Assembly: GCA_030832185.1 (NCBI GenBank)
Contig: JAURJQ010000030.1
Span: 1-53,724 of the forward strand
DNA length: 53,724 nucleotides
Reading direction: 5' to 3'
Origin: Chitinophagales bacterium
GTDB lineage: Bacteria; Bacteroidota; Bacteroidia; Chitinophagales; JADJOU01
Position 1 is the first letter of the stretch, and every line of letters begins with the position of its first letter. The position numbers and the translations under genes were made by a program. Shown here piece after piece: positions 1 to 53,724 of this stretch. The notes under the pieces are model-generated. The model did not search any database. It saw only the letters and a list, made by a program, of their open reading frames with translations, and was not told where the DNA came from.

Positions 1-124
1 GACGCTGTACGAATCTCCCTTTGTTTCTGCTATTCATCGTGAAAAGATGTATGGCGTTCAGTTTCACCCAGAAAAAAGTCATGATCAAGGGCTCCAAATG
101 ATAGAAAATTTTATTAAGTTATGA
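1..124 (+). CDS. HisH-like glutamine amidotransferase, C-terminal end (partial)
   Basis: The window opens inside this gene; reading from base 2, about 40 codons remain before the TGA at 122-124. They contain GVQFHPEKS, the class I glutamine amidotransferase motif carrying the catalytic His and Glu that complete the Cys-His-Glu triad. Such subunits hydrolyse glutamine and pass ammonia to a HisF-type partner, and that partner starts inside this stop codon (ATGA overlap). The downstream N-acetyl sugar amidotransferase points to a WbuY-type surface-sugar role rather than histidine synthesis. The nucleophile Cys lies outside the window. Confidence 0.85.
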   Translation, partial: TLYESPFVSAIHREKMYGVQFHPEKSHDQGLQMIENFIKL

Positions 125-894
125 CCTATCGTCCACGCATAATCCCTGTACTATTGCTGCATGATGGAGGTTTGGTGAAATCGGTTCAATTCAAAGACTA
201 CACCTATATCGGTGACCCTATGAATGCGGTGAAGATATTTAATGAAATGAATGCCGATGAACTTATTTTCCTAGATATCACTGCCAGTAAGCAAGGTAGG
301 ACTATGTCTAAAGAACTAGTGCGGGTGATAGGTGAAGAAGCTAAAATGCCTTTCTGTGCAGGTGGTGGGATTCGCAGTTTAGACGATATTCAGCATTTAG
401 TGCAGGCGGGTGCAGAGAAGGTGGTACTCGGTCACAGTGCCGCGAGCAATCCATCTTTTGTCCGAGAGGCCAGTCGTGCCTTTGGTTCATCTACCGTCAG
501 TGTATGTATCGATATCAAAAAGGATTTCTGGGGCAGAGAAAAAATATGGTCAGAAAATGGCAAGCTATCACATAACTATACACCTAAAGAGTTTGCACTC
601 CGCATGGAGGAAGCTGGGGCAGGCGAACTGGTGATTCAATCTATTCAGCGCGATGGCACTCTACAGGGCTATGATATAAACTCTATTCAAGATATAGCTC
701 AGGCGGTAGCGATTCCCGTTGTAGCATTGGGTGGTGCCGGCAGTCTAGCCCATCTTCATGCGCTTTATCAAAAAGTAAATGTGAACGGATTGGCGGCAGG
801 GAGTATATTTGTATTCCATGGTATACATAAAGGCGTATTAATTCAGTATCCTACTATCAATCAAAAAGAAGTTATATATGCAGATAGTGAATAG
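121..894 (+). CDS. wbuZ: HisF-like glycosyl amidation protein (WbuZ-type)
   Basis: This is a 257-residue TIM-barrel protein of the HisF family. True HisF cyclases have two catalytic aspartates. The second is present (Asp131 in VCIDIKKD). The first, in the LDVKDG motif, is Leu12 here (IIPVLLLHDGG). A LLL in this place is, from memory, typical of the HisF homologues found with N-acetyl sugar amidotransferases (WbuZ/HisF2 group), so a role in histidine synthesis is unlikely. The likely job is to take ammonia from the HisH-like subunit and deliver it for amidination of an acetamido sugar. It overlaps hisH by 4 bp and the next gene by 17 bp, so the three are translationally coupled. Confidence 0.85.
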   Translation: MTYRPRIIPVLLLHDGGLVKSVQFKDYTYIGDPMNAVKIFNEMNADELIFLDITASKQGRTMSKELVRVIGEEAKMPFCAGGGIRSLDDIQHLVQAGAEKVVLGHSAASNPSFVREASRAFGSSTVSVCIDIKKDFWGREKIWSENGKLSHNYTPKEFALRMEEAGAGELVIQSIQRDGTLQGYDINSIQDIAQAVAIPVVALGGAGSLAHLHALYQKVNVNGLAAGSIFVFHGIHKGVLIQYPTINQKEVIYADSE

Positions 895-1999
895 GCCCTA
901 CCAAATATGCGTTCGATGTGTCATGGATACTTCGGATGAGGATATTCGTTTTAATGAGCAAGGGGTCTGTCATCATTGTCGTGATTTCGAAGAGGTACTC
1001 CGTCAGCCCAGGTATGATAAGGCCAAAGCGCCCGCTGCACTCGAAGCACTCATAAAACGTGTCAAGGAGGCATCGGCAGGTAAATCCTATGACTGTATCA
1101 TAGGTATTAGTGGTGGAGTGGATAGCTGCTATACGGCTTATCTCTGTCATTCTTGGGGTCTTAGACCACTGCTATTGCACATGGATAATGGCTGGAATTC
1201 GGATATCTCAGCCTCCAATATCAAAAATCTTATCGATAAATTGGGTCTAGACTATATGAGTTACGTACTAGACTGGAATGAATTTCGTGAGATACAATTA
1301 GGCTTTATTCGGTCATCGATCGTCGACATCGAATTGCCAACGGATATAGCTATTCCAGCAGCCTTGTACGAGGTCGCTTCAAAAAATTCTATACCATTTA
1401 TTATTTCCGGGGGCAATTATTCTGGAGAAGGTATACTGCCTCTAACCTGGGGATATCATGTGCTCAAAGATGCTTATCTGTATCGGTATATTGTCAAGAA
1501 ATTTTCTAAAGTAAAATTGAAAAAAGTTCCAGTGGTAGGTCTTTGGGAAGAAATTTATTATAAATTTTTGAAGGGAATTTGTACGCTTTACCCCCTCAAT
1601 TTAGTAGATTATGATAAGGATAAGGCTCGCCAGTTTTTAAAAGACAACTACGGATGGCGTGATTATGGGGGGAAACATCACGAGTCTCGTATTACGGCTT
1701 TTTGGCAGTCATACGTCATGCCTACGAAGTACAATATGGACTATCGTAGGGCGACCTATTCTTCTATGATAGTCTCAGGACAGATATCCAGAGAAGAGGC
1801 TTTGAAAGGATTGGATGCTCTCTCTTACCAGGAAGAAAAAATACCATCAGAAAAAGAATATATAGCTAAAAAATTTAATATCTCTACCCAAGAGCTAGAC
1901 CGCTATCTCAGTCAGGCACCGAAAACGTATAAAGATTTTCCGAATCAGAAGAATTTGATTCAATGGTTTTATAAAATTTATGGCATAGTGTTTAATTAA
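878..1999 (+). CDS. wbuX: N-acetyl sugar amidotransferase (WbuX/WbpG-type)
   Basis: This 373-residue protein has a PP-loop ATP-pyrophosphatase motif, SGGVDS, at about residues 77-82. In front of it lies the four-cysteine cluster (C11, C14, C31, C34) seen in sugar amidotransferases. The family adenylates an acetamido group on a nucleotide sugar and replaces the oxygen with ammonia supplied by the HisH/HisF-like pair, giving an acetamidino sugar for O-antigen or flagellin glycans. The ATG lies inside the end of the hisF-like gene. The exact sugar substrate cannot be read from this window. Confidence 0.88.
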   Translation: MQIVNRPYQICVRCVMDTSDEDIRFNEQGVCHHCRDFEEVLRQPRYDKAKAPAALEALIKRVKEASAGKSYDCIIGISGGVDSCYTAYLCHSWGLRPLLLHMDNGWNSDISASNIKNLIDKLGLDYMSYVLDWNEFREIQLGFIRSSIVDIELPTDIAIPAALYEVASKNSIPFIISGGNYSGEGILPLTWGYHVLKDAYLYRYIVKKFSKVKLKKVPVVGLWEEIYYKFLKGICTLYPLNLVDYDKDKARQFLKDNYGWRDYGGKHHESRITAFWQSYVMPTKYNMDYRRATYSSMIVSGQISREEALKGLDALSYQEEKIPSEKEYIAKKFNISTQELDRYLSQAPKTYKDFPNQKNLIQWFYKIYGIVFN

Positions 2000-2128
2000 A
2001 TAACGAAATGCCCCCAGTTATTATTAATTTGTTGTTCTTTACATCATATATAAATGTAAGTGAATTAGTCACATCTTAAATATTTTTTACAGTATTTGTT
2101 GTAAACGTTAACTAATTAAAATCATACA

Positions 2129-3028
2129 ATGAAATATATTTTTAAAGAAATTAAACAGTGCGAAATGTGTAATGATAAATCAAATTCGCATTACAAAATT
2201 GGTCAAAGATTTAATAAGTCGCAAGGATTATTCCCAAGGAAAAAGACTGGATTAACAGTTACGGTAAATAAATGTAGTAATTGTGGTTTGATATATTCTA
2301 ATCCTATGCCTATTCCATTAGATATTTTAGATCATTATGGAGTTCTGCCTAAAGACTATTGGAAACCTGAATATTTCAATATTTTGCCTGATATAGAATA
2401 CTTAAAGAGTGAAATAGCAAAATACATTGACATTCATGCCTCCCCTAAAGTTCTTGACATCGGTTCTGGTATAGGTAAAATGATGAAAGCCTTTATTGAT
2501 AATGGATTTGATGCTTATGGGATAGAGCCTTCTCCTAGTTTTATTGAAATGGCAGTTAATAAAATGAAAATACCAAAAGAAAGGTTGCAATGTGTACAAG
2601 TAGAGGATGCGGAGTTTGAGGAAAACTTTTTTGATTTGATTACTTTTGGAGCAGTTTTTGAGCATTTATATCACCCATCAATAGCTCTTAAAAGAGCTCT
2701 AAGATGGTTAAGACCTGGAGGATTAGTAAAAATCCAAGTACCTTCTGCTAATTGGCTTACTGCAAAATTCTTGAACATATGGTATAAAATTACTTTTCAA
2801 GATAATTGTACTAATTTAAGCCCAATGCATACTCCTTATCATTTGTATGAGTTTTCATTAAAGTCATTTAGAAAAAATGCAGAATTGAATGGATATGAGA
2901 TTGTGGGAGTTCATTATGAGATATGTGATACTTTCTTACCGCGTATTTTTGACAGAATAATTAAACCCATAATGAAAAAAACCAATACAGGCATGGAGAT
3001 TTACCTATTATTAAGAAAGCCATTGTAG
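2129..3028 (+). CDS. Class I SAM-dependent methyltransferase with N-terminal cysteine pairs
   Basis: This 299-residue protein starts with two CxxC pairs (C11/C14 and C49/C52), probably a small zinc-binding unit. A class I methyltransferase fold follows: the SAM-binding motif VLDIGSGIGK is at about residues 108-117, and a second motif (FDLITFGAVFEHL) lies further on. The arrangement is common for methyltransferases in polysaccharide clusters, where they methylate sugars or close glycans. It stands 129 bp after the sugar amidotransferase and is noticeably more AT-rich than the genes on either side, which suggests separate acquisition. Its substrate is unknown. Confidence 0.75.
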   Translation: MKYIFKEIKQCEMCNDKSNSHYKIGQRFNKSQGLFPRKKTGLTVTVNKCSNCGLIYSNPMPIPLDILDHYGVLPKDYWKPEYFNILPDIEYLKSEIAKYIDIHASPKVLDIGSGIGKMMKAFIDNGFDAYGIEPSPSFIEMAVNKMKIPKERLQCVQVEDAEFEENFFDLITFGAVFEHLYHPSIALKRALRWLRPGGLVKIQVPSANWLTAKFLNIWYKITFQDNCTNLSPMHTPYHLYEFSLKSFRKNAELNGYEIVGVHYEICDTFLPRIFDRIIKPIMKKTNTGMEIYLLLRKPL

Positions 3029-3037
3029 TTTTTTACC

Positions 3038-3085
3038 ATGTGTGGCATTGCCTGGTTTTATTGATTTTAACAAAAGGTGCGAGTA
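3038..3085 (+). pseudogene. 5' remnant of a second asparagine synthase gene
   Basis: At 3038 an ATG opens a stretch reading MCGIA, then, after skipping one extra T at about base 3053, GFIDFN. This is the invariant N-terminus of class II asparagine synthases, including the catalytic Cys2. It aligns base by base with the start of the intact asnB at 4476 for about 35 bp, with three substitutions and one insertion, and similarity then stops. The unaltered frame ends at TGA within nine codons. This is a decayed 5' scrap of an asnB copy, cut off just before the DUF4143 ATPase gene. Confidence 0.7.
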
Positions 3086-3148
3086 CTCCTTCCCTCCCTT
3101 CGCTAAAGTAGTTTAAGAAAGTGAAAACAACACACAATTAATCAAATT

Positions 3149-3206
3149 TTATAATTATATTTACAAAATAGCCATTATTTTTGTAAAGTTATAATTACGG
3201 TTACAA
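3149..3206 (+). repeat. Two 18-bp direct repeats, 40 bp apart, before the first ATPase gene
   Basis: The sequence TTATAATTAYRKTTACAA occurs at 3149-3166 and 3189-3206, with 15 of 18 positions identical and starts exactly 40 bp apart. A possible -7 box, TATTTTTG at 3176-3183, lies between the copies, so a bound protein could control this promoter. The core (AATTA followed by a short GT-rich part) loosely resembles the 32-bp-period repeats at 6410 and 6882, which also precede DUF4143-type genes. Confidence 0.5.
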
Positions 3207-3225
3207 TTTATAGATTTAAATTTAT

Positions 3226-4464
3226 TTGAAACCCAGCCACACTTTATTATCAATACCTGAGGATCTTGTATCGAGGGCTCGCTATATTGATGCTATTCGA
3301 CCCTATATAGGCAAACAAGTTATCAAAGTATTCACTGGTCAGCGAAGGGTAGGTAAGAGCTATCTTTTGTTTCAGATGATAAATTGTATAGCAGACCTAG
3401 ACCATCAAGCGACATTTATATATATAAATAAAGAGGATCTAAGGTTTGATTTTATAAAGAATGCCCATGATTTGAGCGAATATGTTCTTCAGCATCTATC
3501 TGAAAAAGGAAAAACATATTTATTTATAGACGAAATTCAGGATATTCTTGATTTTCATACAGCTCTGCGTTCATTGCACCTCCATGAGAATCTGGACATT
3601 TATTGTACAGGTAGCAATGCCAATATGCTCTCTAGCGATATATCAGGCTATTTAAGTGGTCGGTTTATCGAGTTGACCGTATACAGTCTGGCATACACTG
3701 AATTTTTAGAATTTCACGGGTTAATAGATAGCAGTATTAGTCTAGATAAATACCTGAAATATGGAGGATTGCCTTATTTGAGACATTTGCCTTTAGAAGA
3801 TGAAATCGTATGGGAATATTTAAAAAATGTCTACAATACTATTGTTTATAGAGATATTGTGCAGCGATTTAATATCCGAAGCACCCATTTTTTAGAGCGT
3901 CTAGTCTTATTTTTAGCATCAAATACGGGCAGTCTATTTTCCGCAAAAAAAATTAGCGATTTCTTGAAATCTCAGCAGCTGAATATGGCACCTAATCAGG
4001 TGCAGACATATATCGGTTATCTTCTCAACTCATTTATACTACTCGCAGCACCTCGATACAATATACAGGGAAAGAGATTGTTTGAAATTGGCGAAAAATA
4101 CTATTTTGAAAATCTAGGAATTCGAAATGCTATATGGGGCTATCGACTGGAAGATCGCGGCAAAATATTGGAGAATGTAGTTCATAATCACTTGAGAATG
4201 CTTAATTACTCAGTAAAAGTAGGCGTATTGGGCAACCAAGAAATTGATTTCGTAGCAGAGAAGCATGGAGAAGTTTTATATATCCAGGTTTCGCTCCAAC
4301 TCATAGAAGAAAAAACGATAGAGAGAGAGTTTGGCAATTTGCTCAGCATTAAAGATAATCATCCTAAAATATTGGTTACCTTAGATTCCTATACGGGCAA
4401 TACGGTAAAAGGAATTCAAGTCAAATCTTTAGCAGAGTTTTTATTGATAGAAAAATTTCACTAG
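3226..4464 (+). CDS. AAA ATPase with DUF4143-type C-terminal domain (copy 1)
   Basis: This 412-residue protein has a Walker A motif GQRRVGKS at residues 38-45 and a Walker B motif YLFIDEIQ near residue 100. It has the usual layout of the family: N-terminal AAA_14 ATPase, winged-helix middle and C-terminal DUF4143 domain. In the C-terminal domain the nuclease-like motif reads EIDFVAEKHGEVLYIQVS. The Asp is kept, but the ExK pair of PD-(D/E)xK enzymes is replaced by QVS, so nuclease activity is doubtful. The start is TTG. The gene ends 11 bp before asnB and is probably transcribed with it. No function has been established for this very common family. Confidence 0.8.
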   Translation: MKPSHTLLSIPEDLVSRARYIDAIRPYIGKQVIKVFTGQRRVGKSYLLFQMINCIADLDHQATFIYINKEDLRFDFIKNAHDLSEYVLQHLSEKGKTYLFIDEIQDILDFHTALRSLHLHENLDIYCTGSNANMLSSDISGYLSGRFIELTVYSLAYTEFLEFHGLIDSSISLDKYLKYGGLPYLRHLPLEDEIVWEYLKNVYNTIVYRDIVQRFNIRSTHFLERLVLFLASNTGSLFSAKKISDFLKSQQLNMAPNQVQTYIGYLLNSFILLAAPRYNIQGKRLFEIGEKYYFENLGIRNAIWGYRLEDRGKILENVVHNHLRMLNYSVKVGVLGNQEIDFVAEKHGEVLYIQVSLQLIEEKTIEREFGNLLSIKDNHPKILVTLDSYTGNTVKGIQVKSLAEFLLIEKFH

Positions 4465-4475
4465 AAAAATAACCC

Positions 4476-6386
<1,911 letters not shown>

Positions 6387-6409
6387 TACATTTTTCATAA
6401 AATAACAAT

Positions 6410-6493
6410 AATTGGAGCGTATATTTTCCATTATAATACACAATTATAGCGTATATTTATCAACACAATATTTAATTATGGCGTAAAATTGTC
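6410..6493 (+). repeat. Three-unit direct repeat array, period 32 bp (array A)
   Basis: Units start at 6410 (AATTGGAGCGTATATTTTC), 6442 (AATTATAGCGTATATTTATC) and 6474 (AATTATGGCGTAAAATTGTC), exactly 32 bp apart. About 20 bp of each unit is conserved and the rest varies. The same unit with the same period occurs at 6882-6965. In both arrays the third unit starts 38 bp before a -7-like box; here that box is TGTCTTTA at 6512-6519, a weakened form of TATCTTTG. A 32-bp period is about three helical turns, which would place bound proteins on one face of the DNA. Confidence 0.75.
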
Positions 6494-6875
6494 AATTGAT
6501 TTAAAAATAGTTGTCTTTATAAGTAATGTCAATCCACATTTGTCGGGCAGTGAATTTGAATCAGCTATCGTAGCAGAAATGTATAAGCAGCTACAGTATT
6601 TAGATATCGATGCCAGTGTCTACCATCTCCGCACCAGTGACGGGCGCGAAGTGGATTTATTGATAGAGACCCCTCAAGGCTATTATGCTTTTGAAATTAA
6701 AATGTCTTCAAACTACAATCACACAGACAATCGACATTTGAGGAATTTAGAAGAGATATTAGACAAACCCTTATTGCATTCTTTCGTTCTATCACAAGAT
6801 ACCAAACCTAATCAAACGAATAGCGCTATCACCGCTGTGCATGCAGCGGACTTTCTCACCTCAATAATCACATAA
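6489..6875 (+). pseudogene. Truncated DUF4143 gene: C-terminal domain only
   Basis: An open frame of 128 codons from a TTG at 6489 closely matches the last 115 or so residues of the intact ATPase at 7000-8250. Shared blocks include GREVDLLIETP, YNHTDNRHLR and LDKPxLHSFV. The Walker motifs and the entire ATPase part are absent. Upstream, repeat array A and a decayed -7 box sit where they do in the intact copy. This is best explained by an internal deletion of about 0.9 kb in a duplicated module. The PD-(D/E)xK-like core (D...EIK) is kept, so a stand-alone domain could still be made, but there is no good start codon. Confidence 0.75.
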
Positions 6876-6881
6876 TTGAAC

Positions 6882-6965
6882 AATTAGGCGTAAATTATCG
6901 CATATCATTCAATAATTCGGCGTAAATTATCGCATATTATCCAATAATTCGGCGTAAATACTTGC
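6882..6965 (+). repeat. Three-unit direct repeat array, period 32 bp (array B)
   Basis: Units start at 6882 (AATTAGGCGTAAATTATCGC), 6914 (AATTCGGCGTAAATTATCGC) and 6946 (AATTCGGCGTAAATACTTGC), exactly 32 bp apart. The first two differ at only one position over 20 bp. The third unit runs into the -33 TTG of the promoter at 6962-6991, so a protein bound here should affect transcription of the ATPase at 7000. This looks like a set of iteron-type operator sites. It is too short and too diverged for a CRISPR array. Confidence 0.8.
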
Positions 6966-6991
6966 ATTGTAAAAATAATGTATTATCTTTG
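6962..6991 (+). promoter_or_regulatory. Bacteroidota-type promoter of ATPase copy 2
   Basis: TTG at 6962-6964 is followed, after 19 bp, by TATCTTTG at 6984-6991, an exact match to the TTG-N19-TAnnTTTG pattern of Bacteroidota. Only 8 bases separate the box from the ATG at 7000, so the mRNA would have little or no leader. Confidence 0.65.
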
Positions 6992-6999
6992 CTGTCGAA

Positions 7000-8250
7000 A
7001 TGGATAAGGAACGACTTCTAGTTGGTGAAATTAAAAGGCAGCAGACCAAGCGGTTTGGCAGAATAGTCATCTTGACAGGAGCTAGACAAGTCGGTAAGAC
7101 CACATTACTTCGCCATCAATTTTCAGATTATCAATATATAAATATTGATGATCCACAAATCCGAAGAGTTTTGATGGGGCTTTCGTCCACACAGTGGGCT
7201 AGCAATTATCCAGAAGTCATCCTAGATGAAGTGCAGAAAGAACCGCAACTCATGGATATAGTGAAAGCGGTCTATGATCTTCAGAAAGGAAACAAATTCA
7301 TTCTCACAGGCTCAAGTCAGCTATTGCTGCTCAGCCAGATACGGGAGTCACTCGCTGGGCGATGCACTATTTTGGAATTATTTCCACTGACACTGCCAGA
7401 GCTAAAAACTAATGGATGGGGTGATGTCCCAAAGCTTTCATTATTTCAGAGAATACTCACAGGGGAGAAGGTTCCTGAGCTCCTACCATTTACCCTAACG
7501 AAAGATTACGATCAGTCGATAGAAGTGTATCAGTATTTCTTGAAGTACGGAGGTTATCCCGCTCTGGTAGCGGATGATTTGGACGATCAAGATCGCAAAC
7601 AATGGCTTCGAGATTATCAGACTACCTACCTAGAGCGCGATATACGAGATATAGCAGACTTCAAAAATTTAGAACCATTTATTCTTATTCAGCGAATCAG
7701 TGCATTGCTCACCGGGAATCAACTGGGCTATACACAGCTAGCAAAGGAAGCTAAAGTGCATCTCAATACCGCCAAGCGTTATTTGCAGTATCTCTCTATG
7801 AGTTATCAGGCTATTTTGCTGCAGCCATGGTTCAAAAACGAATTGAAGCGATTGTCCAAAGTTCCTAAATTGCACTATCTGGATATAGGAATAGCACGCA
7901 GTGTTACGAATAATTTTGATGGAGAATTGAAAGGAAATGAATTTGAATCGGTGGTGGTATCTGAAATCTATAAGCAACTAAAGTATATGCCTGGACATTA
8001 TGATTTGTATCATCTTCGAACGCACGATGGTCGAGAGGTAGATTTACTCATAGAAACACCCAAGGGTTATTTCGCATTTGAGATCAAGATGACTTCACAT
8101 TACAATCATACAGACAACAGGCATCTGCGACACTTAGACGAGATTTTAGATAAACCCATCTTGCATTCTTTTGTCATTACCCAAGACTTAATGCCAAATC
8201 AAAATGAAAAAGATATCACCGCTTTACATGCCGCTCAATTTCTCACCTAA
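7000..8250 (+). CDS. AAA ATPase with DUF4143 domain (copy 2)
   Basis: This 416-residue protein has Walker A GARQVGKT at residues 27-34 and Walker B EVILDEVQ at about 72-79. A winged-helix region and a C-terminal DUF4143 domain follow. That domain contains GREVDLLIETPKGYFAFEIKM, in which the Asp and the ExK pair of the PD-(D/E)xK fold are intact, unlike copy 1. It is encoded just after repeat array B and its own promoter. The truncated copy immediately upstream is its closest relative here. A glycosyltransferase starts 3 bp downstream. The function is unknown; the family behaves as accessory, frequently duplicated DNA. Confidence 0.82.
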   Translation: MDKERLLVGEIKRQQTKRFGRIVILTGARQVGKTTLLRHQFSDYQYINIDDPQIRRVLMGLSSTQWASNYPEVILDEVQKEPQLMDIVKAVYDLQKGNKFILTGSSQLLLLSQIRESLAGRCTILELFPLTLPELKTNGWGDVPKLSLFQRILTGEKVPELLPFTLTKDYDQSIEVYQYFLKYGGYPALVADDLDDQDRKQWLRDYQTTYLERDIRDIADFKNLEPFILIQRISALLTGNQLGYTQLAKEAKVHLNTAKRYLQYLSMSYQAILLQPWFKNELKRLSKVPKLHYLDIGIARSVTNNFDGELKGNEFESVVVSEIYKQLKYMPGHYDLYHLRTHDGREVDLLIETPKGYFAFEIKMTSHYNHTDNRHLRHLDEILDKPILHSFVITQDLMPNQNEKDITALHAAQFLT

Positions 8251-8253
8251 ACT

Positions 8254-9489
8254 ATGACCAAAAATATACTCTACATTTCCTACGATGGCATGACAGATCC
8301 ATTGGGTCAGAGTCAGGTGCTGCCCTATATCTGCGGCTTATCTGCACAAGGGTATAGCTTCACTTTGATTAGTTGTGAGAAGCCAGATAGATATGAAAGC
8401 AATAAGGAGGATATAGAAAAAATTTGTACAGATAATGGCATCGATTGGAGACCATTGATGTATCATAAATCTCCACCAATACTATCGACGGTCTGGGATG
8501 TCAATCAGATTCAGAAATTGGCTTATCGTCTTGAAGAAGAAAAATCATTTTGCCTTGTACATTGTCGCGGATATATTTCAGCATTGATAGGACTGGGAAT
8601 GAAACGGCGCTATGGTACGAAATTTCTCTTTGACATGCGTGGACTCTGGGCAGATGAAAAGGTAGATGCCGGAGCGTGGAGATTAGAAAACCCTATTTAT
8701 AAATTGGTCTATAGATTCTTTAAGAAAAAAGAGAAAGAGTTTTTCTTAAATGCTGACCACACTATAAGCCTTACCCAGAGAGGAAAAAAAGAAATCCTAT
8801 CGTGGGATTATATGCATGGGAAGCCAGATAATATAGAAGTCATACCCTGCTGTGCAGATATGGATTTGTTTGATTTTAATAAATTAGATTCTAATAGTGT
8901 TCAGGGTTGGAAAAACAAATTACAGATTTCGGATACAGATTTTATAGTTTCTTATCTTGGCTCTATCGGCACGTGGTATATGCTAGAAGAAATGCTAGAT
9001 TTTTTCAAAGTGGTAAAGACGAAATGGACAAATGCCAAGTTTTTATTTATCACGCATGATGAACATGAAAAGATTAGAGAGGCAGCGAGAAGCAGAAACA
9101 TATTGTCAGACATCATCCTACAACCTGCGCAGAGAAAAGAGGTGCCCGAAATCCTCAGTTTATCAGCTTTTTCTATTTTTTTCATACGTCCTTCCTATAG
9201 TAAAATAGCAAGTAGTCCAACCAAGCAAGCCGAAATCATGGCGATGGGTATTCCGCTCATCTGCAATGAAGGTGTAGGCGATACCGATACTATTGTGAAA
9301 AGTAATCTTGTAGGAGTGACCATTTCAGATTTAAATCAGTCCAACTATATGAAATTAATAGAAGACTTTGATTATACACTATATAATAAAGAAAAAGTAA
9401 GAATGTCTGCTTTGAATTCGTTTGGTTTAGAAAATGGCGTGGGAAAATACAATTCTGTTTACTTGAAAATATTAAGTGCTGAAATCTAA
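8254..9489 (+). CDS. Glycosyltransferase, GT4-like
   Basis: This 411-residue protein has an N-terminal Rossmann-like half (ILYISYDGMTDPLGQSQVLPYI), typical of GT-B enzymes in polysaccharide clusters. Its C-terminal half has the donor-binding region (SSPTKQAEIMAMGIPLICNEGVGDT), the usual place of the conserved E of GT4 enzymes. It should transfer a sugar from a nucleotide donor to a growing lipid-linked glycan on the inner face of the membrane. It begins 3 bp after the ATPase stop and overlaps the next glycosyltransferase by 14 bp. Donor and acceptor cannot be told from the sequence. Confidence 0.8.
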   Translation: MTKNILYISYDGMTDPLGQSQVLPYICGLSAQGYSFTLISCEKPDRYESNKEDIEKICTDNGIDWRPLMYHKSPPILSTVWDVNQIQKLAYRLEEEKSFCLVHCRGYISALIGLGMKRRYGTKFLFDMRGLWADEKVDAGAWRLENPIYKLVYRFFKKKEKEFFLNADHTISLTQRGKKEILSWDYMHGKPDNIEVIPCCADMDLFDFNKLDSNSVQGWKNKLQISDTDFIVSYLGSIGTWYMLEEMLDFFKVVKTKWTNAKFLFITHDEHEKIREAARSRNILSDIILQPAQRKEVPEILSLSAFSIFFIRPSYSKIASSPTKQAEIMAMGIPLICNEGVGDTDTIVKSNLVGVTISDLNQSNYMKLIEDFDYTLYNKEKVRMSALNSFGLENGVGKYNSVYLKILSAEI

Positions 9490-10561
9490 ATCCATATTAT
9501 TCGTATGCCCCTACCCGAGAGGAGTCGCGCCATCGCAGCGTCTGAAATTCGAACAATATTTTCCAATATTTAGAGACGCTGGATACGAACTAAATTTCGA
9601 ATCATTTCAAAGTATTTCATTTTGGAATACCGCCTATTCATCTAAAAATATTCCACTAAAAATACTTTGGACAATCTATGGATACGCCATGCGGTTTTTT
9701 TTAATATTCAGAATTAGAAATTATGATATTGTATATATCCATCTATGGGTGACACCTCTAGGTCCTCCCATTTTCGAATGGTTGTATACTAGGCTGGCTC
9801 GAAAAATTATCTATGATATCGATGATCTGGTGTATACTGAAAATGCGAGTGCTGCCAACTCTTGGATGACTAGATTGAAGGGAAAACAAAAGCCGATATA
9901 TCTTATGAAGCAGGCAGACCATATCATTACTACTACTTCCTACTTGGTTGATATCTGCAGAAAATATAATCAATATGTGACGAGTATACCACCTTCATTA
10001 GATGATAAAATTATTTATCCAATCAAAAAAATTCAAGAAGACAGAATACGAATTGGCTGGCTAGGAAGTCACTCTACGGAGCAGTATTTAGATGTAGTTA
10101 GAGATGCTATACAAAAGATTAACAAAGAATATGATATCCGATTAATATTGATGGGGGCAGAGAATTTTTCTATTGATGGATTGGATATAGAGCGACATGA
10201 GTGGTGTCAAGATAAGGAAAATGAAGTCTTAAATAAAATAGATATTGCTTTATACCCTCTCCGAAAAGAGCTATGGAGTGAAGGGAAATTCGGTGGAAAA
10301 TTAATTCAGTATTTTGCCGCTGGACTACCAAGTGTTGTTTCGAATGCGAATGCCAGTAATCGAGAAGTGATTTTAGACGGGGTCAATGGATTGCTGGTAG
10401 ATAATTTAGTCGAGTCATGGTATTTAGCCATGAAAAAACTCATCGATAACGAACAACTTAGAATGCAAATAGGTCACAATGCTCGACAAGAGTTTCTAAA
10501 TAATTACTCCATAGAGGCGAATAGAATGAAATATATTCATATTTTTGAATCCGTCTTGTAG
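9476..10561 (+). CDS. Glycosyltransferase, GT4-like
   Basis: This 361-residue GT-B protein starts at a GTG inside the end of the preceding glycosyltransferase, so the two are coupled. The N-terminal region is ILFVCPYPRGVAPSQRLKFEQY. An internal YDIDDLVY motif is common in this group. The C-terminal half has GKLIQYFAAGLPSVVSNANASNREVI, the donor-binding area. It is the last plus-strand gene of the glycan cluster, before a 171-bp gap and a minus-strand group. The specific sugar is unknown. Confidence 0.8.
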   Translation: MLKSKSILFVCPYPRGVAPSQRLKFEQYFPIFRDAGYELNFESFQSISFWNTAYSSKNIPLKILWTIYGYAMRFFLIFRIRNYDIVYIHLWVTPLGPPIFEWLYTRLARKIIYDIDDLVYTENASAANSWMTRLKGKQKPIYLMKQADHIITTTSYLVDICRKYNQYVTSIPPSLDDKIIYPIKKIQEDRIRIGWLGSHSTEQYLDVVRDAIQKINKEYDIRLILMGAENFSIDGLDIERHEWCQDKENEVLNKIDIALYPLRKELWSEGKFGGKLIQYFAAGLPSVVSNANASNREVILDGVNGLLVDNLVESWYLAMKKLIDNEQLRMQIGHNARQEFLNNYSIEANRMKYIHIFESVL

Positions 10562-10732
10562 AATTAAAAATTTTATTCAGCATAGAATCTCGGTATAATC
10601 GCTTGAATGCAATTGCAGAGTTTTAAAGCTAAATGAGCAGCAAAGTGACTACTCCGAGCAGCGCATGAACTTCTTAATGAGCGGGGTTAAAGCGAATAGT
10701 ACAGACGAACGAACTATATCCTAGTAGGTAAA
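10562..10732. other. Non-coding gap between convergent groups
   Basis: These 171 bp separate the plus-strand glycan genes from the minus-strand methyltransferase. I see no convincing coding frame, hairpin with T-run, or known RNA. The middle part (about 10600-10710) is richer in GC than other gaps in the window, which may indicate a repeat or a remnant. Confidence 0.4.
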
Positions 10733-11377
10733 TCATCGATAGTTTCGCACGATAATTAGATTTTTAGAAAATTCTATTTTAGCATTTGTCCATTGGATAT
10801 TCATAAAATATTCAATAGTATTTGGAAATGCGTTGTTGTGAAATTTCCCTTTACCCGATACCTGTGTATCTTCGATACAATAATATCCCCCTGCATTTAA
10901 TTTCGAAAATAAGATTTCAAAACTTTGAATCACATCTGAATTCATATGACTTCCGTCATCTATTATGATATCTAGATTTTGGAATTGAGCAAGAAAATTC
11001 TCATCGGATTGACTGCCTTGAAAGGTCTTAATTCGTCTATAATCTATAAGCGACTTATCATATAAGTCGATACCGAATATGTCACTCTTTGGGAAATATT
11101 TCGCCCACATTTTGAGTGAATTTCCTCCATACTTTGTATTTTCTCCTCCACCTATTCCTATTTCGAGAATTCGGAGTTTTTTATGTTTTATATTTTTGAA
11201 ATATTGCTGATATATCTCTGTATAACCGTGCTCGTATTTATCCGTTCCATAGAGTCTAGCTAACTTGGATAAATTATTTTGATAAAAATATGCAGGAATA
11301 GACTTAAGCCAATAGCGAATGATTTCCCGTTGTTTTTCGTTCAAAATCTTAGTGATAAATTGAAAATATAAAGACAT
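10733..11377 (-). CDS. Class I SAM-dependent methyltransferase (sugar O-methyltransferase-like)
   Basis: This 214-residue protein contains LARLYGTDKYEHGYTEIYQQYF, the SAM motif ILEIGIGGGEN, GGNSLKMW, and DIIIDDGSHMNSD. The combination resembles the methyltransferases that act on sugars of macrolides and tetracenomycin (MycE/ElmM type), where the aspartates bind a divalent metal. A role in methylating a glycan sugar would fit the nearby cluster, although the gene lies on the opposite strand. It follows the toxin-antitoxin pair by 6 bp and may be read from the same promoter. Confidence 0.7.
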   Translation of the reverse strand: MSLYFQFITKILNEKQREIIRYWLKSIPAYFYQNNLSKLARLYGTDKYEHGYTEIYQQYFKNIKHKKLRILEIGIGGGENTKYGGNSLKMWAKYFPKSDIFGIDLYDKSLIDYRRIKTFQGSQSDENFLAQFQNLDIIIDDGSHMNSDVIQSFEILFSKLNAGGYYCIEDTQVSGKGKFHNNAFPNTIEYFMNIQWTNAKIEFSKNLIIVRNYR

Positions 11378-11383
11378 AATATT

Positions 11384-11689
11384 TCAACTATTCCTAGTTG
11401 GTAATTTTTCGGGATCTTGAGCGGTATGAAAAATGTCTAGTATCTCAATGATATTTGTTTTTCGTTCAAAAATAATTTTGAAATTATAAACTAAGATAAA
11501 CTTTTTTAACTCAAGTTCAGGTTCATTGCTGCCAAGATTGGGATATACACAAAGTTGTTCTATATTTTCTACAATATTATTTACGACCATTTCAGCCACA
11601 TCGTCAGAACCTACCTGAGAGTAATAATTATATATTTCTTGCAAGCATTGTGACGCAAATGGCGAAATAAAAATTTCTACTTCTTCCAT
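11384..11689 (-). CDS. ParE/RelE-family toxin
   Basis: This 101-residue protein has the features of the ParE/RelE fold. An N-terminal SPFASQCLQEIYNYY helix is followed by the helix with VAEMVVNNIVENIEQLCVYPNLG, and then by strands ending in IIFERKTNIIEILDIFHTAQDP. Members either poison gyrase (ParE) or cut mRNA on the ribosome (RelE). The IFHTAQDP ending is common in the ParE branch. It overlaps its antitoxin gene by 13 bp, as is usual for type II pairs. Confidence 0.8.
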   Translation of the reverse strand: MEEVEIFISPFASQCLQEIYNYYSQVGSDDVAEMVVNNIVENIEQLCVYPNLGSNEPELELKKFILVYNFKIIFERKTNIIEILDIFHTAQDPEKLPTRNS

Positions 11690-11913
11690 GAAGCGATATC
11701 CGTGCGCAGTTGTTCTAATGTGATTCCTTTTCCAGCTGCTATCTGATTTGAAGACAATTCTAGCCTATTTCTCAATCCTTCTTCAGTTGAAGGGTCTAAA
11801 TTAATATCCTTATTCAAATCGTGTATAACCCCAGAAACATATTTCAAGAAATACACATCAGAGATAGAATCTATATAATCCTTTATTTTCTTTTTCTCTA
11901 AAACTATGTCCAT
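11677..11913 (-). CDS. Antitoxin of the ParE-type pair
   Basis: This small 78-residue protein lies directly upstream of the toxin and overlaps it by 13 bp. The C-terminal part (LSSNQIAAGKGITLEQLRTDIASWKK) looks like the short toxin-wrapping tail of Bacteroidota antitoxins, which often contain an 'I..G...T.E.....' pattern. No clear DNA-binding domain can be recognised by eye. A -7 box, TATATTTG, lies on the minus strand at 11935-11942, giving a leader of about 15 bases. Confidence 0.7.
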   Translation of the reverse strand: MDIVLEKKKIKDYIDSISDVYFLKYVSGVIHDLNKDINLDPSTEEGLRNRLELSSNQIAAGKGITLEQLRTDIASWKK

Positions 11914-11934
11914 CGTAGGAAAATTTAACTATCA

Positions 11935-11942
11935 CAAATATA
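11935..11942 (-). promoter_or_regulatory. -7 box of the toxin-antitoxin operon
   Basis: CAAATATA on the plus strand reads TATATTTG on the minus strand, matching TAnnTTTG. It lies 21 bp before the antitoxin ATG. No -33 TTG stands at the usual distance. Confidence 0.5.
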
Positions 11943-11978
11943 CAAAAAAACTAACAACTTTTGACTAGCGACTTCAGA

Positions 11979-13382
11979 CTAAATATGTATCGCCCTCTTA
12001 GCAGTAGCGTCCAATGCCGCTTCTTTGAATGCTTCTGAAAAAGTAGGATGACCGAAACAAGTGATTGCTATATCTTCTGCCGAACCTCTATAGGTCATAG
12101 CAATAGCGCCTTGCATGATCATATCCGCTACACGAGCACCAATCATCTGTACGCCTAGTATCTCATCAGTTTCTTGATGGGCTAGTACTTTGACAAATCC
12201 GTCTAGGTCATTCGCTGCTCTCGCCTTGCCACTGGCTCTAAACGGAAATTTACCAGCCTTATATGGTGTACCATCTTTCTTCAATTCATCTTCAGTCTTA
12301 CCTACACCAGCAGCCTCAGGCCAAGTATAAGCGATACCAGGTATCAAATGATGATTTAAATGAGGTTTTTGTCCAGCTAATATCTCAGCTACATAGACTC
12401 CTTCTTCTTCCGCTTTGTGCGCTAGCATAGGCCCGGCGACTACGTCTCCTATAGCATATACATTTGCGCAGTTGGTCATTAAGTTTTTATCTGTCGGTAT
12501 TCTACCTCTATCATCTGTAGCGAGACCTATTTTATCTAATCCTAATCCTTCTGTATAGGGCTTCCGGCCAACAGCTACCAAACAATAGTCTCCTTCAAAT
12601 ACGACCTCTTTATCTTGGCTATCCAGTGCTTTTACGGTTACGGTTTTTCCTTTCCGCTCTACAAAATTTACTTTCATCGAGGTTTGGATATCCATGCCTT
12701 GTTTTTTTAAGACACGTTGTAATTCTCTACAAACCTCGCTATCCATAGCTCCACCTATTTTGTCTGCATATTCGATAACGGTAACTTTCGAACCTAATCG
12801 AGTATATACTGAGCCGAGCTCTAATCCAATAATACCACCACCTATGACGAGTAGATTTTTTGGAACTTCTTTTAAACTCAAAGCCTCTGTGGAGGTAATG
12901 ACGCGTTCTTTATCTAATTTGATAAATGGAAGACTGGCGGGTTTGGAACCAGTAGCTATAATGGTGTATTTGGCTTCTATTTGACTAACGTTCCCTTCTT
13001 GATCTGTCACATTGATTTTATTGGCCGAGTCAAAACTTCCGACTCCTCTTAGAACCGTAATATTATTCTTTTTCATTAGAAAATCAATACCCTTGACAGT
13101 CATATCGACGACGTTCGTTTTTCGACTGACCATTTTAGTGAAATCTAAAGAAAGTTTCCCTGTCAGAATACCATGCTCTTCAAATTCTTTTCGAGCCTTA
13201 AAGTAATGCTCGCTGCTATCGAGCAAGGCTTTAGATGGGATACAGCCCACATTGAGGCAAGTACCACCAAGGGTGTCATATTTTTCTATCAGAGCGGTTT
13301 TGAATCCTAACTGGGCGCATCGAATAGCCCCTACATAGCCCCCGGGGCCTGAACCTATGACTACAACATCGAAATTGGACAT
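11979..13382 (-). CDS. lpdA: Dihydrolipoyl dehydrogenase
   Basis: This 467-residue flavoprotein has FAD-binding VVVIGSGPGGY at residues 7-17 and the redox-active disulfide motif GGTCLNVGCIPSK (C42 and C47). It also has an NAD-binding LLVIGGGIIGLELG and, near the C-terminus, CFGHPTFSEAFKEAA with the active-site His. It reoxidises dihydrolipoamide in the pyruvate, 2-oxoglutarate and branched-chain dehydrogenase complexes and in glycine cleavage. It stands alone here, without E1 or E2 genes. A minus-strand -7 box (TAGTTTTG, 13414-13421) lies 31 bp before the start. Confidence 0.95.
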   Translation of the reverse strand: MSNFDVVVIGSGPGGYVGAIRCAQLGFKTALIEKYDTLGGTCLNVGCIPSKALLDSSEHYFKARKEFEEHGILTGKLSLDFTKMVSRKTNVVDMTVKGIDFLMKKNNITVLRGVGSFDSANKINVTDQEGNVSQIEAKYTIIATGSKPASLPFIKLDKERVITSTEALSLKEVPKNLLVIGGGIIGLELGSVYTRLGSKVTVIEYADKIGGAMDSEVCRELQRVLKKQGMDIQTSMKVNFVERKGKTVTVKALDSQDKEVVFEGDYCLVAVGRKPYTEGLGLDKIGLATDDRGRIPTDKNLMTNCANVYAIGDVVAGPMLAHKAEEEGVYVAEILAGQKPHLNHHLIPGIAYTWPEAAGVGKTEDELKKDGTPYKAGKFPFRASGKARAANDLDGFVKVLAHQETDEILGVQMIGARVADMIMQGAIAMTYRGSAEDIAITCFGHPTFSEAFKEAALDATAKRAIHI

Positions 13383-13864
13383 AAAATAATTCTAAATTTG
13401 AAAAATTAAGATACAAAACTAAATTTTTATTTTTTAGTGGTGTATAGTTAATTGCAGTTCTAAGTTGATTTGCATGGGTAAGCGTATCCATAGGAGACGC
13501 CTCTAATCATAAAAATGGAATCTAAATTTATTTTTTTTTAATAGCAAACAATTTAAAAAAATAAGACTGTAAAGAATTTATATTGATTGAAATTCAAATT
13601 CCAGATAAAACAAGATTTATTGTTTGATTATGAAACAATTTTATTTTTATTGATTGAAGTTTTCTAGGCGTTTTTGACCTATTTTGTATCTTTCGAGTTT
13701 AGTTTAACTAAATAATATTGGGTAATTTTGTTTAATATTTTCTAAGTAAACTAATTTCCAACTAAAAGTCTACTAATTTAATCTATTCTAAGAGATCAAT
13801 GAGCTGGCTATTGATTAATTATCATTGATATTATTAATCAATATCTCTATATTTGCTCAGGAAT
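13383..13864. other. 482-bp divergent intergenic region
   Basis: This gap lies between lpdA (minus) and pbp1A (plus). It holds the lpdA -7 box at 13414-13421, a small hairpin at 13474-13491 (ATGGGTA and TATCCAT arms with a four-base loop) and a very AT-rich middle. A palindrome-flanked promoter for pbp1A lies at 13810-13855. I see no gene in it. Confidence 0.6.
13810..13855 (+). promoter_or_regulatory. pbp1A promoter inside a perfect 10-bp inverted repeat
   Basis: TTG at 13825-13827 and TATATTTG at 13848-13855 are 20 bp apart, a full Bacteroidota promoter. ATTGATTAAT (13810-13819) and its exact reverse complement ATTAATCAAT (13833-13842) flank the -33 element with a 13-bp spacer. This is the geometry expected of an operator for a dimeric regulator. 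Confidence 0.6.
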
Positions 13865-16288
13865 ATGAATATATTTAGTCAACCAAAAATTCAATGGAAA
13901 TGGATAGCAGGATTTTTTGCCTCTATCTTGCTTTTTTTCACCTTGCTCAATTTTGGTGTATTCGGAGAAATGCCGTCCATTAAGGAGCTTGAAAATCCAA
14001 AGAGCCACATGGCTTCCGAGATCTATGCATCAGATGGCACCATGATAGGGAAGATTTATACCCTCAATAGAGTGCCTTGTAATTTTAAAGAATTGCCTCC
14101 GCATCTAGTCAATGCCCTCATAGCCACCGAAGATTCAAGGTTCTATATTCACTCTGGGATAGACCCTAAAGCCATAGTAGGTGTATTGAAAGGTATGTTT
14201 ACTACTGGAAATCGCGGTGGAGGCAGTACAATCACCCAGCAATTAGCTAAAAATCTTTTTCCAAGAGGTAAAGTCAATGGAATTCAACTTATTTTTAGAA
14301 AGTTTAAAGAATGGATTATCGCTGTCAAGTTAGAGCGAAATTTCACGAAGCATGAGATCATTTCTTCTTATTTCAATACGGTAGAGTTTAGTGATAATGC
14401 CTTTGGCGTAAAGGCTGCGGCTAAAACCTATTTTAATAAGAAAATTCAGGATATCACAGTAGACGAGGCTGCCATTCTTGTTGGAATGCTCAAAGCGACC
14501 TATAAATTTAATCCTCGTGTTCACCCTGAATCATCTAGAGGGCGAAGAGATGTTGTATTGGGGAAAATGTTAGAATACAATTTCATAACTAAAGAGGAGT
14601 ATCAGAAAAATCTGGCTAAGCCGATAAAGCTCGATTTTAATAATGATTTTTATTCAGATGATTTATCTCCCTATTTCGTTAGTTATCTCAAGAAGTACCT
14701 TAAGAATTATTTTAACTCTCATCCTAAAAAAGATGGATCCGTCTACGATATTTATAGTGATGGTTTAAAAATATATACTACCATAGATTTGAAAATGCAA
14801 ACGTATGCCGAAGAAGCCGTGCAAGAGCATTTAAAATATTATCAAAATTTACTTTTTAATCATTGGTCAGGCAGCAGTCCATGGTATAGCAGGCCATCAT
14901 TCTTTCTTCGCCATGTGAAGAAAAGTCAACGATATAAGGATTTAAAGGCCCAAGGAAAGATAGACGATTCCATTTTTGCAGAGCTAAAGAAGCCTGTGAA
15001 AATGAATATCTGGACCTATGATGAACCTAAAAAGGAAGTCAGCATGTCTCCTTGGGATTCTATCAAATACTATAATATGATACTCCAAGCTGGTTTCCTG
15101 GCTATTGAGCCACAAAACGGACATATAAAAGCCTGGGTGGGGGGTGCTAATTTCGACCATTTCAAATATGATCACGTCAATCCCAATACGAAGCGTCAAG
15201 TAGGCTCTATTTTTAAGCCTTTCTTATATGCAGCGGCTGTAGACCAGAAGGGATATTCTCCCTGTCATCGAGTGCCTAATGAGAGAATTGTTTTCAGGCC
15301 AGGCAATCCAAAGTGGAAATTAGCGGCAGCTTGGAGTCCATCCAATTCTGGAGGACGCTATGGAGGTTCCCCTACATTAACTCAGGCATTATCTCAATCG
15401 CTCAATACAGTGTCCGCTAGATTGATGTATGAAGTCGGCCCCTATGAAGTCATTAAATTATGCAGAAATTTAGGTATAGATACCAATACGAAATTAAAAC
15501 CTTATCCTTCTATCTGCCTGGGTACGCCTGAGATATCTGTATTTGAAATGGTAGGAGCCTATACGGCCTATGCCAATGAGGGTATATATAATAAACCAAC
15601 TTTCATTACCCATATAAATGATATGAATGGGAATACGGTTTATGAAACCTATCCTAACTACAAAGAAGCTTTTCGGCCTGAGGTAGCATTTGTGATGCAG
15701 GAAATGATGAAAGGGGCAGTGGATCAGGGTACTGCCAAACGATTAAAAGGCACTTATGGTCTGCGAGGTGAGATTTGTGGTAAAACAGGCACTACCCAGA
15801 GCAATGCGGACGGTTGGTTCATAGGCTTGACTCCAAAACTTATAGCTGGTGTATGGGTGGGATGCGATGATAGATTGGTGAGATTTAGAAGCACAGGATT
15901 AGGACAGGGAGCTTCTATGGCTCTGCCAATATGGGGTAAGTTTTTCGGCAAACTAGCCAAAGACAAGGATTCTGCTTATAATAAATTACAAGACGCTAAA
16001 TTCGCCAAACTGGATACAAGCAAAAGAACGATTATAACGGATTGTAGTAAATATAAAGGCTGGGGTGCAGGCTTGAGCAGCGGAAAAACAGATTTAACTC
16101 AAATAATACAAACAGAAACGCCGACGGATCTAATGGAGAACAAATACGACAATCTAGATGAAGAGGATCCGGAAAATATGAATGCAGAGGAAAAGCCAAA
16201 AGCTCCAATCCCCAGTAAGAAGCTAGAAACTTCTCCTGCTGCTCTAGATGATAAGAAACCTAACAATAAAAAATCAGAAACAAAGTGA
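13865..16288 (+). CDS. pbp1A: Penicillin-binding protein 1A (bifunctional peptidoglycan synthase)
   Basis: This protein of about 807 residues has one N-terminal membrane segment (about residues 14-33). A GT51 transglycosylase domain follows, with EDSRFYIHSGID and GGSTITQQLAKN. The transpeptidase domain has the SxxK nucleophile at Ser448 (GSIFKPF), SQSLN as SxN, and KTGT at 640-643. It polymerises and cross-links peptidoglycan at the periplasmic face. The frame is open from a TTG at 13853, but that codon overlaps the -7 box, so I choose the ATG at 13865, with almost no leader. The C-terminal 70 or so residues are a charged tail. gldC follows with a one-base overlap. Confidence 0.93.
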   Translation: MNIFSQPKIQWKWIAGFFASILLFFTLLNFGVFGEMPSIKELENPKSHMASEIYASDGTMIGKIYTLNRVPCNFKELPPHLVNALIATEDSRFYIHSGIDPKAIVGVLKGMFTTGNRGGGSTITQQLAKNLFPRGKVNGIQLIFRKFKEWIIAVKLERNFTKHEIISSYFNTVEFSDNAFGVKAAAKTYFNKKIQDITVDEAAILVGMLKATYKFNPRVHPESSRGRRDVVLGKMLEYNFITKEEYQKNLAKPIKLDFNNDFYSDDLSPYFVSYLKKYLKNYFNSHPKKDGSVYDIYSDGLKIYTTIDLKMQTYAEEAVQEHLKYYQNLLFNHWSGSSPWYSRPSFFLRHVKKSQRYKDLKAQGKIDDSIFAELKKPVKMNIWTYDEPKKEVSMSPWDSIKYYNMILQAGFLAIEPQNGHIKAWVGGANFDHFKYDHVNPNTKRQVGSIFKPFLYAAAVDQKGYSPCHRVPNERIVFRPGNPKWKLAAAWSPSNSGGRYGGSPTLTQALSQSLNTVSARLMYEVGPYEVIKLCRNLGIDTNTKLKPYPSICLGTPEISVFEMVGAYTAYANEGIYNKPTFITHINDMNGNTVYETYPNYKEAFRPEVAFVMQEMMKGAVDQGTAKRLKGTYGLRGEICGKTGTTQSNADGWFIGLTPKLIAGVWVGCDDRLVRFRSTGLGQGASMALPIWGKFFGKLAKDKDSAYNKLQDAKFAKLDTSKRTIITDCSKYKGWGAGLSSGKTDLTQIIQTETPTDLMENKYDNLDEEDPENMNAEEKPKAPIPSKKLETSPAALDDKKPNNKKSETK

Positions 16289-16626
16289 TGAATTATTCGG
16301 AAATTATTATAAGAGTAGGCCTGAATGAGGATAAAATTCCATCGGATATTAAGTGGAAAGCTACTGATAGCGAGGTGAGTCAACTGTCTGATGCCAAAGC
16401 TTTTGGGTTAAATATTTGGGATCCTATCGCATCTCAATCTTTGAACTTAACACTGTGGACAGAAGATATGCAAACCGACGAAATGCACTCGTTCTTCTTT
16501 CAATCGCTTCTTCAGCAGGCAGATCATTATGTCAAAGCTACAGGAAATCCTTTTGCTAAGGAGGAGATACTTAAATTTGTCAAGGAACTCTCAAAGAAAA
16601 CCTCAGATTGGGAAAATACTAAGTAA
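16288..16626 (+). CDS. gldC: Gliding motility protein GldC
   Basis: This 112-residue protein starts MNYSEIIIRVGLNEDKIPSDIKW and matches the small cytosolic GldC family, known only in Bacteroidota. GldC supports gliding in Flavobacterium johnsoniae but is not strictly essential there, and it interacts with the GldB system. The ATG at 16288 shares a base with the pbp1A stop (TGATG). A GTG one codon earlier is possible but would add only one residue. The coupling suggests co-expression of cell-wall synthesis and this factor. gldB is not in the window. Confidence 0.85.
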   Translation: MNYSEIIIRVGLNEDKIPSDIKWKATDSEVSQLSDAKAFGLNIWDPIASQSLNLTLWTEDMQTDEMHSFFFQSLLQQADHYVKATGNPFAKEEILKFVKELSKKTSDWENTK

Positions 16627-16780
16627 ACTAAATTGCTTGAAAGTGAGTTAATACCTTATATGAATTAGTAATTGGTTATAAAAAATCATCTAAACTACTT
16701 CAAGCACGGCATTATATCCAAAATGAATTGGTATATTTTAAAACATAAATGGTATAAGATTCTAAATCAATCACGTCTTT

Positions 16781-18316
16781 TTGAATAAATTTTTAAGATT
16801 TGTAAAATCCAAAAACATAGGTGAAATTGGCCTGATGTTGACCATAGTATTGTTGGCCATTGTATCTATTATTTATGCTAATCGATTAGCAGACAGTATA
16901 CAAAAACAAGAAGAAGCACAGGTCATACTTTGGGCCAAAGCTATAGGGGAAAAGGCAAAAATATTGAAACTATCCAATGAAATTTTTCTCAAACTAGCCG
17001 AAGAAGAGAGAAAAAAAGTAGAGATCACAGCCAAGGCTACACAGCTGCTGGCAGGCGAAAATCCAGATGAAAAAATTGCGTCTTTATTTCTTGATATTAT
17101 AAGGCTTAATAATCAGATACCTCTTGTTCAGACTGATGAAAACTACGTCATAACTGATTTTAAGAATGTCGTAAAACCATCTTTAAAACAAGGGGTCCTT
17201 TTAAAAAAATCAGATAACCCGGAGTTTTTCAAATATGCTCCAATTGAGATATCATTTCTAGATAAGAGAAATTATATTTTTTATAAAGAGTCCATTATTT
17301 ATCAAAATATTTCAGCGGTCATAGAGCAGTCAAGCGATCAGTTTATTAATGAAATTACGAATAATGCTTCTCTTTTGCCGATTATCTTGCTCGATAATAA
17401 GAAAAATCTTATTCATTCAGGTAATATTCCCGAGGAGATAAATTCTAATGAAAAAAAACTAAAGAGATATATAGATCAGTTGATGAAATCACATGAGCCA
17501 ATTATTCTCGATATTGACCCTAAGAATACCAAGTATCTATATTACCAAAGCTCCAATCTGGCATCTTATGTAAAGTGGTTTCCTGTAGTGCTATATTCTA
17601 TCTTAGCTGCTATTTTGTTTTTAGCTTTCGCAGCTATTCGCAATGTGCGGAAATATGAAAAAAATCAAATATGGGTAGGAATGTCCAAGGAAACAGCGCA
17701 TCAGCTGGGAACACCTATCTCTTCCTTGAGTGCATGGATAGAAGTGCTGGACGAAAATACCGCGCTGCCTGCAGCAAAGAAAAATATGATTCTAGAAATG
17801 AAAAAAGATGTCAATAGGCTGTCTTTAATTGCCGATAGATTTTCTAAAATAGGGTCTAAGCCAAAGCTGGAAAGCATCAACTTGAACCAAATTTTAACCT
17901 CATGTTTTGAATATTTAAGGAAGCGAGGTTATAAGAAAGTGCATTTTGAATTAAAGCCGATACCTGCAGAATTGCATGTTGATATTAACCCTCAACTATT
18001 CGAATGGGTCATAGAGAACCTAGTTAAAAATGCATTTGACGCTATTCATAATGAAGGACATATCACCATAGAGACGCTTGCCGAAAATGGAATCATATCT
18101 ATAGATGTAAGGGATTCAGGAAAGGGAATACTTCCAAAGGATATTGATCAAATATTTGAACCAGGATTTACCACTAAAAAGAGAGGATGGGGTCTTGGTT
18201 TATCGCTATGCAAGAGAATTATCGTAGAATATTTTAATGGTAAAATCTATGTCCTCAGTTCCCGAATGAATGTAGGAACTGTCATTAGGGTGGAGTTGCC
18301 ATTGGGGGTAAAATAG
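16781..18316 (+). CDS. Membrane-bound sensor histidine kinase
   Basis: This 511-residue protein has a membrane segment at about residues 17-35, a sensor region of about 230 residues, a second membrane segment at about 266-286, and a kinase core. The phospho-acceptor is His307 in ETAHQLGTPISSL. The N box LVKNAFDAIHNEG and the glycine boxes DVRDSGKG and GWGLGLSL are present. The sensor loop holds no domain I recognise by eye. No response regulator is adjacent, so it is an orphan kinase. The start is TTG; an in-frame stop lies 18 bp upstream and there is no earlier ATG. Confidence 0.85.
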   Translation: MNKFLRFVKSKNIGEIGLMLTIVLLAIVSIIYANRLADSIQKQEEAQVILWAKAIGEKAKILKLSNEIFLKLAEEERKKVEITAKATQLLAGENPDEKIASLFLDIIRLNNQIPLVQTDENYVITDFKNVVKPSLKQGVLLKKSDNPEFFKYAPIEISFLDKRNYIFYKESIIYQNISAVIEQSSDQFINEITNNASLLPIILLDNKKNLIHSGNIPEEINSNEKKLKRYIDQLMKSHEPIILDIDPKNTKYLYYQSSNLASYVKWFPVVLYSILAAILFLAFAAIRNVRKYEKNQIWVGMSKETAHQLGTPISSLSAWIEVLDENTALPAAKKNMILEMKKDVNRLSLIADRFSKIGSKPKLESINLNQILTSCFEYLRKRGYKKVHFELKPIPAELHVDINPQLFEWVIENLVKNAFDAIHNEGHITIETLAENGIISIDVRDSGKGILPKDIDQIFEPGFTTKKRGWGLGLSLCKRIIVEYFNGKIYVLSSRMNVGTVIRVELPLGVK

Positions 18317-18480
18317 GTTCAAATCTAAGGCTTTACAACCATTTTTGCCCCCAATAAACCTTCTTCATTCAATGCTTAGGAGGCAATAGGAATCTATTCG
18401 GCATCTTACTTAATGTTTGTTCCGAGTCTATATATTGGGTATTTTGCTAATTTAATTCAACAATTTTATTTTCCTTTTCT

Positions 18481-18488
18481 TACTTTTG
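18481..18488 (+). promoter_or_regulatory. -7 box before tRNA-Leu
   Basis: TACTTTTG matches TAnnTTTG and lies 28 bp before the tRNA. No TTG is found at the usual 19-23 bp spacing, so the call rests on the -7 element alone. Confidence 0.4.
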
Positions 18489-18516
18489 CATTCCCTTAAA
18501 AAGGAGAATAGATTTT

Positions 18517-18601
18517 GCGGGTGTGGCGAAATTGGTAGACGTACCAGACTTAGGATCTGGCGCCGCGAGGCATGGGGGTTCGAGTCCCTCCACCCGCACC
18601 A
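18517..18601 (+). tRNA. tRNA-Leu (anticodon UAG)
   Basis: The acceptor stem GCGGGTG pairs with CACCCGC, followed by discriminator A and an encoded CCA. The anticodon loop CTTAGGA between CCAGA and TCTGG gives anticodon TAG, which reads CUA and other CUN leucine codons. A long variable arm (GCGCCGCGAGGC region) is typical of tRNA-Leu. The T loop reads GTTCGAGTC. Confidence 0.95.
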
Positions 18602-18609
18602 TACTGCAT

Positions 18610-18634
18610 AGAGACGTAGCTCAGCTGCGTCTCT
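18610..18634 (+). terminator. Strong hairpin between tRNA-Leu and tig
   Basis: AGAGACGTAGC and GCTGCGTCTCT form an 11-bp stem (one T-G pair) around a three-base loop, nine bases after the tRNA. Only a weak AT stretch follows, without a clean T-run. It may end the tRNA transcript or guide its 3' processing. Confidence 0.45.
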
Positions 18635-18674
18635 ATTAATTTATAGGAGTATCAAAAATTAAAACAAAAACGAT

Positions 18675-20096
18675 ATGAACGTAACACGTGAATCAAAAGC
18701 AGCTCAGAATGATATTTTGAAAATAGAGTTGACTAAGGAAGACTACCTCAACGGATTTGAAAAGAAACTCAAGAAATATTCTAAAGAGTCTAATATCAAA
18801 GGCTTTAGAAAGGGTGCTGCGCCTGTAGGAATGATAAAAAAAATGTATGGGGAATCTATACTAGCTGAGGAATTGAATCATTTAGCCGATCAAGCATTAC
18901 AAAATTTCATAAAGGAAAATAATATAAGAATACTGGGCAGACCCATGTTAGCAGATAATCAAGAAATGCTAGATATCAAACCTAGTGAGGATAAGGCCTA
19001 CACCTTAAATTTCGAGATTGGATACGAACCTAGCTACACTATAGCCTTGGATGGTCAATTTTCTAAATATGAAATAAAAATGACCAAGGAGATGGTCGAA
19101 AAGGAGATAGAAGCAGTGAAAAAGCACTTCACTAAATTAGAGGATAGTGCAGACCCTATAGCAGAGGGAGATACTATCTACTTCAATTATGATAATGGGG
19201 ATACGCTCAAAGGAGAGTCCTTCTGCTCTACGGATGAATTATCTGAAGTTGGCTCTAAATCGCTAGTAGGCAAGTCTATGGGGGATAAAGCAGTAGGTCT
19301 AGCTATGGAGCTTTTTAATAATGAAAAACTCGATGTCAAACGTTATATTCTGCATTTGCAGGATTCTTCTGAAGAAATAGATGCTCAGATAGCTAAAAAT
19401 TTGACTATTGAAATTACGAATGTCAAAAAGCGGGTGACGCCAGAAACTTTGGCTCCAGAGCAGATTTCTCAAATCACAAAAGATGAGTCTAAAACGACGA
19501 TGGACGATTTAAAGGCAAGCCTAGAAGCTGATATTAAAAAGCAGTATGATGAGTTAGGTAGAAACTTCTTGAGAAATGATGTCTATGAGCATGCATTAGA
19601 GAATACAAAAATGGATTTGCCAGTGGAATTTCTTAAGAAATGGATTGCTTCAGAAGAGGAGAATAAATTAGATAAAGAGGCTGTAGAGAAGGAATTTGCA
19701 AATATTGAAAAGTCTATTAAATGGGATTTGATTTCTGCTAAGTTCGCTTTGGAACATACTGTCAAAGTGGAAATGGAAGATATAAAGAATGAGTATAAAA
19801 CCAAGTATATCCAATATTTTATGCAATCTGGGTATAATCCTCCGGCGGATCAGTTAGATAAATTTGTAGAGGAGGCTATGCGTGATCAGAAATCAGTGCG
19901 CAAGACCTACGAACAACTTTTGGATACAAAGGTTCTAGATGGAATGATAGAGAGTGTAAAAACAAAAGTAGTGTCGTATACAGAAGATGAATTTGTAGCT
20001 GAAAGTAAGAAGCGAAATGAAAAGCGCAAGGCCAATAATCCTGCTCACGGCGAAGATGGTCACGTGCACGACGAAAATTGCGGACATAATCACTAG
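18675..20096 (+). CDS. tig: Trigger factor (ribosome-associated chaperone)
   Basis: This 473-residue protein starts with the ribosome-binding domain; the signature is in SNIKGFRKGAAPVGMIKKMYG (FRxGxxP). A diverged FKBP-like middle domain and a long helical C-terminal domain follow. It binds nascent chains at the ribosome exit. It is longer than the E. coli protein (432 residues), partly because of a tail rich in His and acidic residues (HGEDGHVHDENCGHNH) that could bind metal. Its place before clpP and clpX is the usual order. Confidence 0.92.
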   Translation: MNVTRESKAAQNDILKIELTKEDYLNGFEKKLKKYSKESNIKGFRKGAAPVGMIKKMYGESILAEELNHLADQALQNFIKENNIRILGRPMLADNQEMLDIKPSEDKAYTLNFEIGYEPSYTIALDGQFSKYEIKMTKEMVEKEIEAVKKHFTKLEDSADPIAEGDTIYFNYDNGDTLKGESFCSTDELSEVGSKSLVGKSMGDKAVGLAMELFNNEKLDVKRYILHLQDSSEEIDAQIAKNLTIEITNVKKRVTPETLAPEQISQITKDESKTTMDDLKASLEADIKKQYDELGRNFLRNDVYEHALENTKMDLPVEFLKKWIASEEENKLDKEAVEKEFANIEKSIKWDLISAKFALEHTVKVEMEDIKNEYKTKYIQYFMQSGYNPPADQLDKFVEEAMRDQKSVRKTYEQLLDTKVLDGMIESVKTKVVSYTEDEFVAESKKRNEKRKANNPAHGEDGHVHDENCGHNH

Positions 20097-20168
20097 TCCG
20101 TCAAAACTAGGATTTAGTTTGTTTGTAAGGTTTTAGATTATTTTAATCTCAAAACGCTATTTTTCCTG

Positions 20169-20176
20169 TAAATTTG
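20169..20176 (+). promoter_or_regulatory. Probable -7 box of clpP
   Basis: TAAATTTG matches TAnnTTTG and lies about 100 bp before the clpP ATG, giving a rather long leader. No TTG at standard distance is visible. It would let clpPX be transcribed separately from tig. Confidence 0.4.
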
Positions 20177-20277
20177 TTTGACAGAATTTTAAAATAAACA
20201 AATAATCAAATACATGAATTAATAGCTCGGTGTCCCGAAATCATTGATTCATCATCCTTAATTATTAATTAAACCAA

Positions 20278-20964
20278 ATGGACCACTTAGGTAATGAATT
20301 CGTAAAGTATGCCACTAAGCATCATCGTATTAATGATAAACTAGTCAATGATTTCGTGTGGATGCATGGACAGCCCTCATCATATTTGACTCCAAATATT
20401 ATAGAAGAGAGAAGAATGAATGCTGTAGCTATGGACGTATTCTCTAGATTGATGATGGATAGAATTATATTCCTAGGAGTGCCTATCTACGAGGATGTAG
20501 CTAATATTATTCAAGCTCAGCTACTATTTTTAGAATCCACAGACGCCAAAAGTGATATTCAGATTTATATTAACTCTCCGGGAGGTTCCGTATATGCCGG
20601 ACTCGGTATGTATGATACTATGCAATATATCAATCCTGATGTGGCTACTATCTGCACAGGCTTGGCTGCTTCCATGGCTGCTGTCCTTATGTGTGCTGGC
20701 AAAAAAGGTAAAAGAACGGCGCTGCCTCATGCCCGTGTCATGATTCATCAGCCATTGGGCGGAGCTGGTGGTATGGCTAGCGATATTGAAAATACAGTGA
20801 TAGAGATGAATAAACTTAAAAGTGAGCTATATACAATTATAGGAAATCATTCTGGTCAATCAGAAGATAGGATAGCAGCAGATAGTGATAGAGATTACTG
20901 GATGACTGCGCATGAAGCCAAGGCTTATGGTATGATAGACGAAGTGTTGGAAAGAAAAAAATAA
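20278..20964 (+). CDS. clpP: ATP-dependent Clp protease proteolytic subunit
   Basis: This 228-residue serine protease has the catalytic Ser132 in GLAASMAAVL, His157 in ARVMIHQPLGG, and an acidic residue in the DSDRDYWM region. The oxyanion glycines are in INSPGGSVYAG. It forms a double heptamer ring and degrades proteins unfolded by ClpX, whose gene begins 19 bp downstream. The N-terminus is about 30 residues longer than E. coli ClpP, as in other Bacteroidota. Confidence 0.95.
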   Translation: MDHLGNEFVKYATKHHRINDKLVNDFVWMHGQPSSYLTPNIIEERRMNAVAMDVFSRLMMDRIIFLGVPIYEDVANIIQAQLLFLESTDAKSDIQIYINSPGGSVYAGLGMYDTMQYINPDVATICTGLAASMAAVLMCAGKKGKRTALPHARVMIHQPLGGAGGMASDIENTVIEMNKLKSELYTIIGNHSGQSEDRIAADSDRDYWMTAHEAKAYGMIDEVLERKK

Positions 20965-20983
20965 AGAGACTTAACGATTTATA

Positions 20984-22228
20984 GTGGCAAAAAAAAAGGC
21001 AGCAGAGTATTGTAGTTTTTGTGGAAACCCAAGCAATAAGGTTTCCTTTCTAATCAATGGATTAGAAGCTCAAATCTGCGATAACTGCGCTATGATGGCG
21101 GCTAAAATAGTCGAAGATACGCGAAGAGATGATGGGTCTGCTAAGTCAAAAACCGAGTCGGAGTTTAAATTTGATAAAAAACCGAGCGATATAGTAGCTT
21201 ACCTAAATGATTATATTATCGGTCAGGACTTTGCGAAGAAAGTAATAGCAGTGGCTATATATAATCACTATAAACGTATAGGTAAGCAAAATGTCTCAGA
21301 GGACGTAGAAATAGAAAAATCCAATATATTGCTTGTCGGCAATACAGGGACAGGGAAAACACTTCTCGCTAAGACAGTAGCCAAATTGTTAAGTGTTCCT
21401 TTTGCGATTGCTGATGCTACGGCATTTACACAGAGTGGCTATGTAGGCGAAGACATCGAGAGTGTTATTTCTCGGTTGCTTCAAAACTGTAATTATAATA
21501 TAGAATCCGCTCAGAAAGGGATTGTATTCATAGATGAAATCGATAAGATAGCGCGAAAAGGGGAGAACCCTTCTATCACTAGAGATGTAGCTGGTGAAGG
21601 TGTTCAGCAGGGGTTGTTGAAATTGCTAGAAGGGTCTGAAATTCTAGTACCACCTCAAGGAGGTAGAAAACATCCTGAGCAGCCTATGGTCAAAGTGGAT
21701 ACAAAGAATATTTTATTTATTTGTGGGGGTGCTTTCGAAGGCTTGGAGCGCATTATTGCCCAGCGTGTGAATAAATCTTCCGTTGGATTTAAGAAAACCA
21801 AAGAGAAGGAAAGAGAAATTCAGAAAGAAAATTTACTCAAGCAGGTCAATGCTTTGGACATAAAAAAATTTGGTATTATACCAGAATTGCTAGGCAGACT
21901 GCCAGTGGTGGTGCACTTAAATCCACTAGATAGGAAAGCACTTCAGAAAATACTTCTGGAACCTAAAAACTCAATTATCAAACAGTATAAAGCCTTGCTC
22001 AAACTAGACGGAAAAAAGCTAGAATTCAGCCCGGATTGTGTAGAATTTATTCTAGACAGAGCCATGGAATATGAACTAGGAGCAAGAGGACTGCGCTCCA
22101 TCTGCGAAGCGATCATGACCGATGTCATGTATGATAGCCCGAATAGTGAATCTGAAAAAATTATTGTAACCAAAGATATAGCTGAACGGAATTTTAATCA
22201 GAATAGTGGTTATCTAGAAGCAGGTTAA
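20984..22228 (+). CDS. clpX: ATP-dependent Clp protease ATP-binding subunit ClpX
   Basis: This 414-residue AAA+ unfoldase has an N-terminal zinc-binding domain with C10, C13, C32 and C35. Walker A is GNTGTGKT, Walker B is [11 protein letters not shown], and arginine-finger and sensor regions follow ([22 protein letters not shown]). It recognises tagged substrates and feeds them to ClpP. The start is GTG. Its stop overlaps the end of the convergent M3 peptidase gene by 4 bp. Confidence 0.95.
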
Positions 22229-23937
22229 TCTGCATTGAAATTTTTCAATAAGTCAGCAAATTCCGTTTTCGCAAACTTAGCAGTGTCTTCAATATAATTT
22301 TTATCAAAAGGCGACTTTAATTCGGGAACGATGCTAGTTATATTTTTATAATTTAGGTTGGCTAGATTCTTCGCCAATGTCTCCCAAATTTCTATACCCC
22401 TTGCTGGATTTTCTTTGTATATTTTGTATATATTCAAGGCATTGATGATCGCTAAAGAATAGTCTATAAGATAGAATGGACTGTTGAAATAATGATCAGT
22501 TTCCATCCATCTATCGCCATTGATATAGTAGTCATTTTCCGAACTATCATAATAATTTCCAGTATATTTTTCTTGTAACTCTTTATAGACTGATTGAATC
22601 GAATTTACATTTAAATCTTTCAGTTTATAAATCTTCTCTTGAAACTCGTCGCCGAGGGCGCAGGTCATAGACTGTATCAAGTGTCCAGAATAATTGAGTA
22701 TAGCATACTTATCCGCATCGTTGCCAAAAAATTGCTTCGCATCTTTAAGGCATAACATTTCCATGGAATGAGAGAATATTTCTACCGTATCCAATGTTCC
22801 CGCTGTGAAGAGCTTATTCGGGTTATTGAAGTAGGAAAGCACAAATTGCAACGTATGGCCAAATTCATGAGTCAAGACTCTGACATCTGTTTCATTGTTT
22901 TTGAACTGGGAATAGATGAGTGGAGTATCAATAGAACTGACATAAGTCGCATAGCCCATATTCACTTTATTAGCCCTGTCAAGATAGTCAATACTGTTGG
23001 CGTCTAACATGGACTGATATACTTGAAGCCAATCTAGAGATAAGTCTGCTAAAATTTCTTTGAATTTATTTATGGTTGCCTCTTCCTTTTTGTCTATCAA
23101 TTGTGGGAAGCCATCGCTAAAGAAGTTGTTATCATAATAAGTAATGCGTTCAACTTGTAAATTTTTTTTCTTGAATTCGTAAATTTGCTGATATACGTCC
23201 TTGAAGTTTTTAATCACAGTATCTCTATACTGCCTTAAATCTTCGTAATTATAGCCTATTCTATTCCATTTCACTAAGGAATACTCCACATAGGATTCAT
23301 AACCTAGCTCTATTGCAAATTTGTTTCTAGTTTGAATGAGGTCTATAAGTTTCGAATAAAAAAAAGTTTTATTTTCTGTATGATATTGAGCAAGGGCATC
23401 AAATGCTTTTTTTCTTTTCATTCTATTAGAGTCCTTGACCATACTATATAGGTTGCTAACAGAAATTTCGCTACCTTCCCATGTAATTTTTGATTGAGAT
23501 TTAAATTCAACAAGCTCTCTCTCCAGGCTACTCTCCTTTTGCATGAGCTCTTTAGCCCTTTCATTTACGGTAAAAGAAGAATTCTTAATATCAAAAAATA
23601 AATTGTCGCCAAATTCATTTTTTATCTCTAACATATAAGGAGAATTGGCGACTATCTTTTTTAACTCGCTATCGCGTATTTTTAATTCAGGATAGGTCTG
23701 GGCATAAAACTCATAATTTGATTTAAGTTCTGTTTGAGTCGTGTCGGCAAAGAACCGAAACTGATTTAACTGATATTGCATTCCGAACTCGCTTTTTAGT
23801 TCTTGAAATTTGCGATATTCTCCTTTGAAATCTGCAAAATTTGCCGAAGTTTTAATTTTGTGGAGCTGGCTATCCAAGGTTTGAAGAATCGAGGTCTTAT
23901 CTAGCTTTACCAATTCAATAGTGCTTATATTCTGCAT
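22225..23937 (-). CDS. M3-family oligoendopeptidase
   Basis: With the ATG at 23937 this is a 570-residue zinc peptidase. The HEFGH motif (His357, Glu358, His361) gives two zinc ligands and the catalytic Glu. The third ligand is likely the Glu in TVEIFSHSMEML. The length and VLTHEFGHTLQ context match the PepF-like M3 group that cuts short peptides in the cytosol. An upstream extension of 44 codons is open, but it is Cys/Leu-rich, unlike the family, and would run through the rbfA promoter region, so I reject it. A -7 box, TACATTTG, lies at 23959-23966 on the minus strand. Confidence 0.88.
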   Translation of the reverse strand: MQNISTIELVKLDKTSILQTLDSQLHKIKTSANFADFKGEYRKFQELKSEFGMQYQLNQFRFFADTTQTELKSNYEFYAQTYPELKIRDSELKKIVANSPYMLEIKNEFGDNLFFDIKNSSFTVNERAKELMQKESSLERELVEFKSQSKITWEGSEISVSNLYSMVKDSNRMKRKKAFDALAQYHTENKTFFYSKLIDLIQTRNKFAIELGYESYVEYSLVKWNRIGYNYEDLRQYRDTVIKNFKDVYQQIYEFKKKNLQVERITYYDNNFFSDGFPQLIDKKEEATINKFKEILADLSLDWLQVYQSMLDANSIDYLDRANKVNMGYATYVSSIDTPLIYSQFKNNETDVRVLTHEFGHTLQFVLSYFNNPNKLFTAGTLDTVEIFSHSMEMLCLKDAKQFFGNDADKYAILNYSGHLIQSMTCALGDEFQEKIYKLKDLNVNSIQSVYKELQEKYTGNYYDSSENDYYINGDRWMETDHYFNSPFYLIDYSLAIINALNIYKIYKENPARGIEIWETLAKNLANLNYKNITSIVPELKSPFDKNYIEDTAKFAKTEFADLLKNFNAD

Positions 23938-23958
23938 ATTTAACGAATTATATAATAT

Positions 23959-23984
23959 CAAATGTAGTGAAATGGCTAATTTTG
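23959..23984. promoter_or_regulatory. Divergent -7 boxes for the M3 peptidase and rbfA
   Basis: On the minus strand, CAAATGTA at 23959-23966 reads TACATTTG, 22 bp before the peptidase ATG. On the plus strand, TAATTTTG stands at 23977-23984, 20 bp before an ATG at 24005. The two boxes lie 10 bp apart, so the two promoters probably compete. Confidence 0.5.
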
Positions 23985-24004
23985 AAAGTATAAATAAACA
24001 AAAA

Positions 24005-24367
24005 ATGGACTCAAGACGACAGCAGCGTATAGCACAATTATTACAGGAAGAATTTAGTAGTATGCTCATGTCAGATATAAAGTCTTATTTAATGGGGACT
24101 TTTGCTACGTTGACCTTTGTTAATGTGTCTTCGGACCTTGGTATTGCGCGATTTAATATTAGTATTCTAGCTAGTTCAAAAAAGCAAGAGGTAATTGATA
24201 ATCTCAATGCCAATAAGGCTGAGATTAGGAAAGTTTTAGGAAATCGAATGAGAAGCAGTTTGAGAATCATACCGGATCTTATTTTCCACCTAGATGATAG
24301 ACTAGATTACGTAGACAAGATGGATGATTTATTTAAAAAGATAAAAGAAGAAGACGAGAAAATTTAG
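24005..24367 (+). CDS. rbfA: 30S ribosome-binding factor A
   Basis: This 120-residue protein begins MDSRRQQRIAQLLQEEFSSML, the usual start of RbfA, and keeps the KH-like core (TFVNVSSDLGIARFNISI) and the end IPDLIFHLDDRLD. RbfA binds the 5' end region of 16S rRNA and helps mature the small subunit. An ATG at 23972 would add 11 residues, but the -7 box at 23977-23984 lies inside that extension, which favours 24005. ligA follows after two bases. Confidence 0.85.
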   Translation: MDSRRQQRIAQLLQEEFSSMLMSDIKSYLMGTFATLTFVNVSSDLGIARFNISILASSKKQEVIDNLNANKAEIRKVLGNRMRSSLRIIPDLIFHLDDRLDYVDKMDDLFKKIKEEDEKI

Positions 24368-24369
24368 TC

Positions 24370-26427
24370 ATGGAGAACTTAGTGATTCAGGAATTAATTC
24401 TTACTTCAGTCACGAGAGAAAACTATTCCAAATTTTGTAGTGCTTTAGAGCATCTAAATCATAAATATTATATTGATTCAGAGCAGGTCATTTCGGATTA
24501 TGACTATGATATTTTATTCAAAAAAATAGAAGCGTTTGAGCTAGAGCATCCTGAGCTAGATAACTCTCAGTCACCTACAAAGCAAGTAGCTAAAGGAGCG
24601 CAAGCGAGCTTTGAGACAGTAGCGCACTCGGTGCCAATGCTTTCGCTTTCAAATTCATATAATGCAGAGGACTTGCGTGATTTCGATGATTCTATTCGGA
24701 AGGAATTGGGAGTAGTAAATTATGAATATTATGTAGAGCCAAAATTTGACGGAAGTAGCATAGCGCTCTTATATCAAAACAATAAACTGGTTCGCGCAGC
24801 CACCCGTGGTGATGGCGCCCAGGGCGAAGATATTACTGCCAATGCGCGTATGGTTCGGCATATAGTAGCTCAAGTAGATTTTAATAAATTGGGATATGAA
24901 ACTGTCGAGCTGAGAGGAGAAGTAGTTATCAACAAGGCTGTATTTGATAAAATGAATGAACAGCGAGAAGAACAAGGTTTAGCTACATTTCAAAATACGA
25001 GAAATACTGCTAGCGGTTCATTGCGCATGAAAGATAATGCAGAGGTAAAAAATAGAAATCTAGAGGCCTTTATTTATAGTGTTGGATTTATAAAGCCAGA
25101 ATTGGGGGAGGGTACCCTCGAAGTATCTCAATCTAAGAATATTGAAGTTCTTAGTCAGTTAGGTTTTCAATCTGCACATGGTTTAGGAAAGGTATGTAAT
25201 ACTATAGACGATGTTATCACTTTCTGTCATGAGTGGGAAGAAAAACGCGCTCATTATGACTATGACATTGATGGCATGGTCGTAAAACTGAACTCTATTT
25301 CTCAGCAAATGTCATTGGGTACTACATCTCACCATCCAAAATGGGCTATCGCGTTTAAGTTTAAAGCAGTAGAAAAGCCAGCCAAGCTTCTGAGTATAGA
25401 GTATCAGGTAGGCCGCACAGGAATAGTGACTCCTGTGGCCAAAGTAGAGGCAGTAAGCGTAGGGGGTGTCACTGTGCGCAGTATATCTCTGCACAATGAG
25501 GACAATATTTTGTCAAAAGATATCCGTATAGGAGATATTGTATTCATTGAGCGTGCAGGAGATGTTATTCCGCAGATTACCCGAGTAGATCTTTCGCAGC
25601 GGGTGAATGGTCAGAATTTTGTTTACATTAATCAGTGTCCATCATGTCAGTCTGAGCTCATACGAAGAGAAGGGGAGGCGGCTTGGCGCTGTATCAATAC
25701 GGCGCTATGCCCTGCGCAGAATTTGGAAAAAATTGTTTACTTTGCATCTAAGGATGCTATGAATATTAATGGACTAGGCAAGGATATTATCAAACGATTT
25801 ATCGAACTAGGATTGATTTTGGATATCCCGTCAATTTATCAGCTAGATTATGATGAAATATTAAAGCTGGAAGGGTGGAAAGAGAAGTCGGTAGAGAATT
25901 TGAAGCTAGGAATAGAAGAATCTAAAGGGAATGAAATGCACAGATTGCTCATAGCTTTAGGTATAGATGGTGTGGGCAATACCATGGCAAAATCATTAGC
26001 AAAAAAACTAAGTTATCTCTTGGATTTTAAGCATTATAATATAGAGCAATGGCAATCTATAGATGATATCGGGCCTAAACTAGCGCAGTCTTTGTATGAC
26101 TTCTTTCATAGTGAAGAGAATTTAGCTATGCTACTTAAGTTAGAATCTTTGGGCGTAAACTTAAGAGGAGCTGAAATCAATACTACTGGTATTCTCTTTG
26201 GAAAACAAATTGTTTTCACCGGATTTCGCAATGCAGATCTAGAGAAAAAAATTGAATCTCTCGGGGGTGAAATAGGAAACTCCTTGTCTAAAAAAACATC
26301 AATCTTAGTTATAAAAGAAAAAGGAAGCGGAAGCTCTAAAGAAAAGAAAGCGCTAGACTATGGAGTAGAAGTAATGACTGTAGAAGAATTTGAATCATTA
26401 TATTTAGTAGTTCCTTTACCTATCTAG
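24370..26427 (+). CDS. ligA: NAD-dependent DNA ligase
   Basis: This 685-residue protein has the adenylation lysine K125 in EPKFDG and an OB fold. A four-cysteine zinc site follows (CPSCQSELIRREG, later CINTALC), then helix-hairpin-helix repeats and a C-terminal BRCT domain (GKQIVFTGFRNADLEKKIESL). It seals nicks in replication and repair using NAD. It starts two bases after rbfA and is co-transcribed. Its last 12 bp overlap the end of the convergent fic gene. Confidence 0.95.
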   Translation: MENLVIQELILTSVTRENYSKFCSALEHLNHKYYIDSEQVISDYDYDILFKKIEAFELEHPELDNSQSPTKQVAKGAQASFETVAHSVPMLSLSNSYNAEDLRDFDDSIRKELGVVNYEYYVEPKFDGSSIALLYQNNKLVRAATRGDGAQGEDITANARMVRHIVAQVDFNKLGYETVELRGEVVINKAVFDKMNEQREEQGLATFQNTRNTASGSLRMKDNAEVKNRNLEAFIYSVGFIKPELGEGTLEVSQSKNIEVLSQLGFQSAHGLGKVCNTIDDVITFCHEWEEKRAHYDYDIDGMVVKLNSISQQMSLGTTSHHPKWAIAFKFKAVEKPAKLLSIEYQVGRTGIVTPVAKVEAVSVGGVTVRSISLHNEDNILSKDIRIGDIVFIERAGDVIPQITRVDLSQRVNGQNFVYINQCPSCQSELIRREGEAAWRCINTALCPAQNLEKIVYFASKDAMNINGLGKDIIKRFIELGLILDIPSIYQLDYDEILKLEGWKEKSVENLKLGIEESKGNEMHRLLIALGIDGVGNTMAKSLAKKLSYLLDFKHYNIEQWQSIDDIGPKLAQSLYDFFHSEENLAMLLKLESLGVNLRGAEINTTGILFGKQIVFTGFRNADLEKKIESLGGEIGNSLSKKTSILVIKEKGSGSSKEKKALDYGVEVMTVEEFESLYLVVPLPI

Positions 26428-27384
26428 TACTCTTTTCCTTTTTCTTCTAGCTACATACTCTTTTATTGCGGTCTTGGTGGTCAACCAGTCCTTACCTTCT
26501 TTAAAAGCATCTATCTTTCCTTTTCGAGCTAGTAAGCTGATATACTCATGTCCATATAGCACATCTGGCTCTAAAACTAGGTCTGAAATCGGTAAATAAT
26601 CGTCTAGTGTATTATCTATAGAACTAATGTAGATGTCAAGACTGCGTTCAGCGGCCTGCAGCACTAAGAGTAGGAGTTTTGAATAATCTCCTTGATTGGC
26701 TTTATTGAGCGCCCCATAGTATTTTTTACGATCATTTCTAAGGATAATTACAGGTGGAAAGCCTTCCTGCATGAGTCTTATGTTGAATGTCAATCGCACC
26801 GTTCGTCCATTACCATCTATAAATGGGTGTATCCATACAAATCGATGGTGGTATATCGTAGCCTTGACGAGCGGGTGCAGTTCCATACTTTCATTATGAA
26901 GCCATTCAATCAGTTCATCCATCAGCATAGGTACTTTGAGGGCATTGGGCGGTAAAAAGTTGGCTCCTTGGATCCGGACAGCAAATGTTCGGTATCGCCC
27001 AGCATATTCTTTTTCAATTTTCTGGAGAACAAGAATATGTATATCTAAAATATCGGCACTTTTCATTTTTTTATTTACCGATATTAATTTTTCTAGGTAT
27101 TCAATAGCTTCTTGATGATTTATGACTTCAAAATGCTCCCTAAGAGATTTGCCATTTATGGTCATACCATCTTCTAACACCATTTTTGTTTCCAATAAGG
27201 TAAGTGTATTGCCCTCGATACTGTTGGAGTTATATGTCCATTCTATAAAAAGTGATTCTTTGATTTTATTCAGCAAATAGCTATGGATAGGTCTCATGCT
27301 ATCTAATTTGGATTTTTTGGCATCGATTCTTCTAAGATGCTCATCCAATCCTTCAAACTCATATTTATTGGTTTTCCATTCCAC
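26416..27384 (-). CDS. Fic-domain AMP transferase, class II (self-inhibited)
   Basis: This 322-residue protein has the Fic motif HPFIDGNGR at residues 186-194, complete with the catalytic His and the Arg. An inhibitory helix motif, SNSIEGN (Ser53 to Gly58, with Glu57), lies in the N-terminal part, which makes it class II. Fic proteins attach AMP to hydroxyl groups of target proteins. Residues beyond about 265 form a small basic region that could be a winged helix (DYLPISDLVLEP... AIKEYVARRKRKR). The start is GTG, directly after a -7 box. No separate antitoxin gene is present, as expected for class II. Confidence 0.88.
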   Translation of the reverse strand: MEWKTNKYEFEGLDEHLRRIDAKKSKLDSMRPIHSYLLNKIKESLFIEWTYNSNSIEGNTLTLLETKMVLEDGMTINGKSLREHFEVINHQEAIEYLEKLISVNKKMKSADILDIHILVLQKIEKEYAGRYRTFAVRIQGANFLPPNALKVPMLMDELIEWLHNESMELHPLVKATIYHHRFVWIHPFIDGNGRTVRLTFNIRLMQEGFPPVIILRNDRKKYYGALNKANQGDYSKLLLLVLQAAERSLDIYISSIDNTLDDYLPISDLVLEPDVLYGHEYISLLARKGKIDAFKEGKDWLTTKTAIKEYVARRKRKRVLDR

Positions 27385-27717
27385 ACTACAAATATAAAGC
27401 TTTTTTAATATCGTTTGTATTAATAATTTAAATTATCCGATATTAAAATTAGATTATTGAGTTTACTAGTCATACTGTATGTATTTATGTAATCGTCCAA
27501 ATAAAATGGACTTAACATAAATCGTCACTGTATTTTGCCAAGCGCAAATGGATTATGTTAAATTTATGAATGAAAAGGTTCGGAAATTTAAGGACTTAAA
27601 AGTATTAGTCCTATGTAGTTAATCTAAATGATAAAGATAAGTGGAGACCAATATAGTCTCTATCTACAAATAAAAATGATTCCAGGGATTTAACATAAAT
27701 GCAATATCCCCTAATTT
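27385..27717. other. 333-bp gap upstream of fic with several inverted and direct repeats
   Basis: It holds the fic promoter (27389-27396) and the palindrome at 27403-27448. It also holds a CATACTGTATG palindrome (27471-27481), three copies of TTAACATAA (27512-27520, inverted at 27553-27561, 27688-27696) and GAGAC/GTCTC arms around 27642-27658. The end near 27681-27712 has GGGAT/ATCCC arms that may be a weak terminator for the CBS gene. No gene is seen. Confidence 0.5.
27389..27448 (-). promoter_or_regulatory. fic promoter and 11-bp inverted repeat (candidate operator)
   Basis: TATATTTG reads on the minus strand at 27389-27396, four bases before the GTG start. Just upstream, TTTTAATATCG (27403-27413) and its exact reverse complement CGATATTAAAA (27438-27448) are separated by 24 bp, covering the -33 region. 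A similar CCGATATTAA occurs inside fic near 27078. Autorepression by the Fic protein or another regulator is plausible. Confidence 0.55.
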
Positions 27718-28176
27718 TTAGTATCCACCATATTGTGAACCGTCGATATGTATGATGCGCATTTGCATAAGGTCTTTTGGGGTTACTAAGCCCACTAGTT
27801 TTCCTTCATGGAGTATAGGAAGGCAGTTAAACGGAGCCTTACCGAAAATTTCCTTTACCTCAAGTACAGTCGTGTCTGCCTTTACTGTAGCTGGGTTTCG
27901 AGTCATGATGTCAGTAATTTTGATACTAGCATCTAGCTCAGCCATATCTGTTTTTTTCTGAACTACTACGTGCTTATAAACAGTGTGCATCATATCTTTT
28001 ATGCTGATAATACCCAATAGGACTCCATCTTCGCAAACAGGCAAGTGATTTATATTTCGTTCACTAAAAAACTGAAAAGCCTGAGAAAACTTATTCGTTG
28101 GACAGGCTGCGATCATATCCTTAGTCATAATTTGGTGAATTTTCACCTCTTTCAATTCATCATCTAATTCGCTCAT
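27718..28176 (-). CDS. CBS-domain pair protein
   Basis: This 152-residue protein consists of two CBS domains, roughly residues 8-68 and 84-142, each with the usual 'IMT.......' entry (HQIMTKDMIAACPT, DIMTRNPATVKAD) and a LLGIIS/LVGLVT ending. CBS pairs bind adenine nucleotides or SAM and usually regulate a partner. No catalytic domain is fused. It lies 21 bp downstream of cdsA on the same strand, but it has its own -7 box (TAACTTTG, minus strand, 28193-28200). Confidence 0.8.
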   Translation of the reverse strand: MSELDDELKEVKIHQIMTKDMIAACPTNKFSQAFQFFSERNINHLPVCEDGVLLGIISIKDMMHTVYKHVVVQKKTDMAELDASIKITDIMTRNPATVKADTTVLEVKEIFGKAPFNCLPILHEGKLVGLVTPKDLMQMRIIHIDGSQYGGY

Positions 28177-28192
28177 AATTTGAAATTTAATG

Positions 28193-28200
28193 CAAAGTTA
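28193..28200 (-). promoter_or_regulatory. -7 box of the CBS gene, overlapping the cdsA stop
   Basis: CAAAGTTA on the plus strand reads TAACTTTG on the minus strand, matching TAnnTTTG. It lies 16 bp before the CBS ATG and overlaps the last codon of cdsA. Confidence 0.45.
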
Positions 28201-29052
28201 GTTAAATATTTTGATAATAGCAACTACAAATGGCAATACAAATAGAAATGCATCGAACCTGTCTAAAAATCCACCATGCCCTGGTAGAATATTTCCTGAA
28301 TCCTTGATTTCCAGACTTCTCTTCAATAAACTCTCTACCAAATCTCCCATAGTAGCAAATATGAATACTACGCCAGCTATGAGGTACCATGCCAGAGGCT
28401 TCAAGTTCAATAACGCATCTAATGCTGCAATATTGCTAAAAACATGGATATTTAAATAGGCTATTAGAAAGCAGAATAAACCCCCTCCTAGAAATCCTTC
28501 TATGGTTTTATTGGGTGATACATGCGGTATCAATTTATTCTTGCCAATCAATGACCCTATGATATAAGCACCACTATCATTTCCCCATATAATAAATAAG
28601 ACGCCAAGCAAAATAGCTCCTGTGAACTGGCTCTCTATATTAGCGATGAAAAAAGTCAAAGCTAAAGGTAGAGTAATATAATATAAAGCGAGTAAATTTA
28701 GACCTATACTGCGAAATGGCTTCCGAGATTTTAGAACTAATTCTGTATAAAAAACAGCAGCTATAAAAAGCGGGATTGAGAATAAAAAAGAGGTCCGAAT
28801 ATAGCCAAAAGCAACCAAAAAGGAAATAGTCGCGGTAAACAAGGACATGCCCAATACCATAAATTTGTAGAAACTCAATTTAGATATATCTTTTTTAAAC
28901 ATAGGTCTACTAATACGATAAAACTCCAGTATACTTCCTATCAAAATAGCTAAAACAAGACCCAAAAATGTCCATTTATTATAGAGTAAGCCACAGATAA
29001 CCACTGCGGCGAATATAACAGCAGTGCTAGCTCGTGTGAGAAATGTGTTCAT
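28198..29052 (-). CDS. cdsA: Phosphatidate cytidylyltransferase
   Basis: This 284-residue integral membrane protein has about eight hydrophobic segments. It has the CdsA signature near the end (GDLVESLLKRSLEIKDSGNILPGHGGFLDRFD), and HVSPNKTIEGFLGG before it. It makes CDP-diacylglycerol from phosphatidic acid and CTP, the branch point of phospholipid synthesis. It overlaps the CPBP protease gene by 26 bp. Confidence 0.93.
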   Translation of the reverse strand: MNTFLTRASTAVIFAAVVICGLLYNKWTFLGLVLAILIGSILEFYRISRPMFKKDISKLSFYKFMVLGMSLFTATISFLVAFGYIRTSFLFSIPLFIAAVFYTELVLKSRKPFRSIGLNLLALYYITLPLALTFFIANIESQFTGAILLGVLFIIWGNDSGAYIIGSLIGKNKLIPHVSPNKTIEGFLGGGLFCFLIAYLNIHVFSNIAALDALLNLKPLAWYLIAGVVFIFATMGDLVESLLKRSLEIKDSGNILPGHGGFLDRFDAFLFVLPFVVAIIKIFN

Positions 29053-29914
29053 GGTCTTCTATAAGTTTATAGGTCAAAAATGCGACAAGTATCAAGCAAA
29101 CAATCCAAAGCAGAATGGGGACGCTTTTTATCTCTTCTATGTCTGATTGTATGATTTTATTTTCATGTAAATAATTTAAAACAACTTGCAAGCTATTATA
29201 GAGTGCGTGTATAAATATATTCAGTTTTAAATCCTTAGTTTTATGATATAAATACCCAAATAAAATTCCAACGACAGTGATGGGTAGAAATTGATAAAAG
29301 CTGCTGTGAAACAAGCTGAAAATACTACCACTAAGTATAATGCTAAGCCAAGCATTTCCAGTTAGTTTCTCTATCCAGGGCATTAATAATCCTCTAAAAA
29401 ATAACTCTTCAGTGAGTCCAGCCCCTATCCCAATAATGAGTATCATAAGCAGCAAATTTTCTATGCCCGGATGATTAAGGAAAATACCCATGATTTTCTC
29501 ACTTAATGCCTGCTGAGCCTCAGCTCCTTCTTTTATAGCGTCAGATAGTGGGAGTTCGCTTACCCAATATTGTAAATTGATAAGAATAGGAAACAAGGTC
29601 ACGGCTATAAGTGCAGCTAATACATAGGTTTTATATCGGAGGACTTTATCTAAATTGAAAGTAGTTATAAAATCATTCTTAGAGAAAAGTGCAAATAGAA
29701 TAGGAGGGACGATGAAAAATCCAATCATATTAATCGCTTGTATAGATATAATTTTTTCGCGAGGTAGCGTTAAGACATCAAATTTGTCGGCATTAGTTAA
29801 GTCAATATATGGTAAAAAAATAAGTGCTGAAAATATAACTGTAATGATTACACCTACGATTATGGAGCTAATAATCAATAGCGAAGTGTTTTTAGGTTGA
29901 TTCAATAAATTCAT
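29027..29914 (-). CDS. CPBP-family intramembrane metalloprotease
   Basis: This 295-residue membrane protein has about eight hydrophobic segments and the CPBP (Abi/Rce1-like) motifs. EELFFRG supplies the paired Glu and the Arg; the following motifs are SLFHSSFY (FxxxH region) and FIHALYNSL with a His. The family cleaves proteins or peptides within the membrane, and some members give immunity to bacteriocins. Its coupling to cdsA is common in Bacteroidota. The substrate is unknown. Confidence 0.85.
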   Translation of the reverse strand: MNLLNQPKNTSLLIISSIIVGVIITVIFSALIFLPYIDLTNADKFDVLTLPREKIISIQAINMIGFFIVPPILFALFSKNDFITTFNLDKVLRYKTYVLAALIAVTLFPILINLQYWVSELPLSDAIKEGAEAQQALSEKIMGIFLNHPGIENLLLMILIIGIGAGLTEELFFRGLLMPWIEKLTGNAWLSIILSGSIFSLFHSSFYQFLPITVVGILFGYLYHKTKDLKLNIFIHALYNSLQVVLNYLHENKIIQSDIEEIKSVPILLWIVCLILVAFLTYKLIEDHEHISHTS

Positions 29915-29930
29915 TTGCCAATATTATGAC

Positions 29931-29938
29931 TATTTTTG
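29931..29938 (+). promoter_or_regulatory. -7 box of dusB
   Basis: TATTTTTG ends 7 bases before the dusB ATG, so the mRNA would be nearly leaderless. No TTG at 19-23 bp is present. Confidence 0.45.
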
Positions 29939-29945
29939 CAAATCT

Positions 29946-30941
29946 ATGGTAAAAATAGGTCATGTAAATATCGCAGATTTCCCTCTTATGCTCGCTCCTA
30001 TGGAGGATGTGAGTGACCCACCATTCCGTGCGCTATGCAAGGAGTTCGGAGCCGACCTTATGTATACTGAATTTATCTCTACGGATGGGTTAATCCGAAA
30101 TGCTGATAAATCAGTTAAAAAGCTAGATATCTACGAAGATGAACGACCTATTGGTATACAGATTTTTGGCTCAGATTTTGACGCTATGATAGGCTCTGCG
30201 GAGATAGTAGAGGCGGCTAAGCCCTGCCTTTTAGATATAAATTATGGCTGTCCTGTTAAGAAGGTAGTCTGTAAAGAGGCCGGAGCAGGCATATTAAGAA
30301 ATATTCCTAAAATGATAGCCTTGACCGAGGCTGTAATCAAGGCCACCTCCTTACCGGTGACAGTGAAGACTCGGCTCGGCTGGGATGAAAGCACCATCAA
30401 TATAGTAGAAGTTGCAGAGAGACTTCAAGATATAGGAGTGCAGGCGCTTTCTATTCATGCGCGTACCCGTGTGCAGATGTACAAGGGGCATTCGGACTGG
30501 TCATGGATTAATAAGGTCAAAGATAATCCTAGACTGACCATACCTGTATTTGGCAATGGGGATATAGATAGTCCACAAAAAGCCTGGGAGTATAAAAATA
30601 ACTATAATGTAGATGGTATCATGATAGGGCGGGGTGCTATTGGAAACCCTTGGATTTTCAGGGAGGTAAAGCATTATTTTCAGCACCAAACAGAACTTCC
30701 TCCACCCGATATACATGAGCGTATTTATGCCGTGCAAAAGCATTTGAAGCGAGCTATTGAGTGGAAAGGTCTTGTGCTTGGCCTTTTGGAAACACGTATG
30801 CACTATGCGGCTTATTTCAAAGGACTCGACGGAGTGAAAGAGTATAGAGCCAGATTGGTCAATACGCTGGAATATCAAGAAATTCTAGATGTGCTGGAAG
30901 AAATGAGAGAGAAGTATGCGTATTCACAAGTTATGCAGTGA
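29946..30941 (+). CDS. dusB: tRNA-dihydrouridine synthase
   Basis: This 331-residue FMN-dependent TIM-barrel enzyme has LAPMEDVSDPPFRALC at the start, the catalytic Cys in the INYGCPVKKVVCKEAGAGIL region, and the FMN-binding segments VKTRLGW and IHARTR. GNGDI and IMIGRGAIGNPWIF come near the end. It reduces uridines in the tRNA D loop with NADPH. It stands alone between two minus-strand groups. Confidence 0.93.
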   Translation: MVKIGHVNIADFPLMLAPMEDVSDPPFRALCKEFGADLMYTEFISTDGLIRNADKSVKKLDIYEDERPIGIQIFGSDFDAMIGSAEIVEAAKPCLLDINYGCPVKKVVCKEAGAGILRNIPKMIALTEAVIKATSLPVTVKTRLGWDESTINIVEVAERLQDIGVQALSIHARTRVQMYKGHSDWSWINKVKDNPRLTIPVFGNGDIDSPQKAWEYKNNYNVDGIMIGRGAIGNPWIFREVKHYFQHQTELPPPDIHERIYAVQKHLKRAIEWKGLVLGLLETRMHYAAYFKGLDGVKEYRARLVNTLEYQEILDVLEEMREKYAYSQVMQ

Positions 30942-30975
30942 ATTAAATAATTAGCGCAAACTAACAAAACTCCTC

Positions 30976-31857
30976 TTACTCCACTATTTCGATCTCTACT
31001 CTTCTATCGTCTTCTGGGTCTTTATTCTTAGGAAACTTGGATCCCATTCCTTCGTAGCTCAATCGCTCCTTATCTATCCCATTATTGGTGAGATAGGTAT
31101 AGACCGTCTTGGCTCTATTCGCTGATAGGAAATTATTACGAGTCTTATAGTCAAATCCATCTTCTCCTTCTCTAAGATTGGCTCTGTGAATGTGTCCTGT
31201 AATTTTAATATTCCGATTGGGATTATCTTTCATTATTTGCAATAGTTCCTTGAGCTCGGGGGATGAGTTCTTAGCGAGCTCACTGCTTCCCCCTTTAAAA
31301 TATATTTTCAAATTTATGCTTTCGCCTATTTTGGCAGATTGTAAAAAGTTTTTTATATTAGGAATAATATTAGAGTCAATAATCGTGTCTTTTAGCGGTG
31401 CAATGGCTATGGGCGGACTAGGAATTTTGGCCTTAGGCGGACTTGTCTTTTTTCTAGTCATACTGTAAAATAACTCTAGCTCTGCTCTTCTATTGAGCGT
31501 GCGCTGGCTATCTATTTTTAGTTCGCCTTCTAGCGGCACAGCCCCAAATGCCAGTATCTCGTTTGGTATAGAATATTTAATTCGTGAAGAAATAATTCTG
31601 TAAATAGTTTCTGCTCGTTTTTTAGCCAACGTATCATTGATTTTTTTTCTCCCTCTATCATCGCAGTAGCCTTTTATACTTATACTATCAATAGTAAAAG
31701 AATCAAAATTTTTCAGAAAGAAAACCAATCGCTTTTCCTCAGTGGTGTCCATCTCGGCTACTTTGTAGGCAAAGTAAATAGGATAGTCCATCTTACTTTG
31801 ACTATTCATTTCATATTGGGAACTCAGTAAAATGATAACTAAAAATACTCGCAACAT
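30976..31857 (-). CDS. Secreted protein with two OmpA-like domains
   Basis: This 293-residue protein has an N-terminal signal peptide (MLRVFLVIILLSS) and two OmpA C-terminal-like modules. The first spans residues about 25-130 (ISIKGYCDDRGRKKINDTLAKKRAE...NRRAELEL). The second spans 180-292 (IKITGHIHRANL..., LSANRAKTVYTYL..., RRVEIEIVE). Such domains bind peptidoglycan, so it probably sits in the periplasm or is anchored to the outer membrane. A proline-rich link joins the modules. It begins 3 bp after the DUF3109 gene and is probably in its operon. Confidence 0.75.
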   Translation of the reverse strand: MLRVFLVIILLSSQYEMNSQSKMDYPIYFAYKVAEMDTTEEKRLVFFLKNFDSFTIDSISIKGYCDDRGRKKINDTLAKKRAETIYRIISSRIKYSIPNEILAFGAVPLEGELKIDSQRTLNRRAELELFYSMTRKKTSPPKAKIPSPPIAIAPLKDTIIDSNIIPNIKNFLQSAKIGESINLKIYFKGGSSELAKNSSPELKELLQIMKDNPNRNIKITGHIHRANLREGEDGFDYKTRNNFLSANRAKTVYTYLTNNGIDKERLSYEGMGSKFPKNKDPEDDRRVEIEIVE

Positions 31858-31860
31858 AAG

Positions 31861-32433
31861 TTATGATTTTTTTGAAAGATAATACGCATCCATGGCTAGG
31901 TAGGTCTCCGCTCCATATGCTCGTTCGATGGGATCTCTGAGAAATTTGTATACGGGCACTTGAAGCTCTTCACCTAGCGCACAGGCATCGCTGCATATAT
32001 CCCATTCTTCATAGTTGACAGCAGTTAATTCTCCTATACCTGACTCTCTTATAGGATATAGGTGACACGATATAGGTTTGCGAAAGCTAGATTTCCCTTC
32101 AAGAAAAGCTTTCTCTATGCCACAGTGAGCTACTCCTTTTTTATCATAATTTATAAATGCACATGGCCCTTCTTCTAGCAGCATAGTTTTATGCACTCTA
32201 TCCTCTAGATCATAGCTTGTAAATCCATTTTTTTCAATACGCTTGATACCATTTTCCGTAAGGTAGGGTCGATAGTTTTCAAATTCAGCTTCTAGTTGTT
32301 TAATTTCTTCATTCTTTACTGGTGCACCAGAGTCGCCAGCTATGCAGCACTCTCCTTTGCATTTTGATAGATTGCATACAAATTTTTTTTCAAAAATTTC
32401 TTCACTCACTAGAAGTTGGTCGAGAATTAGCAT
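31861..32433 (-). CDS. DUF3109 cysteine-rich protein
   Basis: This 190-residue protein matches DUF3109, a family common in Bacteroidota. It has CNLSKCKGECC near residues 20-30 and further cysteines (CAFINYDKKGVAHCGIEKAF, CHLYPIRES, CSDACALG). The spacing resembles the YkgJ-type metal or Fe-S binding proteins. The function is not established. A -7 box, TACTTTTG, lies on the minus strand at 32453-32460, 19 bp before the start. Confidence 0.8.
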   Translation of the reverse strand: MLILDQLLVSEEIFEKKFVCNLSKCKGECCIAGDSGAPVKNEEIKQLEAEFENYRPYLTENGIKRIEKNGFTSYDLEDRVHKTMLLEEGPCAFINYDKKGVAHCGIEKAFLEGKSSFRKPISCHLYPIRESGIGELTAVNYEEWDICSDACALGEELQVPVYKFLRDPIERAYGAETYLAMDAYYLSKKS

Positions 32434-32452
32434 TTCTTTAGGAATTATACTG

Positions 32453-32481
32453 CAAAAGTAGTCTAATATGAATTATCTTTG
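32453..32481. promoter_or_regulatory. Divergent -7 boxes for DUF3109 and the MbnP-like gene
   Basis: TACTTTTG reads on the minus strand at 32453-32460 and TATCTTTG on the plus strand at 32474-32481, 13 bp apart. Each sits about 20 bp before its start codon. Confidence 0.5.
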
Positions 32482-32501
32482 TATCAATAAAAGGTAATCG
32501 A

Positions 32502-33248
32502 ATGAGAAATTTCCTATGTATATTATTGATATCTTATTTTATGGTATCTTGTGATCCTAAAGATCCTAGCGCCAATGCAGGCGCAGTTCAGGAAATCAAT
32601 CTACAGGTATTGCCTAAAGTGAATGGCCTAGAAGCTAAAGTAAATCAATTTTATCACCTGAAAAATGGAGATTCCATTCTTTTTAGTCGATTAGATTTTT
32701 ATATGCAGGGCTTGAGTTTTAAGGATAAATCTGGCAAATCGGCTCTGCTAGATTCCGTTTTTCTGTTTTCGAATAAAAGTAGTACGAATAAACTTTCTCT
32801 TAAATCATCTTCACTGCCTACAACAATTGATTCCATAAGTTTCTTATGTGGACTAGGGGATTTGACCAATAGCTTAGATCCGAATAGTTACCCAGAGTCA
32901 CACCCCCTTAGTTCATGGAAAAATATGTATTGGACTATGGGCTCAAAATACAGATTTGTAGTGCTAGAAGGGAATATCAAAACAGCTAGCGGTAGTCTTA
33001 TCCCATACTCATTTCATACAGGACTTACGTATAAGTACACTGCTAATATACCTGTTAGTATTACATTGAATGTTTCTACTATCAATCTTTATAAGCTTAA
33101 TCTGAATATAGACCGGGTCTTTTATCCATCGTTGGGTTCTCAAGTAGATTATAAGAATAATGAGACTCAGGCGCATGGCGATGCGGCAGATGGACCTTTA
33201 ACCGATAAGGTAGCGCTCAATTTTTCTAGAGCATTTAGCATAGAGTGA
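32502..33248 (+). CDS. MbnP-like lipoprotein
   Basis: This 248-residue protein has a lipoprotein signal (MRNFLCILLISYFMVSC, lipobox Cys17). It has the pattern of the MbnP family: VNQFYHLKNGDSILFSRLDFYMQGLSFKD, and HPLSSWKNMYWTMGSKYRFVVLEG. MbnP is found with the di-heme enzyme MbnH, which oxidises a Trp of MbnP and is linked to copper handling in methanotrophs. The MYWTM segment looks like the family's MxWTW motif with its second Trp replaced by Met, judged from memory. The MbnH-like gene is the next gene. Confidence 0.8.
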   Translation: MRNFLCILLISYFMVSCDPKDPSANAGAVQEINLQVLPKVNGLEAKVNQFYHLKNGDSILFSRLDFYMQGLSFKDKSGKSALLDSVFLFSNKSSTNKLSLKSSSLPTTIDSISFLCGLGDLTNSLDPNSYPESHPLSSWKNMYWTMGSKYRFVVLEGNIKTASGSLIPYSFHTGLTYKYTANIPVSITLNVSTINLYKLNLNIDRVFYPSLGSQVDYKNNETQAHGDAADGPLTDKVALNFSRAFSIE

Positions 33249-34246
33249 TGCGGATTGGAGGGTATTTATGTAGTTTCATATGCCTAACATTTCTATATGC
33301 CTGTCAGGAGAAGGCTGTTATTATTTTCCCCGATTATTTCCCACAGCAGAATAGAATATATCTAGATTCTGTAAGAATAGAAACAATTCAGCTAGGTGAG
33401 AAATTGTTTTTTGATCCTAGATTATCCAGTAATAACAAGATTTCTTGCGCTAGCTGTCATTTACCTGATTTGGCTTTTACAGATGGAAAAAAAATAAGTC
33501 AGGGAATAGATGGTAGATTCTCCAAGCATAATTCCTCCACCCTTTTGAATGTCGGTTTTTTGAATTCATTTATGTTTGATAAGGGCTCTCATAATATAGA
33601 AATCCAGCCTATCTTGCCTCTTCTGGATACCAATGAAATGAGTACTAGCTTTATAGAGTTAGAGGAGAAGTTTAAGGATGATAAAATCTATCAATCCCTA
33701 TCACATAAAACCTATGGCAGGCCCTTAAATAGACGCACCATTACATGGGCCCTGGCGGCCTATATGAAATCGCTGATAGCATCTACCTCGCTGTACGATA
33801 GCTTCCTTACTACAAACGATAGCACTATGTTGTCTCCACACGAAAAAAGAGGCATGAGACTATTTTATGGTAAAGGAAAATGCAATCAATGTCATACATC
33901 GCCACTATTCACCGACTCCAAACATCATAATCTGGGATTAGAAGACTCTATCACAGGTAGAATTGGAGTATATGCCAATACGCTCATATCGATAGATAGA
34001 GGTAGATTCAAAACTCCTTCTCTACGCAATATTGAAATCACTCATCCTTATTTTCATGACGGTAGAATAGCTGATTTAAAAGAAGCCATTCGTTATCATC
34101 AATTGCCAGAGAGAGCTACCTATGATTTTATTCCAGCGCGCTTGTCAGAAACTGAGATAAATGATTTACATCACTTTTTGAAAACTTTGACTGATGCTAA
34201 ATTTAACTCGAATAGCGCTTTAAAAGTTAGCGAAGTAAATGAATAA
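33248..34246 (+). CDS. MbnH-like di-heme cytochrome c peroxidase family protein
   Basis: This protein of about 332 residues has a lipoprotein signal (CLTFLYAC, Cys19) and two heme c motifs, CASCH near residue 68 and CNQCH near residue 216. It also has the signatures of the CcpA/MauG family (LGEKLFFDPRLSSNNKISCASCH, GRFKTPSLRNIEITHPYFHDGR). Members use two hemes to reduce peroxide or to oxidise partner proteins. The ATG shares a base with the stop of the MbnP-like gene (TGATG), so the pair is co-translated. A GTG one codon earlier is an alternative. Confidence 0.85.
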   Translation: MRIGGYLCSFICLTFLYACQEKAVIIFPDYFPQQNRIYLDSVRIETIQLGEKLFFDPRLSSNNKISCASCHLPDLAFTDGKKISQGIDGRFSKHNSSTLLNVGFLNSFMFDKGSHNIEIQPILPLLDTNEMSTSFIELEEKFKDDKIYQSLSHKTYGRPLNRRTITWALAAYMKSLIASTSLYDSFLTTNDSTMLSPHEKRGMRLFYGKGKCNQCHTSPLFTDSKHHNLGLEDSITGRIGVYANTLISIDRGRFKTPSLRNIEITHPYFHDGRIADLKEAIRYHQLPERATYDFIPARLSETEINDLHHFLKTLTDAKFNSNSALKVSEVNE

Positions 34247-34406
34247 AGGGTTTATGAGAGTAATCCCGCTTTAAATTTTGTTTCAGTAAAATTTTTATTT
34301 GACTGAATTACAAAATATTATGCGATAAATCATTTCTAATGATTTATTTAGAATCAAAAACTAGCATATTTGTATTTCTATTGTTGATTATTAAATAAAT
34401 TTTAAA

Positions 34407-35804
34407 TTGGCCAAGACTAAGAACTACGAACTATTGAATGTGAAGATTGAGGATTTATCCTCAGAAGGAAAGGGGATAGTGAAATATGAAGGAAAGGTTA
34501 TTTTCGTCGAGGGCGGAGTGACTGGAGATATAGTGGATATTAACGTGAAGAAAAATCACAAAAATTTTGAGATAGGCAAGATTCAGAAATTTCATAGTAA
34601 ATCTGACTTGCGAAAGCAGCCCTATTGTATGCATTATGAACAATGTGGTGGCTGCAAAACGCAGCATATAACCTATCCTGCGCAGCTAGAATGGAAGCAA
34701 GCTGTGGTCACAAATGCTATAGAACGTATCGGAGGTTTTTCAGGGGTGGATATAAGGTCTATTCTAGGATGCGTGCATACAGAGCATTACAGAAATAAGC
34801 TAGATTATGCAGTAAGTAATAAGCGATGGCTAACATACGAAGAGGCTAATTCAGAAGAGACCTTCAATAGAAATGGCATAGGTTTTCACCTCGTAGGCAT
34901 GTTTGATAAGGTACTCGACGTAAAGCAGTGTTTTCATATGCCCGATTTGAATAATGATATCAGAAATTTTATAAGACAAAAGGCTTTCGATCTGGAGATT
35001 TCATTCTACGATATCATGGCTAAGAAAGGCTGTCTTCGAAATATTCTAGTGCGAAATAATGTGAAGAATGAATGGATGATCTGTATGCAAGTATTCGAGA
35101 TGGAGGATAATTTCTTGACGCTATTAGAGTGTATAAAAAATCAATTTCCCCAGATAATTTCCCTTCAATACACTATCAATAGAAAGTCAAATAATACCTT
35201 TTATGACCAAGAGTTTCACACATTTCACGGACAGGATTTTATTTTTGAATATCTGAAAGAGAAAAAATTCAGAATTACACCTAAGTCTTTTTTTCAAACG
35301 AATACGGAGCAATGTATTCGTTTATACGATTTAGTAGGCAAAATGGCGGCTATCCAAGAGGGGCAAGTGGTCTACGATCTCTATTGTGGCGTAGGAAGTA
35401 TTGGTATCTATCTAGCAGAGCAGGCTAAGAAGATTGTAGGAATAGAACTTGTAGAGGAGGCGATAGTCGATGCTCGTATGAATGCAAAAATCAATGGTAT
35501 GGAGAACTGTGAGTATTTTGCAGCTGATATTAAAGATATATTTAAATCAGACTTTATAGTCAAAGCTGGTAAACCAGATATAATTATCACGGATCCACCT
35601 AGAGCAGGTATGCATCCGGATGTAGTCAGAGAATTGACGGATTCTGGATGTCCAAAAATAGTCTATGTAAGCTGCAATCCGCAGACAATGTCTAATGATC
35701 TCAAGACGTTAACAGAAAACTATCATATACGATACATTCAGCCAGTAGATATGTTTCCTCATACGATACATATAGAGTGTATAGCTCTATTAGAGAAAAA
35801 GTAA
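34407..35804 (+). CDS. rlmD: 23S rRNA (uracil-C5)-methyltransferase, RlmD-type
   Basis: This 465-residue protein has an N-terminal TRAM-like domain and a 4Fe-4S site made of C74, C80 and C83 (CMHYEQCGGC) with a fourth Cys around residue 170 (QCFHMP). The methyltransferase domain has YDLYCGVGSIGIYLA, DPPRAGMHPDVV and the catalytic Cys in VYVSCNP. It methylates uracil at C5 in rRNA. TrmFO- or RlmD/RumA-type specificity cannot be fixed by eye. The start is TTG. Confidence 0.88.
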   Translation: MAKTKNYELLNVKIEDLSSEGKGIVKYEGKVIFVEGGVTGDIVDINVKKNHKNFEIGKIQKFHSKSDLRKQPYCMHYEQCGGCKTQHITYPAQLEWKQAVVTNAIERIGGFSGVDIRSILGCVHTEHYRNKLDYAVSNKRWLTYEEANSEETFNRNGIGFHLVGMFDKVLDVKQCFHMPDLNNDIRNFIRQKAFDLEISFYDIMAKKGCLRNILVRNNVKNEWMICMQVFEMEDNFLTLLECIKNQFPQIISLQYTINRKSNNTFYDQEFHTFHGQDFIFEYLKEKKFRITPKSFFQTNTEQCIRLYDLVGKMAAIQEGQVVYDLYCGVGSIGIYLAEQAKKIVGIELVEEAIVDARMNAKINGMENCEYFAADIKDIFKSDFIVKAGKPDIIITDPPRAGMHPDVVRELTDSGCPKIVYVSCNPQTMSNDLKTLTENYHIRYIQPVDMFPHTIHIECIALLEKK

Positions 35805-35809
35805 TACGA

Positions 35810-36910
35810 TTAATGCTCTATAAATAATGGAAGGGTTTTTCGATTCCCGTTTTCATTCCATTGGATATAGTATATGCCTTTACTTAATGCACTTGTATTG
35901 AGCTTGATCTCATCTGCACGGGAAGCTGTTATAGGCAGAGAAAGTCTTTTGCCAGAGGTATTAGTAACGGAAAATTCAAAGTCTTTAGTAATATTCTCTC
36001 CTTTTATGATAGTATAGTTCGATGCAGGATTAGGATAAATGGTTGTAGACTCTGTGTTTGATTGGAAGATGGCTGCACCTGATGTAGTGGTCTTGAAGGT
36101 ACTATTCGAAGAGAAGGTATCTCCCGCAGAATTAGTCGCTTTTATTCTATAATTATATGTCATATCTGCAATCAATCCCGTTAAATTAGCACTAGCCGAA
36201 GTGGCACTAGACCCAGTAATACTGGCAGGAGTCATGGCTTTGGTACTTCCATAAGATGTAGTAGTACCAAACTGAACCTCGGCAGCAGTATTAGCATTAT
36301 TCGCATTTATCTGTGCAGAAATTGTAGCACCCGTATTGGTTATAGCCGATGATGCTATTGTCGTGATAGTTGCTTTTTTAACTGTCGAACTGACTTCTTC
36401 TGCAAGTGTCTTACTAGTTAAGGCCCATGCATCACCCGCAGTTCCATCATCTCCATTGACTATATTTCCTGCTATATTAAATGTGGCTGAACCCGATCCT
36501 GCAGCTGGAGCTGTCCAATCAAAGGTAAAATTGGTCGTGCCGCTAGATAGTTTTTTAGGTGTGGTATGGTTCATTTCTCCACTCGTCTGAGCAGTACCAC
36601 TTGCTATGTTAGATATAGAGCCCTTATTAGCGGTTAGATTGAAGCCTGCTTCTGCATTGTTGTTGGAGCTATAATTAGTATTGGTTATGGTGACCTGAAT
36701 GGCGTATTTTTTTCCAGGGGTATAGCTTGTTAGAGCTGAATTGCCATCAAAGGAAATAAAGACGCCGGTGGCAGTGCTAGCTGTATGGCAACCCGATCCT
36801 CCGCAGCCTGCAGTGCTTGAACCCGTTTTGCCCCCAGAAAACGATGCAAAAGTGATGAGTCCTGTGCCTGCGGCTAGGATATAAATGAGGTGTAGAGATT
36901 TGAATTTCAT
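35810..36910 (-). CDS. Type IX-secreted protein with fibronectin III and sorting domain
   Basis: This 366-residue protein has a signal peptide (MKFKSLHLIYILAAGTGLITFASFSGGKTGS). A beta-rich domain with GCGGSGCHTAS follows at residues about 34-44, of the 'choice-of-anchor' type. A fibronectin type III domain lies at about 180-275. The C-terminal type A sorting domain (YPNPASNYTIIKGENI ... LSKGIYYIQWNENG) directs export by the type IX system. The GCGGSGCH site reads CX4CH, not the normal CX2CH, so heme attachment is possible but unproven. Confidence 0.8.
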   Translation of the reverse strand: MKFKSLHLIYILAAGTGLITFASFSGGKTGSSTAGCGGSGCHTASTATGVFISFDGNSALTSYTPGKKYAIQVTITNTNYSSNNNAEAGFNLTANKGSISNIASGTAQTSGEMNHTTPKKLSSGTTNFTFDWTAPAAGSGSATFNIAGNIVNGDDGTAGDAWALTSKTLAEEVSSTVKKATITTIASSAITNTGATISAQINANNANTAAEVQFGTTTSYGSTKAMTPASITGSSATSASANLTGLIADMTYNYRIKATNSAGDTFSSNSTFKTTTSGAAIFQSNTESTTIYPNPASNYTIIKGENITKDFEFSVTNTSGKRLSLPITASRADEIKLNTSALSKGIYYIQWNENGNRKTLPLFIEH

Positions 36911-36968
36911 AAAGTTTGATTTTAACAGTGAGATGGATTAATAACTTGATAAAAATTATACAAATAAA

Positions 36969-37376
36969 TTATACAGGAAATTCAGAATAGTTTCTTATCG
37001 TTTCATATACACGTATTTTTAGATCAAATTTAGAATCAATGCGGGGTCTTAGCTTTTGATAAATGACGACGCATATATTTTCTACAGTCGGATTAAGTGC
37101 GGAGAATTCAGTAGTATCTAAGTTTAGATTTCTATGGTCAAAGGGCTCTATAACTTCTTCATTTATAATTTTTTTTAAGTCCGCTATATCATATACAAAG
37201 CCTGTGTATGGATCTATGTCGCCTGTTAGAGTAACATGTAGCTCGTAGTTATGTCCATGATAATTGGGATAGGCACATTTTCCAAATAATTTAATATTCT
37301 CTTCATCTGAGAGTTCAGGTTTGAATAGTCTATGCGCCGAGTTAAATATTTCGCGTCGTGTTATGGTAGATCGCAT
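36969..37376 (-). CDS. queD: 6-carboxy-tetrahydropterin synthase (QueD/PTPS family)
   Basis: This 135-residue protein has the zinc ligands His15, His40 and His42 (NSAHR, YHGHNYELHV), Cys34 in GKCAYPNYHGH as the likely catalytic residue, FDHRNLNLD, and a C-terminal Glu in VYETIRN. QueD turns dihydroneopterin triphosphate into 6-carboxytetrahydropterin for queuosine. A PTPS-type activity in the same family cannot be excluded. It lies 3 bp downstream of the large FG-GAP gene on the same strand. Confidence 0.85.
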   Translation of the reverse strand: MRSTITRREIFNSAHRLFKPELSDEENIKLFGKCAYPNYHGHNYELHVTLTGDIDPYTGFVYDIADLKKIINEEVIEPFDHRNLNLDTTEFSALNPTVENICVVIYQKLRPRIDSKFDLKIRVYETIRNYSEFPV

Positions 37377-37379
37377 GGT

Positions 37380-40300
37380 CTATTTTGGTAGTTTTAAAAT
37401 TTGAAGAGCTTCATTATTTCGGCCAATTAATAGCGCCTTTTCACCTTTTATGGTGATCGGTTTAACGACTTTGACGTCGCCGCTAAGATTGAAATTATTG
37501 CTGTTATTTACAGAAAAATTGCCATCTGGTGTATTCTCTAGTATGACTCCATGACCCGCGTCTAGCCTGCCAGTTTCTATTTCTATATTGTAGTCGTTAC
37601 CTCCTAGTAGTAGATCTAATTTGCCATCCTTATTGATGTCAAAAGGGATAACAGCATTGAGGGGAAACGTCTGCACATCATAGGGAAGAGTTTTAGCACT
37701 AAACTTGCCATTGGGTAGATTGTAAATAATCATGCTCTGCATAAAATTAGCAACCAGCGTATCGCTGCCTTTAAGTTCTTCGGGAGTGAATATGGTAGAA
37801 GTAGTCGTAGCAGAGTATTTTTCATACCGATTAAATCGCTTTTTGAGAAATGGCATTTGATCTAGCACATTGTCTCTAATCATCAGCGGATAGCTCTGAC
37901 CATTATAATAAGTGCTTACAATCACATCCGTAGATCCATTCTTGTCAAAGTCATTGACCAAGCAGGTCATCGGATAGTTTTTATCACCTTTGTAGCGGCT
38001 ATTGGTTCCATAATTGCCAAGGATGATGTCATTTATTCCGTCTCCATTCATATCTGCTAAAGTAATTGAGCGCCACCAGCCTCTAAAATTTCCTAATCCG
38101 AGATTTAAGTTTTGAAGCGAACCATTGATATTTTTATACACAGTAGGTGCCGTCCACTCTCCTACCACTAATAAATCTTTAAAACCATCTCTATCTATAT
38201 CTATCCACTTGGCATCATTGATCATCGCTAGCTTAGGATTTTGTTTTGAGAAATCATCTATAACGAATCTACCCCCAATATTTTTCATGAGATAGCTATT
38301 AGGCACTCTCCCATAATGCCCAGGGACTATACTGCCACCAATAAATAGGTCATCCCATCCATCTTTATTATAATCCTCTATAGCAAGCACCTTAGAACTG
38401 ACATATATATTAGGGAAAATAGTGCTATCAGCACGAGTGAAATTTGAATTTTGATTTATATACAATCTAACAGGATATTTTTTCAATACATTAGGATAGT
38501 CATTCCCGCCTGAGCTTACCATTAGGTCTAAATCGCCGTCCTTGTCAAAATCAATAAATGCAGCTTGCACATCCTCATAGATTTTATCTTTAATGAATGC
38601 ATCATAAGATCGTTTTGTAAAACCACCATCAGTGTTCTGAATAAAAAAACCGCCTAGGATATCTTTGGCTCCACCTACAAAAAAGTCTTCTAAATTATCG
38701 CCATTGATGTCACCTACGGCGATAGCAGGGCCTTCATATGAAAATTTACGAGGGATGAGCGGTTCTAGTTTATAGTCGATATAATCATTCTCTCTGCATA
38801 CATGATTGACCGTGCTCTTTGCAGTAATATCTTCAAACTGATGTTGCAAAGGGTCGGTGGACGCTATAGGCTGATATTGAGCCTCGTCTATATTGATTTC
38901 CATCAGCTGATTTATCTTAGCAGGCAATTCAAAAAAAGCTTTTTTATCAGGAAACTCTATACGCAATTTGGCCACCGTATTTTTTGCTAGACCTATATGT
39001 GTGATATGCTCATGGCTAGACATATACCCACTGATAGGATAGGTATGATAATACTGTTTGGTGCCATCGGGAGTCTCGACATATATCTTAGCGCGGTATA
39101 TAGCATTAGGTGTTTTTTTAGAAACTAATTTTATTCGTAGGAAATTACCGCCATTGTTTTCTATCAGATTATTTTTAAATACGAAGACTTCTTGATTAAT
39201 ATTGCTAACTATGATTTCTAGATCTCCGTCATTGTCTAGATCTCCATAGGCAGCGCTATTGCTGACCGATGGATACTCTAGTCCTGTATTGGGCGGATTG
39301 CGAATAAGTTTCATATTCCCTTCATTGGCAAAGTAGATATTATTGATGCGGACCGTCGGTACATTATCAAGTATGTTTCTCAATTTTTCTATATTATCTT
39401 CAAGTAGCGCTATTTTTTTAATTGAGTCTAGCTTGTATTTCATGAAGTCCTGATCTGTGAAATCATGGTAGTATCCATTAGAGATGTATAAATCTTTGTG
39501 TCCATTATTGTCAAAATCTGCCATCAGCGGTGCCCAGCTCCAATCTGTATTAGCGAGACCTACGGTGTGGGATATGTCAGCAAATTTTTTATTCTTAATT
39601 CTTTTTTGAAAGACATTCTTGACAAATTGTGATTTATAATTATGCTTTACTAATTTAGCATATTGGTCATACTCCATTGTCTGTCTAAACTGTTTCTGAC
39701 GATAGTTTTCTTCTGGAAGCATATCTACTACGAATAGGTCATCTAGTCCATCATTATCCATATCCGCATAGTTAGATCCCATAGAATTATAGCTAAAATG
39801 CGGCAGGTAGTAATCTCCTGAATCAGTAAAACTATTATTCTTATTATTGATAAATAAGCGATCGTAGCCCGTATAGTCATTAGCTACAAAGATATCATTG
39901 TAGCCATCATAGTTATAGTCACCTATCATAGCACTTAGTCCGAAGAAATTATCTTGTATGCCCGCTTGTTCTGATTTGTCTACAAATTTACCATTCTCAT
40001 TGATGAATAATCTATCAGAAATGTACTGATAGGTCTCAGGTTTTTTCGTTACTAATTTTCCGTCCTTGTCATAAGTCAAGATAATTTTTTTCGCCTCTCC
40101 CATAGCTGAAGGGTGATTGAGTAGAAACAAATCTAAATCGTCATCATTGTCAAAATCAGCAAAATAAGCCATCGTACTGTAGGAGCTATCAGAAAGGCCC
40201 ATTTCAGGGGCACGATCAGTAAAGGTATTATTTTTATTGTTTATATACATATTGTGTGTGCGATATTTCGCATTAGCTATAGCAGACTTACATACATAGA

Positions 40301-40673
40301 TATCTAGCCAGCCATCTCCATTCACGTCCATCATGCAGGCACCGGTATTGAAACCTTCGCCCTTGTCTACATTAGCTGATTTACTGATATCTTCAAACTT
40401 CAAACTCCCTTTATTGATATAGAGTTTATTGGCCATCATATTCCCAGCAAAGAATACATCATTCAGTCCATCATTATTTATGTCCCCTATACACGTGCCA
40501 GATCCATTAAAGAGGTACTCATAGGTAAATATGTTCAAGTAGCGTGATTCAACTACATGATTAGTGAAATCTATTCCTGTTTGTTCCTTGGGCAGTAGAG
40601 AAAATAATTGTGAATAGAGAGGAGTGTGGCCTAGGCCACAAAATACCAATATTAAGGCTAGAAAAAATTTCAT
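37380..40673 (-). CDS. Large secreted FG-GAP/VCBS repeat protein with ASPIC/UnbV domain
   Basis: This 1097-residue protein has a signal peptide (MKFFLALILVFCGLGHTPLYS) and many FG-GAP/VCBS repeats with calcium-type loops (DINNDGLNDVF, DFDNDDDLDLF, DMDNDGLDDLF, DINKDGKLDLL). Between them, at about residues 505-600, lies an ASPIC/UnbV domain. The repeats should fold as beta-propellers on the cell surface. No type IX sorting domain is visible at the C-terminus. Homologues are commonly found beside PAP2/vanadium-haloperoxidase genes, as here, where that gene is divergently transcribed 44 bp away. Confidence 0.82.
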   Translation of the reverse strand: MKFFLALILVFCGLGHTPLYSQLFSLLPKEQTGIDFTNHVVESRYLNIFTYEYLFNGSGTCIGDINNDGLNDVFFAGNMMANKLYINKGSLKFEDISKSANVDKGEGFNTGACMMDVNGDGWLDIYVCKSAIANAKYRTHNMYINNKNNTFTDRAPEMGLSDSSYSTMAYFADFDNDDDLDLFLLNHPSAMGEAKKIILTYDKDGKLVTKKPETYQYISDRLFINENGKFVDKSEQAGIQDNFFGLSAMIGDYNYDGYNDIFVANDYTGYDRLFINNKNNSFTDSGDYYLPHFSYNSMGSNYADMDNDGLDDLFVVDMLPEENYRQKQFRQTMEYDQYAKLVKHNYKSQFVKNVFQKRIKNKKFADISHTVGLANTDWSWAPLMADFDNNGHKDLYISNGYYHDFTDQDFMKYKLDSIKKIALLEDNIEKLRNILDNVPTVRINNIYFANEGNMKLIRNPPNTGLEYPSVSNSAAYGDLDNDGDLEIIVSNINQEVFVFKNNLIENNGGNFLRIKLVSKKTPNAIYRAKIYVETPDGTKQYYHTYPISGYMSSHEHITHIGLAKNTVAKLRIEFPDKKAFFELPAKINQLMEINIDEAQYQPIASTDPLQHQFEDITAKSTVNHVCRENDYIDYKLEPLIPRKFSYEGPAIAVGDINGDNLEDFFVGGAKDILGGFFIQNTDGGFTKRSYDAFIKDKIYEDVQAAFIDFDKDGDLDLMVSSGGNDYPNVLKKYPVRLYINQNSNFTRADSTIFPNIYVSSKVLAIEDYNKDGWDDLFIGGSIVPGHYGRVPNSYLMKNIGGRFVIDDFSKQNPKLAMINDAKWIDIDRDGFKDLLVVGEWTAPTVYKNINGSLQNLNLGLGNFRGWWRSITLADMNGDGINDIILGNYGTNSRYKGDKNYPMTCLVNDFDKNGSTDVIVSTYYNGQSYPLMIRDNVLDQMPFLKKRFNRYEKYSATTTSTIFTPEELKGSDTLVANFMQSMIIYNLPNGKFSAKTLPYDVQTFPLNAVIPFDINKDGKLDLLLGGNDYNIEIETGRLDAGHGVILENTPDGNFSVNNSNNFNLSGDVKVVKPITIKGEKALLIGRNNEALQILKLPK

Positions 40674-40679
40674 TCTGAT

Positions 40680-40712
40680 TATCTTTGTAATTAATTATAA
40701 TATACAAATTTA
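40680..40712. promoter_or_regulatory. Divergent -7 boxes for the haloperoxidase and the FG-GAP gene
   Basis: TATCTTTG stands on the plus strand at 40680-40687. On the minus strand TAAATTTG reads from 40712 to 40705. The two transcripts must start within this small region and overlap at their 5' ends. Confidence 0.5.
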
Positions 40713-40716
40713 AGTT

Positions 40717-41985
40717 ATGTGGGCTAAACATTTTCTTTTCTTTTTCGCACTGAGCATCTTAATGTCTAGTTACTCACAAAATATTATGGTAGAATCCAAT
40801 CAGGTTCTCATCAAGACTATAATGGACGACCTATTCTCTCCGCCAGTAGCCAGCCGAATACACCTCTGCGCCAATGTAGCAGCCTATGAGGTCTATGCTA
40901 AGCAAAATCCTGCTATAAAGTCATTTTCTATGTTTTCCCATCTCCCTCCTATATCGGCTCCTAGTCAGAAGCTAGACAATGATATAGCCGCTACAGTCGC
41001 TTTTGTAAAAACCGGATTGACTTATATTTATACAGAAGACTATCTAAATGCCTTTCTCGCCGAAAAAGAAAAATTGTGGGCTAAAAAGGATCAAGTCATA
41101 GTGAAAAACTCCATAGCCTATGGGGAAGAGGTAGCTAAGCAAATAGTAGAATGGAGCAAAGGAGATAACTATGGCTATACGCGCACCCTCCAGAGATATG
41201 TGCTTTCAGATACATCGGGTGCTTGGCAGCAGACACCCCCAGAGTATAAAAACGGGTTAGAGCCTAACTGGTATATGATGCGACAAATTGTCCTTCCTAC
41301 GGATAGTTTTCTAAAGTTTAAGCATCACGATTATTATAACGAGGATAAGAATTCACGTTGCTATAAGCTAATGGATTCGGTCTATAAGAAATCAAAGAAT
41401 CTAACCTCTACAGAGAAGACCATCGCGCTCTACTGGGACGATAATCCTGCTACCACTCATAGTAAAGGACACACCATGTATGTAGAGAAGAAACCTAGTC
41501 CTCTCGGACATTGGCTAAAAATCACAGGTCAAAATATACGAACAAGAAAAGTGAGCAATGAGCAGGCATCTATTATTTATACGCGAGTATGTGTAGCTGC
41601 CTATGATGCATTTATCAATTGCTGGAACGTCAAATATAAACTCAATACCATACGTCCAGAGACCTACATTCATAGGCTCATAGATCCTGATTTTAAACCT
41701 CTCATAGAGACGCCTCCATTTCCAGAATATACCAGTGGACATAGCACGGTATCCGCTGCTGTAGCTACGATTCTGGATTATTCTTTTCCTAAAATAGGAA
41801 GATTCACGGACTCCTCTCAGGTCATGCTCGGCATGAAACCGCGCAGTTTTACCTCCTTCCGTCAGGCAGCTAATGAAGCTTCTATCTCTAGATTCTATGG
41901 AGGTATTCATATTATGACCGCACTCAAAGAAGGCGAGCGCATGGGCAAGGTGATAGGGGAGCAGACTTGGAAGGTGATGAAGTAA
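40717..41985 (+). CDS. Vanadium-dependent haloperoxidase / PAP2-family enzyme
   Basis: This 422-residue protein has a signal peptide (MWAKHFLFFFALSILMSSYSQ) and the three PAP2/vanadium-haloperoxidase motifs. They are KYKLNTIRP (KxxxxxxRP), YTSGHST (PSGH-type) and SRFYGGIH (SRx5H). These bind vanadate or phosphate; which one cannot be told from the motifs. It would act in the periplasm or outside. Its divergent neighbour is the large FG-GAP/ASPIC protein, a recurrent pairing in Bacteroidota. Confidence 0.82.
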   Translation: MWAKHFLFFFALSILMSSYSQNIMVESNQVLIKTIMDDLFSPPVASRIHLCANVAAYEVYAKQNPAIKSFSMFSHLPPISAPSQKLDNDIAATVAFVKTGLTYIYTEDYLNAFLAEKEKLWAKKDQVIVKNSIAYGEEVAKQIVEWSKGDNYGYTRTLQRYVLSDTSGAWQQTPPEYKNGLEPNWYMMRQIVLPTDSFLKFKHHDYYNEDKNSRCYKLMDSVYKKSKNLTSTEKTIALYWDDNPATTHSKGHTMYVEKKPSPLGHWLKITGQNIRTRKVSNEQASIIYTRVCVAAYDAFINCWNVKYKLNTIRPETYIHRLIDPDFKPLIETPPFPEYTSGHSTVSAAVATILDYSFPKIGRFTDSSQVMLGMKPRSFTSFRQAANEASISRFYGGIHIMTALKEGERMGKVIGEQTWKVMK

Positions 41986-42011
41986 ATACTTTAATACAAG
42001 GTTGCCTGTTT

Positions 42012-42218
42012 CTATTGATTCTTCTTATGAGATTCACTTTTTTTATGCTCATACCAGGCGTATACAGCAATAAATAATCCAAAAATTAGTCCTGGAATTA
42101 AAAATTTCGATAATTTAAACTCACCTTCTTTCAAGCAATTTAGACCACCAGATATTATTGCACATACTAGAAAAGAAATTAAAAATTGTTTTATTATTTT
42201 TTTAGTGATAGGTTTCAT
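42012..42218 (-). CDS. Small protein with two membrane segments
   Basis: This 68-residue protein has hydrophobic stretches at about residues 10-26 and 39-56 and a basic tail (WYEHKKSESHKKNQ). I do not recognise a family. It starts 3 bp after the Rrf2 regulator stop and is therefore probably co-transcribed with it. The function is unknown. Confidence 0.6.
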   Translation of the reverse strand: MKPITKKIIKQFLISFLVCAIISGGLNCLKEGEFKLSKFLIPGLIFGLFIAVYAWYEHKKSESHKKNQ

Positions 42219-42221
42219 AAT

Positions 42222-42689
42222 TTATTTATTCTTTCTTTCGTATTGAAAGGAGCTATTTAGGCTGTTTAAATAAAATTCTCCAGATAATAATTTACTCTGA
42301 ATTTGATCTAACGTAGTATCCTCAAATACCTTAGCAATTTTTACTTTGATATCTATAAATTCATAGTGAAGAGGGCATGGTCTAGTTTCGGAGCAGGTCT
42401 TAAGACCTAAAATGCAATCAACAAAAATGCTATTTCCATCGATAGCAAAAACCACATCAGCAAGGGAATGTGTTAGATTATCTGCGGTTAAGTAAAAACC
42501 ACCATTCGGTCCTTTCTGGGAACTAATAATATCCGCCTTAGATAATATTTGTAGCAACTTAGCTGCAAAATGATAGGGAATATCTAAATCATCGGATATT
42601 TTTTTAGCACCTACACGCTCCAGATTTTGAGAGTGTTTGGTGATATATAATATCGATTTTAAAGCGTATTCACAAGACTTAGATAACAT
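42222..42689 (-). CDS. Rrf2-family iron-sulfur transcription regulator
   Basis: This 155-residue protein has a winged helix with the Rrf2 pattern (YALKSILYIT, ISDDLDIPYHFAAKLLQIL, ISSQKGPNGGFYLT). A cysteine cluster follows: Cys92, Cys99, Cys105 and His108 (DCILGLKTCSETRPCPLH). The spacing is very close to the [2Fe-2S] ligands of IscR. It probably senses iron-sulfur status, nitric oxide or redox. A -7 box (TAGATTTG, minus strand, 42706-42713) lies 16 bp upstream. The small membrane protein is the only gene next to it on this strand. Confidence 0.85.
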   Translation of the reverse strand: MLSKSCEYALKSILYITKHSQNLERVGAKKISDDLDIPYHFAAKLLQILSKADIISSQKGPNGGFYLTADNLTHSLADVVFAIDGNSIFVDCILGLKTCSETRPCPLHYEFIDIKVKIAKVFEDTTLDQIQSKLLSGEFYLNSLNSSFQYERKNK

Positions 42690-43235
42690 CCTATTTTTTA
42701 CAACACAAATCTATAAAATAAAAGACCTTTATATCTTATTATAATTCTAATATTGACAAGAAAATTAAAATCAACTAATAGAATTTCAATATGTTATTAT
42801 TTCAGATAAAAATACATTTTAAGTATTATTAACTATAGTTTAGTTTTAACACTGCTCTGTGCTAAATAATTCAAAAAAAGCATGTGCTGCAGTGGCGAAG
42901 CATTAACTCTTTATTTTGTTTGAAGGGAGCTATATTGGAATTTAAGGGCCATGTGAATGTCGTTCGGGTCAATAATGTGATATTTACTTCTTAAAAATTA
43001 TTTTGAATTTCATGAAAAAGACGCATTTGAATCTCTATGCTCTAGTTTCAATGAGTTTATTAAAAAAGCAAGTTAGTATCTGAAAACTATAAGATAAACT
43101 ATCTCAATTTTAATAGAATGATTGAAAGACTATATTTGACTCCCACAAATAAAAAGAAAAAATTGCTAAGGAATTAGAAACGGCTAATCACATAGCAGAA
43201 AAAAATGGTTGCTTGAGAAATTCAAAGTGTCATGA
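42690..43235. other. 546-bp gap with eroded coding-like fragments
   Basis: Near the left end is the -7 box of the Rrf2 gene at 42706-42713. Further right, short open stretches look like worn coding sequence: about 42981-43067 reads as YLLKNYFEFHEKDAFESL and on, and about 43160-43238 as KIAKELETANHIAEKNG. Both lack a start and neither has a family I recognise. The region may hold a dead gene. Confidence 0.4.
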
Positions 43236-44633
43236 TTAAACCATTTCACTTGGTACTACCCACATATCAAATTCCTCAGAGGTCACATATCCTAAAGCCA
43301 AAGCGGATTCCTTCAAGGTAGTTCCTTCTTTATGTGCTTTCTGAGCTATTTCAGCAGCTTTGTAATACCCTATCTTCGTATTGAGTGCAGTGACTAGCAT
43401 CAAAGAGTTATTTACATTGCGGTCTATATTTGCTTGAATAGGCTCTATACCTTTTGCACATTTATCATTAAAGGCACTGCAGGCATCACCTATTAACCTT
43501 GCGGATTGAATAAAATTGGTAATCATCATCGGTTTGAATACATTTAATTCGAAATGCCCACTCATGCCTCCGATATTTATCGCCACATCATTACCGAGTA
43601 CTTGAGCACAGACCATAGTCAACGCTTCACACTGGGTAGGATTCACTTTTCCTGGCATAATAGAAGAGCCTGGCTCATTGTCAGGTATATACAATTCTCC
43701 AATCCCTGCGCGCGGTCCAGAAGATAGCATGCGGATATCATTAGCTATTTTCATTAGTGATACAGCAGCTGTCTTTAAAGCTCCATGAGTTTCTACAATA
43801 GCATCGTGCGCGGCTAAGGCCTCAAATTTGTTTGGAGCAGTAATGAAGGGCAGATTAGTAAGTATGGAGATATTCTTGGCTACCAGTTCTGAATAGCCTT
43901 TTGGAGTATTCAGTCCGGTTCCTACTGCTGTGCCGCCTAAGGCTAGTTCAGTCAAGTGAGGCAGTGTGTTTTCTATGGCCTTTATGGCATTAGATATCTG
44001 CATAGCATATCCTCCAAATTCCTGTCCTAGGGTGAGGGGGGTAGCATCCATGAAATGGGTTCTACCTATTTTTACTACATCTTTAAAGTCCTTAGATTTA
44101 TACTCGAGGGTCTTCTGTAAGTCTCTAAGTCCTGGCAAAGTAGTACAAGTAATGAGCTCGTAAGCCGCTATGTGCATAGCTGTAGGGAAGGTGTCGTTAC
44201 TACTTTGACTCATATTGACGTCATTATTCGGATGAATAAATTTCTCTTTATCATCCAATTTTCCACCATTTATGATATGAGCTCGATTTGCTATCACTTC
44301 ATTTACATTCATATTAGACTGTGTCCCAGATCCAGTCTGCCATACGACTAGAGGAAATTCATTATCCCACTGTCCTTCCAATATTTCATCACATACTACG
44401 CCAATAGCTTCCTTTTTTTCGATATCTAATACCCCTAGCTCCCAATTGGTAATTGCTGCAGCTTTTTTAAGAAAAGCAAAGGCGCGTATAATCTCTTTAG
44501 GCATTCTAGATATATCTGTAGCTATCGGAAAGTTTTCAATAGAGCGCTGGGTTTGAGCACCATAATACTTCTCAATAGGAACATGAACTTCGCCCATGGT
44601 ATCTTTCTCTATTCTAAACTGTGTAGCAGACAT
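43236..44633 (-). CDS. fumC: Fumarate hydratase class II
   Basis: This 465-residue protein has the superfamily signature [17 protein letters not shown] and the FumC motifs [31 protein letters not shown] and [17 protein letters not shown]. It interconverts fumarate and malate in the citric acid cycle without a metal cofactor. It is monocistronic: a minus-strand -7 box (TATATTTG, 44662-44669) lies 29 bp before the ATG and overlaps the terminator of the gene upstream. Confidence 0.95.
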
Positions 44634-44661
44634 GTTTTTTGTTTTTAAATAATTTAATATG

Positions 44662-44669
44662 CAAATATA
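44662..44669 (-). promoter_or_regulatory. -7 box of fumC
   Basis: CAAATATA on the plus strand reads TATATTTG on the minus strand. It sits right after the T-run of the terminator hairpin at 44675-44707. Confidence 0.55.
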
Positions 44670-44707
44670 AAAAAAAGGTCATTTCTTTCCTTTCACGAAA
44701 TGACCTT
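44667..44707 (-). terminator. Intrinsic terminator of the DUF6089 gene
   Basis: AAGGTCATTTC (44675-44685) and GAAATGACCTT (44697-44707) form a perfect 11-bp stem with an 11-base loop. On the minus strand it is followed by a run of T residues (the A-run at 44669-44676), the classic form. It lies 28 bp after the stop of the DUF6089 gene at 44735. Confidence 0.85.
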
Positions 44708-44734
44708 GCGATTTAATGTAATAATTCTTGGCTT

Positions 44735-45637
44735 TTAAAACTCACAGCATTTGTAGTGGGTTTTAGCAAAATTGTTAAAAATAAAATAACTGAATTTAAC
44801 CTGACCCGTCATAAAAAAATCATTATTCTCTTTATTGCCTCTTTTATCAGGTTGCTGATATGCTGCAGGACGTCTGTCATTCATCTCACCTAATAAATTG
44901 TATAAGCTAGGGTTTGATGTTTGATAGGCAGTTCTTAGATCATTCGGATTGGCATAGGTTGTACTGACATCATCTAAATAATCCGTAAATGTATAATTAT
45001 AGTTAAAGTCAAGGCTGAAAGAATATTTTCGAGACTTAGGAGTCAATCGAACGCCCATATTGACCGGCACTACTAGTTGTATCAGATTGTATTTCTGTTC
45101 ATAACCTGCGAGACCTTGACCCTCTGTTCCCAGCGGCTGTAACTCTACTTCTCGTCCATTATTCGTCATGGATCTAGGATTAAAGGCAAAGAGACCTATG
45201 CCCGCTCCTATATAAGGGGAGATATGCAATTTAAGTTTACTCCAACTGCGGTCAGAACGAAATGGTTCAAAACGCAGGTCAACGAATGCTTCATTCACTG
45301 AGGTATAAAAACTGAGATTTCTAATTTTTCGTGCAAAGTCCCCATCTGTTGCTCCGGAAACTTTATTGTCAAAATCATAGCCAGAAAGGTATAGATGGTA
45401 GAAACTGAATCCTAAACTTAAAAAATTTTGAAAATTGTATCTATATCCTAGAGAATAGCTCATTTTCGTGTTTTGCAACTCAAAAAATTCTGCAACCAAA
45501 GCAGTAGCATTATCTGAGTTATTTATGTTTAAATCTCCATAATAATAGGAAAATCCAACTCCACCAGTGATTTCTTGAAATTGACTGAAGCTCGATTTAC
45601 AAGTAAAAATTAAGATTAAGAATATAATTTTGTTCAT
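44735..45637 (-). CDS. Outer-membrane protein, DUF6089/PorG-like (copy 1)
   Basis: This 300-residue protein has a signal peptide (MNKIIFLILIFTCKSSFSQ) and a beta-barrel-like body with GGVGFSYYYGDLN, as in DUF6089. That family includes PorG of the type IX secretion system. It shares long conserved segments with the protein at 46112-47011, such as ELQPLGTEGQG and DVSTTYxNPNDLRTAYQTSNPS, so the two are paralogues. A TTG start seven codons earlier is possible, but the ATG fits the paralogue. A clear terminator follows at 44667-44707. Confidence 0.75.
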   Translation of the reverse strand: MNKIIFLILIFTCKSSFSQFQEITGGVGFSYYYGDLNINNSDNATALVAEFFELQNTKMSYSLGYRYNFQNFLSLGFSFYHLYLSGYDFDNKVSGATDGDFARKIRNLSFYTSVNEAFVDLRFEPFRSDRSWSKLKLHISPYIGAGIGLFAFNPRSMTNNGREVELQPLGTEGQGLAGYEQKYNLIQLVVPVNMGVRLTPKSRKYSFSLDFNYNYTFTDYLDDVSTTYANPNDLRTAYQTSNPSLYNLLGEMNDRRPAAYQQPDKRGNKENNDFFMTGQVKFSYFIFNNFAKTHYKCCEF

Positions 45638-46111
45638 TAGGTTGTGTTTTTTAATCAATGGTATTTTAAATCAGCACTTAAAGTTATAAACTAACAATGC
45701 TGCTTTACATAATTTAACTAAATTAAATGCTATATTCCAGACTTTATTGATAGGATTAAATAAAAGATCATATTTTATTCGTCGGCAAATATAGTGAAAT
45801 TTAAGTCAATTAATCAGGCTATTAAATGGGAAATCCCTTTGAATAAACTCTTTATCACTATATACAGATTCAACCCATCAGTGTTGAACGTGGAAAAAGC
45901 ATACATTATAATATCTAACAAACTGAAAAAAGCTACTATTACCAAGAGGCCTCTATGCTATAATCATCCGCTGCAAGATCTCTCAAAAAAATGCATTTTA
46001 AAGTTAAGACGTTATTTCTATGAAAATACTAAAAAAGAACTGATTGTATTTGAAATTTTGTTAACTTTGACGCAGAAAAAATCGAAGATGATTTTAATTT
46101 AAATCAATTAT
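45638..46111. other. 474-bp divergent gap between the DUF6089 paralogues
   Basis: The gap is very AT-rich. It holds a -7 box for the right-hand gene (TAACTTTG, 46062-46069), and a 7-of-8 match for the left-hand gene reads TAACTTTA on the minus strand at 45679-45686. An open frame of 102 codons from a GTG at 45794 has no family look and is rich in Lys and Ile. The -7 box lies inside it, so I do not call it a gene. Confidence 0.55.
46062..46069 (+). promoter_or_regulatory. -7 box of the right-hand DUF6089 gene
   Basis: TAACTTTG matches TAnnTTTG and lies 42 bp before the ATG at 46112. A TTG 15 bp upstream (46044-46046) is closer than the usual spacing. Confidence 0.45.
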
Positions 46112-47011
46112 ATGAAAAAAAACGTCATAATAGTTCTCTTTCTGGCATTAGTATCCAATATCTTTTCTCAAAATATGGAAATTTCTGGAGGAGTGGGTTA
46201 TGCCTATTACTATGGGGATTTGAATACTACTAACTTAAAAAATAGTCCTGCAACTTTATTTGGTGAAAGTCTTAATATGAAAAACTTTAAGTTTAGCTTA
46301 TCTTTAGGAGCGCGCCATTTTTTTCCTAAAATTTTCAGTATAGGAGTCAATTGTTATCACCTCAATCTGGCAGGTTACGATTCCGACAATGGGATAAAAG
46401 ATCCTTCTTCTGAGGCCTATGGCAGACATGTGCGAAACCTGAGTTTTTTTACTGCCGTGAACGCGGGTTTTCTAGATCTGCAGATAGAACCATTTAGAAA
46501 TAAAAAATCATGGCTAAAGCGTAAACTTCTTTTATCTCCATATGTGGGATTTGGGGTAGGTTTTTTTCAGTTTAATCCAAAAACAATGTACAATGGAAGC
46601 GAGGTAGAATTACAACCATTGGGCACAGAGGGTCAGGGCATGGCTGGATATGCTAATAAGTATCGGTTGGTAGATATTTTGATACCTGTTAATGCAGGCC
46701 TTAAAATGTATTTTCCATCGCGCAGAGTTTCATTAGCCTTAGATTTTAATTACAATCATACATTTACTGATTATATTGATGATGTCAGTACAGTTTATCC
46801 TAAAAAAATAGATCTTCAAACGGCTTATCAAACTTCTAATCCAACAAAGTATACTCTAGTTTCAGCTTTGTCTGATCCAGGTTTAATTCCTCACGCTGAT
46901 GGAGAGATACGCGGACATGATAATTATGACTTCTTTCTTACTGGGCAGATTAAGTTCGGCTATTTAATTAATATAGAAGGAAGAGTCTACTATGATTGCT
47001 ATTCGCACTAA
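46112..47011 (+). CDS. Outer-membrane protein, DUF6089/PorG-like (copy 2)
   Basis: This 299-residue protein has a signal peptide (MKKNVIIVLFLALVSNIFSQ) followed by GGVGYAYYYGDLN. Many segments match copy 1 at 44735-45637, including SPYVGFGVGFFQFNP and ELQPLGTEGQGMAGY, and the DVSTVYP...TAYQTSNP block. The length and layout fit the DUF6089 family, which includes PorG. The two genes point away from each other. Whether either is the true PorG or a specialised paralogue cannot be told here. Confidence 0.75.
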   Translation: MKKNVIIVLFLALVSNIFSQNMEISGGVGYAYYYGDLNTTNLKNSPATLFGESLNMKNFKFSLSLGARHFFPKIFSIGVNCYHLNLAGYDSDNGIKDPSSEAYGRHVRNLSFFTAVNAGFLDLQIEPFRNKKSWLKRKLLLSPYVGFGVGFFQFNPKTMYNGSEVELQPLGTEGQGMAGYANKYRLVDILIPVNAGLKMYFPSRRVSLALDFNYNHTFTDYIDDVSTVYPKKIDLQTAYQTSNPTKYTLVSALSDPGLIPHADGEIRGHDNYDFFLTGQIKFGYLINIEGRVYYDCYSH

Positions 47012-47153
47012 ACCTTTATTATTTTATCTAAACTTTTATTCTTTATTAATTTTCATTTAAACTAGGGGGTATTCTTTAAACTAGGTAAGTAAGCTATTAA
47101 TATAAAACTAGGTAATTCTTAATTATCCTGCTAAGATTCAATTAGATTTTCAT

Positions 47154-47161
47154 TATTTTTG
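47154..47161 (+). promoter_or_regulatory. -7 box before the cysteine desulfurase
   Basis: TATTTTTG matches TAnnTTTG and lies 26 bp before the ATG at 47188. No TTG is present at the usual spacing. Confidence 0.45.
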
Positions 47162-47187
47162 TATTCTTTTTATTCTTTTTTCTTTTC

Positions 47188-48327
47188 ATGACTCGAGTCT
47201 TTTTTGATAATGCAGCTACTACACCTATTCATCCAGAAGTGGTCATGGTAATGGCAAAATGTCTTAGCGACGTATACGGCAATCCTTCTTCCACGCATTC
47301 CTATGGCAGAGAGGCGAAGGGTCAGCTAGAAGAGTCTAGACGAAGCATAGCTAAAATCTTAGGGGCTAAGCCATCTGAGATTTTTTTTACCTCATGTGGC
47401 ACAGAGAGCAATAATACCATACTGCGCAGCGCAGTTCGAAATGCAGAAATTTCCGAAATATGGACGACGCCTATCGAGCACCCTTCTATTTTCCAGACTT
47501 CTCAGCATATTTGTAGCGATATACCAGTTCGATATTTAGAGCTAAATCCAAACGGAAGCGTTAATTTAGGTAGTCTAGAAAAAGACTTGATTGCAGTTAG
47601 TAAAAAAGTCTTGGTATCTGTGATGCACGCGAATAATGAAGTTGGTGTTCTCAATGATTTAAAAGCAATTAGCGAATTATGTCAAAAATATCATGCCCTT
47701 TTGCATAGCGATATGGTTCAGACTATGGGTCATTTGCCCATTAATTACCAAGAAATAAAAGTAGATTTCGCCTCAGCTTCAGCGCATAAGTTTCATGGGC
47801 CTAAAGGGGTCGGTTTTATGTTCATTCGTCAGCCAAATCAAATAGAGTCTTTTATAACAGGTGGTTCGCAAGAGCGTGGCAATAGAAGTGGTACTGAAAA
47901 TTTAGCCTCTATTGTAGGGATGACTAAAGCTTTGGAATTAGCAACTGCTAATATACCACAAGATATCAATCACTTGAATCATTTGCGCACTAAGCTCATA
48001 TCTAAACTGAAAGCCAGTTTCCCTACTATGAGTTTTCTTACGGAGCTAGACCAGAGTCTTTGTACTATTGTTTCTGCCGTTTTTCCACCAGAATTTGATA
48101 GTGAGATGCTTTTATTTCAGCTAGACATGAAAGGGATAGCGTGTAGCGGAGGGAGCGCTTGCAGTAGTGGAGCTAATAAAGCATCGCATGTTCTAGCCCA
48201 CTTCCAGCTGCCTGAGGGTTCTAAAGTGGTTCGTTTTAGCTTCTCCAAATTCAATACTGAAAAAGAAATTGATTTCTGTATAGAGGGAATAAAGCAGATT
48301 GCTAGCGAACGCGGTCAAAACTGCTAG
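47188..48327 (+). CDS. Cysteine desulfurase (NifS/IscS family)
   Basis: This 379-residue aminotransferase-class V enzyme binds PLP through Lys201 in SASAHKFHGPKG. The catalytic Cys325 lies in GGSACSSGANK. HANNEVGVL and GNRSGTENLASIVG are conserved PLP-binding parts. It takes sulfur from cysteine for iron-sulfur clusters or tRNA thiolation. No scaffold (iscU) or suf genes are next to it, so it may serve tRNA thiolation. The M16 peptidase gene starts 10 bp after its stop. Confidence 0.88.
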   Translation: MTRVFFDNAATTPIHPEVVMVMAKCLSDVYGNPSSTHSYGREAKGQLEESRRSIAKILGAKPSEIFFTSCGTESNNTILRSAVRNAEISEIWTTPIEHPSIFQTSQHICSDIPVRYLELNPNGSVNLGSLEKDLIAVSKKVLVSVMHANNEVGVLNDLKAISELCQKYHALLHSDMVQTMGHLPINYQEIKVDFASASAHKFHGPKGVGFMFIRQPNQIESFITGGSQERGNRSGTENLASIVGMTKALELATANIPQDINHLNHLRTKLISKLKASFPTMSFLTELDQSLCTIVSAVFPPEFDSEMLLFQLDMKGIACSGGSACSSGANKASHVLAHFQLPEGSKVVRFSFSKFNTEKEIDFCIEGIKQIASERGQNC

Positions 48328-48337
48328 CATTAACTTT

Positions 48338-49567
48338 ATGCGTCATATTAGATTTGCCAATGGCTTAGAACTTATAGTCCATACCGATGTCCGATTGAAA
48401 AATACGGTTTTGAATATTTTATATAAGGTCGGCAGTGCTCAAGAAGACAAGAGTCAGACAGGGTTAGCTCATTTTTTAGAGCATATTATGTTCGAGGGTA
48501 GTAAAGCCTTTCCTAATTTTGATGAGGAACTCCAAACTATGATGGCGGAGAATAATGCTTTTACCGGGCAGGATTATACATGCTATTACGAGGTTTTTCC
48601 TCATCGATATTTTAAACGAGTTTTGCAAATAGAAATGGATCGAATGTGCCATTTGTCTATTAAGACTAAGAGTGTGCAGCTTCAGTCCAGTGTCATACAA
48701 GAAGAATTTAAAGAAACATCTATTCACCCACCTTTGGCTGATGTATGGCACCATTTACAAAAACTATGCTTTAAAAATACATATCAATGGCCTGTGATTG
48801 GCAAGAATCTAGCTCATATAGCATCTATTGATAAGGCCAGCTTAAAGCGATTTTACAAAAACTTCTATCAACCATCCAATGCTATTCTGACTATTATTAC
48901 AGCATTGGATGATGAAACTATTATCGCAGACGTGGAGCAGGTTTTTAGGACAAATCAGCAGTCGTTATATACTGCACCAGAGATAGAAATGACCCGAAAT
49001 GATAGAGCGACAGGTTATAAGCGCTTGATCAGATCTAATATTGCTACACCCCATTTTTATCTGGCTTTTCATATAGAAGATTTTGCTAGCCGAGCTTATT
49101 TCCTATCGGATATGCTGAGTGATTTATTGACCAATGGAGAATCATCACTTCTATACAAAGCACTTATTTTAGACTCTAAATTATGCACAGATGTCACATC
49201 GTATACCACGGATAACATACATTGTAATTTATTGATTATTGAAGGCAAATTATTTTCAGGTGCTGACTTTGAGGACGTATATCTTGCTATAAAAAAAGCA
49301 TTTAAACATTTGATAGAAAATGGGTTGACAAAATCTAGATTCGAAACATTGCACAACAAAGCACTCTCTTATTGGAGTTTTTATCATTACAATACCGCGC
49401 ACTTGGCGCAGAATATGGCTATATTTTATCAAGCTAGGAGTGTTATGGATATCCATAAATATATAGCAGAGATTTATCATTCCATAGGAAAAAAAGATTT
49501 AGAGAATCATATAGCTAATTTTCTGCGTCTGGATAAAACTAGTCGATTAGAATATATGCCTAAATAG
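48338..49567 (+). CDS. M16-family zinc peptidase
   Basis: With the ATG at 48338 this is a 409-residue protein. HFLEH (His45, Glu48, His49) is the inverted zinc motif of M16 peptidases, and a downstream Glu (VIQEEFKE) is the third ligand. A TTG 39 bp upstream would overlap the previous gene, but the family pattern MRHIRFANGLELIV starts at the ATG. M16 proteins cut small peptides or processing sites and often act in pairs. No second M16 gene is adjacent. Confidence 0.85.
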   Translation: MRHIRFANGLELIVHTDVRLKNTVLNILYKVGSAQEDKSQTGLAHFLEHIMFEGSKAFPNFDEELQTMMAENNAFTGQDYTCYYEVFPHRYFKRVLQIEMDRMCHLSIKTKSVQLQSSVIQEEFKETSIHPPLADVWHHLQKLCFKNTYQWPVIGKNLAHIASIDKASLKRFYKNFYQPSNAILTIITALDDETIIADVEQVFRTNQQSLYTAPEIEMTRNDRATGYKRLIRSNIATPHFYLAFHIEDFASRAYFLSDMLSDLLTNGESSLLYKALILDSKLCTDVTSYTTDNIHCNLLIIEGKLFSGADFEDVYLAIKKAFKHLIENGLTKSRFETLHNKALSYWSFYHYNTAHLAQNMAIFYQARSVMDIHKYIAEIYHSIGKKDLENHIANFLRLDKTSRLEYMPK

Positions 49568-49747
49568 ATCACTTAGATTAATTCCAAAATAAATCTATAG
49601 CTAAAATTACACCACCTTGGTACGCTTTTAATAGATTGCCAGAAATTGTTTGGTTATTTGTTATATAACAAAAAAGTTTATTTATCTTATTAAATGACTA
49701 TGTTGAGCATAGTAATCCCTATATTTACATCTTTTTATCACAAATTT

Positions 49748-52228
49748 ATGTTTTCGTTTAAAAAACTAGGATCTACTTTCATTTTTATTTCAGTTTTCTT
49801 TGTCTTATCTTCTCAGACTATGGTAAAAGGTCGCATATTGGATGCTAAGACTAAGGCTCCACTGCCTTACTGTACTATTTATTTTGCAGGAAAGAAAATA
49901 GGTGCCAAATCTGATAACTATGGAAATTTCACTATTAGGTCTCCAAAAGAGGAGACTGTAGTTTTTATTTCTTATTTAGGATATGAAACCAAGGAAGTGA
50001 AAATCTACGGATCTGATTTCAAAACAGATATACTCTTGGCAGAAAAATCAAGAAAGAAACAAACGGTAGATATAAAGGGTTCCCGAAAAATGGTCAAAGA
50101 TACCTTAGCCATTCGAATTATTAGAAATGTCATTAAGAATAAGGATAAAAATAAACCGAGCGCTTTAGAGTCTGTGCAGTATGATAAGTATTCTAAGTTT
50201 GAGCTCTCTGTAGCGAATATAGATAGTCTCATCGGAAGTAATTTTTTAACTAAGCCTATAGAGTATCTTCTAAAGTATCAATCAGTAACACCAGACGGTG
50301 AGCGCTATAGTCCTATATTGCTTAGAGAGACCTCTGCCAAAGTATTTCAAAAAGGCAAGAAAACTCATACTGAAGTCATAGGGGTCAATGATACAAAACT
50401 ATTCGATAATGAAAGTATTTACGCCTTAGTTGAGCAGTCGTTCGAAGACTATAACGTATATGACAATCAACTAATCATAGCTAATAAATCACTCGCAGGA
50501 CCAGCTGCTACATCCGCACTTTTATTCTATCGCTACTATGTAGATGATAGTTTCGAGGTGGAGGGTGTAAAAAATTATCAAATGTCTTTCGCTCCTATTA
50601 GCAAAGAAGATTTTGGTTTTACTGGAAAATTTGTTGTAGAAGAAGGTTCATGGGCTATCAAAGATATTCAGATGTATCTTGATAAGCGTGCGAATATTAA
50701 CTGGGTGAATCACTTCGCTATAGCACAATCGTTTAAAAAAGTGGAGGGTAAATGGCTTAGAAATAGAGACGAAAAAGATGTCGCCTTGGCCATTTCTAAA
50801 TCTAAAAAGCGAATAAAGGTGCGGTTTAGACAGACAGATATTCAATCTAATCATATTGTCAATCAGCTTATTTCAGACGATATATTCCAAGGAGATGAGG
50901 TGATAAGACTTCAAGGATATAATAAGAGAACCGATTCATTCTGGATAGCTTCCAGAGGCGAGAAATTGAGCGATTTTGAAGCGGGTATTTATAAGCGCAC
51001 AGATACATTCAGAAGATCTAGACAATATAAAACACTCTATTATTTTGGCCGCGTAGGTACCACTGCATTTTTTCCTATTCCTCCAGCGAACTGGGAAATA
51101 GGCCGTGCTTATAAATTCGTAAGCTGGAATGAATATGAAGGCACTAGATTGAGATTAGGAGCTAGAATGGTCTTTGATTCATTTAAACGATTTAATATCG
51201 GTGGTCATATAGCATATGGCACTGAGGATGGATTATTAAAATATGGATTTGAGAGTTTTTTTAATCTACCTTCTAAAAATCTTTTGTTTCATCAATTGAC
51301 GGTCAGTGTCATGCATGATTATCAGCGTATGGGAGACGCAGAATCTATATTAGATTTTGATAATATCATCATGTCTGTATTTCGCAAGCCGGGCAATAGA
51401 ATTAGAGATATTGTGTTGAAAGATCAGATTAGAATTAACTGGGTCAAGGAGTGGAAGCGAGGGGAGGAAACTCAGCTAGGTATTGAAAATACTTCATTCT
51501 TTTCTAATTCATTCTTTAAATTTGATGAAATCATGGCGGATGGTTCTATCGTACCAAGGGATAAACTCAATACGTTTCGAATCAATGCATCCTATAGATT
51601 TGCGATGAAAGAACCCGTATTTAGAAATCCATTTAAGCGTATTAGATTGAAAAGTATTCGACCTATTTTTGAGGTAGGTTCATCCATTGGTCTCAAGGGC
51701 TTCTTGAACTCAGATTATAGCTTCTTGAAAATGCGCGCTACAGCTAGACAGCAAGTCCCATATGTATTCGGTCAGTTTAGATATAATTTGACAGCAGGTA
51801 AAATATTCGGACGGGTTCCTTATATCGATATCGAACAGTTCGGAGGTAATAACGGATTGATAAAAGATGTCAATCGATTTTTCCTAATGAATGAAACGGA
51901 ATATAGTGCGGATATGTATGCGCAGCTCTTCATGTCACAACATTTTCAAGGATACTTTTTCAATAAAATCCCATTACTAAAAAAACTAGGATGGAGAGAG
52001 AATGTTTATTTCCGCGCAGCTGTAGGTTCTATCGAAGATAACAATCGCAATTATTTCCGTATACCAAATCAGATGAGTGCACCAGAAAGCATCTATATGG
52101 AGACGGGTTTCGGTATTTCCAATGTATTCAAATTTTTCGAAATACATAGTATCTGGAGATTGACGCAGCACGATAAACCAACTACCAGAAAATGGGGAAT
52201 GTTAATTGGCGCCTTCTTTGAGTTGTAG
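49748..52228 (+). CDS. DUF5686 outer-membrane protein with CarboxypepD-reg-like domain
   Basis: With the ATG at 49748 this is a protein of about 826 residues with a signal peptide (MFSFKKLGSTFIFISVFFVLSSQ). A carboxypeptidase-D regulatory-like domain follows (VKGRILDAKTKAPLPYCTIYF...GNFTIRSP...VVFISYLGYETKEV), then a long beta-barrel-like DUF5686 region. It is a Bacteroidota outer-membrane family of unknown function. The frame is open from an ATG at 49694, but the signal peptide fits the later ATG. rnhB starts 33 bp after it. Confidence 0.8.
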   Translation: MFSFKKLGSTFIFISVFFVLSSQTMVKGRILDAKTKAPLPYCTIYFAGKKIGAKSDNYGNFTIRSPKEETVVFISYLGYETKEVKIYGSDFKTDILLAEKSRKKQTVDIKGSRKMVKDTLAIRIIRNVIKNKDKNKPSALESVQYDKYSKFELSVANIDSLIGSNFLTKPIEYLLKYQSVTPDGERYSPILLRETSAKVFQKGKKTHTEVIGVNDTKLFDNESIYALVEQSFEDYNVYDNQLIIANKSLAGPAATSALLFYRYYVDDSFEVEGVKNYQMSFAPISKEDFGFTGKFVVEEGSWAIKDIQMYLDKRANINWVNHFAIAQSFKKVEGKWLRNRDEKDVALAISKSKKRIKVRFRQTDIQSNHIVNQLISDDIFQGDEVIRLQGYNKRTDSFWIASRGEKLSDFEAGIYKRTDTFRRSRQYKTLYYFGRVGTTAFFPIPPANWEIGRAYKFVSWNEYEGTRLRLGARMVFDSFKRFNIGGHIAYGTEDGLLKYGFESFFNLPSKNLLFHQLTVSVMHDYQRMGDAESILDFDNIIMSVFRKPGNRIRDIVLKDQIRINWVKEWKRGEETQLGIENTSFFSNSFFKFDEIMADGSIVPRDKLNTFRINASYRFAMKEPVFRNPFKRIRLKSIRPIFEVGSSIGLKGFLNSDYSFLKMRATARQQVPYVFGQFRYNLTAGKIFGRVPYIDIEQFGGNNGLIKDVNRFFLMNETEYSADMYAQLFMSQHFQGYFFNKIPLLKKLGWRENVYFRAAVGSIEDNNRNYFRIPNQMSAPESIYMETGFGISNVFKFFEIHSIWRLTQHDKPTTRKWGMLIGAFFEL

Positions 52229-52261
52229 AAATAGGTTGAATAGATTTAAATATCTTTAATC

Positions 52262-52870
52262 ATGCTAATAGCCAGGCACGACGGCGAATATAAACATCAA
52301 GTAGGTTGTGATGAGGCTGGCAGAGGCTGTCTAGCGGGTCCTGTGGTAGCATCGGCAGTTCTATTGCCAGAGGATTATTCTAATTCCGCCTTAGATGATA
52401 GTAAGAAGTTGTCTGCAAAACTGCGGGAACAATTGCGCCATGATATTATGCAAAATGCCCTAGCTTATGGCATAGGTATCGTAAGTCATGAGGAAATAGA
52501 TGAGATTAATATCCTCCAAGCTTCTTTTTTGGCAATGCATAGAGCCATTGATCAGATAAAAATGAAAGTGGATGTGCTCCTCATAGATGGAAATCGCTTC
52601 AAACCCTATAAGTCTATTCCTCACTATTGCATCATTCGCGGAGATGGAATTTATCAAAGCATAGCTGCCGCCGCTATTCTGGCTAAGACGCATAGAGATG
52701 ACCTGATGCGATCGCTACATGTGGATTTTCCAGACTATTCCCTTGATAAAAATAAAGGTTATGCCAGTGCAGACCATATAGCTGCTATAGAAAAATTGGG
52801 TTATTCACCTATCCACAGGAAAACTTTTAGACTGAAGAAATTGTCCAAGCAGCTATATTTGTTTGAATAG
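52262..52870 (+). CDS. rnhB: Ribonuclease HII
   Basis: This 202-residue enzyme has VGCDEAGRGCLAGPV with the acidic pair Asp17 and Glu18, and LLIDGNRF with Asp109. The later HRDDLMR region supplies a fourth acidic residue. It nicks RNA-DNA hybrids and removes single ribonucleotides from DNA. A near-consensus -7 box (TATCTTTA, 52251-52258) lies just upstream. dnaG begins 21 bp after its stop. Confidence 0.93.
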   Translation: MLIARHDGEYKHQVGCDEAGRGCLAGPVVASAVLLPEDYSNSALDDSKKLSAKLREQLRHDIMQNALAYGIGIVSHEEIDEINILQASFLAMHRAIDQIKMKVDVLLIDGNRFKPYKSIPHYCIIRGDGIYQSIAAAAILAKTHRDDLMRSLHVDFPDYSLDKNKGYASADHIAAIEKLGYSPIHRKTFRLKKLSKQLYLFE

Positions 52871-52891
52871 ATAGAATGAATGATATAATCG

Positions 52892-53724
52892 GTGATAAAA
52901 AATAGTTCCATACAGCAGGTCATGGATACCATGCGAGTAGACGAGGTGCTCGGAGATTTTCTGAATCTCAAGCGGCGTGGCACCAATCTTCTTGCCAATT
53001 GTCCTTTTCACGATGAGAAGACACCATCATTTACTATATCCCCAACTAAGGGTATTTATAAGTGCTTCGGCTGCGGTAAATCAGGAAATAGTGTCACCTT
53101 TCTAATGGAGCATGAGAATATTAGTTATATAGAAGCTATACGACATCTAGCTAAGAAATATAATATAACACTAGAAGAAACTGAGGCTAGTGGAGAGGAG
53201 ATTCAAAAGAGTCAAGAACGGGAATCCCTTTTTATTCTAAATGAATATGCCAATAAATATTTTCAAGCCAATCTCCATGATACTGAAATCGGAAAGACGC
53301 TAGCTCTTTCATATTTCAAAGAAAGGGGCTTTTCTGAAAAGACTATACGTGATTTTCAGCTAGGCTACTGTCTAGATATGCGAGATGAACTCTATAAAAA
53401 TCTCAAGCGAGATGGCTTTAAAGAAGACTATATAGTGAAGCTAGGTCTAGCTAAAAAATACGAAGATGAGAGCTGGAGAGATTTTTTTCGCGGTCGCATT
53501 ATTTTTCCCATTCATAATCTATCTGGCAAGGTCATAGGCTTTGGTGGTCGAGTGATGGGCAATGCGGATAAGACGGCGAAGTATATCAATAGTCCTGAGA
53601 GTGAAATATATCATAAGAGTCATGTGCTCTATGGTATGCACCTGGCCAAGCGAGCAATACCAAAGGAAAACTATTGCATACTGGTAGAGGGCTATACCGA
53701 TGTGATATCACTCTATCAGGCTGG
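52892..53724 (+). CDS. dnaG: DNA primase, N-terminal part (runs off the window)
   Basis: A frame open from a GTG at 52892 to the window end encodes at least 277 residues. It starts MIKNSSIQQVMDTMRVDEVLG and has the zinc-binding motif CPFHDEKTPSF...CFGCGKSGNS (CHC2 type). The primase core and TOPRIM domain start follow (VIGFGGRVMG, AKYINSPES, LVEGYTDVISL). It makes RNA primers for replication. The C-terminal domain is beyond the window. An ATG 30 bases downstream is possible but would cut the conserved start. Confidence 0.92.
   Translation, partial: MIKNSSIQQVMDTMRVDEVLGDFLNLKRRGTNLLANCPFHDEKTPSFTISPTKGIYKCFGCGKSGNSVTFLMEHENISYIEAIRHLAKKYNITLEETEASGEEIQKSQERESLFILNEYANKYFQANLHDTEIGKTLALSYFKERGFSEKTIRDFQLGYCLDMRDELYKNLKRDGFKEDYIVKLGLAKKYEDESWRDFFRGRIIFPIHNLSGKVIGFGGRVMGNADKTAKYINSPESEIYHKSHVLYGMHLAKRAIPKENYCILVEGYTDVISLYQA

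Follow-up and report, generated by a model that had tools for sequence, protein, structure and literature searches.

Period-locked repeat arrays at the promoters of AAA_14/DUF4143 genes and the probable binding of these arrays by the encoded ATPase-nuclease

Two homologous repeat arrays lie close together in the DNA analysed here (the window, a stretch of 53,724 nucleotides), one before an intact gene of the AAA_14/DUF4143 family and the other before a gene remnant, which raises the question of what recognises such repeats. The comparative evidence points to the gene product itself: the encoded ATPase-nuclease probably binds the array at its own promoter and thereby regulates its own expression.

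As claimed in a preliminary description of this DNA, each array comprises three units, and the unit starts given there (Table 1) are borne out by the cores, which are exactly 32 bp apart in both arrays. Array 1 is the weaker (29 bits at period 32, units agreeing at 18-22/32 positions) and array 2 the stronger (70 bits, units 1 and 2 agreeing at 29/32); 0/2000 dinucleotide-preserving shuffles scored as high at any period, the shuffle maxima being 23 and 19 bits. A CRISPR array was considered and rejected, as there are only three units and the repetition extends over all 32 bp of each, with similarity grading from 29/32 to 20/32 in array 2. With up to two mismatches allowed, the array 2 unit core GGCGTAAATTATYGCA has no second location in the 2.2-Mb genome, which its relatives place in Bacteroidota. 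The consensus of the Bacteroidota -7 box is TAnnTTTG. In array 2, such a box, TATCTTTG, follows 38 bp after the start of the third unit, which also overlaps the TTG of the -33 element, as had been described for the intact copy. The 38-bp distance had been claimed for both arrays; it stands for array 2, while the counterpart box of array 1, TGTCTTTA (6512-6519), is degenerate. Likewise, only one array of the two precedes an intact DUF4143 gene, rather than both, because the open reading frame behind array 1 is a C-terminal remnant. Array 2 is proposed as the operator of the intact gene.

Table 1. Coordinates of the arrays, promoter, genes and protein domains in the window
Feature	Position	Strand	Remarks
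Array 1	6410-6505	+	units 6410/6442/6474; cores GCGTAWA at 6417/6449/6481; precedes gene remnant
Remnant of AAA_14/DUF4143 gene	6489-6875	+	retains the nuclease-like C-terminus, without ATPase or winged helix
Array 2	6882-6977	+	units 6882/6914/6946; cores GCGTAAA at 6888/6920/6952
Bacteroidota-type promoter	6962-6991	+	TTG (-33) 6962-6964 within unit 3; TATCTTTG (-7) 6984-6991; read from sequence
Intact AAA_14/DUF4143 protein	7000-8250	+	PADLOC PDC-S01 candidate; proposed array 2 binder; AlphaFold mean pLDDT 94.1
AAA ATPase domain	7057-7419	+	about residues 20-140; Walker A GARQVGKTT
Winged helix-turn-helix	7672-7878	+	residues 225-293, AlphaFold model
Recognition helix	7759-7800	+	residues 254-267, HLNTAKRYLQYLSM
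PD-(D/E)XK nuclease-like domain	7933-8229	+	residues 312-410; E346, D348, E361, K363

The intact protein matches Pfam AAA_14 (PF13173; E 2.5e-28, 99.1 bits against a gathering score of 27), Pfam DUF4143 (PF13635; E 5.2e-33, 114.5 bits against 28.1) and, over its full length, the PADLOC PDC-S01 models (E 5.1e-81, residues 20-409 of 416). Across 58 homologues (a set from which plasmid-derived sequences were left out), the ATPase residues G27, G32, K33, D76 and E77 are invariant, as are E361 and K363 of the predicted nuclease signature, with D348 nearly so; E346 of this domain is likewise invariant or nearly invariant. The AlphaFold model, which is of high confidence, shows an AAA domain, a winged helix and a C-terminal domain bearing the PD-(D/E)XK signature. 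Its winged helix comprises helices 225-236, 244-251 and 255-267 and strands 271-274 and 290-293 (a three-helix HTH with a beta wing); H254 and N256, at the start of the recognition helix, align with the two positions that covary with the repeat sequence in clade 6 of the family. A sequence search against solved structures gave no useful match to the protein; by fold, the archaeal ATPases PABY2304 and SSO1545 are nearest (Z 16), followed by STAND ATPases of the NLR/CED-4 type and Orc1/Cdc6.

Over 6507-6860, the remnant aligns with residues 298-416 of the intact protein at 65% identity, and it covers only model positions 105-159 of Pfam DUF4143. A second copy of the gene, since deprived of its ATPase and winged helix, accounts for the remnant and array 1. 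In its first unit (TTGGAGCGTATA), array 1 is closer to the array in G003 than array 2 is, and hence the two arrays would seem to represent two old lineages, not a recent duplication. The window contains three genes of the family in all; around the likely promoter of the third (3226-4464), two copies of TATAATTAyrkTTACA lie 40 bp apart at 3150-3210, possibly as an operator of its own. The surroundings look like a surface-polysaccharide gene cluster, with the defence-candidate genes standing among sugar-amidotransferase-like, asparagine-synthase-like and glycosyltransferase-like genes (121-10561), and the asnB neighbour is also kept in G003 and G024. Further along, on the minus strand (11384-11915), a ParE/RelE-like toxin ORF (11384-11689) has a short ORF directly upstream that looks, by eye, like an antitoxin.

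The association of array and gene extends to relatives of the same genus or family. Three orthologues with 59, 57 and 53% identity to the intact protein (L010, L011 and L012, respectively) each have three units spaced by 32 bp, with GCGTAAA as the core and a TAnnTTTG box downstream. When 298 genomes of the order were searched for three GCGTAWA cores with this spacing, the pattern was matched five times at 0-1 mismatch, twice in the window (array 1 without any mismatch) and once in each of the three relatives, always at these DUF4143 genes and at no other site. The array is thus present in 4/4 family orthologues, four being the number known with full arrays in the window's clade, and the 0-1-mismatch pattern is not found away from such genes in the 298 genomes; both observations agree with the association proposed in the preliminary description. 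At two mismatches, the three matches are near background (nine for a control pattern), and one of them, in another family (L030), lies directly before a DUF4143-type gene with a different unit. More distant relatives from Bacteroidales (52-55% identity) have the core in one or two copies and lack the full array. No relative of the protein was found in viral contigs, and exact unit-core matches there numbered 11, fewer than the approximately 50 estimated by chance. In the G050 orthologue (L012, about 1430-1520), a 44-bp tandem duplication spans the 5' leader, the start codon and the first codons, resulting in two starts behind the array.

A survey of family promoters (-220 to +30, with the upstream regions of other genes at the same loci as controls) indicates that repeats are widespread in the family. 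In 119 genomes of the order, 40% of the DUF4143 genes had direct repeats scoring above 22 bits, against 5.6% of controls, with a period of exactly 32 bp in 33 cases; an independent replication on 197 genomes of the class gave 28% against 4.8%, with 32 bp again the commonest period. After removal of proteins more than 70% identical, such repeats were present at 75/211 family genes and 23/406 controls (5.7%), a period of 31-33 bp at 47/211 and 0/406, and long inverted repeats at 87/211 and 34/406; overall, 63% of the 211 family genes and 13% of the 406 controls had either a direct array or a long inverted repeat at the promoter. The remaining 37% of family genes had neither above threshold, and some small clades (for example, clade 11) had almost none. 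Since AT-rich intergenic DNA commonly contains tandem repeats, and some controls do exceed 22 bits, the arrays might be regarded as neutral tandem duplications; however, the absence of the 31-33 bp period from all controls, as well as the retention of the array in orthologues of only 53-59% identity, argues against this reading. The median distance between array end and start codon is 23 bp, and a TAnnTTTG box follows the array start in 47/70. The geometries across the family range over two to six units with periods of 22-23, 32-33 or 36-37 bp, or a single long inverted repeat, and so the layout of three units at 32 bp, which holds for the window and its orthologues, is one geometry among several. 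Relatives on alphaproteobacterial plasmids (Sinorhizobium, Agrobacterium, Novosphingobium, Sulfitobacter and Phyllobacterium) have 22-bp repeats just upstream of the start codon, which exceed 22 bits in Sulfitobacter only and score 15-20 bits, with 22 bp as best period, in the others. The Sulfitobacter plasmid relative (L257) adjoins genes for a restriction endonuclease and for a Qat anti-phage protein.

An analysis of 232 genes by protein clade revealed that the period is fixed within a clade while the unit sequence diverges. In clade 6 (68 genes), 85% have a period of 31-33 bp, and the arrays above 22 bits are spaced by 32 bp in 38 cases and 33 bp in two, although the unit sequences differ widely among members; this locking of the period among units that share little sequence is a further argument against neutral duplication. 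Clade 9 (41 genes) has no 31-33 bp period; instead, 80% of its genes, compared with 15% of controls, have one long inverted repeat that scores above 18 bits. A period of 22-23 bp characterises clades 2 and 3 and part of clade 10. Paralogues within a genome differ as well: G024 has four paralogues with four different arrays, and across the genomes with several arrays, the motif was alike in 0/28 pairs formed within a genome.

It is generally known that operator arrays at promoters are mostly bound by dedicated regulators, and the arrays could accordingly be the target of a distinct transcription factor whose own gene lies elsewhere in the genome and which controls the ATPase gene. Given that no same-genome pair was alike, each paralogue would then need a factor of its own; moreover, no neighbouring gene family recurs at more than four of 58 clade-6 loci, and the unit sequence follows the recognition helix of the ATPase itself (see below), which makes a separate factor very unlikely. 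A two-gene toxin-antitoxin module was likewise rejected, as no conserved adjacent partner was found at the 58 loci.

Direct binding by the ATPase is suggested by the covariation of unit sequence and recognition helix. Motif similarity increases with protein identity (Mantel, 0/300). For 55 clade-6 arrays, the part of it that overall identity leaves unexplained was compared with each region of the protein, and the association was strongest at the recognition helix in the winged-helix domain (partial r 0.205, against a maximum of 0.149 in 500 permutations). The best single column was N227, which is residue 3 of the S-K-N-T stretch (0.361). With helix classes defined by the first and third residues of that stretch, and k-mers chosen by a scan of about 600 words per class, clade 6 pairs SxN with GTCAA (11/16 vs 0/52), DxN with GTGAA (6/6 vs 2/62), DxK with ATTCC/GGAAT (8/15 vs 3/53) and DxE with TCGCA. 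The DxK-GGAAT pairing recurs in clade 10, where most sites take the form of inverted repeats (21/28 vs 2/52, p 2e-11; non-redundant, 16/23 vs 2/48), in a test computed after the clade-10 list had been viewed. The SxN-GTCAA pairing was found in 0/12 there, and with the link also weak on the tree, a universal helix code was rejected. Closer to the window, L001 and L011 have the unit GGCGTAAATTATYGCA in common and are identical in the recognition-helix stretch (VHLNTAKRY), whereas L010, whose overall similarity is like that of L011, differs from L001 in both.

Shared ancestry alone might also leave similar proteins with similar motifs. When the helix columns are omitted from tree building, both traits change 19 times on the tree, and the tree-independent pairs favour the same direction over the opposite by 4.8 to 0 for DxK-GGAAT, 3.9 to 0 for DxN-GTGAA and, weakly, 1.7 to 0.2 for SxN-GTCA. 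Helix and motif therefore change together on independent branches, with none opposite for DxK and DxN, and neutral duplication or ancestry alone is left as an extremely improbable account of the arrays. Of the binders named in the preliminary description, a repressor or the ATPase itself, the comparative evidence favours the latter, in view of the motifs that track the helix, the helix classes paired with repeats in two clades and the lack of a recurrent neighbouring regulator.

Under the favoured reading, self-binding with autoregulation, the winged helix of the PDC-S01 ATPase-nuclease would read the array unit, and several protomers would line up across the -33/-7 region, each a set number of helical turns from the next (three turns in the window's clade), holding expression of their own gene low. 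Assembly may well be cooperative, via the ATPase domains, because the whole-turn spacing stays constant while the sequence changes, and repression appears more plausible than activation because the array overlaps the promoter and start codon. Upon invasion or cell damage, the complex would presumably be released and nuclease expression would rise; we also infer a defence role for the intact gene. The bound array could alternatively be a platform for assembly or anchoring, in the manner of origin or partition sites, and not mainly a transcriptional operator. The fold resemblance to archaeal Orc1/Cdc6 and STAND ATPases, the two to six units with whole-turn spacing (as in origin or iteron arrays) and the conserved nuclease residues are compatible with such a platform; nevertheless, the position of arrays close to start codons, with promoter boxes behind their starts, and the lack of array copies away from the promoter in the window's family make it unlikely. 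A bolder extension of autoregulation is a one-protein switch, in which a STAND-like ATPase-nuclease is parked as an oligomer on a private, rapidly diverging array whose geometry the oligomer dictates, and in which invasion dislodges it, derepression thus being equivalent to nuclease release; this is put forward tentatively, as a possibility that is rather doubtful at present.

PDC-S01 is ranked as the fourth most common defence in prokaryotes in a 2026 survey (39,480 copies, of which 29,494 are bacterial and 9,986 archaeal), whose sections on PDC-S01 list an ATPase and a PD-(D/E)-X-K domain, state that validation is pending for most such candidates, describe no mechanism and make no mention of promoter repeats, DNA binding or autoregulation (PMC12988326). 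In Thermus thermophilus, the DUF4143 gene TT_P0211 is up 6.6-fold with a plasmid, only when Argonaute is present (PMC4406477), and thus at least one relative is conditionally expressed. The preliminary description knew of no system with this layout, which accords with the open-access literature searched: its passages on DUF4143, COG1373 and PDC-S01 hold no description of promoter arrays, and no such arrays were found in that on autoregulated ATPase defence genes and 32-bp repeats. Arrays with a clade-fixed period and a helix that predicts their unit give PDC-S01 a defined DNA ligand, and binding, autoregulation and induction are therefore directly testable. Furthermore, the family provides a natural collection of winged-helix proteins with paired sites, usable for learning a recognition code.

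The window protein belongs to the same family as the PDC-S01 candidate defence genes, with the ATPase fused to PD-(D/E)XK, and its proposed behaviour has partial counterparts in several known systems. Archaeal Orc1/Cdc6 proteins combine an AAA+ ATPase with a winged helix that reads repeated boxes (origin-recognition-box repeats), often beside their own gene. The likeness here is one of fold (2qby and 1w5t), while in the window protein the winged helix is followed by PD-(D/E)XK and the units lie over the promoter at fixed whole-turn steps. Partition ATPases of the ParA/SopA type use an HTH and operator repeats to repress the operon that encodes them, as is proposed for the window protein; the latter, however, is of another ATPase family, without a ParB-like partner gene, with a nuclease domain and with paralogue-specific units. 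Defence genes are also controlled by an HTH protein at the promoter in the BrxR/CapW, C-protein and toxin-antitoxin systems, as reviewed in PMC12255303, although a separate regulator or antitoxin acts there, whereas in the present case the effector itself would regulate. Lastly, IniR (PMC5760070) is also an ATPase containing an SSO1545-like domain, and it binds a promoter, as is proposed here; it activates another operon, however, and has other C-terminal domains and a DNA-binding domain of another type.
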